A stretch of DNA of 44,820 nucleotides from Candidatus Saccharimonadota bacterium (lineage in GTDB: Bacteria > Patescibacteriota > Saccharimonadia > Saccharimonadales > EFPC-124): assembly GCA_029288315.1 (NCBI GenBank), contig JARIHL010000034.1:1-44820 (forward strand), in the 5' to 3' direction. A program made the translations under genes and the position numbers. Below, piece after piece: positions 1-44,820 of this stretch (the stretch's first letter is position 1; every line of letters starts with the position of its first letter). The notes under the pieces were generated by a model. The model did not search any database. It worked only from the letters and a program-made list of their open reading frames with translations, and was not told the origin of the DNA.

Positions 1-57
1 GCTACCTGATCTGTTTGATCAGGTAGCACGATTTGACGGAGGAAGTGGGTGGTGCAA
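1..57. repeat. Palindromic element, double-hairpin core, copy 1 (truncated by contig end)
   Basis: Only the right half is present. It holds one core hairpin (GCTACCTGATC, 5-nt loop, GATCAGGTAGC; 1-27) and the right outer arm (30-57, ending GGTGGTGCAA). The left arm and second small hairpin would lie beyond the contig edge, which is a usual assembly break at a dispersed repeat. The arm ends exactly 10 bp before the -35 box at 68. Confidence 0.85.
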
Positions 58-67
58 AGGCAAAACA

Positions 68-96
68 TTGACAATACCATATTTAGATGTTATTAT
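68..96 (+). promoter_or_regulatory. sigma70-type promoter for the 248-634 gene
   Basis: TTGACA (68-73), a 17-bp spacer and TATTAT (91-96) form a near-consensus promoter. It lies just outside the palindromic element and reads toward the membrane-protein gene at 248. Confidence 0.75.
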
Positions 97-105
97 TTGA
101 ATAAT

Positions 106-204
106 CTTTTTGAGTTTTGCTCAAAAAGAACCTTAACAGAGTGAGATTAACTGAGGAAGCTATAAGTTCGGTATCTGGCGTAACTGATTTTATAACTTCC
201 TCAG
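106..204 (+). promoter_or_regulatory. Structured 5' leader with two inverted repeats
   Basis: The leader begins with a perfect 9-bp hairpin (106-114 with 120-128, loop TTTTG) about 10 nt after the -10 box. A second inverted repeat pairs CTGAGGAAG (151-159) with CTTCCTCAG (196-204), plus TATAA with TTATA inside it. It could stabilise the mRNA or bind a regulator. No known riboswitch class was recognised. Confidence 0.4.
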
Positions 205-247
205 ATATGAGAGATGCAGGTGCTTCGTCAACGTAAGGAAGGCAATT

Positions 248-634
248 ATGTATCGTAGACTGCTGGATCTTCGCAGAACTGCGTTTGGACGGTGGTTGAG
301 TTTGGTGCTTATAACTGTCACAGCTTTGGTGTTCCTGGGATGGGTCAGAGAGGGCTGGAGCCCTCTTGAGACGATTCGTCTTTTTGGCGGGAAGCCGGTG
401 TTAACTACTGGTATCCTTAGCTGGACGGCTATCACGGCTCTGTTCGCTATCAACCAGCATTATCGTTGGCTTCTGGTTGGCGTGCTCTACTTCGGTGGTC
501 TCTTTGTCACCGTGTGGGCTGGCAATGCCTGGTTCGACGCGCCGGCCTTGACGGGCTGGATTTACCACGGCCTGGCGGCTGTCATTGCCCTCATTGTAGG
601 GCTGGCGATCAAGCGTCGTGGAGCTTCAGTGTAA
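248..634 (+). CDS. Small four-helix membrane protein, unknown function
   Basis: A 128-aa protein with four predicted membrane helices (about residues 16-32, 50-68, 74-91 and 103-121), a basic start (MYRRLLDLRR) and a basic C-terminus (IKRRG). I recognise no family. The ATG at 248 is supported by AAGGAAGG at 235-242. It is a one-gene cassette with its own promoter at 68-96 and a hairpin at 641-676. Base composition is more GC-rich than pth next door. Confidence 0.85.
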   Translation: MYRRLLDLRRTAFGRWLSLVLITVTALVFLGWVREGWSPLETIRLFGGKPVLTTGILSWTAITALFAINQHYRWLLVGVLYFGGLFVTVWAGNAWFDAPALTGWIYHGLAAVIALIVGLAIKRRGASV

Positions 635-640
635 TGGTTT

Positions 641-676
641 GGTGTGGCGGTTTCTCAAACGAGAAACCGCCACACC
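641..676. terminator. Perfect 16-bp hairpin after the membrane-protein gene
   Basis: A perfect 16-bp stem (641-656 with 661-676) with a 4-nt loop AAAC starts 7 bases after the stop codon. It has no U-tract, so it may act as an mRNA-stabilising or factor-assisted terminator. It lies between convergent genes and could serve both strands. Confidence 0.6.
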
Positions 677-722
677 CCACTCGTCTCGCTCTGTTAATTT
701 CATGCATTGAACCCGATGACTT

Positions 723-1286
723 TTATAGCGAAATACTAGTGTGGGCAAATTCTTTATCATCATGTATAAAATCTTCCACAAAGCGTACCACTTGTTCTGC
801 TAAATCATTCAATTGTTTGGCTTCTGACTTAGTAAATTTTTCTAACACAAAGACTTCTGCTTTTCGTGAGTTACTAGAAGCATTGGCAGTCCCGACGCGT
901 ATGCGAGCGTAACCTTGGCCGATATGTGCCGTGATGTTTTTAATACCATTATTACCAGCATCGCTGCCACCCACTCTGGTTCGCAATGTGCCGAAAGGCA
1001 GTGCCAACTCGTCATGGATAATCAGTACATCGTTTGAGTTGATAGTATAAAAATGAATCAGCGTACGTACTGTTTCACCAGAAAGATTATAGTAGCTAGT
1101 TGGTTTGGCCAGTATAACTTTTTGTCCGCCAAAACCTACTTCAGCAGTATGGGCTTTAAATTTATTTTTATCTTGCCAGTTGATGCCAAATTCTTCAGCT
1201 AAGTGATCGAGTAAGGCAAAACCTACATTATGCCGGGTGCCGTCATATTCTTGGCCAGGATTACCGAGTCCTACAATTAATTTCAT
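723..1286 (-). CDS. pth: Peptidyl-tRNA hydrolase
   Basis: A 187-aa protein of normal family length. It recycles tRNA by hydrolysing the ester bond of peptidyl-tRNAs released from stalled ribosomes. Visible motifs are GLGNPG (residues 6-11, N9), the catalytic His in TRHNVG (H19), KPTSYYNLSG (61-70) and the Asp of HDELALPFG (D92). In the usual GHNG motif the histidine is replaced, giving GNNG (111-114); the following Asn is kept. It is a single gene with a promoter at 1336-1364 divergent from the zinc-ribbon gene at 1463. No Shine-Dalgarno site is apparent. Confidence 0.96.
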   Translation of the reverse strand: MKLIVGLGNPGQEYDGTRHNVGFALLDHLAEEFGINWQDKNKFKAHTAEVGFGGQKVILAKPTSYYNLSGETVRTLIHFYTINSNDVLIIHDELALPFGTLRTRVGGSDAGNNGIKNITAHIGQGYARIRVGTANASSNSRKAEVFVLEKFTKSEAKQLNDLAEQVVRFVEDFIHDDKEFAHTSISL

Positions 1287-1335
1287 AATTTCAAACGTTT
1301 GTTATTTTCTCAAGTTTGGGCGATATAATCACTCA

Positions 1336-1364
1336 AATCTAGTGTATGGACACGAATTAGTCAA
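1336..1364 (-). promoter_or_regulatory. Promoter for pth
   Basis: On the minus strand TTGACT (1359-1364), a 17-bp spacer and TAGATT (1336-1341) point to pth. The -35 box is one arm of a palindrome whose other arm is the -35 box of the divergent promoter. Confidence 0.6.
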
Positions 1365-1383
1365 TATACACATGTTATGTGTA

Positions 1384-1412
1384 TTGACTCAGACTGAGTC
1401 TAGGCCTATATT
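1384..1412 (+). promoter_or_regulatory. Promoter for the 1463 zinc-ribbon gene
   Basis: TTGACT (1384-1389), a 17-bp spacer and TATATT (1407-1412). It mirrors the pth promoter. The two -35 boxes are arms of an imperfect inverted repeat (1359-1389) with a central GTT and a 2-nt bulge. A second small palindrome, GACTCA-GAC-TGAGTC, sits at 1386-1400. Confidence 0.65.
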
Positions 1413-1462
1413 GAGGTATCACGTTTTCAGCGGCCTTCAACTACTTGGAGTAGGAGCGAGCA

Positions 1463-1666
1463 ATGGCCTGCAAAAATTGTATTAATGGAGAGGTGACAAA
1501 ACGCATACCTGTCATGGAAAGCGGTAAGATAGTTCGCTACGAAAGAAAGCTCTCGGTTTGCCCTCAGTGCAAAGGGGTGCCTCTCCCCATTGATCGAGAT
1601 GCTAATACGCCAACCCCTCCTGATTCTAAGGATAGGAAGAAAAAGCCAAAGAGGAGAAGAAGGTAG
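1463..1666 (+). CDS. Small zinc-ribbon-like protein with basic tail
   Basis: A 67-aa protein with CxxC at C3/C6 and CPQC at C33/C36, spacing that fits a single zinc ribbon. A proline-rich linker and a strongly basic tail (KKKPKRRRR) follow and suggest nucleic-acid or ribosome contact. The ATG has AGGAG at 1452-1456. It has its own promoter (1384-1412) and hairpin terminator (1689-1727), the cassette format seen for other small genes here. Family unknown. Confidence 0.82.
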   Translation: MACKNCINGEVTKRIPVMESGKIVRYERKLSVCPQCKGVPLPIDRDANTPTPPDSKDRKKKPKRRRR

Positions 1667-1688
1667 CCTTTATAACGGCAACGTGATA

Positions 1689-1727
1689 AACCAAGACCCT
1701 CCTCTCTTGATGAGGAGGGTCTTGGTT
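1689..1727. terminator. 16-bp hairpin between convergent genes
   Basis: A perfect stem (1689-1704 with 1712-1727) with a 7-nt loop follows the zinc-ribbon gene and precedes the 3' end of der, so it can end transcription from both sides. Confidence 0.7.
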
Positions 1728-1735
1728 GATAAAGT

Positions 1736-3076
1736 TTATATACTATGTGATTTCCTTCGCTCGACTTTTTCATCGCGATAGCTAAACATTATAGGCGTAC
1801 CGGTAAAATTGTAGGCTTCGCGGAGTTCATGCTCAAGGTATCGTTTATAGCTCCAATGGAGGTACCGAAGGTCACTTCCAAACAACACAAACCACGGAGG
1901 AGAAATATCGGTTTGTACAAGATAGCGGGCTTTTGGATGGCTATTTCTTAAACCGGCTGGTGGATGATGATTAAGGCATTTTTGCAACAACCGGTTCAAC
2001 TCAGCTGTTTTAAGCTGTTGCTTGCGACGAGTTTCGATTTCCAGCACGAGGTCGAAAATTTTGCTCACATTTTGGCCGGTCACTGCACTTGTAAATATAA
2101 GCGGTGCCCATGGCACGAATTTATAATTATAAGCAAGCTGTTTTGCGATAGTATCACGGCTATACGGTGTTTTTTGATCCAAGCTATCCCATTTGCTGAC
2201 GACGAGCACTAACCCCTTGCCTGCCTCTTTGATAATACCGGCTAATTTTTGGTCAAGAGCGACATTAAGTTCACCCACCTCCATAACGAGTAGACAGATA
2301 TCAGCTTGTTCAATGGCTTGCAAACTGCGCAACACGCTAAATTTTTCTATTCCGCGTTCAATCTTTCCTGACCGGCGTATACCCGCAGTATCAAGCAGTT
2401 CAATTGAACGCTGATCATATCGAATGCGTACTCTGTTAATGTCACGTGTGGTGCCAGCAACGTTACTCACAATCGCCTGTTGCTTATTTGCTAACGTGTT
2501 AAAGAGGTACGACTTACCAACATTTGGGCGGCCAATGAGAGCAATACGAAGGATATTGTCTTCAGAAGTGTCCTGCTTGGCTGGAATATGTTCGGTAATG
2601 GTATCAAGTAACTCGTCAATACCTTGGCCATGCTCTGCTGAAGTACGAATAATAGTTTTTACGCCAAGCTGCAAAAAATCTTCAGAAGGAAGTGCATCGC
2701 GTTTGTCGCACTTATTAATCACCAAAACCGTTGGTTTTTTAGAGCGAAGTGCTTTTTTGGCCACCAGCCGATCTTCATCGCCAGGCCATGCCGGCGCTTC
2801 AACAACAATAATAATAACATCTGCAGCGTCAGCTGCTTCTTCAATCTGCTCTTGAATCGTCGCTTCGAAGGCGTCTTCGGCCTTTTTAAGTCCCGCAGTA
2901 TCTACCAGCCAGAAATGATGCTGGTGATGGCTGACGCGGCCGAATATAGCATCGCGTGTGGTGCCAGCCTCACGCGCAACAATTGCCTGCTGTGCGCCAA
3001 CGAGACGATTAAACAAACTCGACTTGCCAACATTGGCGCGGCCGACAATAGCGACGGTAGGAAGTTGCTTGGGCAT
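1736..3076 (-). CDS. der: Ribosome biogenesis GTPase Der (EngA)
   Basis: A 446-aa protein with two consecutive GTPase domains and a C-terminal KH-like domain, the Der layout; Der assists 50S assembly. Domain 1 has GRANVGKS (12-19), switch Thr 40, DTAG (59-62) and NKCD (121-124). Domain 2 has GRPNVGKS (182-189), DTAG and the variant SKWD in place of NKxD. A TATAAT box on the minus strand lies 11 nt before the ATG with no Shine-Dalgarno site, so the mRNA is probably almost leaderless. Confidence 0.97.
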   Translation of the reverse strand: MPKQLPTVAIVGRANVGKSSLFNRLVGAQQAIVAREAGTTRDAIFGRVSHHQHHFWLVDTAGLKKAEDAFEATIQEQIEEAADAADVIIIVVEAPAWPGDEDRLVAKKALRSKKPTVLVINKCDKRDALPSEDFLQLGVKTIIRTSAEHGQGIDELLDTITEHIPAKQDTSEDNILRIALIGRPNVGKSYLFNTLANKQQAIVSNVAGTTRDINRVRIRYDQRSIELLDTAGIRRSGKIERGIEKFSVLRSLQAIEQADICLLVMEVGELNVALDQKLAGIIKEAGKGLVLVVSKWDSLDQKTPYSRDTIAKQLAYNYKFVPWAPLIFTSAVTGQNVSKIFDLVLEIETRRKQQLKTAELNRLLQKCLNHHPPAGLRNSHPKARYLVQTDISPPWFVLFGSDLRYLHWSYKRYLEHELREAYNFTGTPIMFSYRDEKVERRKSHSI

Positions 3077-3112
3077 AATTATTCTTTATTATACAAGACG
3101 AAAATCAGGGAG

Positions 3113-3140
3113 CCCCTGTACAGCACGTGCTGTACAGGGG
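3113..3140. terminator. Perfect 28-bp palindrome
   Basis: A loop-free perfect palindrome with 14-bp arms (CCCCTGTACAGCAC and its complement). It lies downstream of the minus-strand gene ending at 3168 and upstream of der. It probably terminates the 3168-3500 transcript before der, and could also bind a dimeric protein. Confidence 0.6.
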
Positions 3141-3167
3141 TCATCCCGTTTGATGGCATTATGCCAG

Positions 3168-3500
3168 TTAGCTCCTGAGCGCGCGGACGCTCGCCATGTA
3201 ACCGGCCAGCAGCACCAAGATCTCCTTGAGGCTGATTTGATTGACCAGCACCGGCGTCGGTGCCTCGACCAGATGCCCCTGGGCGTCGCGGAAATTGGCG
3301 GCAGGCTTGTCGTCGCTGGTCTTCAACCAGGTCCGGAAGCTGGAATCTTCGAATACCTTCAAGGCGATCTTGGCGAGCACCACCCTCACCGCCAGCTTGC
3401 CGACCAACGCCATCACGAATGCCGGCGCTGCGAACTTGAGCAATCCCCCGGTCGGCGAGGGCTTGCGCCGGACGAGAGGCAACACGATCTTCTTGCTCAC
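3168..3500 (-). CDS. Unknown protein, 110 aa
   Basis: The GTG at 3500 (MSKKIVLPLVRRK...) is the best start because GAGGGAG lies about 6 nt upstream; a TTG 15 nt earlier has no such site. The first half is basic and then hydrophobic (KFAAPAFVMALVGKLAVRVVLAKIAL), which may be an amphipathic or membrane segment. The second half is soluble (KTSDDKPAANFRDAQG). No family recognised. It is GC-rich relative to der and stands alone with a promoter at 3558-3586 and a palindrome at 3113-3140. Confidence 0.72.
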   Translation of the reverse strand: MSKKIVLPLVRRKPSPTGGLLKFAAPAFVMALVGKLAVRVVLAKIALKVFEDSSFRTWLKTSDDKPAANFRDAQGHLVEAPTPVLVNQISLKEILVLLAGYMASVRALRS

Positions 3501-3557
3501 TGGATACTCCCTCAATGGGCTATTCGGGACTTTATTGCTCGCGGAGCGAACATATAA

Positions 3558-3586
3558 ACTTTACGATAAATTACGAATATTTGCAA
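3558..3586 (-). promoter_or_regulatory. Promoter for the 3168-3500 gene
   Basis: TTGCAA (3581-3586), a 17-bp spacer and TAAAGT (3558-3563) on the minus strand. The -35 box overlaps the outermost bases of the palindromic element at 3584-3715. Confidence 0.55.
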
Positions 3587-3715
3587 GTGTATCGCGTCGC
3601 ACCTCAGAACTTCTCCTTCCAGGAAAACAGTCCGCTCGCAAAAGCTCGCTGCCTTCCTCCCGGGAAGGTCGAGTCCCTGGAAGGAGAAGTTCTGAGGTGC
3701 GACGCGATACACTTG
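3584..3715. repeat. Palindromic element, CCTTCC core, copy a
   Basis: Arms 3584-3623 and 3676-3715 are perfectly complementary over 40 bp. The 52-nt core (3624-3675, read on the minus strand) has CTCG-A-CCTTCC, loop CGGGA, GGAAGG-CAG-CGAG and a tail GCGAGCGGACTG. The core is almost identical to that at 10819-10868 although the arms are unrelated. It separates the 3168 gene from the pseudouridine synthase ending at 3735. Confidence 0.9.
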
Positions 3716-3734
3716 AGAAGTACCTACTTGCTCG

Positions 3735-4430
3735 CTACATGTCTTTTGGTGACACCTTTATTTCTTCTAGCTTACCCGGCGACAACATTTTAAGCTGATA
3801 GACCCCAAATGAAACTCTATGAAGTTTTATCACGGTATAGCCGAGTGCGGCGAAGGTACGCCGAATTTGCCGGTTGCGGCCTTCCTGCATCGTAACTAGC
3901 CACTTTGTAGCGTCATTTTTAAGAAGTAAGGTAAGGCGAAGTTTACTCCGGCCATCAGGCAGTTGCACGCCTTGTTCATCTATAATTTGCTGGTGTGAAT
4001 GTGTTAATGGTTTGTCAAGTTGTACATTATATTGTTTTATCTTGCCAAAACTGGGGTGTGTCATACGGTGCGCAAAATCGCCATCATTGGTAAGCAGTAA
4101 AAGGCCTGATGAATCTTTATCAAGCCGGCCAACTGGCTTGAGATGCTGATACTTCTTAGGTAAGAGTGAATAGATTGTCGGTGTAGTAGCCTGTTGGCGC
4201 CGGCTGCACACATACCCAATCGGCTTATTGAAGATAATATAGGTGAATACTACTGCTGGCTGGCTCTTAAGTTCTTGACCGTCAATAATAATATGGTGTT
4301 CTTCAGGTTGCAGCTGCGCACCCAACTGTGGGATTTTACCATCAACCAAGACTCTTTTTTGTTCGATAAGTTTATCGGCTTGACGGCGCCCAATACTCAT
4401 CGATTGGGCAATAAATTTATTCAATCTCAT
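3735..4430 (-). CDS. Pseudouridine synthase, RsuA/RluB/E/F family
   Basis: Starting at the ATG at 4430 (MRLNKFIAQ), the protein is 231 aa. It has an N-terminal S4 RNA-binding domain (residues 1-60) and a catalytic domain with the Asp motif GRLDKDSSGLLLLTNDG (D104). It isomerises a uridine in rRNA; which site cannot be told from sequence. A longer in-frame version would overlap the upstream gene and adds only a non-conserved proline/histidine-rich stretch. It is the third gene of the kinase-regulator operon, 22 nt after the regulator stop. Confidence 0.9.
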   Translation of the reverse strand: MRLNKFIAQSMSIGRRQADKLIEQKRVLVDGKIPQLGAQLQPEEHHIIIDGQELKSQPAVVFTYIIFNKPIGYVCSRRQQATTPTIYSLLPKKYQHLKPVGRLDKDSSGLLLLTNDGDFAHRMTHPSFGKIKQYNVQLDKPLTHSHQQIIDEQGVQLPDGRSKLRLTLLLKNDATKWLVTMQEGRNRQIRRTFAALGYTVIKLHRVSFGVYQLKMLSPGKLEEIKVSPKDM

Positions 4431-4452
4431 AGAAGGTGTGTTTGAGACATCG

Positions 4453-5448
4453 TTATCGGATGGGGGGAGGTGGCGGTGGCGGCATGATGGGGCCATTTTG
4501 TGGTGGTGATGGGGGTAGATTTGGTGGTGCGCTTACTCGACCTTCGGTGTCAATTTGAATGGTAGGCGTCGGATTAGTGGGTTGCTGCGGAGGGGGCTGC
4601 TTAGTCGGTTCATTCGAAAATTGTGCAAGCTGGTTCTGAACCATCTCTTTCTCTTGCTCGGTACTGGTAATTGATGGCCGGTTTTCGATGTCTATACCAG
4701 CTTCTTTGGCGAGTTCACGGTCAAGCAGTTCGTTAATATTTATTTTAGTGGTTGCGGGATCATTCAAAGGCTGAATAACGCGGTTCCGGGATGAAGGTGG
4801 TGTTGGCACAGGTTGAACATGTGGTTGAATTGGCTGGGGAGCAGAATGCGTCGGAATTGGTGCGGGCGCTTGTAAGGCTGGTTGACTAGCCATTTGACGT
4901 GGGTTGGTCGCCGGGGGGTTAAGAGGTGGTGGCGTAGTAACGGGTATTGAGGTAGGAGGCGAACTAGGTGGCGCAATGGGGGCTGGCACACGATTCGTCG
5001 CAGGCACAGTTGGGCGTGCCGCCGGTGTTACAGTAACTGGGATAAAAACTGCCGGGGTTTGGGTTGGCGCAGCTGTGGGTTTATCACCGAGTACTTCGTG
5101 CACGGTACGGACTACATCTTCAATACCAACCTGTGACTTAACAAGATATCGATCAGCTCCCAGTTGGTCACCACGAGCGCGTTGTTCCTCAGAGCCCAAG
5201 GCGGTCATCATAATTACTTTGATATTTTTTGTTTCAGTGGTTGAGCGCAGAATATCAAGCATATCAAAACCACTAATTTTGGGCATCATCACATCGGTAA
5301 CAATAAGTACCGGCCGTTCTTTTATAGCAACGGCAAGCGCTTCTTCGCCGTCGCCAGCCGAAACAATATCGTACCCTTCTGCAAGTAAGCGAACGCCGTA
5401 AATTTCGCGCAAGCTCTTGTCGTCTTCAACAAGCATGATCTTGGTCAT
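4453..5448 (-). CDS. Response regulator with long proline-rich tail
   Basis: A 331-aa protein. Residues 1-120 are a CheY-like receiver with D9/D10, phospho-acceptor D52, T82 and K104. The remaining ~210 residues are low-complexity, rich in Pro, Thr and Gln (for example PTQTPAVFIPVT and PPPPPPPIR), with one more ordered patch (TTKININELLDRELAKEAGIDIE). No DNA-binding domain is visible, so output is probably by protein contact. It lies 36 nt after the kinase gene and is its likely partner. Confidence 0.92.
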   Translation of the reverse strand: MTKIMLVEDDKSLREIYGVRLLAEGYDIVSAGDGEEALAVAIKERPVLIVTDVMMPKISGFDMLDILRSTTETKNIKVIMMTALGSEEQRARGDQLGADRYLVKSQVGIEDVVRTVHEVLGDKPTAAPTQTPAVFIPVTVTPAARPTVPATNRVPAPIAPPSSPPTSIPVTTPPPLNPPATNPRQMASQPALQAPAPIPTHSAPQPIQPHVQPVPTPPSSRNRVIQPLNDPATTKININELLDRELAKEAGIDIENRPSITSTEQEKEMVQNQLAQFSNEPTKQPPPQQPTNPTPTIQIDTEGRVSAPPNLPPSPPQNGPIMPPPPPPPIR

Positions 5449-5484
5449 ATTGACCTCTATTGTACGTGCATATGGGCAAAAAAT

Positions 5485-7215
5485 CTATAGTGCTTGTGAT
5501 TCAGAGGTTGATTGAAGAGCGGCAGGCTTTGGTTGTTGAATAGGCAGGCCAGGTTGTGGCACAGTACTCGCCTGCTGTTCGCCCTTCAGTAGTTCAGCAG
5601 CCTTCTCGTGGGTAATACGTGGAAATTGTACGGAAAAGGTTGAACCTTTACCGTACGTACTTTCAACCCAAATCTTCCCATTATTTGCTTCGGCCAAACG
5701 GCGGCAAATAAATAAACCAAGGCCTGTGCCACCGATTTCTCGGGTATCGCTATTATCAATCCGGTAGAATTTTTGAAATAAATGAGGCGCATCTTCAGGC
5801 GGAATCCCAATACCAGTATCATTGACGCTAATGACGACGTTACTATCATCCCCTGTAACGTCAACAGTGACGTTACCCTGCTTTGTGTATTTAATGGCAT
5901 TATCAACCAAGTTATTTGAGATCTCACGTAAATGGCCTTGATCAAGTAATGAGTAAAATACTGGTGTAACAGTGTGGGGACCATCTGTAGCGCCATCACT
6001 GCCAGGTTTGAAGTAAAGAAACAATCCTTTCCCTTGTGCTTTTGGCGCTAACCCGTCGGTAATCTCACGCATAAACGCCACTATATCAATAACAGTTGGC
6101 TTGGGGATGAGACGGCCGTCTTCTGCTCGTGAAACAGTCAAGAGATCTTGGAATAAACGCCCAAGGTGCTGTGTGGACTCGTGAGCTTTCATTAAGTAAG
6201 CTCTGGCTTTGTCGTCAATAGCGGCAGTATTCGGGTTGAGGGCTAAACCTAAATAACCTTCAATAGCAGCGACTGGGGTGCGCATTTCGTGGCTGGCTGT
6301 GCTGATAAACTCCGCCTTTTGACGCTCTTCTTCTTTTTCACTCGTGATATCTCGAAAAACAGCAATTGCACCACTGGCTGGCGCAACATCACCTACTGGC
6401 GAAACTACCAGTGAAAGAAGTAATTTCTTGTTAGAACGTGTTGTCAGGGTTAAATTGTTATTAGTAATCGGTTTATTAAAAAGTAATACTTGTTGAATTG
6501 GCGAACTTTCATTTGTTAATTCGTGGCCCGACGCGTCGCTCAGCTTAAGGACCGATCGGTAGTCTAGATTAAGGGCATCATGCTTGCTCCAGCCAAGGAG
6601 TTTTTGGGCTGCAGGATTAATAAGCTGAATTTGGCCTTCTGAATCAATGGCCACCACACCATCAGCAATAGCATTAATCACAATTTCTGACTTGTTGGCA
6701 ACTTGTGATAGTTGCTTGGCAAGTGCATCAAAGGCTTGAGTTTTGTTTTTATCCTGCGCGCCCTTTTCGTGCCAAATAATGTAACTTACGGCAATCGGCG
6801 TTTCGAGCGCTAATAGAAAGATTATTAAATAATCTCTTGTCACAGGCAGTGGATCGAAGAGAAAATTATAAATGAGAGCAGCATTAACCGCTATAAAGGC
6901 TATTGCGAGCCCCATCGTATTGAATAGGCCAGCAAATATGGTCAGCAGCATCCATAATACTAGATACGGTGAATAAACTTCTCCGGTGAGGCTAATAAGC
7001 ACGCCGACAGTGGCGCCAAGCAACAGATAATTACCGAAGGCTAGCGCGTGCAGGTATTTTTGTGGCGCCCACATATATGCAATAAGGCTGGTTACAGCGC
7101 TTAATCCGGCTAATAGAGCGGCTGGCAGGGGCACAAGCAAGTTACTGCCTGGCTGTCCACCCAGTATCATTGTGCCTGCCAAAAAAATACTCAAGATCAT
7201 TAACGATATGAGCAA
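5485..7215 (-). CDS. Membrane sensor histidine kinase with PAS domain
   Basis: About 576 aa from a TTG at 7215. Several membrane helices fill residues 1-150, followed by a PAS domain (~175-290), HisKA with phospho-His H309 (STASHEMRTP) and HATPase_c with NNLVDNAIKYT, DTGIGIP and GGTGLGL. The start is uncertain: the frame stays open upstream without ATG or GTG, and the purine run AAAGGGGGG (7276-7284, minus strand) lies in-frame about 65 nt upstream. The promoter at 7316-7345 fits a start between these points. First gene of the operon with the regulator and pseudouridine synthase. Confidence 0.93.
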   Translation of the reverse strand: MLISLMILSIFLAGTMILGGQPGSNLLVPLPAALLAGLSAVTSLIAYMWAPQKYLHALAFGNYLLLGATVGVLISLTGEVYSPYLVLWMLLTIFAGLFNTMGLAIAFIAVNAALIYNFLFDPLPVTRDYLIIFLLALETPIAVSYIIWHEKGAQDKNKTQAFDALAKQLSQVANKSEIVINAIADGVVAIDSEGQIQLINPAAQKLLGWSKHDALNLDYRSVLKLSDASGHELTNESSPIQQVLLFNKPITNNNLTLTTRSNKKLLLSLVVSPVGDVAPASGAIAVFRDITSEKEEERQKAEFISTASHEMRTPVAAIEGYLGLALNPNTAAIDDKARAYLMKAHESTQHLGRLFQDLLTVSRAEDGRLIPKPTVIDIVAFMREITDGLAPKAQGKGLFLYFKPGSDGATDGPHTVTPVFYSLLDQGHLREISNNLVDNAIKYTKQGNVTVDVTGDDSNVVISVNDTGIGIPPEDAPHLFQKFYRIDNSDTREIGGTGLGLFICRRLAEANNGKIWVESTYGKGSTFSVQFPRITHEKAAELLKGEQQASTVPQPGLPIQQPKPAALQSTSESQAL

Positions 7216-7315
7216 TGTAATCTCACAGATCCGTCGATACCAAAATGGTGAAATAGACTTTACTGGCGCGATATGCCCCCCTTTGAACAGAAAATTACCC
7301 CTTTGGCTTTGCTCT

Positions 7316-7345
7316 ATTATCTTACGTGTCGTGTAAAAGCGTCAA
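7316..7345 (-). promoter_or_regulatory. Promoter for the histidine kinase operon
   Basis: TTGACG (7340-7345), an 18-bp spacer and GATAAT (7316-7321) on the minus strand. Transcription would start near 7308. Confidence 0.6.
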
Positions 7346-7455
7346 GAGTTCATCAGTAAAATCCATGAAGTTGTTAGAGCTGATTAACATACATTTCTCT
7401 AGGCAATGAAGTGCATGTTGATTAGTTCTAACTTTATGCGAAGTGTTGTAGGTGG

Positions 7456-7571
7456 CTGGCCTAGCCTGGATGATTGCTTCATGGCAACACATCCAGGCTA
7501 GGGCCAGACCACTGATCCGAGCTCACCACTTGGGGTGGCGAAGTCGGATCTACCTGACGACTGGTGTCAGG
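7456..7571. terminator. Tandem hairpins downstream of the PspA gene
   Basis: A 17-bp stem with a one-base bulge (7456-7472 with 7490-7507) is followed by GATCCGA pairing with TCGGATC (7515-7550) and a CCTGAC/GTCAGG hairpin (7553-7571). Together with the promoter at 7316-7345 they fill the 7216-7588 gap. They sit at the 3' end of the minus-strand TPM-PspA operon and probably end it. Confidence 0.6.
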
Positions 7572-7588
7572 TTAGGTGCTTGATCCGA

Positions 7589-8299
7589 TCATGCGGTGCT
7601 GGTCGCCGCACCAGCGATCTTCTTGCGCCGTGCAGCGAGGGCGGCCTTGGCACGGGCCAACTTGGCAGCTCGTTCCGGCGAAGTGCCGGTGTCAAGGTTG
7701 CCAATGACTCGTGAGAAGCGAGCGTCAGCCACATCAGCATCGTGGTTGATTCTCTCGGCGATGCTGTCGATACTGGTGCCAGTATTGGCAGCATCACTTG
7801 CGGCAAGCGCTGCTTCAGCTGCTTCAGCGGCCCGGCTCTTGGCAGAGGTGGCAGCAGCGGTCAAGGTGATACGCTGCAATCCCCGCACCATCTCGCCGTG
7901 CTTATTCTGCAGCTGAGTCACTGCGTTGTTGAGAGCTGTGGTGTTGGCCGTAGCCGAACTGAGCAATTCGTTGTACTGGGTGAGCTGACCCTGGAGTTCC
8001 TCGACACTGACCTGCAAGTCGAGTGCCGCCTCATCGTTCGTCGGGTCATCATCACCGAGCAACAGGTCGATATCGGCCTGCATGCTGGCGATTCGGCCTT
8101 CGGTGTCGTCGATCTGTCGCCGGTAACCGTTGGCCGTACCGCTTGACTCGTCGACAGCGGCCCGGAGGTCAGCCAGAGCCATCTCCAGGTCGCGGATCCG
8201 CTGCTTGTAGGCATCGGGTGTGTTCGCCACTTCGTCGACAAGCGAGTGCAGCCTGCCCAACACGCTCACGCGAACCTTGTCGAACAAGGACTGTGCCAT
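7589..8299 (-). CDS. pspA: PspA/IM30-family (ESCRT-III-like) membrane-stress protein
   Basis: A 236-aa, mostly alpha-helical protein. The start (MAQSLFDKVRVSVLGRLHSL) and the helical region (DAYKQRIRDLEMALADLRAAV) follow the PspA/Vipp1 pattern. Members polymerise on stressed membranes and preserve the proton motive force. The C-terminal half is alanine-rich, and the last residues are basic (AALAARRKKIAG). The ATG has AGGAGG with suitable spacing. It lies 39 nt after the TPM gene in the same GC-rich operon, a pairing known for PspA relatives. Confidence 0.85.
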   Translation of the reverse strand: MAQSLFDKVRVSVLGRLHSLVDEVANTPDAYKQRIRDLEMALADLRAAVDESSGTANGYRRQIDDTEGRIASMQADIDLLLGDDDPTNDEAALDLQVSVEELQGQLTQYNELLSSATANTTALNNAVTQLQNKHGEMVRGLQRITLTAAATSAKSRAAEAAEAALAASDAANTGTSIDSIAERINHDADVADARFSRVIGNLDTGTSPERAAKLARAKAALAARRKKIAGAATSTA

Positions 8300-8338
8300 G
8301 ATGTTGCCTCCTGGTAATGTGTTGAGATATGGTACAGA

Positions 8339-10678
8339 CTACCAGCTACCGCTGGAGCCACCTTGGCTGCCCCCGGAATCGCCGCCCCAGCTACCGCTGG
8401 AACCGCCCTGGGAACCACCAAAGTCAAAGCCACCACCGCCGGATCCCCAGCTGCTACCTCCACCGAAATCGATGTTGGTGTAGCTGAAGCTTGTGCCACC
8501 GCCGTAACTGGAATTGTGGCTGGTGGAACGCCGCTGGCGTGCCCGTTCGCGTTCGTCCTCGGCGTCCTGGAAGTTGCGCTTTGCCTTGCGATAGGCCTCA
8601 TCGGCTTCTCGTTTGGCTGACTGCGCGGCCCGAAGGATGTTGGCCGGATCGTTGTGGTGCTGAGCGGTACCCAAGTGGCGACGCGCGTTCTGCAAGTTGC
8701 TTTCCGCAGCAGAGCCCACATCGGACCGATGGTCCGAGATGTACTCTGCTGCCTTGCTGACTGCAGCCTGAGCCTGGCTGAGCGCGGTTGCTGCCTGATG
8801 CCGGAGGCGTTCGGCAGACTCGTGCTCGTCCATTGCCTGTTGCAGGATACGATCAGCATGTGCGTTGGCTGCCAGGGCCAGCTCTACTACTCGCAGGTAG
8901 TTCGGCTGAGACTCAGCAAACTCGGCACATGCTGCCTCGAGTGTTGCTCGGGCTTGGGCCAAATCGTCGTCCTCCAGACTGTCACGAATATCGTCATCGT
9001 GCTGCTGGATGTACGCCGCCGCCCGGTCGATGTCGGCCTGGGCCGCATCGATTTCGGGCTGAGCCTGCTGCTGTGCGCGCTGAAGGTTTTGCTCCAGCGC
9101 TGTGATGGAGTGCAGTAGTCCAGCGGCTTCGTCCAACAGGTGGTTACCCGCACTGATTGCCTCAGCTGCGGCGTCCCATTGCTGAGTAGAGATGTCGGAC
9201 AATCTTCCGGCAGTAGCCAGGGCCTGATCTGCGCCGTTGATCCGTGTCGTAGCCTCGGTGCCATTGCCAGCGATCGACTCCCAACAATCGGGAGCATAGG
9301 CCGTTGAGATGCGCTCGAAGCACTGATGAGCTGCGTCGAGTGACGCTCTGACTTCTGCGATACGTGCTTCCAGTGCAGGGATTGCCTGCGCCAGCTGTGC
9401 ACGCCTTTCGGTGAGCTCGCGGAGAGCAGTTTCGTTGCTTGCCAATGCCTCATTGCATCGGTGCAGTGCTCCGAGTGCGGCCAGGTTACCCTGGTCAGCC
9501 ATTGCCGCTGCCAAATGTTCGATTACAGTCTCCAGCTGGCTGTCGAAAATCTCCACACGGATGTTCTCCGCGCGAAGCTGCTCGACGGCTGCCTGCTGGT
9601 TTTGCAACCGAGCCTCGGCTTCAGCCAGGGCAGTTGTGACCTGCTGGAGCTCTGATTCGATGGCTTTGGCGATTTCAGTGATACGCTGGTCGGCATCACG
9701 GGCTGTTTTTGCGTGTTGCAGAGCTCCTTCATAACGCTGAGCCATAGCCTCATAAACAGCTTGAGTCAGCCCGGTGTCATCCGGGTTGGCGGAAGCCGAA
9801 GCCGCACCTGTCATAGCATCGGATGCCGCAGCAATCTCCCGCGTGACGGTGGCAAGCGCTTCCTGCAGCTCGGTCGCCTGTTGTCCGCCAATAGAGGCGT
9901 ACTTGACGACTCGTGCTCGACGAAGCGTCTCGCCCTGGCCGTCTCTGAGTGCCTGCAAAATGTCAGTGGTGGCATCCCTGGCTCGTAGAGCTCGTTGCCG
10001 CATGGCTTCCAAGGCTTCTGCTGCCGTGCGACGCTCCGCAAGGATACGTCGACGATACCAGATAGCCGCGAAGATAGCTCCCAGCAGAATCAACAGGCCG
10101 AAAATCCAGCCGATGACCTTGCCGACGCCACCAAAGTCAACATTGGTGACGTCACCGCCTTGTGGACGACCTGCACCTGAGATGACATCGCTGGCTCGGT
10201 CCATACCCGCTACGAACGCGGCGGTGAAATCACCGTCACGCAGTTTCGGGCCCATGTACTGGCTGTAGATGGTCTGCTCACCGCCAGCGTCTTCGAAGGC
10301 TCGGTCGATCGGTTCCCCGTCGGTGGGGAAGATGCCGACCTGCCGGTCTTGGATGCTGATGGCGAAAACTACCAAATTGGACTTTCGTCCGCCATTGGTA
10401 GCCTTCCAGTTGGGGCATGACTTCCACTGGGCGTCAACCAGTGCATCGAGCGTAGGGTGATGCCCGAGGTTGTTGGCTGTCACGATGTGGGGGTCGGCAC
10501 CAACTCTGATGAGATCGTTGATGACTGGCTGCAGTTTTCCATCATCGACAACATTTGCATTGTCGACAATGACACCGCAGCCACCGTCTTGGGCAAGTGC
10601 ATGCGGTGCCGGGCTCAGCAGTAAGCCGCTGAATCCCAGAATCACCGCCGCGAGTATGCCAGGCAATCGTCGTGGCAT
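8339..10678 (-). CDS. Secreted/membrane TPM-domain protein with long coiled coil
   Basis: Using the ATG at 10678 (AGGAGG about 8 nt upstream), the protein is 779 aa. It has a signal peptide (MPRRLPGILAAVILGFSG..., likely cleaved after AHALA), then a TPM/YgcG-type domain to ~residue 160. One membrane helix (VIGWIFGLLILLGAIFAAIW) and a basic stop (YRRR) follow, then ~480 residues of Ala/Glu/Gln-rich coiled coil and a Gly/Ser/Trp-rich tail. The topology suggests an outside TPM domain and a cytoplasmic coiled coil that could meet PspA. Composition is strongly GC-rich compared with the adjacent kinase. Confidence 0.85.
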   Translation of the reverse strand: MPRRLPGILAAVILGFSGLLLSPAPHALAQDGGCGVIVDNANVVDDGKLQPVINDLIRVGADPHIVTANNLGHHPTLDALVDAQWKSCPNWKATNGGRKSNLVVFAISIQDRQVGIFPTDGEPIDRAFEDAGGEQTIYSQYMGPKLRDGDFTAAFVAGMDRASDVISGAGRPQGGDVTNVDFGGVGKVIGWIFGLLILLGAIFAAIWYRRRILAERRTAAEALEAMRQRALRARDATTDILQALRDGQGETLRRARVVKYASIGGQQATELQEALATVTREIAAASDAMTGAASASANPDDTGLTQAVYEAMAQRYEGALQHAKTARDADQRITEIAKAIESELQQVTTALAEAEARLQNQQAAVEQLRAENIRVEIFDSQLETVIEHLAAAMADQGNLAALGALHRCNEALASNETALRELTERRAQLAQAIPALEARIAEVRASLDAAHQCFERISTAYAPDCWESIAGNGTEATTRINGADQALATAGRLSDISTQQWDAAAEAISAGNHLLDEAAGLLHSITALEQNLQRAQQQAQPEIDAAQADIDRAAAYIQQHDDDIRDSLEDDDLAQARATLEAACAEFAESQPNYLRVVELALAANAHADRILQQAMDEHESAERLRHQAATALSQAQAAVSKAAEYISDHRSDVGSAAESNLQNARRHLGTAQHHNDPANILRAAQSAKREADEAYRKAKRNFQDAEDERERARQRRSTSHNSSYGGGTSFSYTNIDFGGGSSWGSGGGGFDFGGSQGGSSGSWGGDSGGSQGGSSGSW

Positions 10679-10752
10679 GCCCATCACCTCCTGATGATCG
10701 GATGATGTTAAATTGCTTTTGTCTCCCAAGTTTCGGGGTACAGAGCACGCAT

Positions 10753-10781
10753 ATAGTAATATAGATTTACTTTTGTGTCAA
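10753..10781 (-). promoter_or_regulatory. Promoter for the TPM-PspA operon
   Basis: TTGACA (10776-10781), a 17-bp spacer and TACTAT (10753-10758) on the minus strand, near consensus. It abuts the palindromic element that starts at 10783. Confidence 0.75.
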
Positions 10782-10782
10782 C

Positions 10783-10904
10783 TTATCTCTAAAACAGCCT
10801 CATATAAGGTTCGCGAAGACTCGACCTTCCCGGGAGGAAGGCAGCGAGCTTTTGCGAGCGGACTGTTTCTTCGCGAACCTTATATGAGGCTGTTTTAGAG
10901 ATAA
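10783..10904. repeat. Palindromic element, CCTTCC core, copy b
   Basis: Arms 10783-10818 and 10869-10904 are perfectly complementary over 36 bp and unrelated to the arms of other copies. The 50-nt core (10819-10868) matches copy a almost base for base. It lies directly upstream of the TPM-PspA promoter and insulates it from the 11031 gene. Confidence 0.92.
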
Positions 10905-10918
10905 TAAAGAGTTTGCCC

Positions 10919-10943
10919 AAAACAAAAAACCACCGGCTGGTGG
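10919..10943 (-). terminator. Rho-independent terminator for the 11031-11672 gene
   Basis: On the minus strand CCACC-AGCC-GGTGG is followed by TTTTTTGTTTT. The tract and flank (TTTGCCCAAAACAAAA on the plus strand) are repeated at about 12020-12036 downstream of the next minus-strand gene. A further stem (10976-10992 with 10995-11010, AGCCGGTCCGGA and complement) lies nearer the stop codon. Confidence 0.8.
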
Positions 10944-11030
10944 TGACTCGTCATTTTTATTAGGTGGTGCCGGCGAGCCGGTCCGGAACGATAAATCGTC
11001 CGGACCGGCTGCGCCGTGGTGCTTGATGAA

Positions 11031-11672
11031 TCAGGCGGCCGACTGCGTTGCAGCATGGGCGGGTGCCAGGCTGACTTCGCCGGTGATGGGGTCCATTCCC
11101 TCGGTAGCTGCCCGCTTGATGCGAGCCACGTGACCGATGAAAGTGGTCTGGTCGCTTACTGAGAGGCGTCCCTTGACGACCGGCAGCGACAGATCATCCA
11201 CGTTGCCGCTGATGTCGTGGACGATCAGCCGACGGCCGTGGTTGGTGATGAGTACCGTGAACAACACGCCGGACAGTTTGACGGCAGTACCATCGTCGGT
11301 CAGATCCGGCGGGCTGAGCTCCTCGGCCAGGAGTGCCCGGAAAGCCGGTCCTGCGTGGAAGATGATCTGCGGCAAAGCCAGCAGGAGTTCCTGGAGATTG
11401 GTGTTCTCTGCCTGGAGATTGCCGTTCTCAATTTCCCTCACCGCCAGATCAGCTTCGAGCCGCTGATTCCTGGCAAGCAGGTCCCTCCGCTGGTCTTCTG
11501 CCTCGGTGCAGGTTTTGACCGTGTAGAAGGGTCGAGTTCCATCCTTGCCATCGGCAACCTCGGTGGTGTCGAGGTGGATGTGGTGACGGGCGTCAGTGCC
11601 ACGACAACCGACGTGCTGCTTGACCAAGTGGCCATCTTCGGTGGAGGTGGTGACCTCGTGAAGACCGATCAT
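11031..11672 (-). CDS. Unknown soluble protein with central coiled coil
   Basis: A 213-aa protein with an N-terminal His/Thr-rich segment (residues 1-50), a helical coiled-coil stretch at about 55-100 (EDQRRDLLARNQRLEADLAVREIENGN region) and a C-terminal mixed region. No signal peptide or membrane helix is seen and no family recognised. The start at 11672 has GGAG upstream. It is as GC-rich as the adjacent TPM and PspA genes but has its own promoter (11831-11859) and terminator. Confidence 0.75.
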   Translation of the reverse strand: MIGLHEVTTSTEDGHLVKQHVGCRGTDARHHIHLDTTEVADGKDGTRPFYTVKTCTEAEDQRRDLLARNQRLEADLAVREIENGNLQAENTNLQELLLALPQIIFHAGPAFRALLAEELSPPDLTDDGTAVKLSGVLFTVLITNHGRRLIVHDISGNVDDLSLPVVKGRLSVSDQTTFIGHVARIKRAATEGMDPITGEVSLAPAHAATQSAA

Positions 11673-11723
11673 GGTAGGTCGCTCCAGTTCTCATCAGAAT
11701 GGATTTACTACGGCTCGCAACGC

Positions 11724-11784
11724 CTGATGCGAAGCGAGGTGAAGAAGCTTCTTTTTAAAAAAGCCTTGTCACCTCGCTCCGCGT
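11724..11784. other. Inverted repeat in the leader of the 11031-11672 gene
   Basis: AGCGAGGTGA on the left pairs with TCACCTCGCT on the right around an AAGCTTCTTTTT/AAAAAAG centre. It lies between the promoter and the start of the minus-strand gene, so it would be in the 5' leader. The role is unknown. Confidence 0.45.
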
Positions 11785-11830
11785 TCATCAAAGCATAAAA
11801 GTTCGAATGCTCAGTTGAGCAATCTATAGT

Positions 11831-11859
11831 ATTTAAACATATAAAATTAATTTAGTCAA
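11831..11859 (-). promoter_or_regulatory. Promoter for the 11031-11672 gene
   Basis: TTGACT (11854-11859), a 17-bp spacer and TTAAAT (11831-11836) on the minus strand. The -35 box is exactly 10 bp from the edge of the palindromic element at 11870. Confidence 0.55.
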
Positions 11860-11869
11860 TGGTTTTATT

Positions 11870-11972
11870 CTGCACCACCTCACTTCCTCTGCCAAACCGT
11901 GTTACCTGATCAAACAGATCAGGTAACACCGCCGGAAAGGCGGCGTTTGGCAGAGGAAGTGAGGTGGTGCAG
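11870..11972. repeat. Palindromic element, double-hairpin core, copy 2
   Basis: Outer arms 11870-11897 and 11945-11972 pair perfectly over 28 bp (ends CTGCACC/GGTGCAG). The core has a 13-bp hairpin (GTGTTACCTGATC...GATCAGGTAACAC) and a small CGCC-GGAAA-GGCG hairpin, giving a three-way junction. Flanking 9-mers GGTTTTATT and GTTTTTTCT match at 6 of 9 positions, so a target duplication is only weakly supported. Confidence 0.95.
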
Positions 11973-12027
11973 GTTTTTTCTAAATGAGATATCCTCTCAT
12001 GTTATATCTCTTAAGAAGAGTTTGCCC

Positions 12028-12053
12028 AAAACAAAACCACCCTCTTCGGGCGG
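12028..12053 (-). terminator. Rho-independent terminator for the 12077-12331 gene
   Basis: On the minus strand CCGCCC-GAAGA-GGGTGG is followed by TTTTGTTTT. The stem is fully paired only as minus-strand RNA (a G-U pair replaces an A-C mismatch), which fixes its direction. The tail copies that of the terminator at 10919. Confidence 0.8.
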
Positions 12054-12076
12054 CTTCATCCCCTCAACCGGTTGTT

Positions 12077-12331
12077 TCACTGAGTAATGCTCACCAGCGT
12101 CCAGGTTGTCTCGTCGTCAGACCGCAGGCGAAAGCTCGCCAAACCGTCAGTCATATCGAGAATTCGAGTCTTGCGTTCGCCTTTTTTGATAAGGTATTGC
12201 AGCCCTGAATCCTGGAAAGTATAGATATTACCGTCGAATTCCATTCGTTTTGGCACAGCGCTAAGGCCATGTTGCTCACGAAATGCAATTGCGGTAATAG
12301 TGACCGGTTGATTTATATTGGTACGATTCAT
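12077..12331 (-). CDS. Unknown small protein, 84 aa
   Basis: Start chosen at the ATG at 12331 (MNRTNINQPVTITAIAF) because GAGGAG lies about 8 nt upstream; a longer frame to 12352 has none. The protein looks soluble and beta-rich (MEFDGNIYTFQDSGLQYLIKKG, then FRLRSDDETTWTLVSI), perhaps a small barrel. No family recognised. It is a one-gene unit with its own terminator. An inverted repeat CACTTA/TAAGTG lies in its upstream region. Confidence 0.75.
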   Translation of the reverse strand: MNRTNINQPVTITAIAFREQHGLSAVPKRMEFDGNIYTFQDSGLQYLIKKGERKTRILDMTDGLASFRLRSDDETTWTLVSITQ

Positions 12332-12404
12332 ATTCAAACTCCTCAGTCTCACTTAAACGTTATAAGTGAACGATTTATTAGGAGGGCTGTCCGGCCAAAA
12401 AGCG

Positions 12405-12567
12405 TTCATCCGTTCATATGAACACCCCGGCGCCAGAGAGCACTGAATATGGGGCAAGGCAGTGACGCTTTATCCCCTTTTCGTAAGAGATTAGTGTGTA
12501 TACCCACCCAGTTTATCTTTTTAAGAGCCTGTGCGTGGAAAGGCTGAAGCCAGTACACACATGACCA
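12405..12567 (-). ncRNA. Candidate structured non-coding RNA, about 160 nt
   Basis: This stretch fills most of the 12332-12733 gap. On the minus strand a TATAAT box (12574-12579) preceded by an A-run would start RNA near 12567. A GTTCAT/ATGAAC hairpin followed by GCTTTTTGG could end it near 12405. Between them are mutually pairing segments: GTGTGTA with TACACAC, the GGC-TTCA-GCC hairpin and CACTG with CAGTG. The overlapping reading frame has no start signal and odd composition. The -35 region is weak, and I cannot place it in a known RNA class. Confidence 0.35.
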
Positions 12568-12733
12568 TTCCCTATTATAGCCTTTTTTGCTTAGGTTGAT
12601 ATGAGTTTTTTGACAACAGCTATTGTGGTTAGTACCCAACTTGTATTATGATCTTTGTTCCAAAGTGAAAGCCCCGCTCCTGCGAGTGCTCCCACTTTTG
12701 TGGTAGAAGTTCGCCTTGCGAGGCTAGCGCACC

Positions 12734-12961
12734 CTATAGGGATGCGGAAAGTCGAGCTCGAATCTTGGCTTCCTCTTTCTCGATTGAGCGCTCGACACTC
12801 TTGTATAGGTAAGCCATAAAAACGAAGAATAATATGGCCCCAATGAACACCATGGCCATCCAGCGAAGAATGATGAGTCGTGGGTCGCTGATGGTCAACA
12901 TGCAGGTAAGCACGCTCATCCAGAGGGAAATTCCGCTGTAAAAATAGAGCTTCGGGGGCAT
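12734..12961 (-). CDS. Small two-helix membrane protein
   Basis: A 75-aa protein from the ATG at 12961 (MPPKLYFYSGISLWM), which has GAGGAG about 5 nt upstream; the longer frame to 13075 has no such site. Two membrane helices (about 10-25 and 34-54) are followed by a charged helix (KSVERSIEKEEAKIRARL). Family unknown. It has its own promoter at 13018-13045. A string of small hairpins (12670-12733) lies 3' of the stop. Confidence 0.75.
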   Translation of the reverse strand: MPPKLYFYSGISLWMSVLTCMLTISDPRLIILRWMAMVFIGAILFFVFMAYLYKSVERSIEKEEAKIRARLSASL

Positions 12962-13017
12962 CGTTACTCCTCGTGAAGAAGGCTTCGATCTAACCGAGTA
13001 TTCTTCGGAATATGTAT

Positions 13018-13045
13018 ATAATAACATAAAAATTATTTTCTTCAA
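13018..13045 (-). promoter_or_regulatory. Promoter for the 12734-12961 gene
   Basis: TTGAAG (13040-13045), a 16-bp spacer and TATTAT (13018-13023) on the minus strand. Confidence 0.5.
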
Positions 13046-13090
13046 CCCAACTAAGAGGGGCATATCTCTCGGCAAGGTTTTTAACTTTGG

Positions 13091-13471
13091 TTACTCGTCG
13101 GATAAATAACCTTCTTTCACAAGTCTGGCTCGCAAGGCTCGGTAATCATCTGAAGTGAGTATTACCTCTTGATATGCACGCCCGTAACTTGCGCGGCATA
13201 GAATTCCGGTGATGCGGTTGCTGGCCATGGCCCACCGCGTTGCTTTGAAGTTAAAGCCGCCTCCAAGACCTATAGATCTGGGAGGTTGTCTGATAGGACT
13301 CGGTTTGTTGTGTTTACGCCCGACTGTGTGGCTAATAGTAATTTTTCCAATACGAATGGTTGTAATCTCTGGCCAGTCTTCAAGTATCCTCAGAAACCTG
13401 TCAAGCCCTTCAATAAGGCTGGTATGCCCGGCTGTGACGCGTTTCCCCTGTCGTCTAGAATGGCTTTCCAT
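13091..13471 (-). CDS. DUF2103-like protein
   Basis: A 126-aa protein from the ATG at 13471 (MESHSRRQGKRV), with AAGGGTGG upstream. The pattern GHTSLIEGLDRFLRILEDWPEIT...IRIGKI, then GGGFNFKATRWAM, then QEVILTSDDYRAL resembles DUF2103 proteins, which are described as putative metal-binding, but I rely on memory of the pattern only. The middle is basic and proline-rich (GRKHNKPSPIRQPPRS). It is divergent from the VOC gene. Confidence 0.65.
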   Translation of the reverse strand: MESHSRRQGKRVTAGHTSLIEGLDRFLRILEDWPEITTIRIGKITISHTVGRKHNKPSPIRQPPRSIGLGGGFNFKATRWAMASNRITGILCRASYGRAYQEVILTSDDYRALRARLVKEGYLSDE

Positions 13472-13588
13472 AGTTACCACCCTTCTACAAACAGTGGAGA
13501 CGATAAACTTACTATAACAGATTAATCTATTTAAAGTTTTGTCATGTATAATTAAATTGCTTTTAAACGCATTAATAAGGAGAAGTTT

Positions 13589-14005
13589 ATGCAGACAAGA
13601 TTTAATCCGTATCTTAGTTTCAAAGATAATGCTCGCGAGGCAATGGAATTTTATAAAACTGTTTTTGGTGGCAAACTTGTTATAAGTACTTTCAAAGAAT
13701 ACCAAGCGTCGCAAGATCCGAGCGAAGATAACAAAGTTATGCATGCTATGCTCGAAGCTGATAATGGTATTACTTTCATGGCTTCCGACACGCCCAGCAG
13801 CATGGAATATAAACCCGGTAATACTATGAGCATGTCGCTGAGCGGTGACAACGAATCAGAATTACGAGGTTACTGGGAGAAAATATCAGAAGGTGGAACC
13901 ATCATTATGCCGCTTGAGAAAGCGCCTTGGGGAGATATTTTTGGTATGTGTATCGATAAATTTGGTATTCAATGGATGGTAGATATTGGAGAACAAAAAG
14001 TTTAA
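13589..14005 (+). CDS. VOC-superfamily (PhnB-like glyoxalase/bleomycin-resistance fold) protein
   Basis: A 138-aa protein with the PhnB-like start (NPYLSFKDNAREAMEFYKTVFGG), a central MHAMLEADNGITFMASD strand region and the C-terminal APWGDIFGMCIDKFGIQWMVDI motif. Family members are dimeric and may bind metal or small molecules; the substrate cannot be predicted. The ATG is preceded by AAGGAG. A TATAAT box lies upstream and a palindromic terminator follows at 14106. Confidence 0.92.
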   Translation: MQTRFNPYLSFKDNAREAMEFYKTVFGGKLVISTFKEYQASQDPSEDNKVMHAMLEADNGITFMASDTPSSMEYKPGNTMSMSLSGDNESELRGYWEKISEGGTIIMPLEKAPWGDIFGMCIDKFGIQWMVDIGEQKV

Positions 14006-14105
14006 GTTTAACCGATAAACTTAGAGGTCAATCGCTTTAACGCGGTGGTATCATGATTATTTATGCTACCTGGTGAAAATCTGAAGCAAGTTGCCAGAAG
14101 ATGGT

Positions 14106-14122
14106 AAGGCTTAAGCCTTTTT
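14106..14122 (+). terminator. Rho-independent terminator after the VOC gene
   Basis: The palindrome AAGGCTTAAGCCTT (14106-14119) runs directly into a T-tract. Confidence 0.7.
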
Positions 14123-14174
14123 GGAAAAATAATTTTACTTGAGTTCGTTAAATCTTCACAACTCATAGGGCTGT

Positions 14175-14255
14175 GGGACGGGCTTCATGATTTAAGCAAC
14201 AAGACTGATACGCCGCAAAGCATACCAATCATAGCCTTAATCATTAGCCCGTCCC
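14175..14255. terminator. Long-stem hairpin 3' of the 14335 membrane protein gene
   Basis: GGGACGGGCT (14175-14184) pairs with AGCCCGTCCC (14246-14255), and ATGATT/AATCAT extends the stem inside. It is downstream of the minus-strand gene and probably ends its transcript. With the terminator at 14106 it accounts for most of the 14006-14334 gap. Confidence 0.5.
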
Positions 14256-14334
14256 AGTGCCTCTGTTGTCTATGAAGCCAAGGGGCGCATTACCATTTCA
14301 TCAGAGTGTAATCGGTTAATGGCTCCGCAGGTCT

Positions 14335-14727
14335 TCAGTTGGAATGGAGGTGCTCTGCACTTGCTTGCCGGATGCTGGGATTCCGGTAGAATGCCACGAT
14401 GGCGATCAGCATAACGCCGATTATGAGGATGTGCAGGGTGACGCTCATCCAGGCCATCAAGCCCAGGAACCATCCAACGTTCCAAAGCTCATTGAGACCA
14501 AGGTAGATCTCGGCTGGGCTAAATGACCAAAGTAGCAAGGCCATCGCTCCGCAGGAGTTTAGTAAACCGATGAAGACGATGAGATAGCGCCTCCCCTGGG
14601 TTACCAGCCTCGCAGACAGAGCGGGACTCCATGCCAATGTGACATAATGGAGCGCTCGGCCACTCAGCATGTGCATAAGCGCGTAGAAGGAATCGGGCAG
14701 AGTCTGCATTAGCACCAATCCAATCAT
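14335..14727 (-). CDS. Small multi-helix membrane protein
   Basis: A 130-aa protein from the ATG at 14727 (MIGLVLMQTLPDSFYAL) with about three membrane helices in the region after residue 45 (IVFIGLLNSCGAMALLLWSF; VGWFLGLMAWMSVTLHI; LIIGVMLIAIVAFY). Family unknown. The frame also stays open upstream from a TTG, but the ATG forms an ATGA overlap with a 10-codon leader frame. Promoter at 14843-14871. Confidence 0.7.
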   Translation of the reverse strand: MIGLVLMQTLPDSFYALMHMLSGRALHYVTLAWSPALSARLVTQGRRYLIVFIGLLNSCGAMALLLWSFSPAEIYLGLNELWNVGWFLGLMAWMSVTLHILIIGVMLIAIVAFYRNPSIRQASAEHLHSN

Positions 14728-14780
14728 CTGTTGAGGAATAGTGCGTACAATTTCATTATACGTACTATTCCTCAACAGAT
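14724..14780 (-). promoter_or_regulatory. Hairpin with leader mini-ORF at the start of the 14335-14727 gene
   Basis: Arms 14726-14747 and 14759-14780 pair over 22 bp with one G-U. On the minus strand the loop side contains ATG (14756) opening a 10-codon frame (MKLYALFLNR) whose TGA overlaps the ATG of the main gene. The purine site GAGGA that could load ribosomes lies in the stem. This resembles translational coupling with a sequestered ribosome site, but function is inferred. Confidence 0.4.
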
Positions 14781-14842
14781 ATGAGCAACAGAGAGCTTGT
14801 AAAAGTACCTTGGAGTTGATTGCCTTCTCTCCGAGTGGTTAT

Positions 14843-14871
14843 ATTTTAGAATAAATATTGCAATTAGTCAA
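14843..14871 (-). promoter_or_regulatory. Promoter for the 14335-14727 gene
   Basis: TTGACT (14866-14871), a 17-bp spacer and TAAAAT (14843-14848) on the minus strand, giving a leader of roughly 110 nt. Confidence 0.65.
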
Positions 14872-14947
14872 TATTCACCGCGAACACCGTGGGCAGCACT
14901 TTGTATAGAACGATTTCCATGGTGAACTAACTTCCGTTTTAGCAACT

Positions 14948-15283
14948 TCAAAGCTTAGAATTTTTCATAATATAGCGAACCATCAATACCATACCAAACA
15001 CACTGCCCAGTACCCCAAGAATTAATGCGATAAGTGTTCTACCTTCCCAAGATGCCAGAACGGTCTCCGCTACGTACATACTAGTGGCGTACGAAAAACT
15101 GGCCAGCAGCAAAGCAGGCGCAAAACGCTTCGGTGAAAATGCCGCTATCAGTAGAAAACCGCATAAAATAAGGGCTGGGTAAAAGAACAATTGATCTGAG
15201 CGAAATCCATCACTAGCCAACATACCAAATGTCACCAAAAAAGCTAGTATAGCACCATATCTTGCGAGCGTAATAATATTCAT
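14948..15283 (-). CDS. Small four-helix membrane protein
   Basis: A 111-aa protein with four membrane helices (roughly residues 5-23, 30-48, 52-70, 82-104) and a basic C-terminus (MKNSKL). The ATG at 15283 has AAGGA about 6 nt upstream. Family unknown. Confidence 0.78.
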   Translation of the reverse strand: MNIITLARYGAILAFLVTFGMLASDGFRSDQLFFYPALILCGFLLIAAFSPKRFAPALLLASFSYATSMYVAETVLASWEGRTLIALILGVLGSVFGMVLMVRYIMKNSKL

Positions 15284-15355
15284 AGATTTTCCTTAACGTT
15301 AATTTGTATACATCGAGCATAAAGTATGCAGTAACGAGAAGGTCAAGTACATTGA

Positions 15356-15683
15356 CTACTATTAGCATCAGACAATATAGCCCGTGAGACGTTTATCGAA
15401 TTTTGTGTTTCGGCGTCAAAAGTGTGTAGCGTGCTAGACGCGGGGTCAAGCGTCTTGGTCGATGAATATCGTAAGCTTGTTCGAGAATACCTAGTGCAGT
15501 TCGGAGTCTCGACCGCTGGGATACAAGTGTTTCTTCTTCCGGAAAAAGCACTGCTGAGGATTAGAGGCGGTTAACTGCCAGTCCGCGTATGGTTATGGGC
15601 AAATGCCATCTCTTAAGGATGGGGTTCAGAAGATCAATGACTTGGGCGGGCTTTATATCATGAGGGATGAGCACAATCGTTAG
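15356..15683 (+). pseudogene. Possible frameshifted gene remnant
   Basis: The 15284-15801 gap has no intact gene. One frame is open for 72 codons to a TAA at 15572 and looks protein-like (VDEYRKLVREYLVQFGV, then VFLLPEKALLRI). A second frame (15558-15683) continues with 41 codons (for example SLKDGVQKINDLGGLYIMR). Neither has a normal start, and the two could be halves of one gene broken by a frameshift. A short minus-strand frame ending at 15731 (LLRLPEGYNIVTGEAFLVD) overlaps the SDR stop and is another possible remnant. I do not recognise a family. Confidence 0.35.
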
Positions 15684-15801
15684 ATGATACTTCTCGGGAG
15701 CGCCGTTCGTTTAGGCTTCACATTGCTAGTCTACCAAAAAAGCTTCACCGGTAACAATATTGTAGCCTTCGGGGAGTCGAAGCAAAATGGCCGAGTAATC
15801 A

Positions 15802-16518
15802 TCACCCCCTAAATTTAGTAACAACCAGTTTTTCAACAAGCATATCAGCTGGTCGAGTAAGGCAGAATATGAGCGCATCTGCGACATCATCCGTCCGCAT
15901 CATCCACGGCTGGCCGTGCAGATCTGCAAGGCCAGCATTTTCATAAAGATTACTATCGAAGCCTCCAGGATAAAAGCCGGTAACTTTGACATTTGTACCT
16001 TCCAAAGAATCCTTAAAGGCTCTTGTGAATCCGGCGAGTGCCCATTTGGTAGCTCCGTATGCCTGCCACAGTGTATTGTCGCCCGAACTTGTGTCGGCTG
16101 TACCGCTGGTGGAGATAACATTGAGAATATGGCCCCTATTCTGATCTCGAAAAGTAGATTCTAATGCTTTGGAGAATTCAATAGTACCGAGAGTATTAAT
16201 CTCGAAAGCTTTTCGGCGCCGTGCTGGATCATCCTTCTCTAGCTCTTCGTCAGTCCAAATCCCAGCGTTATTAATAAGGATATCTATTCGTCCAAGATCT
16301 TTGAGAATCCGCTGTGCTGTCTGCTGAATCTGCTCTACAGAACCCACATCGCAGACATAAGGATGAGCATTTGTGCCTAATTCTTGAGCCAATTGGTTGA
16401 GCTTATTCTCGTTATGAGCAACAAGAGCCAGAGTTGCTCCTTCCGCGATAAATTTTATAGCGACAGCTTTTCCCAAACCCTCGCTCCCACCGGTGATAAC
16501 AACAATTTTATCTTTCAT
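15802..16518 (-). CDS. Short-chain dehydrogenase/reductase
   Basis: A 238-aa NAD(P)-dependent oxidoreductase with the cofactor motif TGGSEGLG (residues 9-16), NNAG (83-86) and active-site residues YGATK (Y154, K158) with the Ser in ISTSGT. The substrate is not predictable. A TATACT box preceded by TG and one base (extended -10) ends 7 nt before the ATG with no Shine-Dalgarno site, so the mRNA is probably leaderless. Confidence 0.93.
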   Translation of the reverse strand: MKDKIVVITGGSEGLGKAVAIKFIAEGATLALVAHNENKLNQLAQELGTNAHPYVCDVGSVEQIQQTAQRILKDLGRIDILINNAGIWTDEELEKDDPARRRKAFEINTLGTIEFSKALESTFRDQNRGHILNVISTSGTADTSSGDNTLWQAYGATKWALAGFTRAFKDSLEGTNVKVTGFYPGGFDSNLYENAGLADLHGQPWMMRTDDVADALIFCLTRPADMLVEKLVVTKFRG

Positions 16519-16736
16519 AGAGTTAAGTATAGCAGGAGGAAATAACTTTGAAGCCTAAAACCGTCCTCTGAAAATCGAACACTCATTAATACAAAAAAAG
16601 CCCAAATACATTTTTAAGCTTTCCTCATCTATAATTGATGTAATAATTGCAATGGTGAACTACCTGAAATCGAAATGGAACGAAATCTGTAGTGAGCTAC
16701 TCGAAGTATACAACTATATGAGAGCAATAACAGTGC

Positions 16737-16778
16737 CCAGTAGTATTCTCTCTTAGAGTAGAACTATAGCTACTAGGG
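16737..16778 (-). terminator. Imperfect hairpin at the 3' end of the 16773-18007 operon
   Basis: CCCAGTAGTA...TAGCTACTAGGG with an internal CTCT/AGAG pairing overlaps the stop codon of the last minus-strand gene. It probably ends that operon. The rest of 16519-16772 shows no gene. Confidence 0.4.
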
Positions 16779-17246
16779 ACGTAGGGCAGCTTTCACTTTA
16801 TCGATTGCATCATGATTTACCATTATAGGGTTGACCTCACTATCTCGATCATCGCGTCCACGCCGAGGTAAATTGTTCGATAAGAACATCAGGTTTCTAT
16901 ACGCTTCTTCAATTTTCTCTGGTGTTGGTATAACCTTGAACCTGATGAGTAGTTTTCGGCGTGCAATACCTGCGTATTTTGAACTTAGCTGTGTGGCAGC
17001 AGAACGAAAATCTGCATTTATCTGCTGGATCAGCTTCCACTCTTCATCATTCGGCTCTTCAGAGAAATAGTTAGTTACTCGATTAGCATAAAAATCGAGT
17101 CGGTCACGGATTAGTTGCACTTGTTCATTGTATTTCTGTAGAGGCTGGATTATCAGAACTTTCGCAAATTCTCCAAATATGAATAGTACGACACCACCGA
17201 TAAGGGTCAGGCCAGCGGTTAAGAATATCTGTAACAGGTCAGACAT
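16773..17246 (-). CDS. Single-helix membrane-anchored protein, unknown
   Basis: A 157-aa protein with one N-terminal membrane helix (about residues 7-27, FLTAGLTLIGGVVLFIFGEF). A helical, probably coiled-coil body (QKYNEQVQLIRDRLDFYANR) and a basic patch (ARRKLLIRF) follow. AGAGGA precedes the ATG. Last gene of a tightly packed three-gene operon (4 nt after the previous stop), suggesting a membrane-acting partner of the two upstream proteins. Family unknown. Confidence 0.75.
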   Translation of the reverse strand: MSDLLQIFLTAGLTLIGGVVLFIFGEFAKVLIIQPLQKYNEQVQLIRDRLDFYANRVTNYFSEEPNDEEWKLIQQINADFRSAATQLSSKYAGIARRKLLIRFKVIPTPEKIEEAYRNLMFLSNNLPRRGRDDRDSEVNPIMVNHDAIDKVKAALRP

Positions 17247-17250
17247 ATAT

Positions 17251-17484
17251 TTATTCCTCTGACTCCTGCTGCGATTGATGACTAACTTGCGTTGACTGAT
17301 TGACGTTCGTAGAGTCGATAGAAAGATTAGAATTAACTAGGTAGTAGGTTGGGTTCTGTTGCATTCTGAACTCCAGCTCCTGCTTTGCCCTATGGTAGAT
17401 AGATGATGGGACGTATGAATTGGCAATGCTAGCCCTCATAATATCTCGCAGCTCGTCGTCTGTCTTCTTGGTTAAGTCGTCCAT
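17251..17484 (-). CDS. Small protein, middle gene of three-gene operon
   Basis: A 77-aa protein from the ATG at 17484 (MDDLTKKTDDELRDIM), which lies 1 nt after the stop of the upstream gene, so translation is probably coupled. An N-terminal helical region is followed by an Asn/Ser/Gln-rich tail (NLSIDSTNVNQSTQVSHQS). A similar Asn/Ser/Thr stretch (SNVTQTLSIDTLT) occurs in the upstream protein. Family unknown. Confidence 0.7.
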   Translation of the reverse strand: MDDLTKKTDDELRDIMRASIANSYVPSSIYHRAKQELEFRMQQNPTYYLVNSNLSIDSTNVNQSTQVSHQSQQESEE

Positions 17485-17485
17485 A

Positions 17486-18007
17486 CTAACGCAGCAGTGT
17501 CCCTGTACCCAGTGCGATAGCCACATCAACGGCCTTATCCGCAATGTAACCAAACGCCTGCTTCATTGCAGAGCCATCTTTCTGTTCAACGGCGGCGTCA
17601 AACTCTTTAATCTTTTCTTGTAAATCAGGTGTCAGAGTATCTATCGAGAGTGTCTGCGTAACATTCGATGAGTTATGAGCAATGTTAGAGCCGTAGATGC
17701 CACTGTATACCGTTGAAGCAGGGTTGTTACTTCTGTGCAGATGGCTTCTACCAAGCTCTGTAATCTGGTAAGCAGTGTATTCGAGAGCATGGCCATGTAC
17801 CTGTTGAAACTTTTCATTAACTATGCGTATGAGCTTGTGTGCAAGCAACTTGTCGATAACCGGCTGAAGCGATTCATTCGTTTCGCCTAACTCCGCAGCG
17901 ATGTCGTCATGTTTCCTAAAATGACCCGTTGCATCTGTTCCTAGATTTGCCTCGCTAATCATGCGAAGCACACTGGTCTCATAAATGTCGTCATTCATTG
18001 CATACAT
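17486..18007 (-). CDS. Winged-helix-like protein, first gene of three-gene operon
   Basis: A 173-aa protein. Residues ~1-90 look like a winged helix (HDDIAAELGETNESLQPVIDKLLAHKLI, then YQITELGRSHL). A beta-prone stretch follows (YSGIYGSNIAHNSSNVTQTLSI), then a C-terminal helix (LQEKIKEFDAAVEQKD) and a hydrophobic Gly/Ala-rich end. GGGGTGG precedes the ATG. It may be a sensor or regulator for the operon. Family unknown. Confidence 0.75.
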   Translation of the reverse strand: MYAMNDDIYETSVLRMISEANLGTDATGHFRKHDDIAAELGETNESLQPVIDKLLAHKLIRIVNEKFQQVHGHALEYTAYQITELGRSHLHRSNNPASTVYSGIYGSNIAHNSSNVTQTLSIDTLTPDLQEKIKEFDAAVEQKDGSAMKQAFGYIADKAVDVAIALGTGTLLR

Positions 18008-18072
18008 TTTACCACCCCTGTTAGAAAACTTGCTATGTAAGATTGGCTTGATGACTTATGTTGCCCGGGTAT

Positions 18073-18690
18073 TTATCGATCGAGTTCTAGAGCTGTTAGC
18101 ACCCTTGCCAGATCGTGCTCATTCTTTTCAACTTCAACCCAAGGCATTTCGTGTTCAAGGGCTTGGCTTTTTAATTTTTGGCTAAAATTTAGCGCCCACT
18201 CAACATCTTTCTCTTTTAGGGAATCGGTATAATCTGGAGTGTTAAAAAGTAAATCATTCCTTGTGTACACAACCTTACGAACACGCTCCACATCGTGGTC
18301 GCCAATGAATATGGCTTTAACATTACTTGCAGTGGAAAAATCTTGGGCTACTAAATGCGGTAATATGTTAGCACCTTCAACGATAAAGCCGTCGCTCCAT
18401 GTGTCATCCTCTATAATGAGCTTTCGTATGCCGAGCCAGATTGCTTCACCGCTTGCAAATTGGTCATCTGCTATTTCGTCGGCAGTATACTTGTTTAAAA
18501 ATTGCACACCGTCATAATCTTCCCAAGTAAACAGCTTAGGATGTTTTTCTTTGTTAGCAACTGACCGCATTATCATTCCTATTTGGTCAGTAGAAATCCA
18601 AGGTAGATTAAGGTGTTTTGAAAGGTTTTTGGCGAGCGTTGATTTACCCGCAGTTGGCATACCGCCAACTAGAATAATTTGTTTTGACAT
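18073..18690 (-). CDS. P-loop kinase (AAA_33/2-phosphoglycerate-kinase-like)
   Basis: A 205-aa protein with a Walker A motif GGMPTAGKST near the N-terminus, followed by STDQIG and a central VEGANILPHL strand typical of small-molecule P-loop kinases. The substrate is unknown; zeta-toxin-like kinases share the fold, but no antitoxin is seen. A TATAGT box ends 6 nt before the ATG with no Shine-Dalgarno site, suggesting a leaderless mRNA, unlike the neighbouring three-gene operon. Confidence 0.82.
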   Translation of the reverse strand: MSKQIILVGGMPTAGKSTLAKNLSKHLNLPWISTDQIGMIMRSVANKEKHPKLFTWEDYDGVQFLNKYTADEIADDQFASGEAIWLGIRKLIIEDDTWSDGFIVEGANILPHLVAQDFSTASNVKAIFIGDHDVERVRKVVYTRNDLLFNTPDYTDSLKEKDVEWALNFSQKLKSQALEHEMPWVEVEKNEHDLARVLTALELDR

Positions 18691-18716
18691 AAGCTAACTA
18701 TACCAAGTTTTGACAT

Positions 18717-18745
18717 TTGACGTACTTATGCTTATGTGCTATGAT
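18717..18745 (+). promoter_or_regulatory. Promoter for the attenuator-like leader and 18927 gene
   Basis: TTGACG (18717-18722), a 17-bp spacer and TATGAT (18740-18745). Confidence 0.65.
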
Positions 18746-18751
18746 TATCGT

Positions 18752-18911
18752 CTATGTTAAGTAACAGTAGTCGTCAGGCCACAACCAGTGTAGTAACCGC
18801 TGTCGAAGCGGTAGTTTCTGGCTGGTCAAAAACAGCTTAACTCGAACACCAATTTAGAAAATAGTTAGTACATCTTCCTATCCAGCATGACCAGCCGCAA
18901 GCTGGTTTTTT
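18752..18911 (+). promoter_or_regulatory. Leader RNA with intrinsic terminator and possible antiterminator
   Basis: The 3' end is a classic terminator: ACCAGC (18890-18895), loop CGCAA, GCTGGT (18901-18906) and a T-tract. Upstream GGCTGGTC (18820-18827) is fully complementary to GACCAGCC (18889-18896) and could form an alternative stem. An ACCGC/GCGGT hairpin (18795-18812) lies between. It could be an attenuator for the 18927 gene or a free ~160-nt small RNA. No known riboswitch class was recognised. Confidence 0.5.
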
Positions 18912-18926
18912 CATGTAAGGATACAG

Positions 18927-19181
18927 ATGAAACGCTATGAGTATAGTGATGCCCAAAATTACGAAAAACATAGAACACAAGAATGGAATCGAGAGCATAA
19001 AGCAGGTGGCTTCAAGTGTAGCCACTGCAAGCGTTCGCCTCGCTACCACTGTTCGAGATGCCATGTTCCCTCAGTGCAATCATGGGAGCTTCACGAACAA
19101 TTTTTACATCTGTTATCCTCACTTGCACCTGACCCAGACATGGAGAAGTTCCTGAAAGAGATAATTGTACGTATGGCGTGA
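18927..19181 (+). CDS. Small zinc-finger-like protein
   Basis: An 84-aa protein with FKCSHCKRSPRYHCSRCHV: two CxxC pairs (C30/C33 and C42/C45) plus His residues, fitting a zinc finger. The N-terminus is charged (MKRYEYSDAQNYEKHRTQEWNRE). AAGGA precedes the ATG. Its end overlaps the start of the broken recombinase frame. Family unknown; possibly a mobile-element accessory protein. Confidence 0.6.
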   Translation: MKRYEYSDAQNYEKHRTQEWNREHKAGGFKCSHCKRSPRYHCSRCHVPSVQSWELHEQFLHLLSSLAPDPDMEKFLKEIIVRMA

Positions 19182-19644
19182 CGAAACACAAACACTAGGC
19201 AATAAGCAGAAGAAGCTCAATAAGGTCTTAGAGCAGCTCACAGACAAAAGGAACAGGGTTGTCGAAATGCTTGTTGCTGGTGATATAACAGTAGAAGATA
19301 AGAAAGAACTTGTTGCGAAGATAAAGAAAGAGTCTGACGCTATACAAGAAGACCTTGCGAATATCGGGTCCTTGTCAGAACTAAAAACTGATGCAATCGA
19401 CTATGCTATGCGTTTTATGTCGAACGCCCCAAGAATATGGAGCAATGCCTCGATAGAGCATCAAATCATTTACCAACGCCTAGTGTTTCCAGAAGGCCTA
19501 GAATACGACCTCACTACAAATAAATTTGGAACGCCCAAATTAAGTGCTCTTTACACCTTAGCAAACATCAAAAAAGACCCATCAAACGCTGATGAGTCTC
19601 TTGTGGTGACCCCACGGGGAATTGAACCCCGGTTGCCGGGATGA
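19165..19644 (+). pseudogene. Broken C-terminal part of a large serine recombinase
   Basis: Only the C-terminal ~150 residues are present: a coiled coil (LNKVLEQLTDKRNRVVEMLVAGDITVEDKKELV) and the following conserved region (IEHQIIYQRLVFPEGLEYD) resemble the tail of large serine recombinases. The catalytic domain is absent; a zinc-finger gene is fused in front instead. The frame then runs into the complement of tRNA-Glu, giving the tell-tale non-protein end RGIEPRLPG. This is a decayed integrase at its probable integration site. Confidence 0.7.
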
Positions 19645-19679
19645 GAACCCGGTGTCCTAGGCCACTAGACGATGGGGCC
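19604..19679 (-). tRNA. tRNA-Glu (CTC)
   Basis: A 76-nt cloverleaf on the minus strand: acceptor GGCCCCA/TGGGGTC, anticodon stem CCGGG/CCCGG with loop TTCTCAT (anticodon CTC), T-loop GGTTCAATTCC, and CCA encoded. Its 3' end is adjacent to the recombinase remnant, as expected for an element integrated at a tRNA. Confidence 0.95.
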
Positions 19680-19743
19680 AAAATAAAGTGCGCTGAGTGA
19701 GACAGAGAAATTTTATCACGACAGAAGTAATGAGTCTAGCTAG

Positions 19744-19772
19744 TTGCTAGAGGGAAGGGCTGGTATTAAAAT
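19744..19772 (+). promoter_or_regulatory. Promoter for the 19805 gene
   Basis: TTGCTA (19744-19749), a 17-bp spacer and TAAAAT (19767-19772). Confidence 0.55.
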
Positions 19773-19804
19773 GGATGAGCTGGCTCTGACTCGAAGGAGA
19801 GAAG

Positions 19805-20014
19805 ATGGAGCGCGAGAAAGTAAGAATTGGCTTAAAGGTGAAGATCACTGAGCTGTTTAAAACAAGTTCTCATGTCATTCGAGCAGGAATAGTTTTTGAG
19901 ATATTGTCGGAACCATTCCGAAAACATGGCCAGTGGTATTGCCAAGCTGCGACAAAGATAAATTGGAGTATGGTAATCTGCGACGTGCCACTTGCTTCAC
20001 TAAAGCCCGTATAA
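19805..20014 (+). CDS. Unknown small protein, 69 aa
   Basis: Starts at an ATG with AAGGAG well placed upstream. The sequence (VRIGLKVKITELFKTSSHVIRAGIVFEIL...) suggests a small beta-rich fold with a basic N-terminus. Family unknown. It has its own promoter and a hairpin at 20027-20060, the cassette format. Confidence 0.68.
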   Translation: MEREKVRIGLKVKITELFKTSSHVIRAGIVFEILSEPFRKHGQWYCQAATKINWSMVICDVPLASLKPV

Positions 20015-20026
20015 GGCAGTCGTTGG

Positions 20027-20060
20027 CTGGTGCTGGGTACTTCACACTACTCGGCACCAG
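20027..20060. terminator. Hairpin between convergent genes
   Basis: CTGGTGC (20027-20033) pairs with GCACCAG (20054-20060), with GTA/TAC inside. It overlaps the 3' end of the response-regulator gene and can serve both transcripts. Confidence 0.55.
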
Positions 20061-20445
20061 TGCTTTGCACGTCTAATGAATATATAATTTCAAGTAGTCG
20101 TCGGGGGGTTATATCAGCTTTTATGAGGTAACCGTCAGCTTTGCTTTGCATAGCCATTTTAGATTCGTCATCTTGGTCATAATTAGTGAGCACGAGTATG
20201 CGCGAGTTTGGCACGAGGTCTTTGCCTTCACCACGAAGAGCATGTAGGATTTCAGTCCCCTTTTTTTCGGGGAGCATAACATCAAGCAGAATAAGATCAT
20301 ATTGCTTGTTGGTCGCCGCTTTCAACCCTTCATCACCACTCGCAATAAGATCAACTGCAAAGCCAGCTTTGGTAAGGCTACGACGATACATCTCTCCTAT
20401 AAAGAGATCATCTTCGATACAGAGAATTTGTTTTATGTGTGGCAT
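20047..20445 (-). CDS. Single-domain response regulator
   Basis: A 132-aa CheY-like receiver with E11/D12/D13, phospho-acceptor D55 in LILLDVMLP, the Thr in LVLTN and the Lys in YLIKAD. There is no output domain, so it signals through protein contact. It lies 6 nt after the stop of the histidine kinase gene and is its likely partner. Confidence 0.93.
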   Translation of the reverse strand: MPHIKQILCIEDDLFIGEMYRRSLTKAGFAVDLIASGDEGLKAATNKQYDLILLDVMLPEKKGTEILHALRGEGKDLVPNSRILVLTNYDQDDESKMAMQSKADGYLIKADITPRRLLEIIYSLDVQSTGAE

Positions 20446-20451
20446 AGTAAA

Positions 20452-21981
20452 TTACCTTCGGTACATAGCATGATTTTTGATCCAGCCGTCTGCACGTTCA
20501 ATGATTTGTGCATTACCATTATCATCTTTCCCAAGTTTATCTGCAACTGTACTATAAATTGGCATGGTAAAACCAAATGTTGACCCTTCGCCTTCTACGG
20601 AGCGCACCCAAATACTGCCACCATGTGATTCAATAATCGCTTTGCAAATGTACAATCCCAAACCAGTGCCACTCACCTGCTGCCGAGACCGGTGTGAGCG
20701 ATAAAATTTACTAAACAAATTGCCAACAATGGCGCTTGGTATGCCAATACCAAAATCTTGGACGGTTATCTCGATAAAGTTACCTTTTACTGCTGCAGTT
20801 ATGATAACTTCTCCGTCATCTTGACTATATTTTATGCCATTGTCGATAAGGTTATTAATGACCTCGCTTAAGCTGCTGCGATCCGCAGCAATGGTAGGAA
20901 GGTCTGTTGGTATGCGGAAGATTAATCGGCGTTTTTTTGTTTTGGCACGTAGTGCAAGGTCAGGCGCTAAGCTTTTTAAGATATCAATGAGATGCTCTTC
21001 ATGCAGGTGAAGGCTTAGGTGATTGCGATCATACCGCGAGACATTTAAAATATTGTTAATATAACCAGAAAGTTGCTCTGCAGATACTTGCAAGCGATCC
21101 ATAAGCACTTGTTGGTCTGGCTGCAGCAATGGCTTTAGCTCGTCGTCAAGCAAATCAAGATAGCCACGAATTACCGTAATTGGCCCGCGCAGTTCGTGAG
21201 CAGCTAAGGCAATAAAATCCATATTGTCGTCATCTGGTGCATACTCGGCTGTTCGGTCAATAGTTATGAGGATGACTTCAATATTTTGCTCGCCATTTTT
21301 ATTGTAATAAGCTACAACATCAAAAATTCGCCTGCCATCTTCTCCTGGAATGCTATCGGCAATGCGATGCCACACCTTAGTGTCACGTACTTTTGTGTCT
21401 TTAGCTTGGGCAAGCCACATTTCCAGGTTATTACTCTGTTCAAACATAAGTTCAAGTTCAAGGCCACTACTCGTTGTTTCATGTGTTGGCGCGATTGGAT
21501 TAGCCAGTACAACTTCTCCTTGATCATTAAGCGCCACAATGCCGCAGGGCGCATTGTTAAGGATCGTACGATAGGGCCCACTATTGTCGTTTTTGGCTTC
21601 CGTAGCTTCGTGATGGGATGAAACAGCCAACTCGTAAATCGTCTGAACCATGGCTTTAAGCCCACTTCGTTCGTACTTGGGATGGTTGACATCAGGCGGA
21701 GGTGTTTGAATCGGGTCATTTGATACGTGGGCAATGGCCTGTGAAATGATTTTTAACGGATGACCAGTGATACGGTAAACAAGAGGGGTTAACATCATTT
21801 GAATTGCAAGCAGCAAACCTAAAATAAGAAAGATAATAAACAGCGGATCCATACGGAGTACGTCCCAGAGATACCATGCCGCAGTAGCCCCTAGGACAGC
21901 CAATAATATTTCAACCAGCATAATGAATGCAATCGTGTTATGACGGTGATGTACGAAAAATTCAGAAATCTTTACCGCCAT
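20452..21981 (-). CDS. Membrane sensor histidine kinase with PAS-like domain
   Basis: A 509-aa protein with two membrane helices (about 18-40 and 46-68), a PAS-like domain (~135-245), HisKA with H262 (LAAHELRGP) and HATPase_c with NNLIDNGIKYS, DFGIGIP and GTGLGLYIC. Its start overlaps the DUF3048 gene by 10 nt, with AAAGGAG inside the end of that gene. It forms an operon DUF3048 - kinase - regulator, suggesting an envelope-related signal. Confidence 0.94.
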   Translation of the reverse strand: MAVKISEFFVHHRHNTIAFIMLVEILLAVLGATAAWYLWDVLRMDPLFIIFLILGLLLAIQMMLTPLVYRITGHPLKIISQAIAHVSNDPIQTPPPDVNHPKYERSGLKAMVQTIYELAVSSHHEATEAKNDNSGPYRTILNNAPCGIVALNDQGEVVLANPIAPTHETTSSGLELELMFEQSNNLEMWLAQAKDTKVRDTKVWHRIADSIPGEDGRRIFDVVAYYNKNGEQNIEVILITIDRTAEYAPDDDNMDFIALAAHELRGPITVIRGYLDLLDDELKPLLQPDQQVLMDRLQVSAEQLSGYINNILNVSRYDRNHLSLHLHEEHLIDILKSLAPDLALRAKTKKRRLIFRIPTDLPTIAADRSSLSEVINNLIDNGIKYSQDDGEVIITAAVKGNFIEITVQDFGIGIPSAIVGNLFSKFYRSHRSRQQVSGTGLGLYICKAIIESHGGSIWVRSVEGEGSTFGFTMPIYSTVADKLGKDDNGNAQIIERADGWIKNHAMYRR

Positions 21982-23063
21982 GTCACTCCTTTGGTTGGCG
22001 TGATAATGCTTATCCAGGTTTGGCCGGGATTAAGCGGCACGATATTACCAGCTCCATCTTTAAAGGTAATCTGAGCTTTTCTGGTTGGTTTGCTCCACCC
22101 TACTTCGGTGACTGTGCCATCTTGAAATACAAAGGCTTGGCCATTGCCAATGGTGTCCATTTGTTCGCGATAACCATCTTCGAAGCCACGATGCATGGGT
22201 ACTTTCATGACGATAACTGTTTTTGGTGAAATGGCGCCTGCTTCGCGGTCACTGTGCCCTTGCCCGCCCTCAGAACGGTTATAGCTATTGGTAGCAGGAT
22301 TATAGTCATAATGAACATTGAATAAACTATATGAAATATCAATATTAATTTTAGTGACGTTTGGCGCAGTGCTCGGGCCTTCGGCTTTACGGGGAAAGCC
22401 AGTAAAGTTACTCGTAGTGTAGCCTTTTTTATTGTTCAATTCATCAAGTTTATCAGAGCTAGTGTATACATTGTGCGGCGCATAGCGATCAGTTGCCCGC
22501 CAATAGAAGCCACCATTGAAGAATTGATCAATATCTTTGTAAGTGCCATTGCGGATTTCATTGAGAGCATTGAGGCTACCGCCAACATGCGACACGCTAG
22601 CATCAAACGGTGCTAGCCAATCAACATAATATGGCCGCAAGCTACGTACCGGCCCAATGAGCCCGGGCCGCGTTTCTTGGTAAAGGCATAAAAATCGGGT
22701 GATGCCGCCTTCAGCGATTGCTTCAAACACAATGCCGGCGTCTTTAATACCTGATTGTGGCCGGGCGTCAGGGCTATTCTCTATCATAATGGCACGTACC
22801 TGTTTAGTGGTTGCGGCCATATCGGCAACTTCTATTCCAGTGAGTGGTGAAAAGAATTTGGGTGCAGTGAGGGCAACTGATGTTTTTTCGGTACTATTTG
22901 ATTGCGGCACAGTTTGGATTTTTGGCTTTTGATAAAGGAGGGCAAAAATAATCAGGCCACTCGAAAGCAGTAAACTAGCAATGGCAAAAATCAACACTAC
23001 TATTTTATGCTGATGAGCAAAGGTGTGGAAGTATTGTAATAGTTTTGGTTTTGAGAATCTCAT
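21972..23063 (-). CDS. DUF3048 (YerB-like) membrane-anchored protein
   Basis: A 363-aa protein with one N-terminal membrane helix (about residues 20-44), a linker, then the DUF3048 N-terminal domain (PLTGIEVADMAATTKQVRAIMIENSPDARPQSGI...; PGLIGPVRSLRPYYVDW). A C-terminal domain follows (GQAFVFQDGTVTEVGWSKP). The function of DUF3048 is unknown. A TATAAT box lies 9 nt before the ATG with AAGG between them, so the leader is very short. Confidence 0.92.
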   Translation of the reverse strand: MRFSKPKLLQYFHTFAHQHKIVVLIFAIASLLLSSGLIIFALLYQKPKIQTVPQSNSTEKTSVALTAPKFFSPLTGIEVADMAATTKQVRAIMIENSPDARPQSGIKDAGIVFEAIAEGGITRFLCLYQETRPGLIGPVRSLRPYYVDWLAPFDASVSHVGGSLNALNEIRNGTYKDIDQFFNGGFYWRATDRYAPHNVYTSSDKLDELNNKKGYTTSNFTGFPRKAEGPSTAPNVTKINIDISYSLFNVHYDYNPATNSYNRSEGGQGHSDREAGAISPKTVIVMKVPMHRGFEDGYREQMDTIGNGQAFVFQDGTVTEVGWSKPTRKAQITFKDGAGNIVPLNPGQTWISIITPTKGVTWR

Positions 23064-23168
23064 TTATGCCTTATTATAGCAAAACAAGCACAAGCTGTAT
23101 GGGTATTATCGCTCATGGGTTGACCTTCTTAGGAAGGCAGTGAAGCTTAAGGAAATCAAACGTCTGTT

Positions 23169-24587
23169 CTATTGCTGAATGGTTTTAATCCGTCTTAGTA
23201 CCGTCTCTTTATCTAATACTTGCATCGTTTCAAATAACCCCGGCGCAACATTGCTGCCTGTAATGACGACGCGAATTAAACCAAAAAGTATACCTGGTTT
23301 CGTGCCAAGCTCATCTATGAGTTTACGGAGACGCTCTTCTAAATCAGTTTCGGAAAAGTTACTAGCCTCCAGAACGGCAAGGATTTTGGCTAGGAAAGTT
23401 TGGCGTTCGTTTTTGGTCAGTTTTTTAAGCTGTTTATTGTTGGTAAACAATTCTTCACGAACAACAGGTTCTTCAAAAAAAAACTTAGTTAGTTCGGGTA
23501 ACTCAGCCAAAAATTTGAGTCGTTCCTGTATGAGCGCCAGCACCTGTTTTTTATAATCCTCGTTTCTTGAAGCAGCGCTCGTTGGCCAGAAAGGTTGAGC
23601 ATGGTCATATAGTTCATCGAGGCTTAGCTGGCGAATGTGCGCGCCGTTCAGCCATAGCAAGCGGTGCTCATCAAAGATACCACCGCTTTTTTGTACTCGG
23701 CTGAGGTCAAATTTTTCAATTAGTTCTTGCAGTGTATATATTTCTTGCTCAGTACCATCATTCCAGCCAATAGTAGCCATAAAGTTAAGCAAAGCTTCGG
23801 GCAAAAAACCTTGCTTACAGTATTCTAAAAGGGGTTTTGCGCCATATCGTTTACTTAATTTGCGTTTGCCGGTTTCGTCCATAACCTGCGGCACAATGGC
23901 GTTGACTGGTGGTTTCCAGCCGAGTACTTCGTAGGCCGCCAAAAATTTTGGCACACTGCTAATAAATTCTTGACTACGGAGAACGTGCGTTATTTGCATA
24001 AGGTGGTCATCAACAATATGCGAAAAATTGTACGTTGGGAAACCATCGGCTTTGATAATAATATAGTCGTCAATCATCTCCGGGCCCATTTTGACGGTGC
24101 CCATGACGGCGTCATCCCAAGCCCAAGCCTTCGGCTCTAGCTTAATCCGTAGTGGTTGCGAGCCGTCCCATTGGGGAGGATTGCTCGGCCGATGATCACG
24201 GAACAAAAACGGCCGTTTCTCGGCTTGCGCTTGCTCTCGGAGTGCTTGCAACTCCGCCTGACTATAAGGATCAGCGTATGCTATACCCTTTTCTATGAGT
24301 GTCAGAGCATATTGCTTGTAGGTTTCTAATCGTTGAGATTGTATGTAGGGATTAAAAGGTCCGCCAATGTCTGGCCCTTCATCCCAATCAAGGCCAAGCC
24401 AGCGCAGTGTTTCCTTGATGTTCTCGGTACCACCAACGACTTCTCGTTTTTGGTCGGTATCTTCAATACGCAGTAAAAATTGACCTTGATGCTTTTTGGC
24501 TAAGAGCCACGAGAAGAGAGCCGTACGGACTGTGCCACAGTGCAAGGCGCCAGTTGGGCTGGGGGCGAATCTTGTTCGTACAATCAT
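23169..24587 (-). CDS. gltX: Glutamyl-tRNA synthetase
   Basis: A 472-aa class I synthetase charging tRNA with glutamate. The N-terminus RTRFAPSPTGALHCGTVRTALFSW holds the HIGH-type motif (HCGT), and KLSKRYG is the KMSKS-type motif. The C-terminal anticodon-binding region is present and length is normal. Whether it is discriminating is not clear. A GATACT box lies 14 nt before the ATG with no Shine-Dalgarno site. Confidence 0.97.
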   Translation of the reverse strand: MIVRTRFAPSPTGALHCGTVRTALFSWLLAKKHQGQFLLRIEDTDQKREVVGGTENIKETLRWLGLDWDEGPDIGGPFNPYIQSQRLETYKQYALTLIEKGIAYADPYSQAELQALREQAQAEKRPFLFRDHRPSNPPQWDGSQPLRIKLEPKAWAWDDAVMGTVKMGPEMIDDYIIIKADGFPTYNFSHIVDDHLMQITHVLRSQEFISSVPKFLAAYEVLGWKPPVNAIVPQVMDETGKRKLSKRYGAKPLLEYCKQGFLPEALLNFMATIGWNDGTEQEIYTLQELIEKFDLSRVQKSGGIFDEHRLLWLNGAHIRQLSLDELYDHAQPFWPTSAASRNEDYKKQVLALIQERLKFLAELPELTKFFFEEPVVREELFTNNKQLKKLTKNERQTFLAKILAVLEASNFSETDLEERLRKLIDELGTKPGILFGLIRVVITGSNVAPGLFETMQVLDKETVLRRIKTIQQ

Positions 24588-24663
24588 AATTAATGGCCAG
24601 TATCACTTGAAATGCGCAAATATGCAAGCTTAAGACGCATGACCTGCCCATGGCAATACCTAC

Positions 24664-25728
24664 TTAAAGACTGGTGGCTAAACGTAGAATTTGCTCACTG
24701 CTGAGCTGGGCATTGCCTTCAACGCTGTAGAGCAATCCGCCATTCACCCAAGCGGCCTTATTGTCGAATGAAAAAATAGTCAGGCCTTGCTCTTGATAGG
24801 TTAGATAATTTTCCGTTTGTTTATTAACATAATTATCTAGTACGGCCTGGCTATCCCAATGAGAGCTTTTTTGCTTGAGCGTAAAACCATTGGTGTTAGT
24901 ATTTGACTTAAAATTGATACTTACTTCGCCAGGTGCGTACGTAATTGGGCCTTGAAAACTATAGCCATCAGGCTTATAGCTGGGGAAGTTGGCGGTTATG
25001 CCAGCTCGAGTTGCCGCCACTCGCATCGAAATGTTTGGTAAATTAATAAATGTTAGGTAGCCACCCAAGAGAAGGATTGCCAGTGAGCTAGTGAGGACAG
25101 TGGTTAATTTTGGCCGGCGCTGGAAAAGATGAGGGCGTTCTTTTTTTTGCTTTTGTTCGGCTGTTTCAACCTCGGCTAAGCGTTCTTTGATGAGTAATTC
25201 CTTCAGCTCTTTTGAGCTGCGTGTGGGCGCTCCAGTTGGTTGAGTGGATGTATCGTTTTTTCTTAACATCTTAGTAACAAGAGGGTGAGCTGCAGGCTTA
25301 GTGCTTTCAGTATGAGTAGGAATCGATGGTTCAATGGTTGTCGCAGTAAAATCTGGGCCGAAGCGGCTAATAACAGGACTTTTGTGATGAATAGGTTGTG
25401 TAGGACGGCCAATAGCTGGCCGTTTTAAAGCAGCTCGGTGTAACGTTTGAGATCTCTGTGGTTGCTGATGCACTGCGTTCGAAGGCGCCTGGTGATTGGT
25501 TTTTTGCTGTTGCTCTTCAGAGCGTAGCGTAGAGTGAGCTTCAGATAAGACGGGCTTTTTAATAGGAGCAATATCACTAAATGTCCGATGCGATGTATCG
25601 GATTTTTGTGTATACGATTCGGGCGCGGATGCAATTGGCCTGGTCGTTTGAGCTTGCTGGGTAACAGGCATACCGGTAACTGCGTCGTACAGACGACCGT
25701 TAATCGTTATAACGTTTTTACCTTTCAT
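24664..25728 (-). CDS. Single-pass membrane protein with disordered N-terminus and DUF4367-like C-terminus
   Basis: A 354-aa protein from the ATG at 25728 (MKGKNVITINGRLYDAVTG). Residues to ~200 are disordered, rich in Gln, Ser, Thr, Pro and His. A membrane helix (TVLTSSLAILLLGGYLTF) follows, then an exported domain of ~150 aa ending FDNKAAWVNGGLLYSVEGNAQLSSEQILRLA, which resembles DUF4367. Divergent from the PEGA protein gene. Confidence 0.8.
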   Translation of the reverse strand: MKGKNVITINGRLYDAVTGMPVTQQAQTTRPIASAPESYTQKSDTSHRTFSDIAPIKKPVLSEAHSTLRSEEQQQKTNHQAPSNAVHQQPQRSQTLHRAALKRPAIGRPTQPIHHKSPVISRFGPDFTATTIEPSIPTHTESTKPAAHPLVTKMLRKNDTSTQPTGAPTRSSKELKELLIKERLAEVETAEQKQKKERPHLFQRRPKLTTVLTSSLAILLLGGYLTFINLPNISMRVAATRAGITANFPSYKPDGYSFQGPITYAPGEVSINFKSNTNTNGFTLKQKSSHWDSQAVLDNYVNKQTENYLTYQEQGLTIFSFDNKAAWVNGGLLYSVEGNAQLSSEQILRLATSL

Positions 25729-25891
25729 GTGATATTGTTTACCCCCACGCATTGGTGTTTGTTGCTTTTTGGCGTAACTGATTTATATAGTACGAATATT
25801 CATCTTTTTAGGCAAGTATTTTGTTTATGGTTGCTCGGTAGTCATATAGTGTTAGCTTCTATTCGTGCTATGCTGTTAGTTAGAATTTGCT

Positions 25892-27364
25892 ATGTTTGAT
25901 ATTGATTTTTCTTCTAAGCGCGCCAAAATAGCACTCCGCTTTTTTACGTATGGCGTTATGACTATCAGTACAATTGTTATTTCTGTTGTGTTGATTTTTT
26001 TCGCCTTGGGCTATCGATTGGATCGCAACCTTAACTTTACGCAGGGTGGATTGGTTCAATTTCGTTCATTCCCCGAAGGGGCTGAAGTGACGGTCAACGA
26101 TCGAAAACAAAACTTTAAAACACCTGGCAAGATCAATTTAGCCGCTGGTCAACACACTGCCTCAATGGCACTTGAAGGTTATCGTCCGTGGAGCAAAGCG
26201 TTTACATTGGAGCCCGGTCAGCTGGTATGGCTTAATTATGCGCGTTTTATCCCTAATACAGTTGTCACGTCTAATGTGCGGAACTTTTCTACTATAGTGG
26301 CTTCTTTGGTTTCACCTGACCGTCATTGGTTGTGGCTACAAACTAAAGCCGATGTGCCTGAGTTCATGCTGGCCGATATAAGCAATGAGAAAGACCCCAA
26401 GTTTACCGCATTTGAGCTACCTGAAACGGCAATTACGAAAAAGGATGGTCACTATGGCACCTTTGAAATTATTGAATGGGATCTGAAATCACAGTACGTA
26501 CTTATTAAGCATCATTATGGCGATATGAACGAATTTCTGCGCGTTGACCGTTCAAAACCAGCTGAGGCCATCAATATAACTCGTGTATTTGGCCTCAATA
26601 TTTCTGAAGCTCACTTTTCTGGCAGTAATGCTAATATCGTGTTTGTTAATACTGATGGTATTCTGCGACGGTTCGATATAGGCAACACAAGCGCTTCTGG
26701 CGCGCTTGTCAACGAGGTAAAGCAATTTGTTGTCTACGGAGATAACTCGATCGCATTTACAGGCTTGCAAGCTTCACCCGATAACCCTGCGCTCAAACAG
26801 CAGATTGTTGGCGTACATCGTGGAGACAAAATAACGACGATACGCACACTGCCAACCGACAAACAGGTTGTGTTTGCCTATAGTGAATATGATGACCATG
26901 ATTACCTGGCAATTGGTACCGCCGACAGTTCAAAGATTGAAGTCATCCGTGATCCGCGCGCCGATGGGGCTGAAGACACGAATACTGTTTTTGCCCAGTT
27001 CGACTTAGGTGCGACCCCGCAATGGTTAAGTTTTAGTAATAATGGCCGGATGCTGGTTGCTCAGCGCAATAATGCGTTTGCTACCTACGATCTTGAAGAA
27101 GCACGAGCTTATCAGTTTACATTAGATTTTGGTGCCAATATCACTACGAAGTTGCGTTGGCTTGATGACTTTTATCTTTGGAGTGATGCTGCGGGTAAAT
27201 TGCGCATCGTGGAATTTTACGGCAAGAACGATCGCGAGATTACCAGTGTACAACCCGGCTTTGGTGTAACCTTAAGTGTTAACGGTAAGCGTCTTTTTAG
27301 TGTCAGTAAAGCAGCCGACGGTCAATTTAGTTTGCAAACGTCAAGGCTAACTCTACAAGATTAA
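25892..27364 (+). CDS. Membrane-anchored PEGA-domain protein with beta-propeller-like body
   Basis: A 490-aa protein with one N-terminal membrane helix (about residues 20-44), a PEGA domain (about 50-110: VQFRSFPEGAEVTVNDRKQNFKTPGKINLAAG, then YRPWSK) and ~370 residues of repeated beta segments likely to fold as a propeller. PEGA domains are usually extracellular and envelope-related. A TAGAAT box ends 5 nt before the ATG with no Shine-Dalgarno site, so the mRNA should be leaderless. Confidence 0.88.
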   Translation: MFDIDFSSKRAKIALRFFTYGVMTISTIVISVVLIFFALGYRLDRNLNFTQGGLVQFRSFPEGAEVTVNDRKQNFKTPGKINLAAGQHTASMALEGYRPWSKAFTLEPGQLVWLNYARFIPNTVVTSNVRNFSTIVASLVSPDRHWLWLQTKADVPEFMLADISNEKDPKFTAFELPETAITKKDGHYGTFEIIEWDLKSQYVLIKHHYGDMNEFLRVDRSKPAEAINITRVFGLNISEAHFSGSNANIVFVNTDGILRRFDIGNTSASGALVNEVKQFVVYGDNSIAFTGLQASPDNPALKQQIVGVHRGDKITTIRTLPTDKQVVFAYSEYDDHDYLAIGTADSSKIEVIRDPRADGAEDTNTVFAQFDLGATPQWLSFSNNGRMLVAQRNNAFATYDLEEARAYQFTLDFGANITTKLRWLDDFYLWSDAAGKLRIVEFYGKNDREITSVQPGFGVTLSVNGKRLFSVSKAADGQFSLQTSRLTLQD

Positions 27365-27374
27365 CCACCCATTA

Positions 27375-27479
27375 CTGCACTACCCTTACTCCCTCTATCA
27401 AACGCCGCCTTTCCGGCGGTGTTACCTGACCTGTTTGATCAGGTAACACGGTTTGATAGAGGGAGTAAGGGTAGTGCAG
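27375..27479. repeat. Palindromic element, double-hairpin core, copy 3
   Basis: Outer arms 27375-27403 and 27451-27479 pair perfectly (ends CTGCACT/AGTGCAG). The core order is reversed relative to copy 2 (GCCGCC hairpin first). It is flanked by the 9-bp repeats CACCCATTA (27366-27374) and TACCCATTA (27480-27488), matching at 8 of 9, which looks like a target-site duplication. It lies between the PEGA gene and the promoter at 27490, 10 bp from its -35 box. Confidence 0.95.
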
Positions 27480-27489
27480 TACCCATTAA

Positions 27490-27518
27490 TTGTAGATAAG
27501 TTTTATACATTATATAAT
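27490..27518 (+). promoter_or_regulatory. Promoter for the 27558 gene
   Basis: TTGTAG (27490-27495), a 17-bp spacer and a perfect TATAAT (27513-27518). Confidence 0.75.
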
Positions 27519-27557
27519 ATGTAAGCCCGATGTCCAGGATAAGCAAAGGACTATAAA

Positions 27558-28268
27558 ATGGCTACATCAGGTTACCAACTCCAGCCTACTGAAATTGCAT
27601 GGCTTGAACAGGCCGAAGGACGGCTGGCTGCCAGCGCAACTAAACAGTTGGATAGCGAAACAAACGATGAGCTTGCTTTGCTCAGAACGCTCATCAGTCA
27701 ACGCGCGGTAGGCGCAGCAGATCGTCTCGGTTTCATAGATATTCTTTACATGAGACGAAAGGAACTTTTTGCCAATTGGGCAAAAACTGTGCAGGAAGAA
27801 GCTGAGCTTATTGAAAACTTCTTTAAGCACCTCTTTTTATTTCAATGGGAGACGCTTGCTTCGTCCGAAGAGCTCTATGACCCAACCCAGATTTGGGGAG
27901 GTTTTAACCTGACGGAAGCAGAAATAAGGCTGGTGATTAATTGCGCTGGTAAAGAAGGAGTATTTGTAGAGAATGCTGCTTCATTGAGGAAAGATAGCCA
28001 GCTAATATTTGTCACTGAAAATGGGAGCATCGGCCTACGCATTGTCCGAATACAGACGGGCGCCTACCTGTCAGAAAGACTGCCAGGTGGTCCTCCGGCC
28101 AGGATATTCGAAGGTGTGATTATGGAATCATCTTCGCAGCGAGAGCCTGGTAATGATGGAATCTTCGGTGCGTTGTTCACAAATGGAATAGCTTACTTTG
28201 TGGACGATTACCCCTATTCAGGCCTCACAGACCGGCGTATACGAGCTATGTTGGCTCAGCGATCTTAA
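27558..28268 (+). CDS. Unknown soluble protein, 236 aa
   Basis: The N-terminal ~110 residues are helical and charged (IAWLEQAEGRLAASATKQLD; LRTLISQRAVGAADRLGFIDILYMRRKELFANWAKTVQEEAELIENFF). The C-terminal half is beta-rich (SQLIFVTENGSIGLRIVRIQTGAYLSERLPG). There is no signal or membrane helix and no family recognised. AAAGGA precedes the ATG. A one-gene cassette with promoter 27490-27518 and terminator 28307-28350. Confidence 0.82.
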   Translation: MATSGYQLQPTEIAWLEQAEGRLAASATKQLDSETNDELALLRTLISQRAVGAADRLGFIDILYMRRKELFANWAKTVQEEAELIENFFKHLFLFQWETLASSEELYDPTQIWGGFNLTEAEIRLVINCAGKEGVFVENAASLRKDSQLIFVTENGSIGLRIVRIQTGAYLSERLPGGPPARIFEGVIMESSSQREPGNDGIFGALFTNGIAYFVDDYPYSGLTDRRIRAMLAQRS

Positions 28269-28306
28269 AGCGAGCAGCCGTCTCGTCAATGGTCGCGAAC
28301 CCGCTT

Positions 28307-28350
28307 GGCCTAGTGCCAGTACGCCGCCTCGTACTGACACTAGGCCTTTT
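28307..28350. terminator. Strong hairpin terminator between convergent genes
   Basis: GGCCTAGTG-C-CAGTACG (28307-28323) pairs with CGTACTG-A-CACTAGGCC (28330-28346), followed by TTTT. It ends the plus-strand cassette and faces the sortase gene end. Confidence 0.82.
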
Positions 28351-28366
28351 AATTTTGATGAACTCC

Positions 28367-29587
28367 TTAGAAAAAGAAATCTCTAATGCGATCCAACAGA
28401 GATGGTGCATAGCCTGGGAGTAATTGTGGGTCAGCGCTTGCGGGTTCATTGACCGTTGGTTGGATAGCAGCAGCGGGATCAGGGCTGATCTGTTCGGCGT
28501 ACACGAGTAAACGCTTCAGCGCCGTACCTGGTGGTGTACAGGTGACAAGTGTCAGCATTGGTTTACCATTATTGAGATGTAAGGCACTGAATTCACTCGG
28601 TGTGATGATTTTTTTATCAGTAACACGATAGATATAACGTTTGCCTTCATAATGCATATAAATAACGTCCCCTGCCTGCATTCGGTCCAGCAGAACAAAG
28701 GCGAATTTATAATCACCTGGTTCAAAAATATCGTTACTTGAATGGCCTAGAATCACCGTGTTGCCTACTTGTCCAGGAAAACTGTTAGCGCCCGGCAGTT
28801 TGTAGTGAACCACGCCTTTTTTAAGCCCTTCCTGCACTGGCGCATCTTCAAGCGAGTTGATGTTATATACGACACGAATATTAACATTAATTTTTGGAAT
28901 AATAAGTTTAGGCTCAGGCCCTACGTTAACATTGCTTGTTGGATCAACTAAAACAGTGTCATTCTCTTTCACCACTGAGCCAGGGCTAACATAAGCTCTT
29001 ACTTGGGCGAAGAAAAGGCGATTATATTGCAAAAAGAAAAAAAGTAGGCCCACGACTAGCGCACTCACAATTGGCATGAAATGGTGGCTTCCTCGAACTT
29101 TATTGGCGCGATCTTTAACTTTATTGAGCAAATCTTCTTTCAGTTCGATAACGTGGGATCTTCTAACCATTGCTGGATCGTTCCCCGCAATAACTACTGG
29201 CTCGATTGGAGCTTGACCAGGAATGTGAGCGGCCTGTTTGGCTTTTTCTGCGATTTGTTGGCGTTGAATATGCAATTGTTGCAGATAGTATCGTTGATAG
29301 TACTGTTGGTAATAGTACTGCCAGGCAGCGTGGTATTGCTGCGCATTATACTGCCCATTTGACTGGCTGTAAGTGCGATCATAGGCGCCATGTACTGTAC
29401 TTGCTTGATCACTTTTGAGTTGGTTAGGCGGATTTGTTTCGTAAATGGCCTCGATTTTGTCACGTATAATATGCGAAGCGGTGTCGCGCTCCGGTGTAGT
29501 GGGAATTTGTGCCTGCCGCTGGGGCACCTGCAGGTCACGTTGAGGCTGATTCCCGCTTAGGGGAGTGGGGTGTTCTTCTGGGTTCAT
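28367..29587 (-). CDS. Sortase, class E-like, with long disordered N-terminus
   Basis: A 406-aa protein if started at the ATG at 29587 (an in-frame TTG at 29617 is possible). A ~180-residue Gln/Tyr-rich cytoplasmic region precedes one membrane helix (HFMPIVSALVVGLLFFFLQ). The extracellular sortase domain has the catalytic His in GHSSN, Cys in TLVTCTPPG and Arg in LKRLLVYA. It would anchor surface proteins by transpeptidation. No substrate gene with a sorting motif was recognised here. A TATAAT box lies at the end of the tRNA-side gap. Confidence 0.9.
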   Translation of the reverse strand: MNPEEHPTPLSGNQPQRDLQVPQRQAQIPTTPERDTASHIIRDKIEAIYETNPPNQLKSDQASTVHGAYDRTYSQSNGQYNAQQYHAAWQYYYQQYYQRYYLQQLHIQRQQIAEKAKQAAHIPGQAPIEPVVIAGNDPAMVRRSHVIELKEDLLNKVKDRANKVRGSHHFMPIVSALVVGLLFFFLQYNRLFFAQVRAYVSPGSVVKENDTVLVDPTSNVNVGPEPKLIIPKINVNIRVVYNINSLEDAPVQEGLKKGVVHYKLPGANSFPGQVGNTVILGHSSNDIFEPGDYKFAFVLLDRMQAGDVIYMHYEGKRYIYRVTDKKIITPSEFSALHLNNGKPMLTLVTCTPPGTALKRLLVYAEQISPDPAAAIQPTVNEPASADPQLLPGYAPSLLDRIRDFFF

Positions 29588-29682
29588 AATGCGTGGCTTA
29601 AGGATGTAGGCATCCAAAACTCTCTAAAGTATTATATAATCTTATAGGTCAAAGAAACAATTTTCGTTAAGAAACAGTATTT

Positions 29683-29769
29683 GGGCGAGTGGCGGAATTG
29701 GTAGACGCGCTAGACTCAAAATCTGGTGTCCATTCGGATGTGAGGGTTCGAGTCCCTCCTCGCCCACCA
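29683..29769 (+). tRNA. tRNA-Leu (CAA)
   Basis: An 87-nt tRNA with acceptor GGGCGAG/CTCGCCC, a long variable arm typical of leucine tRNA, anticodon loop CTCAAAA (anticodon CAA), T-loop GGTTCGAGTCC and encoded CCA. Confidence 0.95.
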
Positions 29770-29805
29770 AAGAAAAAAGTAGCTTTAATGGCTACTTTTT
29801 TCTTT
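29769..29805 (+). terminator. Terminator of tRNA-Leu
   Basis: A 15-bp stem (29769-29783 with 29791-29805) whose 3' arm contains the T-tract, immediately after the tRNA. Confidence 0.85.
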
Positions 29806-29831
29806 GGTCAGCTAAGATATGTTGAGATACT

Positions 29832-29935
29832 TGCACCACCTCTCATTCCTCTGTCAAACCGTGTTACCTGATCAAACAGATCAGGTAACACCGCCGGGAA
29901 GGCGGCGTTTGACAGAGGAATGAGAGGTGGTCCAG
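29832..29935. repeat. Palindromic element, double-hairpin core, copy 4
   Basis: Arms pair over 25 bp (29835-29859 with 29907-29931), with two mismatches at the outer tip. The core matches copy 2 (hairpin GTGTTACCTGATC first). It sits between the tRNA-Leu terminator and the promoter at 29946, 10 bp from its -35 box. No clear direct repeat at the edges. Confidence 0.93.
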
Positions 29936-29945
29936 ACTCAATAGA

Positions 29946-29974
29946 TTGCATTAATATCAATTTTATGTTAATAT
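29946..29974 (+). promoter_or_regulatory. Promoter for the 30010 gene
   Basis: TTGCAT (29946-29951), a 17-bp spacer and TAATAT (29969-29974). Confidence 0.65.
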
Positions 29975-30009
29975 ATGTATACCTTGTCCATTCAAAATTG
30001 GAGGAAAGT

Positions 30010-30360
30010 ATGCAGCAATCAAAAGCTACGCTCGAGATTGTGCAAGTGCCGAGTTTGCTACGGCTGCGCTGGGTGTGGCTTCTCACTAAGACTGGTTACA
30101 CGCCAAAAGTGACGGTTACGACTGTGCCTGATGCGCAAGGCCGTATCCTGAAGATCAGCTATCGTGTGTTTTATACGTTTTGGATGGGAGAATTTACCAG
30201 GCGCGCGTTCTACGGTTTTCCGGTAGCAGTCTATACTGCTGACGGGGATTGCCTTGCAAAAGGTAAATGCTGGAATCGCGTGGCTTGCGATCAGGTTGAA
30301 TGTAACACCACTACTGATCGTGGCCACATTGAATTTCATCCATCCAACCCCAGCTACTGA
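30010..30360 (+). CDS. Unknown small protein, 116 aa
   Basis: The ATG at 30010 has GGAGG about 5 nt upstream. The protein looks soluble and beta-rich with many aromatic and basic residues (LLRLRWVWLLTKTGYTPKVTV; ISYRVFYTFWMGEFTRRAFYGF) and three cysteines near the C-terminus. Family unknown. A one-gene cassette with its own promoter and two tandem terminators; GC-rich compared with its neighbours. Confidence 0.78.
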   Translation: MQQSKATLEIVQVPSLLRLRWVWLLTKTGYTPKVTVTTVPDAQGRILKISYRVFYTFWMGEFTRRAFYGFPVAVYTADGDCLAKGKCWNRVACDQVECNTTTDRGHIEFHPSNPSY

Positions 30361-30373
30361 AGATAAGGCGGAA

Positions 30374-30446
30374 GATCGTACCCTCACGCTTTTTATGGCG
30401 TGAGGGTACGATCGGCCTGACAGCTCTATTAGCTGGCAGGCTTTTT
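30374..30446 (+). terminator. Two tandem hairpin terminators
   Basis: The first is a perfect 16-bp stem (30374-30389 with 30398-30413). The second (GCCTGACAGC, 30415-30424, with GCTGGCAGGC, 30432-30441) is followed by TTTTT. Confidence 0.85.
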
Positions 30447-30475
30447 GATAACACAACCTCTTTATAAACCTTCGT

Positions 30476-31420
30476 CTAATTCACCACTTCTTCCAGTAGC
30501 TCACTAGCGTATCCATTATAGGGCCGAACATAGTATGCACCTTGGAGTGCTTTAAATACATCATTAAGAAGCTTACGCCCACTCTGCTGATAAGGGCTGA
30601 GAGCAGTGTAGATATTGCCTGCGTTAAGGCCAAGGTCTTCGTGGACGTCGATCAAAATGATCTGGGTGGTATCATACCGCTCTAGATCCTCTGTAGTCAC
30701 CCGCCCTTTAAGTTGAAGCGCTTCTACATTGGCAAGCCATAGGTCTGCATGTTCGTCTGTATGTAACTGGCTTATAATGAGGTCGTGTGAAAGCTGTTGG
30801 TTATATTCTCCATTTTCAGTCCGAGGAGTTGTTGGTAATGCAATGAGGCTGTCGGCAGAGTTATGTATGGCTATGATAGATGCTAGTTCATACGCAAATC
30901 CAATACCAAGCTCGAACATACGGCCATGGCTACGTTTTAGAAGGCCTTGCGTATACTTTGCAAGTTGCGCAAGGCGTTTGCTTGTTTCCGCAGAGGTTTG
31001 GGTGGTTATTTCGCCACAGATTATATCTCTATAGACATCTAAAAAAAGCCCATTTAATTGTGTGCGGAGTAGATCGGTTTGATCTTGTGGGTGTCTCCAA
31101 CCTCTATCGAGCTCTTGCCAAAAGCCACGTTCAGCTTGCGCGTAAAGCTCGGCCGACCAATCAAGCCAAGCCAGATATTCATCAAGCTCTTCAAGAGTCG
31201 GACGTGGCCCCGTTACAAACGCCTCAGTAATAGCCGAAGCAGCAATTGCTATATCGGTCGGACGGTCAGAACAGCTCATTTCTTGAGCAATATCAATCAA
31301 GGTAGCAGGCTCAACAAACCCAAAGCGTTTGTCTAACTGCAGGTAGCCTGTCCGCACTTGAGAAAGCTCTTGTTCAATCTCATAATTAGACACATTTTCT
31401 GAAATCTGTTCTACTAGCAT
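30476..31420 (-). CDS. Unknown helical protein, 314 aa
   Basis: A soluble, mainly helical protein rich in Leu, Glu and Asp without signal or membrane segments. It includes a tract GRMFELGIGFAYELASIIAIHNSADSL and a beta-prone part (DTTQIILIDVHEDLGL). No family recognised. A TATAAT box lies 13 nt before the ATG and no Shine-Dalgarno site is seen, as for other apparently native genes here. Confidence 0.8.
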   Translation of the reverse strand: MLVEQISENVSNYEIEQELSQVRTGYLQLDKRFGFVEPATLIDIAQEMSCSDRPTDIAIAASAITEAFVTGPRPTLEELDEYLAWLDWSAELYAQAERGFWQELDRGWRHPQDQTDLLRTQLNGLFLDVYRDIICGEITTQTSAETSKRLAQLAKYTQGLLKRSHGRMFELGIGFAYELASIIAIHNSADSLIALPTTPRTENGEYNQQLSHDLIISQLHTDEHADLWLANVEALQLKGRVTTEDLERYDTTQIILIDVHEDLGLNAGNIYTALSPYQQSGRKLLNDVFKALQGAYYVRPYNGYASELLEEVVN

Positions 31421-31483
31421 AAGCTAGCAAATTATTATACAATTTCTCAACCTTTTTGTTAAGAGGCGTATAAGAGGTGTAGA

Positions 31484-32269
31484 CTACACTAGCGCGGCCG
31501 TGAGGGCTTCAAATAATTTTGATTGGTGCTGCAGCGCATAAACTGCCGCTTTTGTAGCGACGCTTCCGCGCCAAATAATGAGCGGGTCATTCCAGGGTGT
31601 ACTACTAACACTTCCGTTATTGGCAACAAGGAGTTGATTCTGATGAAACACCATCAAAGTACATGGATAAGTGATAGTAAATTTATGCAATGTTTCTACG
31701 AGAGTACTCAGTTGCATACTGAACAAGATAGTTTTAGGATAGTACACTGCCTGAAAAATTTTTTGTAATTGAGCCAGCGTGACTACGAGTATGGTACGCG
31801 GGCGTTGGAGCAATTGAGGAATGTTGGCCCGAAGCAGGTCGGTTGCATCACGTGTTATGACAGTAAGTTTATTGCTTTTTGTCAGCAAGGTTTCGAGTGT
31901 GATGGCAGTTTCGCTGTTGCGGCCAGTATCGCCGATTAGCAGTAAACAATCCGCCCATGTTAAGCCGGCTTCTGCAATTGGCAGTGCATCTTTGCTTATG
32001 CCCCCAGAAGTATTACTCGGCGCAAAGAGGCAATCAAGAGCTAATTTATCAACAACCGGCTTTAGAGCATCCGGTAACAACACTTTGCAGGCACCAACCC
32101 CAGCCGCTAATGCATCATTATAGGCCTCGGCAACCGCTGCAAAACCCATCTTATTACCACCGATGATAAGTAATTTGCCAGCAAGGTTTTTTTGCTCGGG
32201 CTTTTGCCATTCGATATTAGGAAATAATGGCTGCTGAGTTGTTTGTTTATGCCAAAATTCAAAATTCAT
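31484..32269 (-). CDS. NnrD-like (YjeF C-terminal) carbohydrate-kinase-fold protein, possibly divergent
   Basis: A 261-aa protein resembling ADP/ATP-dependent NAD(P)H-hydrate dehydratase: GKLLIIGGNKMGFAAVAEAYNDALAAGVGACKVLLPDAL and CLLLIGDTGRNSETA match the N-terminal half. The usual C-terminal GTGDxLxG anion-hole/catalytic motif is not visible; the region reads WNDPLIIWRGSVATKAAVY. The repair partner NnrE is not in this window. It may be a degenerate enzyme or have another role. Confidence 0.75.
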   Translation of the reverse strand: MNFEFWHKQTTQQPLFPNIEWQKPEQKNLAGKLLIIGGNKMGFAAVAEAYNDALAAGVGACKVLLPDALKPVVDKLALDCLFAPSNTSGGISKDALPIAEAGLTWADCLLLIGDTGRNSETAITLETLLTKSNKLTVITRDATDLLRANIPQLLQRPRTILVVTLAQLQKIFQAVYYPKTILFSMQLSTLVETLHKFTITYPCTLMVFHQNQLLVANNGSVSSTPWNDPLIIWRGSVATKAAVYALQHQSKLFEALTAALV

Positions 32270-32415
32270 TGGGAGTAACTCATAAGTAACAGCTTAGATT
32301 GTTGCACACAGCTTATTATAGTACTTTTTAGTAACTGATAGTTTGTTCAATTTAAAATATTATGATTATATGTCAATGGCAGTCCGTACGTATAGCATCT
32401 GGGAAAGGTCAAGAT

Positions 32416-33045
32416 ATGCATACTTGTTCGGTCAAAGCAGCCTTTGATTTAGGCGCACCTGTTCGATCTAAGGATGAAGCAGTGCGCCTGGCGCTACTGC
32501 AGCTGCTCCAGCAACACCCTGAGGCTGACAGGTGGAGAGGTTTTGAACATGGAGGACAGCGCTTTAACCCTATCGCAGGCACCCTGGTACAGGCAGATTT
32601 TGGTGAGTACAGCTACCGGCCTGGTGACTGGGAGCCGTATAAAGGGCTGGTAACCAGGTGGGTCAGATTGTCAGAATCAGGCACTGATCACTTTCCGGTT
32701 GCTGGCTTGTACCGATCTGGAGCCACATACGCTACTGTCAAATACAAGCTCGAACGAGACGGCGCGGTTAGTGAGGACTTCGTTAAGCATCTGATTCAGA
32801 TAGCGTACGACGATGCACGCTACCGGTCTGAGTGCCGCTTGGTGGTGCCATTTGTGCAGTGGCGCACATGGTCACTTATCTTGACGGCGCCCAGTTTCAG
32901 CCAAGCGCTGCGCGGGTACGAACGGCTGAGGGCGGGCATATGGACGCCGGCAATTAGGTTCAGTGATGCGCTAACCAATGAGCAGAAAGTTCATCTGCTC
33001 GACCATACAGTTGAGCCATTCGGTGACGAAGCTGACGAGGGCTGA
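32416..33045 (+). CDS. Unknown soluble protein, 209 aa
   Basis: The ATG at 32416 has AAAGGT about 6 nt upstream; an earlier in-frame ATG lacks a ribosome site. The protein is rich in Arg, Trp and Tyr with mixed alpha/beta content (FGEYSYRPGDWEPYKGLVTRWVRLSES; YATVKYKLERDGAVSEDF). No signal, membrane helix or family is recognised. Base composition is GC-rich relative to its neighbours. A cassette-type gene with a strong terminator at 33056-33094. Confidence 0.78.
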   Translation: MHTCSVKAAFDLGAPVRSKDEAVRLALLQLLQQHPEADRWRGFEHGGQRFNPIAGTLVQADFGEYSYRPGDWEPYKGLVTRWVRLSESGTDHFPVAGLYRSGATYATVKYKLERDGAVSEDFVKHLIQIAYDDARYRSECRLVVPFVQWRTWSLILTAPSFSQALRGYERLRAGIWTPAIRFSDALTNEQKVHLLDHTVEPFGDEADEG

Positions 33046-33055
33046 GCTATCGATG

Positions 33056-33094
33056 AGGTGAGTCCGCGTACGTTAGGCGCACGCGGACTCACCT
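33056..33094 (+). terminator. 14-bp hairpin after the 32416 gene
   Basis: AGGTGAGTCCGCGT (33056-33069) pairs perfectly with ACGCGGACTCACCT (33081-33094), followed by TGATTT. Confidence 0.75.
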
Positions 33095-33129
33095 TGATTT
33101 AACCAAGCTAAACTAATTTACCCCTACAT

Positions 33130-33930
33130 TTATAGGGCTAGTGTAATACTAATCGGACAATGGTCAGAACCCATCACATCAGCATGAATTTCGGCGGCTT
33201 TAACCTTCGGCTTTAGGCTTTCAGAAACCAAAATATAGTCAATGCGCCATCCAACGTTACGGGCGCGAGAATTCGCAAAGTGGCTCCACCAGGTATAATG
33301 GCCGTTGCCTTGCTTAAATAAACGTAGCGTATCTACAAAACCAGCATCAATAAAATGCCCAAACCCCTCCCGTTCCTCGGGGGTAAACCCTTTTTTACCC
33401 ATGTTTGGTTTTGGATTGGCAAGATCTAGCTCAGTATGGGCAACGTTAAGGTCACCGCAGAAGATAACCGGTTTTTTCTTTTCAAGCTGTTTACAGTAGG
33501 CTAAAAAAGCCGGATCCCAATGTTTATGACGCAGTGGAATACGTGACAGATCATCCTTAGCATTAGGGGTATAGACGGTGACGACATAGAATGTCTCGTA
33601 TTCGGCAGTGATCACTCGCCCCTCTTGGGCGGCATCTCGCGTGGCATGATCTATAAAATTATATTTTTTCGCAAAATCTTCTGGGAAGCCGTTAATAATA
33701 CTAAGTGGCTTTATTTTGCTAAAGATAGCAGTGCCGGAATAGCCTTTTTTACTGGCGGAATTCCAGTATTCTTCGTAATCAGGTAAATCAATCTCAGCTT
33801 GCCCTCGTTCGGCTTTGGTTTCTTGGAGACAAAGAATATCGGGTTGATGCTCGTTGATAAAAGGCACAAAGTTATTTTTGCGGGTAACGGCGCGAATGCC
33901 ATTAACGTTCCAAGAATAAAGCTTCATCAA
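33130..33930 (-). CDS. xth: Exodeoxyribonuclease III / AP endonuclease
   Basis: A 266-aa Xth-family enzyme for base-excision repair, cutting at abasic sites and degrading 3' ends. Motifs: LYSWNVNGIRA at the N-terminus, DILCLQETK (metal-binding Glu), GDLNVAHTELDLANP, and the C-terminal WRIDYILVS and GSDHCPI with the catalytic Asp-His. Length is normal. Its ATG overlaps the stop of the coiled-coil gene (33927-33930), so they are cotranscribed. Confidence 0.96.
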   Translation of the reverse strand: MMKLYSWNVNGIRAVTRKNNFVPFINEHQPDILCLQETKAERGQAEIDLPDYEEYWNSASKKGYSGTAIFSKIKPLSIINGFPEDFAKKYNFIDHATRDAAQEGRVITAEYETFYVVTVYTPNAKDDLSRIPLRHKHWDPAFLAYCKQLEKKKPVIFCGDLNVAHTELDLANPKPNMGKKGFTPEEREGFGHFIDAGFVDTLRLFKQGNGHYTWWSHFANSRARNVGWRIDYILVSESLKPKVKAAEIHADVMGSDHCPISITLAL

Positions 33931-34235
33931 GTAACGGTTGCCTCAAGCTTGGTTATGCGTTTGTCGTGGTGATCGGCTACTCTCTCAAGTTTTTCTGTTT
34001 GCTTTGTGGGCAGTTGTATGTCTTTACTGGTGGCCGTAACGACGAGTTCAATTGTTTCTACTTTTTGCGCAACTCGCTCAAGGCGCTTTTCTATGCGCGG
34101 AATTTTATTGGTTGTTATTTCAATAGTCTCAATTGCTTCCACTACTCTTTCGAACTGATGATTAAAATGTTCTGTAAACACGCCAAGCGACAGATCCAAA
34201 TCTTCTTTTGTTAATGGCACTACTTGGTGAGTCAT
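33927..34235 (-). CDS. Coiled-coil protein, 102 aa
   Basis: An entirely helical, heptad-rich protein (HFNHQFERVVEAIETIEITTNKIPRIEKRLERVAQKVETIELVV). It precedes xth with a 4-nt overlap. A TAGAAT box ends 6 nt before the ATG and there is no Shine-Dalgarno site, so it is leaderless. Family unknown, function undetermined. Confidence 0.8.
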   Translation of the reverse strand: MTHQVVPLTKEDLDLSLGVFTEHFNHQFERVVEAIETIEITTNKIPRIEKRLERVAQKVETIELVVTATSKDIQLPTKQTEKLERVADHHDKRITKLEATVT

Positions 34236-34241
34236 AAAATT

Positions 34242-34270
34242 ATTCTACCCTCTTTTTACTGTTTCGTGAA
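34242..34270 (-). promoter_or_regulatory. Promoter for the coiled-coil/xth operon
   Basis: TTCACG (34265-34270), a 17-bp spacer and TAGAAT (34242-34247) on the minus strand. The -35 box is exactly 10 bp from the palindromic element at 34281. Confidence 0.55.
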
Positions 34271-34280
34271 TGAATTCTAA

Positions 34281-34384
34281 CTGCACTACCCTCACTTCCC
34301 TTCTCAAACCGTGCTCCCTGACCAAAAGGTCAGGGAGCACCACCGGAAAGGCTGCGTTTGGGAAGGGAAGTGAGGGTAGTGCAG
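34281..34384. repeat. Palindromic element, double-hairpin core, copy 5
   Basis: Arms 34281-34309 and 34356-34384 pair over 29 bp with one G-T. The core is a variant (GCTCCCTGACC-AAAA-GGTCAGGGAGC and a weakened second hairpin ACCGGAAAGGCT) shared with copy 7. The flanking 9-mers GAATTCTAA (34272-34280) and GGATTCTGA (34385-34393) match at 7 of 9, both differences being transitions. It lies between divergent operons, so it cannot be a 3' terminator. Confidence 0.95.
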
Positions 34385-34441
34385 GGATTCTGACCCACAT
34401 TCCTCTCGCCGTTCAAGATAGTTTTTGCTACACTGTTGGTA

Positions 34442-35164
34442 ATGAAACCTAAGTATAGGCGTCTATTCTTAAAGTTCTCTGGCGAGCAGTTAGCCGGGGA
34501 ACATAAAAGTGGTATTGACCCGAAAATCGTTGCTTGGATCGCCGGAGAACTAAAACAAGCGCTGACATTAGGGGTAGAAATTGCCTTAATGACGGGGGGC
34601 GGCAATATGGTACGTGGTAAAGAAGTCATCGGTAACGGCATCCGGCCGGTTACGGGTCATAATATGGGGATGCTCAGTGGCCTTCTCAATGGGATGGCCG
34701 TGACAGACATTCTTAATGACAATGGTGTGCCCGCACGATTACTTACTAATATCAGGGCCGATCAAGTTGCTGACCAATATACTGAGCGGCGAGCGATTAA
34801 CCATTTGGGCAAAGGCCGGGTTGTGGTGATTGGCGGCGGTATCGGCCGGCCATATTTTACCCACGATACTGCTGCGGTAAACTTGGCGCTTGAGCTCCAA
34901 TGCGATCTTATATGCAAGTTGACAAAAGTTGATGGTGTCTACGATAAAGACCCTATGAAATTTACTGATGCGAAACTATTTAAACATCTATCCTTTCGCA
35001 AAGCAGTTGAAGATCCGAACATTATGGTTATGGACAAAGCGGCACTTGGTTTGGCGATGGAGCAAAATAAGCCCATTTTAATTTTCAACTTTAATCAGTC
35101 TGGCAATATTCGTCGGGTTGCAGATGGCGAATCAATCGGTACAATTATTGACGCTACAGCTTAG
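34442..35164 (+). CDS. pyrH: UMP kinase
   Basis: A 240-aa amino-acid-kinase-fold enzyme converting UMP to UDP. Motifs: LFLKFSGEQLAG (phosphate-binding start), GGGNMVRGKE, the UMP-site region TDILNDNGVPARLLTNI, and KVDGVYDKDPMK. The ATG at 34442 follows an extended -10 (TTGCTACACT, box 34429-34434) by 7 nt without a Shine-Dalgarno site, pointing to a leaderless mRNA. Confidence 0.95.
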   Translation: MKPKYRRLFLKFSGEQLAGEHKSGIDPKIVAWIAGELKQALTLGVEIALMTGGGNMVRGKEVIGNGIRPVTGHNMGMLSGLLNGMAVTDILNDNGVPARLLTNIRADQVADQYTERRAINHLGKGRVVVIGGGIGRPYFTHDTAAVNLALELQCDLICKLTKVDGVYDKDPMKFTDAKLFKHLSFRKAVEDPNIMVMDKAALGLAMEQNKPILIFNFNQSGNIRRVADGESIGTIIDATA

Positions 35165-35625
35165 GCTCTTTTGGATAGGCGTTTGCTCTCACGTTCAAGG
35201 TCGCGTTTTTTGATCGTTTCGCGTTTATCGTAGAGTTTTTTCCCTTTAGCAACGGCGATAGCGACTTTAATGTGGCGGGTATTGGTTGTCATATGCAGTG
35301 GCACAATGGTTTGTCCATGCTCTTTAATTGTGGTAATTTGTTCGATTTCTCTGCGTTTTGCAAGCAATTTACGAGGGTGGGTATCCACGGCAATTTCACG
35401 GCCACTCATGGTCTGCGGCAGCGAGAAAGAAGCATTCGTCAACCAAAGCTCACCTTCTTTAATGGTGACGTACGCGCCACGTAAACTAACACGTCCATCA
35501 CGCACCGCTCGTACCTCTGGGCCAGTCAGTACAATACCTACTGTTAATTCATCTTGAATTGTGTAGTCAAAACGCGCACGGCGGTTGATGATTAATTTAG
35601 CTGTAGTTGACGATTTCCTAGGCAT
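35161..35625 (-). CDS. smpB: SsrA-binding protein SmpB
   Basis: A 154-aa tmRNA partner for rescue of stalled ribosomes. Typical features are INRRARFDYTIQDELTVGIVLTGPEVRAVRDGRVSLRGAYV, the central LHMTTNTRHIKVAIAVAKGKKLYDKRETIKKRD motif and a basic tail. It is convergent with pyrH, their ends overlapping by 4 nt. Promoters may be TTGACA-N16-TACAAA (35699-35726) and a closer TACAAT box (35639-35644). Confidence 0.96.
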   Translation of the reverse strand: MPRKSSTTAKLIINRRARFDYTIQDELTVGIVLTGPEVRAVRDGRVSLRGAYVTIKEGELWLTNASFSLPQTMSGREIAVDTHPRKLLAKRREIEQITTIKEHGQTIVPLHMTTNTRHIKVAIAVAKGKKLYDKRETIKKRDLERESKRLSKRA

Positions 35626-35698
35626 AGTAAGTGTTTTTATTGTACGGCTGTATTCTAAAAATTAAAATGTTTTCCAGCCATTGTAAATGATTGTAATT

Positions 35699-35726
35699 TT
35701 TGTACAATAATACAAGCTTGTGTCAA
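35699..35726 (-). promoter_or_regulatory. Possible promoter for smpB
   Basis: TTGACA (35721-35726), a 16-bp spacer and TACAAA (35699-35704) on the minus strand. The -35 box is exactly 10 bp from the palindromic element at 35737. Confidence 0.5.
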
Positions 35727-35736
35727 CCTACGAAAC

Positions 35737-35839
35737 CTGCACCACCTCACTTCCTCTGCCAAACGCCGCCTTTCCGGCGGTGTTACCTGATCTGTTTGAT
35801 CAGGTAACACGGTTTGGCAGAGGAAGTGAGGTGGTGCAG
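35737..35839. repeat. Palindromic element, double-hairpin core, copy 6
   Basis: Arms 35737-35764 and 35812-35839 pair perfectly over 28 bp and have the same sequence as copy 2, but the core is reversed. Flanking repeats CTACGAAAC (35728-35736) and CTACGAAAT (35840-35848) match at 8 of 9: a clear target-duplication signature. The ribosome site of the next gene begins at 35849, right after the duplicated bases. Confidence 0.96.
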
Positions 35840-35860
35840 CTACGAAATAAGGAGATTCAA

Positions 35861-36058
35861 GTGGTGCCTTATCACTCTCCAGGCGGCGGACGCTGGGGTA
35901 GGAGTAGGAGAAGAAAGAGCTTTATCTGGTATCACTGTGAGTGTGGCCAAGTTGTGAAGCGTGGTTATTATATGGAAAAACCTGCAGGGTCTTTTTTGCA
36001 TTGCCGCAGTAAATCCATGCAATTCTTAGGCTCTGGTAGAACTCAACCAAAGGCTTAG
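35861..36058 (+). CDS. Tiny basic zinc-ribbon-like protein, paralog 1
   Basis: A 65-aa protein starting at GTG 35861, with AAGGAG at 35849-35854. A basic Gly-rich start (SPGGGRWGRSRRRKS) precedes WYHCECGQVVKRGYY...FLHCRSKSMQFLGSGR. The C-x-C-G and later H-C give three or four metal ligands. It is a paralog of the next gene. First of three tiny genes; the transcript may arise from TTGTAA/TACAAT upstream of copy 6, which would put the element in its leader. Confidence 0.78.
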   Translation: MVPYHSPGGGRWGRSRRRKSFIWYHCECGQVVKRGYYMEKPAGSFLHCRSKSMQFLGSGRTQPKA

Positions 36059-36075
36059 TTGAAGGCGGAAGGACG

Positions 36076-36249
36076 ATGCCAGGTATGACACCTCGTATGC
36101 CCGGCCGCGGGGGTAGCGGTAAGTCTTGGTGGTATCAGTGCGGATGCGGTGAGGTCGTAAGAGGCTTGCCATATAATTTACGGCCACATTGCGCTGGCAA
36201 ATCGATGACTTACGTGGGCAAAGGCAGAAAACGACCCAAACCTCGATAG
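36076..36249 (+). CDS. Tiny basic zinc-ribbon-like protein, paralog 2
   Basis: A 57-aa protein; AAGG precedes ATG 36076. WYQCGCGEVVRGLPYNLRPHCAGKSMTYVGKGRKRPKPR aligns with paralog 1 (W-Y-x-C-x-C-G-x-V-V and H-C-x-x-K-S-M). The tail is strongly basic. It begins 17 nt after paralog 1, so they are cotranscribed; a tandem duplication followed by divergence is likely. Possibly an RNA- or ribosome-associated zinc protein. Confidence 0.78.
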   Translation: MPGMTPRMPGRGGSGKSWWYQCGCGEVVRGLPYNLRPHCAGKSMTYVGKGRKRPKPR

Positions 36250-36271
36250 GACGCCTAGTGGAGGAAGTGGG

Positions 36272-36409
36272 GTGTCTCAAAAAGCTTTACCGCGCGAACA
36301 AACTGGGCGTTTTAGTTGCTGCAGCATTCGTAGCGACGTGAGACTCAGTATCCTCTGTAGGGACTGTGAGCAATGTGGTTCAGCCTCACTTCATTGTGGT
36401 CGTGGGTAG
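36272..36409 (+). CDS. Tiny cysteine-rich protein, third gene of micro-operon
   Basis: A 45-aa frame starting at GTG 36272, with GGAGG at 36260-36264 and 7-nt spacing. The product (SQKALPREQTGRFSCCSI...) ends with LCRDCEQCG and LHCGRG: seven Cys in 45 residues. It follows the paralog pair by 22 nt and precedes the terminator at 36439. A good ribosome site and operon position support it; no homolog is known to me. Confidence 0.55.
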   Translation: MSQKALPREQTGRFSCCSIRSDVRLSILCRDCEQCGSASLHCGRG

Positions 36410-36438
36410 CAATAGCGGCTTCCAGTACAACAGAGCCG

Positions 36439-36479
36439 ACGATAACCTCATCCGCTGCGAAAGCGGATGAGGTTATCGT
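36439..36479 (+). terminator. 18-bp hairpin ending the tiny-gene operon
   Basis: A perfect 18-bp stem (36439-36456 with 36462-36479) with a GCGAA loop. Confidence 0.8.
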
Positions 36480-36517
36480 AGATTAAATAAAATTATTTAT
36501 TTCGTTTTCATAAAATA

Positions 36518-36575
36518 AACACCGCTTATTGCGGTGTTATGAGCCTGGGGCCGCAAAATCTCTGCGGCCCCAGGC
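36518..36575 (-). terminator. Tandem terminators of the hydrolase gene
   Basis: Nearest the stop is a 13-bp stem (36543-36555 with 36563-36575, GCCTGGGGCCGCA and complement). Beyond it AACACCGC/GCGGTGTT (36518-36525 with 36531-36538) is followed on the minus strand by TTTATTTTATG, a standard intrinsic terminator. Confidence 0.82.
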
Positions 36576-36586
36576 GTCTCCTCGTC

Positions 36587-37570
36587 TCAGGTAACTGTCT
36601 GAAGAATTACCGCCACAACCTGGCTTGGCCGTTCAGGAGTTGGCGTGTGCATGCCCGCTGGCCATGTGGTGGCAACATCCTTGAAGTCAGCGTCCGGGAA
36701 GGCTGCCTGCCAGCCTGCAGATGCTTCAGCGTTCTTGATGAATGCATCAGACGGCCCAGGTGCGTGGATAAAGCGTACAACCTCCACGCGTCCCTCGAAT
36801 TCCTCTGGTTGCACTGGGTCAAAATTGCCCATGAATCCCAATTGGTCAAAAGCCATGGGAGCGGTGATTTTGAGCGAGCGTCTTTGTGCTTGTCGCATAA
36901 CCTCCAGATTGACTCCAGTTTCTGGAGCTGGTGAGTTGGCTACGTCGCCCTGCTGTTTCCAGCGCAAAAGGCTTGTGCTCAGCGGTCCGCCGGGCACGTA
37001 ATTGAAAATACGCAGCAGTTTGCCACCCAGCTTAATACGAGCCGGACTATCTGGCGCAGCATTCAACGTCAAGCTATGGAATTGCAGATCAGGGTTGCAT
37101 CGCAGAAGATCGGCAACAACCATTCCTCCATACGACTCTCCGTAGACAAAAATTTTGCTTGATCGATGACTATAGATAATCTTCTCTACTTGCTCCAGTA
37201 AGGCATCGTGGTTGTAGCCGTCAAAGCTCGGCTTGAAAGCTACGACATCTCCGTACGGAGCAAGGTGTGATCCCATGATCTCAAGCAAGCTTTCCCCATT
37301 GCCATTGTATCCGTGGAACAGAAGGAACAAATTGTGCGTTTCGCCTGCCTTTTCGACAGGCTGAGGACTAGTGTTCTGACGGAACATCAATCCCACGCCA
37401 TTATCCAGCATCAGCACAGCAGCCAACAGCAGAGCAATAAAGGCGCCGAGTTTAACCAGCCATGGCCAGTTAGTAGTGTGCCAAATTGTGGCGGCTTTGT
37501 ACGCGACAAACCCGCCCCCGATTACAATAAGTTCCCCTGACACTACTGCGAGTACCGGAGGCATGCGCAC
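36587..37570 (-). CDS. Membrane-anchored alpha/beta hydrolase
   Basis: About 327 aa from a GTG at 37570 (ATG at 37564 is the alternative; AAGGGG lies upstream). Two N-terminal membrane helices (VLAVVSGELIVIGGGFVAY; LVKLGAFIALLLAAVLML) precede an alpha/beta-hydrolase domain with the oxyanion region LFHGYNGNG and nucleophile elbow GESYGG. The substrate is unknown. Composition is GC-rich; promoter at 37626-37653 and tandem terminators give the cassette format. Confidence 0.8.
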   Translation of the reverse strand: MRMPPVLAVVSGELIVIGGGFVAYKAATIWHTTNWPWLVKLGAFIALLLAAVLMLDNGVGLMFRQNTSPQPVEKAGETHNLFLLFHGYNGNGESLLEIMGSHLAPYGDVVAFKPSFDGYNHDALLEQVEKIIYSHRSSKIFVYGESYGGMVVADLLRCNPDLQFHSLTLNAAPDSPARIKLGGKLLRIFNYVPGGPLSTSLLRWKQQGDVANSPAPETGVNLEVMRQAQRRSLKITAPMAFDQLGFMGNFDPVQPEEFEGRVEVVRFIHAPGPSDAFIKNAEASAGWQAAFPDADFKDVATTWPAGMHTPTPERPSQVVAVILQTVT

Positions 37571-37625
37571 TGCAATCACCCCTTCGGGTAGACGATAAGG
37601 TGCGTCCTATGCAGGACTTGTTTAT

Positions 37626-37653
37626 ATTATATAATAATATTAATTATAGTCAA
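37626..37653 (-). promoter_or_regulatory. Promoter for the hydrolase gene
   Basis: TTGACT (37648-37653), a 16-bp spacer and a perfect TATAAT (37626-37631) on the minus strand. Confidence 0.75.
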
Positions 37654-37657
37654 TAAA

Positions 37658-37773
37658 TTAGCCAAACCAGCCTAGGCTTCCTCTTCCCAAACCGTGCTCC
37701 ATGACCAAAAGGTCAGGGAGCACCACCGGAAAGGCTGCGTTTGGGAAGAGGAAGCCTAGGCTGGTTTGGCTAA
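37658..37773. repeat. Palindromic element, double-hairpin core, copy 7
   Basis: Arms 37658-37692 and 37739-37773 are perfectly complementary over 35 bp. The core is the copy-5 variant. By alignment with copy 5 the element edge is at 37664, 10 bp from the -35 box; the extra outer bases are inverted rather than direct flanks. It separates the hydrolase promoter from the end of the glycosyltransferase gene. Confidence 0.93.
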
Positions 37774-37800
37774 TACGTCTAAGGTAATTCCATTAACGTT

Positions 37801-38859
37801 TTAACCCAATTGCTTCATAATTTCCAATAAAGCTCTTGCTGAATTTTCCCAACTAAATTGCTGTGTCTGAGTGGTAGCTTTTTTAATCAGCCTGCGGCGG
37901 AACTGTGAATCTTCGAGTCGTCGTATGCAAGCTGCAAGCTCCTTTGGTGAATCGGGGTTAAAAAACAGGGCCCCATCCCCTGCTACCTCATGAAATATTT
38001 CCATATCGCTGCAAACTACCGGCGTGCCAAAGGCCATTGCTTCAATAAGTGGCAAGCCAAAACCCTCATCCTTTGAAGCGCTCACCAAAGCCATTGCCCT
38101 GCTAAGCATGTCGGCATACTCGATGTCACTCGCCCCATTCCAAAAGACGACTTGCCGAGGATCGTCGATCAGTTTTTCTAACGCTGCTCGACGTTCAGGG
38201 GTAATGCGACTGGCCAAATGAAGTTTATATTCGGGCAAAAGTGACAAAGCTTTTAAGAGTAACTCAACATTTTTATAGGGCATAAAGGAACCCATGTAGA
38301 CGAGCTCTTTTTGTATAGATGATGTGCGTGACCTCTTTAATAAAGGTGGAGCATTGTAGATTACGCCGATTGGCCGTTTTGTGAGCTTATGTGCCTCGAT
38401 AAGCCGTTTTGAGGTCTTACTGACTGTAGTAACGTAATCTGCTTGAGCAAGCAGTAGCCGCTGCGGCCAATATGCTTGATGAAACAACCACCAGACGAGC
38501 CTGATTGGTGTTGGCAGGAACGTTGGTGGCTTGGGATGACGGTAATAAATAAGGTCTTGTAAGGTGAGGATAAGCTTATAGCGACGGCCCCAACTGCCCA
38601 TAATTTGCAACGGACTGAATACAACGTCGGCTTTTAGTTTATTCAGCTTGCGGGCTACAAATAATTCTGCTAGCGAATTTGGATTATTGAACACAACGTA
38701 GGGTATGTCTTTTGGTAAAAGTGCTAATTGGCGTTTATCCCAAATAATCATGGTAACTGGATGAATTTTTGCCAAGGCGGCCACGAGCTCTGAGCCATAA
38801 CGACTCACTCCATCATGTGTACCAATGCGTGTCCAGCGGGCATCGAAAAAAATGTTCAT
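37801..38859 (-). CDS. GT4-family glycosyltransferase
   Basis: A 352-aa GT-B enzyme from the ATG at 38859 (MNIFFDARWTRIGTHDGVSRYGSELV). Features: the N-terminal Gly-rich turn, LVYMGSFMPYKNVELLLKAL in the linker, and the GT4 C-terminal signature SASKDEGFGLPLIEAMAFGTPVVCSD with E-x7-E geometry. It transfers a sugar from a nucleotide donor, probably for envelope glycans. A possible TACAGT box lies 8 nt upstream of the ATG with no Shine-Dalgarno site. Divergent from the next glycosyltransferase gene. Confidence 0.92.
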   Translation of the reverse strand: MNIFFDARWTRIGTHDGVSRYGSELVAALAKIHPVTMIIWDKRQLALLPKDIPYVVFNNPNSLAELFVARKLNKLKADVVFSPLQIMGSWGRRYKLILTLQDLIYYRHPKPPTFLPTPIRLVWWLFHQAYWPQRLLLAQADYVTTVSKTSKRLIEAHKLTKRPIGVIYNAPPLLKRSRTSSIQKELVYMGSFMPYKNVELLLKALSLLPEYKLHLASRITPERRAALEKLIDDPRQVVFWNGASDIEYADMLSRAMALVSASKDEGFGLPLIEAMAFGTPVVCSDMEIFHEVAGDGALFFNPDSPKELAACIRRLEDSQFRRRLIKKATTQTQQFSWENSARALLEIMKQLG

Positions 38860-39005
38860 AATTATAAACTGTAACACAGTTGTTAGGCGTTCTTTGAATA
38901 GACTCGGCATGTATCACTTCAAGAGGCTAAACGTCTCTCGAATGGGCCTATGGGAGGTACTTTCAAAATCATAGAAGTGACAGAGCATATAGTATAATAA
39001 CAATT

Positions 39006-40199
39006 ATGCGAATCACCATTGCTACTGATCACTATTGGCCAACGGCCATAGGGGTAGCAACGGCAAGCCGTAATTTGGCTCGCGGCCTGGCAGCAAAAGG
39101 GCATGACGTACTTGTTATCGCGCCTTCCCAAACAGTTAAAAAGCGTAAAGAAATTGACGAAAATTATCGAATTGTACGTACTCGTTCGCTGCCTGTTCCT
39201 GGCTTAACCTTGCGGCTTTCTGTTGCTCTGCAAAACGAGATTAGAGACATCATTGAAGAACATGCATCGGATATTGTGCACGTGCAAACACCAGGCCCAA
39301 TTGGCTTACTAGCACTGCGCGTGGCAAAGAAGTTGGATATTCCGGCTATCGCTACAAACCATACAATGCCTGAAAATCTGGTTGAGAATGTTAAAATTCT
39401 GCAGCCGTTTGCTCGTCCTATTAATCATATCTTGAAAGAATATGGCATCTTGATTTATAAAGGTGTTGAGCATATTATCATGCCCACCCAGGCGGCCATT
39501 GACATGTTTAACTATGATGGGCTTGATAAAAATGTGTTGATTACACCCATCTCTAATGGTATTGACCTGAGTCATTTTAAGCCAGCAGCAGTATCGAAAG
39601 AATTCCTGGCGCAGTATAAACTCCCTACTGACAAGCCGATTATTAGTTGTGTTTGTCGCCTTGATGGCGAGAAGCATGTCCATGTGCTTATTAAAGCATT
39701 TAAGCATATTCTTGATAGAATGGATGCCCATTTACTATTAGTTGGCGATGGTAATGCGTCGAACGATCTTAAGGAGCTAGCGCATGAGCTTCAGCTTGAT
39801 CATCATATTACTTTCACGGGACGGGTAAGCGATGAAGACCTTGAGGCGTTGCAGCGGGTCGGGACGGTATTTGCCATGCCCTCTCCTGCTGAACTGCAAT
39901 GCCTTGCCTTGCTTGAGGCGATGGCTTCTGGGCAACCAGTTGTTGCTGTTAAAGCAGGTGCACTGCCTGAGCTTTGTCAAGATGGCCGCAATGGTTATCT
40001 TTGTGAAGTTGACGATGCTGATGATATGGCTCGGCAACTGCTGAAAATTCTGCAAGATAGCACCCTTTGTGCTCAAATGTCGAAAAAAAGCCTGTCGATA
40101 GCTAAAACACATGATGTAGTGCATACGATCACTCAATTTGAGGCTGTATATCGGCAAGTTATAAAAACGCATGCTCAGGTAACAGCGGCGCTTCTTTAA
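39006..40199 (+). CDS. GT4-family glycosyltransferase (diacylglycerol-glycosyltransferase-like)
   Basis: A 397-aa protein with the GT4 start RITIATDHYWPTAIGVATASRNLARGLAAKGHDVLVIAPS, HVQTPGPIGLLAL, ISNGIDLSHFKP, CRLDGEKHVHVLIKAF and the C-terminal PSPAELQCLALLEAMASGQPVVAV. The overall pattern resembles enzymes that add glucose or mannose to lipid acceptors. TATAAT ends 7 nt before the ATG, so the mRNA is leaderless. Its last codons (CTT CTT TAA) lie inside the arm of the palindromic element at 40191. Confidence 0.92.
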   Translation: MRITIATDHYWPTAIGVATASRNLARGLAAKGHDVLVIAPSQTVKKRKEIDENYRIVRTRSLPVPGLTLRLSVALQNEIRDIIEEHASDIVHVQTPGPIGLLALRVAKKLDIPAIATNHTMPENLVENVKILQPFARPINHILKEYGILIYKGVEHIIMPTQAAIDMFNYDGLDKNVLITPISNGIDLSHFKPAAVSKEFLAQYKLPTDKPIISCVCRLDGEKHVHVLIKAFKHILDRMDAHLLLVGDGNASNDLKELAHELQLDHHITFTGRVSDEDLEALQRVGTVFAMPSPAELQCLALLEAMASGQPVVAVKAGALPELCQDGRNGYLCEVDDADDMARQLLKILQDSTLCAQMSKKSLSIAKTHDVVHTITQFEAVYRQVIKTHAQVTAALL

Positions 40200-40310
40200 A
40201 CATAAGCAAGAGGAGTTGGCAGAGGCTCGATCTTTCCGGGAGGAAGGCAGCGAGCTTTTTTGCGAGCGGACTGTTCCTCTGCCAACTCCTCTTGCTTATG
40301 TTTAAAGAAG
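40191..40310. repeat. Palindromic element, CCTTCC core, copy c, overlapping two gene ends
   Basis: Arms 40191-40225 and 40276-40310 are perfectly complementary over 35 bp. The core (40226-40275) is a variant of copies a and b; a C-to-T change in its stem keeps pairing as G-U. The arms contain the final CTT CTT TAA codons of both convergent genes, so the two unrelated proteins end with identical codons. It can act as a bidirectional terminator. Confidence 0.93.
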
Positions 40311-41135
40311 AAACTGTTTAATGGCCTGCGCTGCTTGTTGTGGCGTTTCGTGATGAATAAGATGCCCAACTTTTGGCAACGTGACCAACCGAGCATTTGC
40401 TATGCGTTTTTCAAGCACATATTGACCCTTAAGTGGTGCAATATCATCAATTTCGCCAGCAATGAGAAGAGTTGGCGCAGTGATAAGCGACGCGTAGTCC
40501 AGTGCTGTGCTGGAAATTGAAGCCTGAAAAGCTTCATGCAAACTATCGCGGCTTTGGAAGGTACTAAAGTGAGTGAGGTGACTTTTGTGGATTGCCTTTC
40601 TGAGTTGTTTGTCTTTCGTTTTAGCCATAATAACACTGGTAGAAAAAGTAATAATAGGACTTGCGAGCAAAGCATGCCCTGCTCCTTCGGGCAGTCTGCG
40701 ACCAAGCCAGTAATAACTCGAAGTTAACTTACCAAGCAGTTTACGGGGGCCTTTAAGAGGTGAAGTGGCGATGGCGTTGATCAGAATCAGCTTGCTGATT
40801 GATTGTGGTTCATAAGCCGCAATATGTGCCGCAATAATTGATCCAAATGAATGCCCAAGCAACACTGGTTGATCAAGTTGGAGTGCTCTCATGAACTGTA
40901 TAATGCTAGCACTGTAGCCGGCAATATCGTGTTGGTATTCGGTCATAGGTGTCGATTCGCCGAAACCCGGTAAATCAGGAATGATAATTCTAAATTCTGG
41001 CAATTCGTCAATAATGGCCTGTAAGCCGTGATGCGTGCCACGAAAGCCATGCACCATGACAATGGTTGTTGGCTGGTGCTCATTGAAGATCCAATAAGCG
41101 ACGTCGCTCCCAAAAAGTTTGATATGGTACTGCAT
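40302..41135 (-). CDS. Alpha/beta hydrolase
   Basis: A 277-aa protein from the ATG at 41135 (MQYHIKLFGSDVAYWIF). Motifs: the oxyanion strand VMVHGFRGTHHG, nucleophile elbow GHSFGS, catalytic Asp near GEIDDIAPL and catalytic His in LPKVGHLIHHE. Substrate unknown. A TATACT box ends 7 nt before the ATG and there is no Shine-Dalgarno site, suggesting a leaderless mRNA. Its 3' end lies in the palindromic element. Confidence 0.9.
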   Translation of the reverse strand: MQYHIKLFGSDVAYWIFNEHQPTTIVMVHGFRGTHHGLQAIIDELPEFRIIIPDLPGFGESTPMTEYQHDIAGYSASIIQFMRALQLDQPVLLGHSFGSIIAAHIAAYEPQSISKLILINAIATSPLKGPRKLLGKLTSSYYWLGRRLPEGAGHALLASPIITFSTSVIMAKTKDKQLRKAIHKSHLTHFSTFQSRDSLHEAFQASISSTALDYASLITAPTLLIAGEIDDIAPLKGQYVLEKRIANARLVTLPKVGHLIHHETPQQAAQAIKQFLL

Positions 41136-41188
41136 AGACACTAGTATATATCTATCCACTAAATTCGATATAGCTTCACGGCTATCTA

Positions 41189-41217
41189 TTGCTTTATGCG
41201 GTGCTGAGCATTACTAT
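41189..41217 (+). promoter_or_regulatory. Promoter for the 41259 gene
   Basis: TTGCTT (41189-41194), a 17-bp spacer and TACTAT (41212-41217). Confidence 0.6.
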
Positions 41218-41258
41218 GTTGCACGTCTAGCTTAGCTACTCTGTGGGATGAGGCTACT

Positions 41259-41537
41259 ATGAAGCCAACAAAGCGATGGGCTCTTTCCAAAGTGAAAACT
41301 GCGTTTGCCAAAGCGAGGTTGCAAAAACGCTATAGTAGAAGGCGTGGCACTACTACAATAGGCGTAATACGCAGCCCGTACGGTAACAACTCAATAGTAC
41401 AGGTCACTACTAATAATGCAGTGTTGGCTGCAGAGGTCTCCGCTTGGGCGCGAAGTGAAGGTTACGACGTTGATCGGAGAAGACGGAGCCGGTCAACTAA
41501 CCTTTACAATCTCTTCATTACCCCATGGAGAGGTTAG
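41259..41537 (+). CDS. Small basic protein, 92 aa
   Basis: Highly basic (pI clearly high: MKPTKRWALSKVKTAFAKARLQKRYSRRRG; later DRRRRSRST). The middle is beta/alpha (NNSIVQVTTNNAVLAAEVSAWARSEGYDV), resembling a small nucleic-acid-binding fold, but no family is recognised. GAGG precedes the ATG. It has its own promoter and terminator. Confidence 0.72.
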   Translation: MKPTKRWALSKVKTAFAKARLQKRYSRRRGTTTIGVIRSPYGNNSIVQVTTNNAVLAAEVSAWARSEGYDVDRRRRSRSTNLYNLFITPWRG

Positions 41538-41539
41538 AT

Positions 41540-41584
41540 AGTGCCGGCTCCTCTCTTCTATCATGTTAGGGAGGAGTCAGCACT
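41540..41584. terminator. Hairpin between convergent genes
   Basis: AGTGC plus GGCTCCTC (41540-41553) pair with GAGGAG plus GCACT (41571-41584), with small bulges. Confidence 0.6.
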
Positions 41585-41611
41585 TATTAGATAATCGTAA
41601 TTTTGTAATAT

Positions 41612-42670
41612 CTATTTTTGTAAATGAATCTCTTTCTTTACAGCATCCCAAATACTCGAATCATTCAGCTGTGTTTTGCGCCAGTACCACCACTCACTCC
41701 CCCATAGATCAATATCTTGCATGCCAATACGCTTGGCAAACCAAAAACTTTTAGGAATTTGCGAGGTACTCATGGAGCGATTCTGCTCTTCAACCGTTAG
41801 CTGCTTTGTATCGCGCGGCCCCCATGGCTCCATTTGCAGTTCGTGTATCATACTTGGCCGGTGATGAATTGCTTCAATAACGACGGCGCGTAAGCGGTGG
41901 TACCAAATAGGTGTTGGATAGTAGATATAAAAATGCGGTCCGAAGGTATTATAGACAATCCGGTACACCGAAAAACCGTAAACATCCGGCACGGGTGTGT
42001 TTAGTGGCAAACCGTGTTGGTCACTTAAGCTCATAATAACCGGATGGCTCGGATCAAGCTGTTTGACGAATAAAAATTCTTCATTGAGCCGCGTGCGATC
42101 AGGCGGTTCACAGTTGCCAAACCAATTGTTCACTGCCTCATTCTCGAGTTGCCAACTTTCGAGAGCAGGATGGTTTTTATAGCGATGCATGACAACTTCA
42201 ATATAGGCATATAAAGCCTGTTTCCATTCATGGCCTTTTAGATTGAGCGCCCATGGGGGCTGGTGGCATTCTGGCCAGCGTGGTTGGCGCAAACCAATAG
42301 CGAGGCTGACTTTTGCGCCATGCTTATGGGCTTCGTCCATCATCCAGTCAAGGTCATTAAACTGGAAATGGTGACGCTGGGGTTCGTGTGCAGACCAATA
42401 ACTCATTAAGCGAAAGCGTTTCAGTTGCATATCGTCGAGCAGTGCTGTGTAATTAGCTTGCCAGTCGACGCCAAATTCCTCTGCTCGCTGCTTAGAAAAG
42501 GTAGTGCCATATCTGATCTCTGCCGCGGGTTGAAAGACAAAATAATTTAATAAGAGCGGCATAATAATACTTACAGCAATAATCGAGCCAGTAATCAATA
42601 AAATTTTATATCGCGCAAAGAAAGGCTGGTTTTTGACAGCGTCATTCGGTGTGACTTTTTTCGCCTTCAT
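41612..42670 (-). CDS. Membrane-anchored glycoside hydrolase, clan GH-A type (GH5/GH42-like)
   Basis: A 352-aa protein with one N-terminal membrane helix (about residues 23-46) and an exported TIM-barrel. Likely acid/base Glu is in WQLENEAVNNW and nucleophile Glu in IHELQMEPWG. YGTTFSKQRAEEFGVDW and FRLMSYWSAHEP are typical of the first barrel strands. It would hydrolyse a beta-linked glycan outside the cell. Exact family and substrate not determined. Confidence 0.82.
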   Translation of the reverse strand: MKAKKVTPNDAVKNQPFFARYKILLITGSIIAVSIIMPLLLNYFVFQPAAEIRYGTTFSKQRAEEFGVDWQANYTALLDDMQLKRFRLMSYWSAHEPQRHHFQFNDLDWMMDEAHKHGAKVSLAIGLRQPRWPECHQPPWALNLKGHEWKQALYAYIEVVMHRYKNHPALESWQLENEAVNNWFGNCEPPDRTRLNEEFLFVKQLDPSHPVIMSLSDQHGLPLNTPVPDVYGFSVYRIVYNTFGPHFYIYYPTPIWYHRLRAVVIEAIHHRPSMIHELQMEPWGPRDTKQLTVEEQNRSMSTSQIPKSFWFAKRIGMQDIDLWGSEWWYWRKTQLNDSSIWDAVKKEIHLQK

Positions 42671-42707
42671 GAATTACTTGTTAGTGTAGCGTAAGCTGTT
42701 TGAAAAA

Positions 42708-42830
42708 ACTACCATGATGGACAGTGTGCTCCGTCTCATAGAAGCTCGACCTTCCCGGGAGGAACGAAGCGAGCTATTTGCGAGCGGAGTGTTCTTCTAT
42801 GAGATGGAGCACACTGTCCATCATGGTAGT
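42708..42830. repeat. Palindromic element, CCTTCC core, copy d
   Basis: Arms 42708-42743 and 42795-42830 pair over 36 bp with a single G-T. The core (42744-42794) shows ACG for AAG changes relative to copies a and b. It starts 3 nt after the nuclease stop codon and ends upstream of the glycosidase gene. A weak TTTTCA-N17-TAACAA would place a -35 box 10 bp from a 27-bp arm. Confidence 0.9.
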
Positions 42831-42833
42831 GAT

Positions 42834-43400
42834 TTATAAATCGTTACTCCGCCACCGTCCGTCATTCAGTATTGTTTCACAAACTTCCCATAGACCATGC
42901 TTCGAATTTTTAGCTTCGGCCTGCGCTGCCGCAAATTCAGCTTGTTTGCTGAATGGAAAGGTTAAATATGAAAAGCCGTATCCATCGCGGATGAGCTTCT
43001 CATTCAATAAGGTTCCATCTGGTAAGTAGACATATCTTAGTAAACGGTCATAGCGATCACGATTACTGCCTGCCGGGTCGGCCTCAAGCTGGACTGGCTG
43101 GTTGCCAACGATTTCTTTGGTAAATTTGCTCGCTTCGGGCCCGAAGCATTGCACAGGGCTATTTGGTTTGTGCGTTTCTGGTGTGTCCACCCCAATGAGT
43201 CGTATTCGCTCTTCTTGGCCATTCATAGTAACAGTAAATGTATCACCGTCAGAAAACGCTGCTACGTAATAGTGCCCGGGCGGCGCGGCGGGCCTAGTTG
43301 TAGGAGGAGTGGGCGACTGCTGAGAAAGACCGTACACAAATCCCACAAGTAACAGGCTGGTAATGCCAGCAAGGGCACGGAGCGCTTTTCGTTTTGTCAC
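42834..43400 (-). CDS. Secreted/anchored thermonuclease (SNase family)
   Basis: A 188-aa protein with an N-terminal signal or anchor helix (residues 8-26), a Pro/Thr-rich linker and an SNase domain. Metal and catalytic residues: DGDT (D51, D53), R67 in RIRLIGVDTPET, D72/E75, and R119 in DRYDRLLRYV. It should degrade extracellular nucleic acid, which would suit a scavenging, epibiotic lifestyle. Confidence 0.92.
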   Translation of the reverse strand: MTKRKALRALAGITSLLLVGFVYGLSQQSPTPPTTRPAAPPGHYYVAAFSDGDTFTVTMNGQEERIRLIGVDTPETHKPNSPVQCFGPEASKFTKEIVGNQPVQLEADPAGSNRDRYDRLLRYVYLPDGTLLNEKLIRDGYGFSYLTFPFSKQAEFAAAQAEAKNSKHGLWEVCETILNDGRWRSNDL

Positions 43401-43430
43401 ATAGTTAGCTTAACAAAATAAGTATGATCT

Positions 43431-43467
43431 AAAAAAGGAAAAGTGACTCTGGCGCGGGTCACTTTCC
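43431..43467 (-). terminator. Rho-independent terminator of the 43484 gene
   Basis: GGAAAGTGAC/GTCACTTTTCC with one bulge, followed on the minus strand by TTTTTT. Confidence 0.8.
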
Positions 43468-43483
43468 TATAGGTTACAGAAAA

Positions 43484-43672
43484 TCAGAATTTGTGGTCTG
43501 GCGGCAATTGGGGTGGAATCACCGTTGGGTTGTCGTTCTGATGCTTGATGCGGAGTTGATCAAGCTTGAACTGGCGGCGTCCCTCCACCAGTTTAACAAC
43601 CAGCTCCGGGCCACCACAGAGGAAGAACAGAACTGCTATTCCGAGGACAACTGCTCCGATTGTTTCTGCCAT
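43484..43672 (-). CDS. Small single-helix membrane protein
   Basis: A 62-aa protein with one membrane helix (about residues 4-28, including GAVVLGIAVLFFLCGGPELVV) and a charged, proline-rich cytoplasmic tail. AGGAGG precedes the ATG. It has its own promoter (43706-43734) and terminator. Family unknown. Confidence 0.72.
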   Translation of the reverse strand: MAETIGAVVLGIAVLFFLCGGPELVVKLVEGRRQFKLDQLRIKHQNDNPTVIPPQLPPDHKF

Positions 43673-43705
43673 AACTCCTCCTTGTTCGCGCCAGAGTCAT
43701 CCCAT

Positions 43706-43734
43706 ATCATAACATAAATTTACATATTTTAAAA
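43706..43734 (-). promoter_or_regulatory. Promoter for the 43484 gene
   Basis: TTTTAA (43729-43734), a 17-bp spacer and TATGAT (43706-43711) on the minus strand; weak -35. The palindromic element edge at 43745 is 10 bp away. Confidence 0.45.
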
Positions 43735-43744
43735 CATGTTTCAC

Positions 43745-43856
43745 CAGCCCCACCTCATGCCTCCGCTTCCAAGAAAACAGTCCGCTCGCAAAATAGCTCA
43801 CTACGTTCCTCCGGGGGAAGGTCGAATCCCTGGAAGCAGAGTATATGGTGGCGCAG
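43745..43856. repeat. Palindromic element, CCTTCC core, copy e (decayed arms)
   Basis: The core (about 43772-43829) is recognisable, but the 27-nt arms now match at only about two thirds of positions. The right end GGTGGCGCAG equals the end of double-hairpin copy 8, linking the two core types. It lies between the 43484 gene promoter and the end of hsp20. Confidence 0.85.
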
Positions 43857-43913
43857 ATATTCTCATTAAAATACAAGCAACTCTATGCTGCTTGTATTTA
43901 TATTGTAGAATTG

Positions 43914-44354
43914 CTACTTCTTTTTATTTGTACCTATAGCAACGCGCTTCGGCTTTGGCAATTCTTTAAAAGGCACGGTGACTTTTAGTACACCTTTTTC
44001 AAAGTTTGCTTTTATGTCCTCTTCGTTAGTTTGTTTTGGCAGCGCAACTCGGCGATAGAAGCTGCTGGAGCTTTCGCGCACAAGGTATTGACGCTTCTTT
44101 TTGTCCTCTTCTTTTTCATGATGTTCAGCTTTTATTTCAAGCGCATGATCGTGCACATCAACACTCACCTCTTCTTCAGAAAAGTTTGGCAAATGCACTT
44201 CGATAATCATTTGCTTGCCATCCTCGCTATACACATCAGTGACTGGCGCGAACTGTAAGCTTCTTGATTGACTAAAATTGTCGCTAAAAAGGTTATTGAG
44301 TTGATCGTGCAAGGCGTTCAACTCGGTAAATGGATCCCATCGCATAATTGCCAT
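43914..44354 (-). CDS. Small heat-shock protein Hsp20
   Basis: A 146-aa alpha-crystallin chaperone. The start MAIMRWDPFTELNAL and the alpha-crystallin domain with VHDHALEIKAEHHEKEED, SFYRRVALP and the closing GVLKVTVP are typical. The ATG at 44354 has AAGGAG about 7 nt upstream. The CIRCE operator and promoter lie at 44415-44453, implying control by HrcA. Confidence 0.96.
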   Translation of the reverse strand: MAIMRWDPFTELNALHDQLNNLFSDNFSQSRSLQFAPVTDVYSEDGKQMIIEVHLPNFSEEEVSVDVHDHALEIKAEHHEKEEDKKKRQYLVRESSSSFYRRVALPKQTNEEDIKANFEKGVLKVTVPFKELPKPKRVAIGTNKKK

Positions 44355-44414
44355 GATTATTCTCCTTCTTCTTACGTGACATTTTTGCAGGATTATGATT
44401 ATTCCCACATGTTT

Positions 44415-44453
44415 AGTATAGACAAATTAGCACTCAGGATGCAAGAGTGCTAA
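44415..44453 (-). promoter_or_regulatory. CIRCE operator and promoter of hsp20
   Basis: TTAGCACTC (44427-44435), a 9-nt spacer and GAGTGCTAA (44445-44453) form a perfect CIRCE, the binding site of the heat-shock repressor HrcA. It overlaps a minus-strand promoter TTGCAT (44439-44444)-N18-TATACT (44415-44420). Confidence 0.95.
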
Positions 44454-44511
44454 TAAAATTAGACTATTTAAAATTGATTTCAAATCTCTTCAAGAGGTAT
44501 GTTTTATTTTT

Positions 44512-44634
44512 CTTGTAACCTGCGCCACCCCACATTTCCTCTGCCAAACGCCGCCTTCCCGGCGGTGTCACCTGATCTGTTTGATCAGGTGACACGGTTT
44601 GGCAGAGGAAATGTGGGGTGGCGCAGGTTACAAG
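44512..44634. repeat. Palindromic element, double-hairpin core, copy 8
   Basis: Perfect 38-bp arms (44512-44549 with 44597-44634). The element edges CTGCGCC/GGCGCAG are at 44520 and 44626. The outer 8 bp (CTTGTAAC/GTTACAAG) are inverted rather than direct flanks. The core has GTGTCACCTGATC and its complement; both arms of this hairpin changed relative to copy 6 (TTA to TCA and TAA to TGA), so pairing is conserved. Confidence 0.95.
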
Positions 44635-44636
44635 GA

Positions 44637-44665
44637 TTGACAAAATTTATTCTACGCGTTAAAAA
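44637..44665 (+). promoter_or_regulatory. Promoter for the 44721 gene
   Basis: TTGACA (44637-44642), a 17-bp spacer and TAAAAA (44660-44665), 10 bp beyond the element edge. Confidence 0.6.
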
Positions 44666-44720
44666 TTATAAGTTGGCTAAAATTGGCCAATATTTAACCA
44701 ATTTTCCTGAAGGAGACACT

Positions 44721-44786
44721 GTGCCTCGTCGCCTTGAAGGTATCCCTATTGGCAAGAAGCCCAGGAAGAAGAAGCGCGGATACACC
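44721..44786 (+). CDS. Truncated small basic protein
   Basis: GTG start at 44721 with AAGGAG about 5 nt upstream. Only 22 residues precede the adapter: MPRRLEGIPIGKKPRKKKRGYT, of which 10 are Lys or Arg. The rest of the gene is beyond the contig end. The frame continues into adapter sequence, giving the artefact LSLIHISEPTR. Confidence 0.6.
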
Positions 44787-44820
44787 CTGTCTCTTATACA
44801 CATCTCCGAGCCCACGAGAC
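44787..44820 (+). other. Nextera transposase adapter read-through (artefact)
   Basis: The last 34 bases start CTGTCTCTTATACACATCT (Tn5 mosaic end) and continue with the Illumina Nextera read-2 adapter. This is library-derived sequence left in the assembly, not genomic DNA. Confidence 0.97.

Follow-up and report, generated by a model that had tools for sequence, protein, structure and literature searches.

Palindrome at the junction of two convergent genes

The window, a stretch of 44,820 nt of DNA from a Candidatus Saccharimonadota bacterium, contains a GT4-type glycosyltransferase (GT) gene and an alpha/beta-hydrolase gene that converge on a perfect palindrome. The features of this junction are as follows.

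39006..40199, + strand: GT4-type glycosyltransferase (PF00534, E=4.7e-39); last codons CTT CTT TAA in the left arm
40191..40225, + strand: left arm, 35 bp
40195..40200: left copy of the 6-bp sequence TTTAAA, which is self-complementary and directly repeated where the genes stop; candidate target-duplication remnant
40226..40275, - strand: family-1 core in core orientation on the - strand, 92% identity to the consensus
40276..40310, - strand: right arm, exact reverse complement of the left arm
40301..40306: right copy of the stop-codon repeat TTTAAA; candidate target-duplication remnant
40302..41159, - strand: alpha/beta-hydrolase (PF00561, E=1.1e-30); last codons CTT CTT TAA in the right arm

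The inverted arms (40191-40225 and 40276-40310) are 35 nt each, 100% complementary and separated by a 50-nt spacer. Folded as single-stranded DNA, the palindrome has an energy of -44.9 kcal/mol (z = -10.96) and 0 of 200 shuffles were equally stable; the probability that it arose by chance is negligible. The two genes are 102 nt apart, and the last 9 nt of each lie inside an arm. The GT gene ends in GCG GCG CTT CTT TAA and the hydrolase gene in CAG TTT CTT CTT TAA. Coordinates and sequence both confirm the claim of the original prediction that perfect 35-bp arms hold the CTT CTT TAA of both genes. The T-run of an intrinsic terminator is absent after the stem, and the only Rfam matches in the window are two tRNAs, with none for the palindrome.

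Element families and a related insertion sequence

The genome (1.2 Mb) was surveyed as stretches covering ~96% of it. It contains 95 cores of ~50 bp, 47 in family 1 and 48 in its sister family 2, plus a third family. The elements are ~95-137 bp long and have no coding capacity. The window alone holds about a dozen, which besides the junction copy are the following.

3584..3715, + strand: family 1, 40-bp perfect arms
10783..10904, - strand: family 1, 37-bp perfect arms
11870..11972, - strand: family 2, arms and core identical to 35737-35839
27373..27481, + strand: family 2, 31-bp perfect arms, 8/9 target duplication outside canonical ends
29835..29931, - strand: family 2, 25-bp perfect arms
34281..34384, - strand: family 2, unequal-arm subfamily, not yet equalised (TTCCC vs TTCTC)
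35737..35839, + strand: family 2, 8/9 target duplication CTACGAAA[C/T]
37657..37774, - strand: family 2, unequal-arm subfamily equalised to TTCCC, 36-bp perfect arms
42708..42830, - strand: family 1, 37-bp arms with 1 mismatch
43761..43840 (ends approximate; core 43776-43826), + strand: family 1, imperfect arms (9 differences in 28 bp)
44512..44634, + strand: family 2, intact ends, flank inverted over 8 bp (CTTGTAAC/GTTACAAG), without target duplication

The elements end in CTGCMCCACC, copies with recognisable ends start with CTG[CT][ACG]CC[AG]CC, and the canonical arm length is 32-33 bp. Target duplications of 9 bp that match at 7/9 or more positions flank 10 of the 33 copies with recognisable ends, against a null rate of 0.3% for mismatched flank pairs. 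The clearest one is at L098:8788, with GGCGAGATG on both sides (9/9). An insertion sequence (IS) at L120:1-1211 encodes a DDE transposase (PF01609, E=1.2e-15) and has the same ends as the elements (CTGC[CA]CCACCC[TC]CACTTCACCC). Since they are short, non-coding and multicopy, share their ends with this IS and are flanked by 9-bp duplications, the elements are, as judged from sequence, non-autonomous MITE-like transposons. The IS itself is probably autonomous, with ends CTGCMCCACCCYCACTTCACCC, and one of its ends also occurs near contig ends at L077:4668 and L160:141. A search of the genome for the Y1 (HUH) transposase (PF01797) of REP/RAYT systems gave no match, and the controls were positive.

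The junction copy matches the transposon ends at only 6/11 and 5/11 positions and has no recognisable 9-bp target duplication, with TTTAAA present on both sides; it is therefore assigned to family 1 by its core. Stop codons also lie inside the arms at L117:11834 (pheT), L122:2230, L135:7602 and L166:2702.

The third palindromic family has ends GGCAAGTATACCCCTACG and an A+T-rich inner hairpin. Its copies are at L110:13652-13785, L152:19741-19874, L162:16060-16192, L125:1281-1424, L138:10149-10276, L164:8428-8527 and L077:3977-4112.

Arm identity within and between copies

In each family, 47 copies have both arms within their contig, and in 33 of these the arms are near-perfect. Watson-Crick pairing within copies is 92% in family 1 and 96% in family 2, and falls to 40% and 51%, respectively, when arms are dealt randomly among copies. 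Wobble-type mismatches make up 2-4% of arm pairs. Mean divergence of arms between copies is 0.50 (family 1) and 0.39 (family 2), and family-1 arms share little information more than ~16 bp from the core. Differences between the two arms of a family-1 copy are bimodal, with 0-3 in 34 of 47 copies, 4-6 in none and at least 7 in 13.

One family-2 subfamily appears to have been equalised in both directions. Five copies have unequal inner arms (TTCCC/TTCTC), and three of these have canonical ends and target duplications of 7-9/9. Because such copies keep their ends and duplications, unequal arms are most simply the starting state. In other copies of the subfamily both arms read TTCCC (window 37657, L117:7497 and L115:3168) or TTCTC (L072:3463). 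The copies at L138:10283 and L122:2230 have perfect outer arms and mismatched inner arms, which is the reverse of what selection for a loop-proximal stem would be expected to produce.

In two pairs of copies (window 11870/35737 and L089:3751/L157:14368), the arms are the same over their whole length although the sites differ, which indicates that an element carries its arms along when it moves and does not acquire new ones with every insertion. Some perfect-arm copies retain intact ends (window 11870/35737 and L120:1464). Good target duplications also accompany unequal arms, as at L098:8788 (9/9, 3 differences) and L148 (7/9, 6 differences). The idea that every insertion captures fresh flank as its arms was rejected on these grounds, namely the arm-sharing pairs at different sites and the well-duplicated copies that include unequal arms.

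Among the 18 copies with both ends intact, two have an inverted flank directly outside the element, of 6 and 8 bp, and no target duplication. These are L095:7783 (TTCTAA/TTAGAA) and window 44512. The number expected among these 18 strict copies is 0.004 (P=9e-6). A further 8-bp inverted flank is present at L126:772, where the ends match less well. The simplest reading is that rewriting overshot the element and overwrote one copy of the target duplication. Alternatively, these elements may have inserted into pre-existing palindromes without duplication.

Proposed mechanism

The junction palindrome would be an old, probably immobile MITE copy that landed between the convergent GT and hydrolase genes. 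On insertion, the elements are proposed to be quasipalindromes that end in CTGCMCCACC and duplicate 9 bp of the target, and the DDE IS with identical ends probably mobilises them. After insertion, the DNA could form a hairpin during replication, and a polymerase template switch between the arms would rewrite one arm as the complement of the other; the pattern is observed, and the switch is its proposed cause. With repeated switching, the two arms would stay equal even as their sequence drifts or gives way to another, and the transposon ends would be erased. An occasional overshoot by a few bases would turn the flank into an inverted repeat. The equalised arms of the junction copy extend into both genes, and so both end in CTT CTT TAA. 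The shared codons could come from the hydrolase end or from an overlap of the two stops that was present at the target beforehand. Judging from the genome-wide sequence pattern, a probability of about 0.72 is given to template-switch rewriting of quasipalindromes in MITE copies.

Against this account, arms diverge several-fold more than cores, which differ between copies by 0.13 (family 1) and 0.17 (family 2). Equalisation alone is therefore insufficient; the core must also be constrained, or the arms replaced wholesale. The same conservation of cores weakens a model of pure neutral drift with conversion. Also against it, some perfect-arm copies still have intact ends, and the junction copy belongs to the family by its core and not by its ends or a 9-bp duplication. 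Selection for the hairpin could be a contributor. The searches turned up no close relative that carries this insertion, and rewriting is therefore not observed between two states of one locus.

The original prediction had also proposed that flanking DNA becomes inverted-duplicated around the core, for example by template switching. The locus-specific near-perfect arms, the equalisation in two directions and the two inverted flanks among 18 copies give this general proposal genome-wide support. Copying of flank at insertion itself is doubtful, since arms shared between sites indicate travel with the element. A bolder version, in which hairpin-templated rewriting is so active in this lineage that dead transposon copies are palindrome seeds whose arms are replaced wholesale by inverted neighbouring DNA, grow outward and convert gene ends into copies of the neighbour's end, is speculative and considered rather unlikely.

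Origin of the shared gene ends

The gene pair was compared with 29 orthologous GT-hydrolase loci in relatives. The pair is convergent in 28 of the 29, and 26 of these 28 overlap at the stops by 4-44 nt. The element is absent between the two genes at all 29 loci. In the closest relative of the pair, L172 (G191), the hydrolase gene lies in tandem behind the GT gene and is not convergent with it.

The hydrolase here ends in FLL*, at the commonest (modal) length of the ortholog ends (FIR*, FID*, FLR*, FTL*), and I, L or T usually follows the F in ortholog C-termini. The expectation that an AIxxFL-type end is normal for such hydrolases was right in kind, as many orthologs end in AI..F[ILT]x*. The GT here ends in ...THAQVTAALL*, 3 aa beyond the L172 ortholog (...KHQAVLA*; 55% identity). 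The tails of GT orthologs differ by more than 10 aa; 2 of the 29 (L193 and L195) end in ...RLL*. Judged by these C-termini, the hydrolase appears to have its native end; for the GT they give no firm ground to claim a change. When the orthologs were checked for shared C-termini, none had LL* in both genes. As a second test of a native end, the left gene at L135:7602 was dropped because its homologs are too distant (25-29%).

Two explanations of the shared codons stand about even. In the first, nothing was overwritten: the stops already overlapped at a naturally self-complementary CTTCTTTAAAGAAG, and the insertion duplicated TTTAAA and left both native ends intact. TTTAAA is directly repeated to the left and right of the element, and stop overlap in nearly all convergent relatives makes such an insertion a live alternative. 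A sister locus points the same way. At L133:11356-11470, a family-1 element lies between an ABC ATPase gene and a permease gene and is flanked on both sides by TTCATGAA, in which the ATPase gene stops and the permease gene starts. This repeat is most simply explained as a target duplication. In 4 of 11 relatives the two genes overlap by ATGA at this junction, so both gene ends there are most simply native. However, TTTAAA is only 6 bp while the target duplication of the family is 9 bp, and a duplication does not account for the additional CTTC/GAAG symmetry (4 bp, 1 in 256). In addition, judged by length the element itself (canonical arms of 32-33 bp) fills the 35-bp arm, so TTTAAA would fall inside the element. 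The explanation is thus tentative, at somewhat under even odds; if it is true, the element-free site would read CTTCTTTAAAGAAG.

In the second explanation, which the original prediction favoured, only the hydrolase kept its native end, and template switching copied that end in inverted form onto the GT gene. The modal length of the hydrolase end and the 3 extra aa of the GT relative to L172 agree with this, and inverted flank copying occurs elsewhere in the genome. On the other hand, GT tails are variable and two orthologs end in LL*, a duplicated TTTAAA explains the stops about equally well, and no close relative offers an empty site. The orthologs lean toward a native hydrolase end, and the reading as a whole is plausible but falls short of being the probable one. 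If it is true, the element-free site would hold the hydrolase end ...CTTCTTTAA, with the GT stop elsewhere.

Other explanations of the perfect arms

Template-switch rewriting remains the preferred account of the arms in general. Selection could instead preserve perfect arms for the sake of a hairpin in RNA, for example a bidirectional terminator, as the element folds into a very stable hairpin and the junction copy lies between convergent genes. This is improbable, because copies are not enriched at convergent sites (11 convergent, 17 divergent and 38 same-direction), no T-run follows the junction stem, and wobble-type mismatches are so few among the arm pairs. Even less likely are arms born perfect by a snap-back intermediate that copies one arm from the other during transposition, for although many copies have perfect arms and two pairs have identical arms at different sites, the best-duplicated copies include unequal arms (L098:8788 and L148), the transposase is of the ordinary DDE type and the Y1 search was negative.

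Comparison with known systems

The elements resemble MITEs of DDE insertion sequences in their length, their lack of genes, their many copies, their IS-shared ends and their 9-bp duplications. They differ from them in that most arms are perfect, locus-specific palindromes and many copies have lost the transposon ends. Like the palindromic elements of Rickettsia, they are dispersed in a small bacterial genome. The Rickettsia elements sit inside reading frames, while those described here sit between genes. Arm identity of the Rickettsia elements is lost with time, as cited in a paper on other palindromes (PMC6649704), whereas it is kept here.

Template switching makes quasipalindromes perfect in E. 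coli reporters (PMC7202029), and homogenisation of quasipalindrome arms is seen in yeast phylogenies (PMC8604942). As in those studies, imperfect inverted repeats would here become perfect in either direction. The process is already known; the present case suggests it in tens of dispersed MITE copies of one genome, where arm sequences have diverged and rewriting seems to have run on into flanks and gene ends. Compensatory multi-base stem changes of RNA hairpins have also been explained by DNA template switching (PMC8794818). That work concerned RNA genes, whereas the copies here are dead transposons with no sign of an RNA role. In nematomorph mitochondria, repeat identity of a similar all-or-none kind has been taken as an argument for active repeat conversion (PMC6649704). 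The coding palindromes of Nematomorpha are likewise all-or-none perfect inverted repeats that reach coding sequence, but they are mitochondrial and have no mobile core, and here only gene ends are touched.

If the preferred account is correct, one small genome contains the same quasipalindrome in tens of independent replicates of differing age, from which the direction and reach of rewriting could be measured. Dead transposons may then rewrite gene ends, and perfect stem covariation need not imply selection for RNA.

Distribution and additional observations

The cores were absent from 40 relatives, from IMG/VR and from 84,980 species genomes, a set that may omit near relatives of the source genome. 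A 312-kb sample of a sister genus contained no comparable palindrome. A literature search on similar elements whose loop is conserved and whose stem varies, or on MITEs of Patescibacteria, returned nothing relevant.

At L088:8833-8923, the last 25 bp of a tRNA-Ser(GCT) gene are repeated in inverted orientation past a terminator-like hairpin. This locus was set aside as an example of flank copying because its second arm could be part of another tRNA-Ser-like sequence, convergent with the first and not called by ARAGORN. In the alignment of family-2 cores, the inner hairpin (GTGTTACC..GGTAACAC) also varies symmetrically among copies, including those at window 11870-11972 and 35737-35839.
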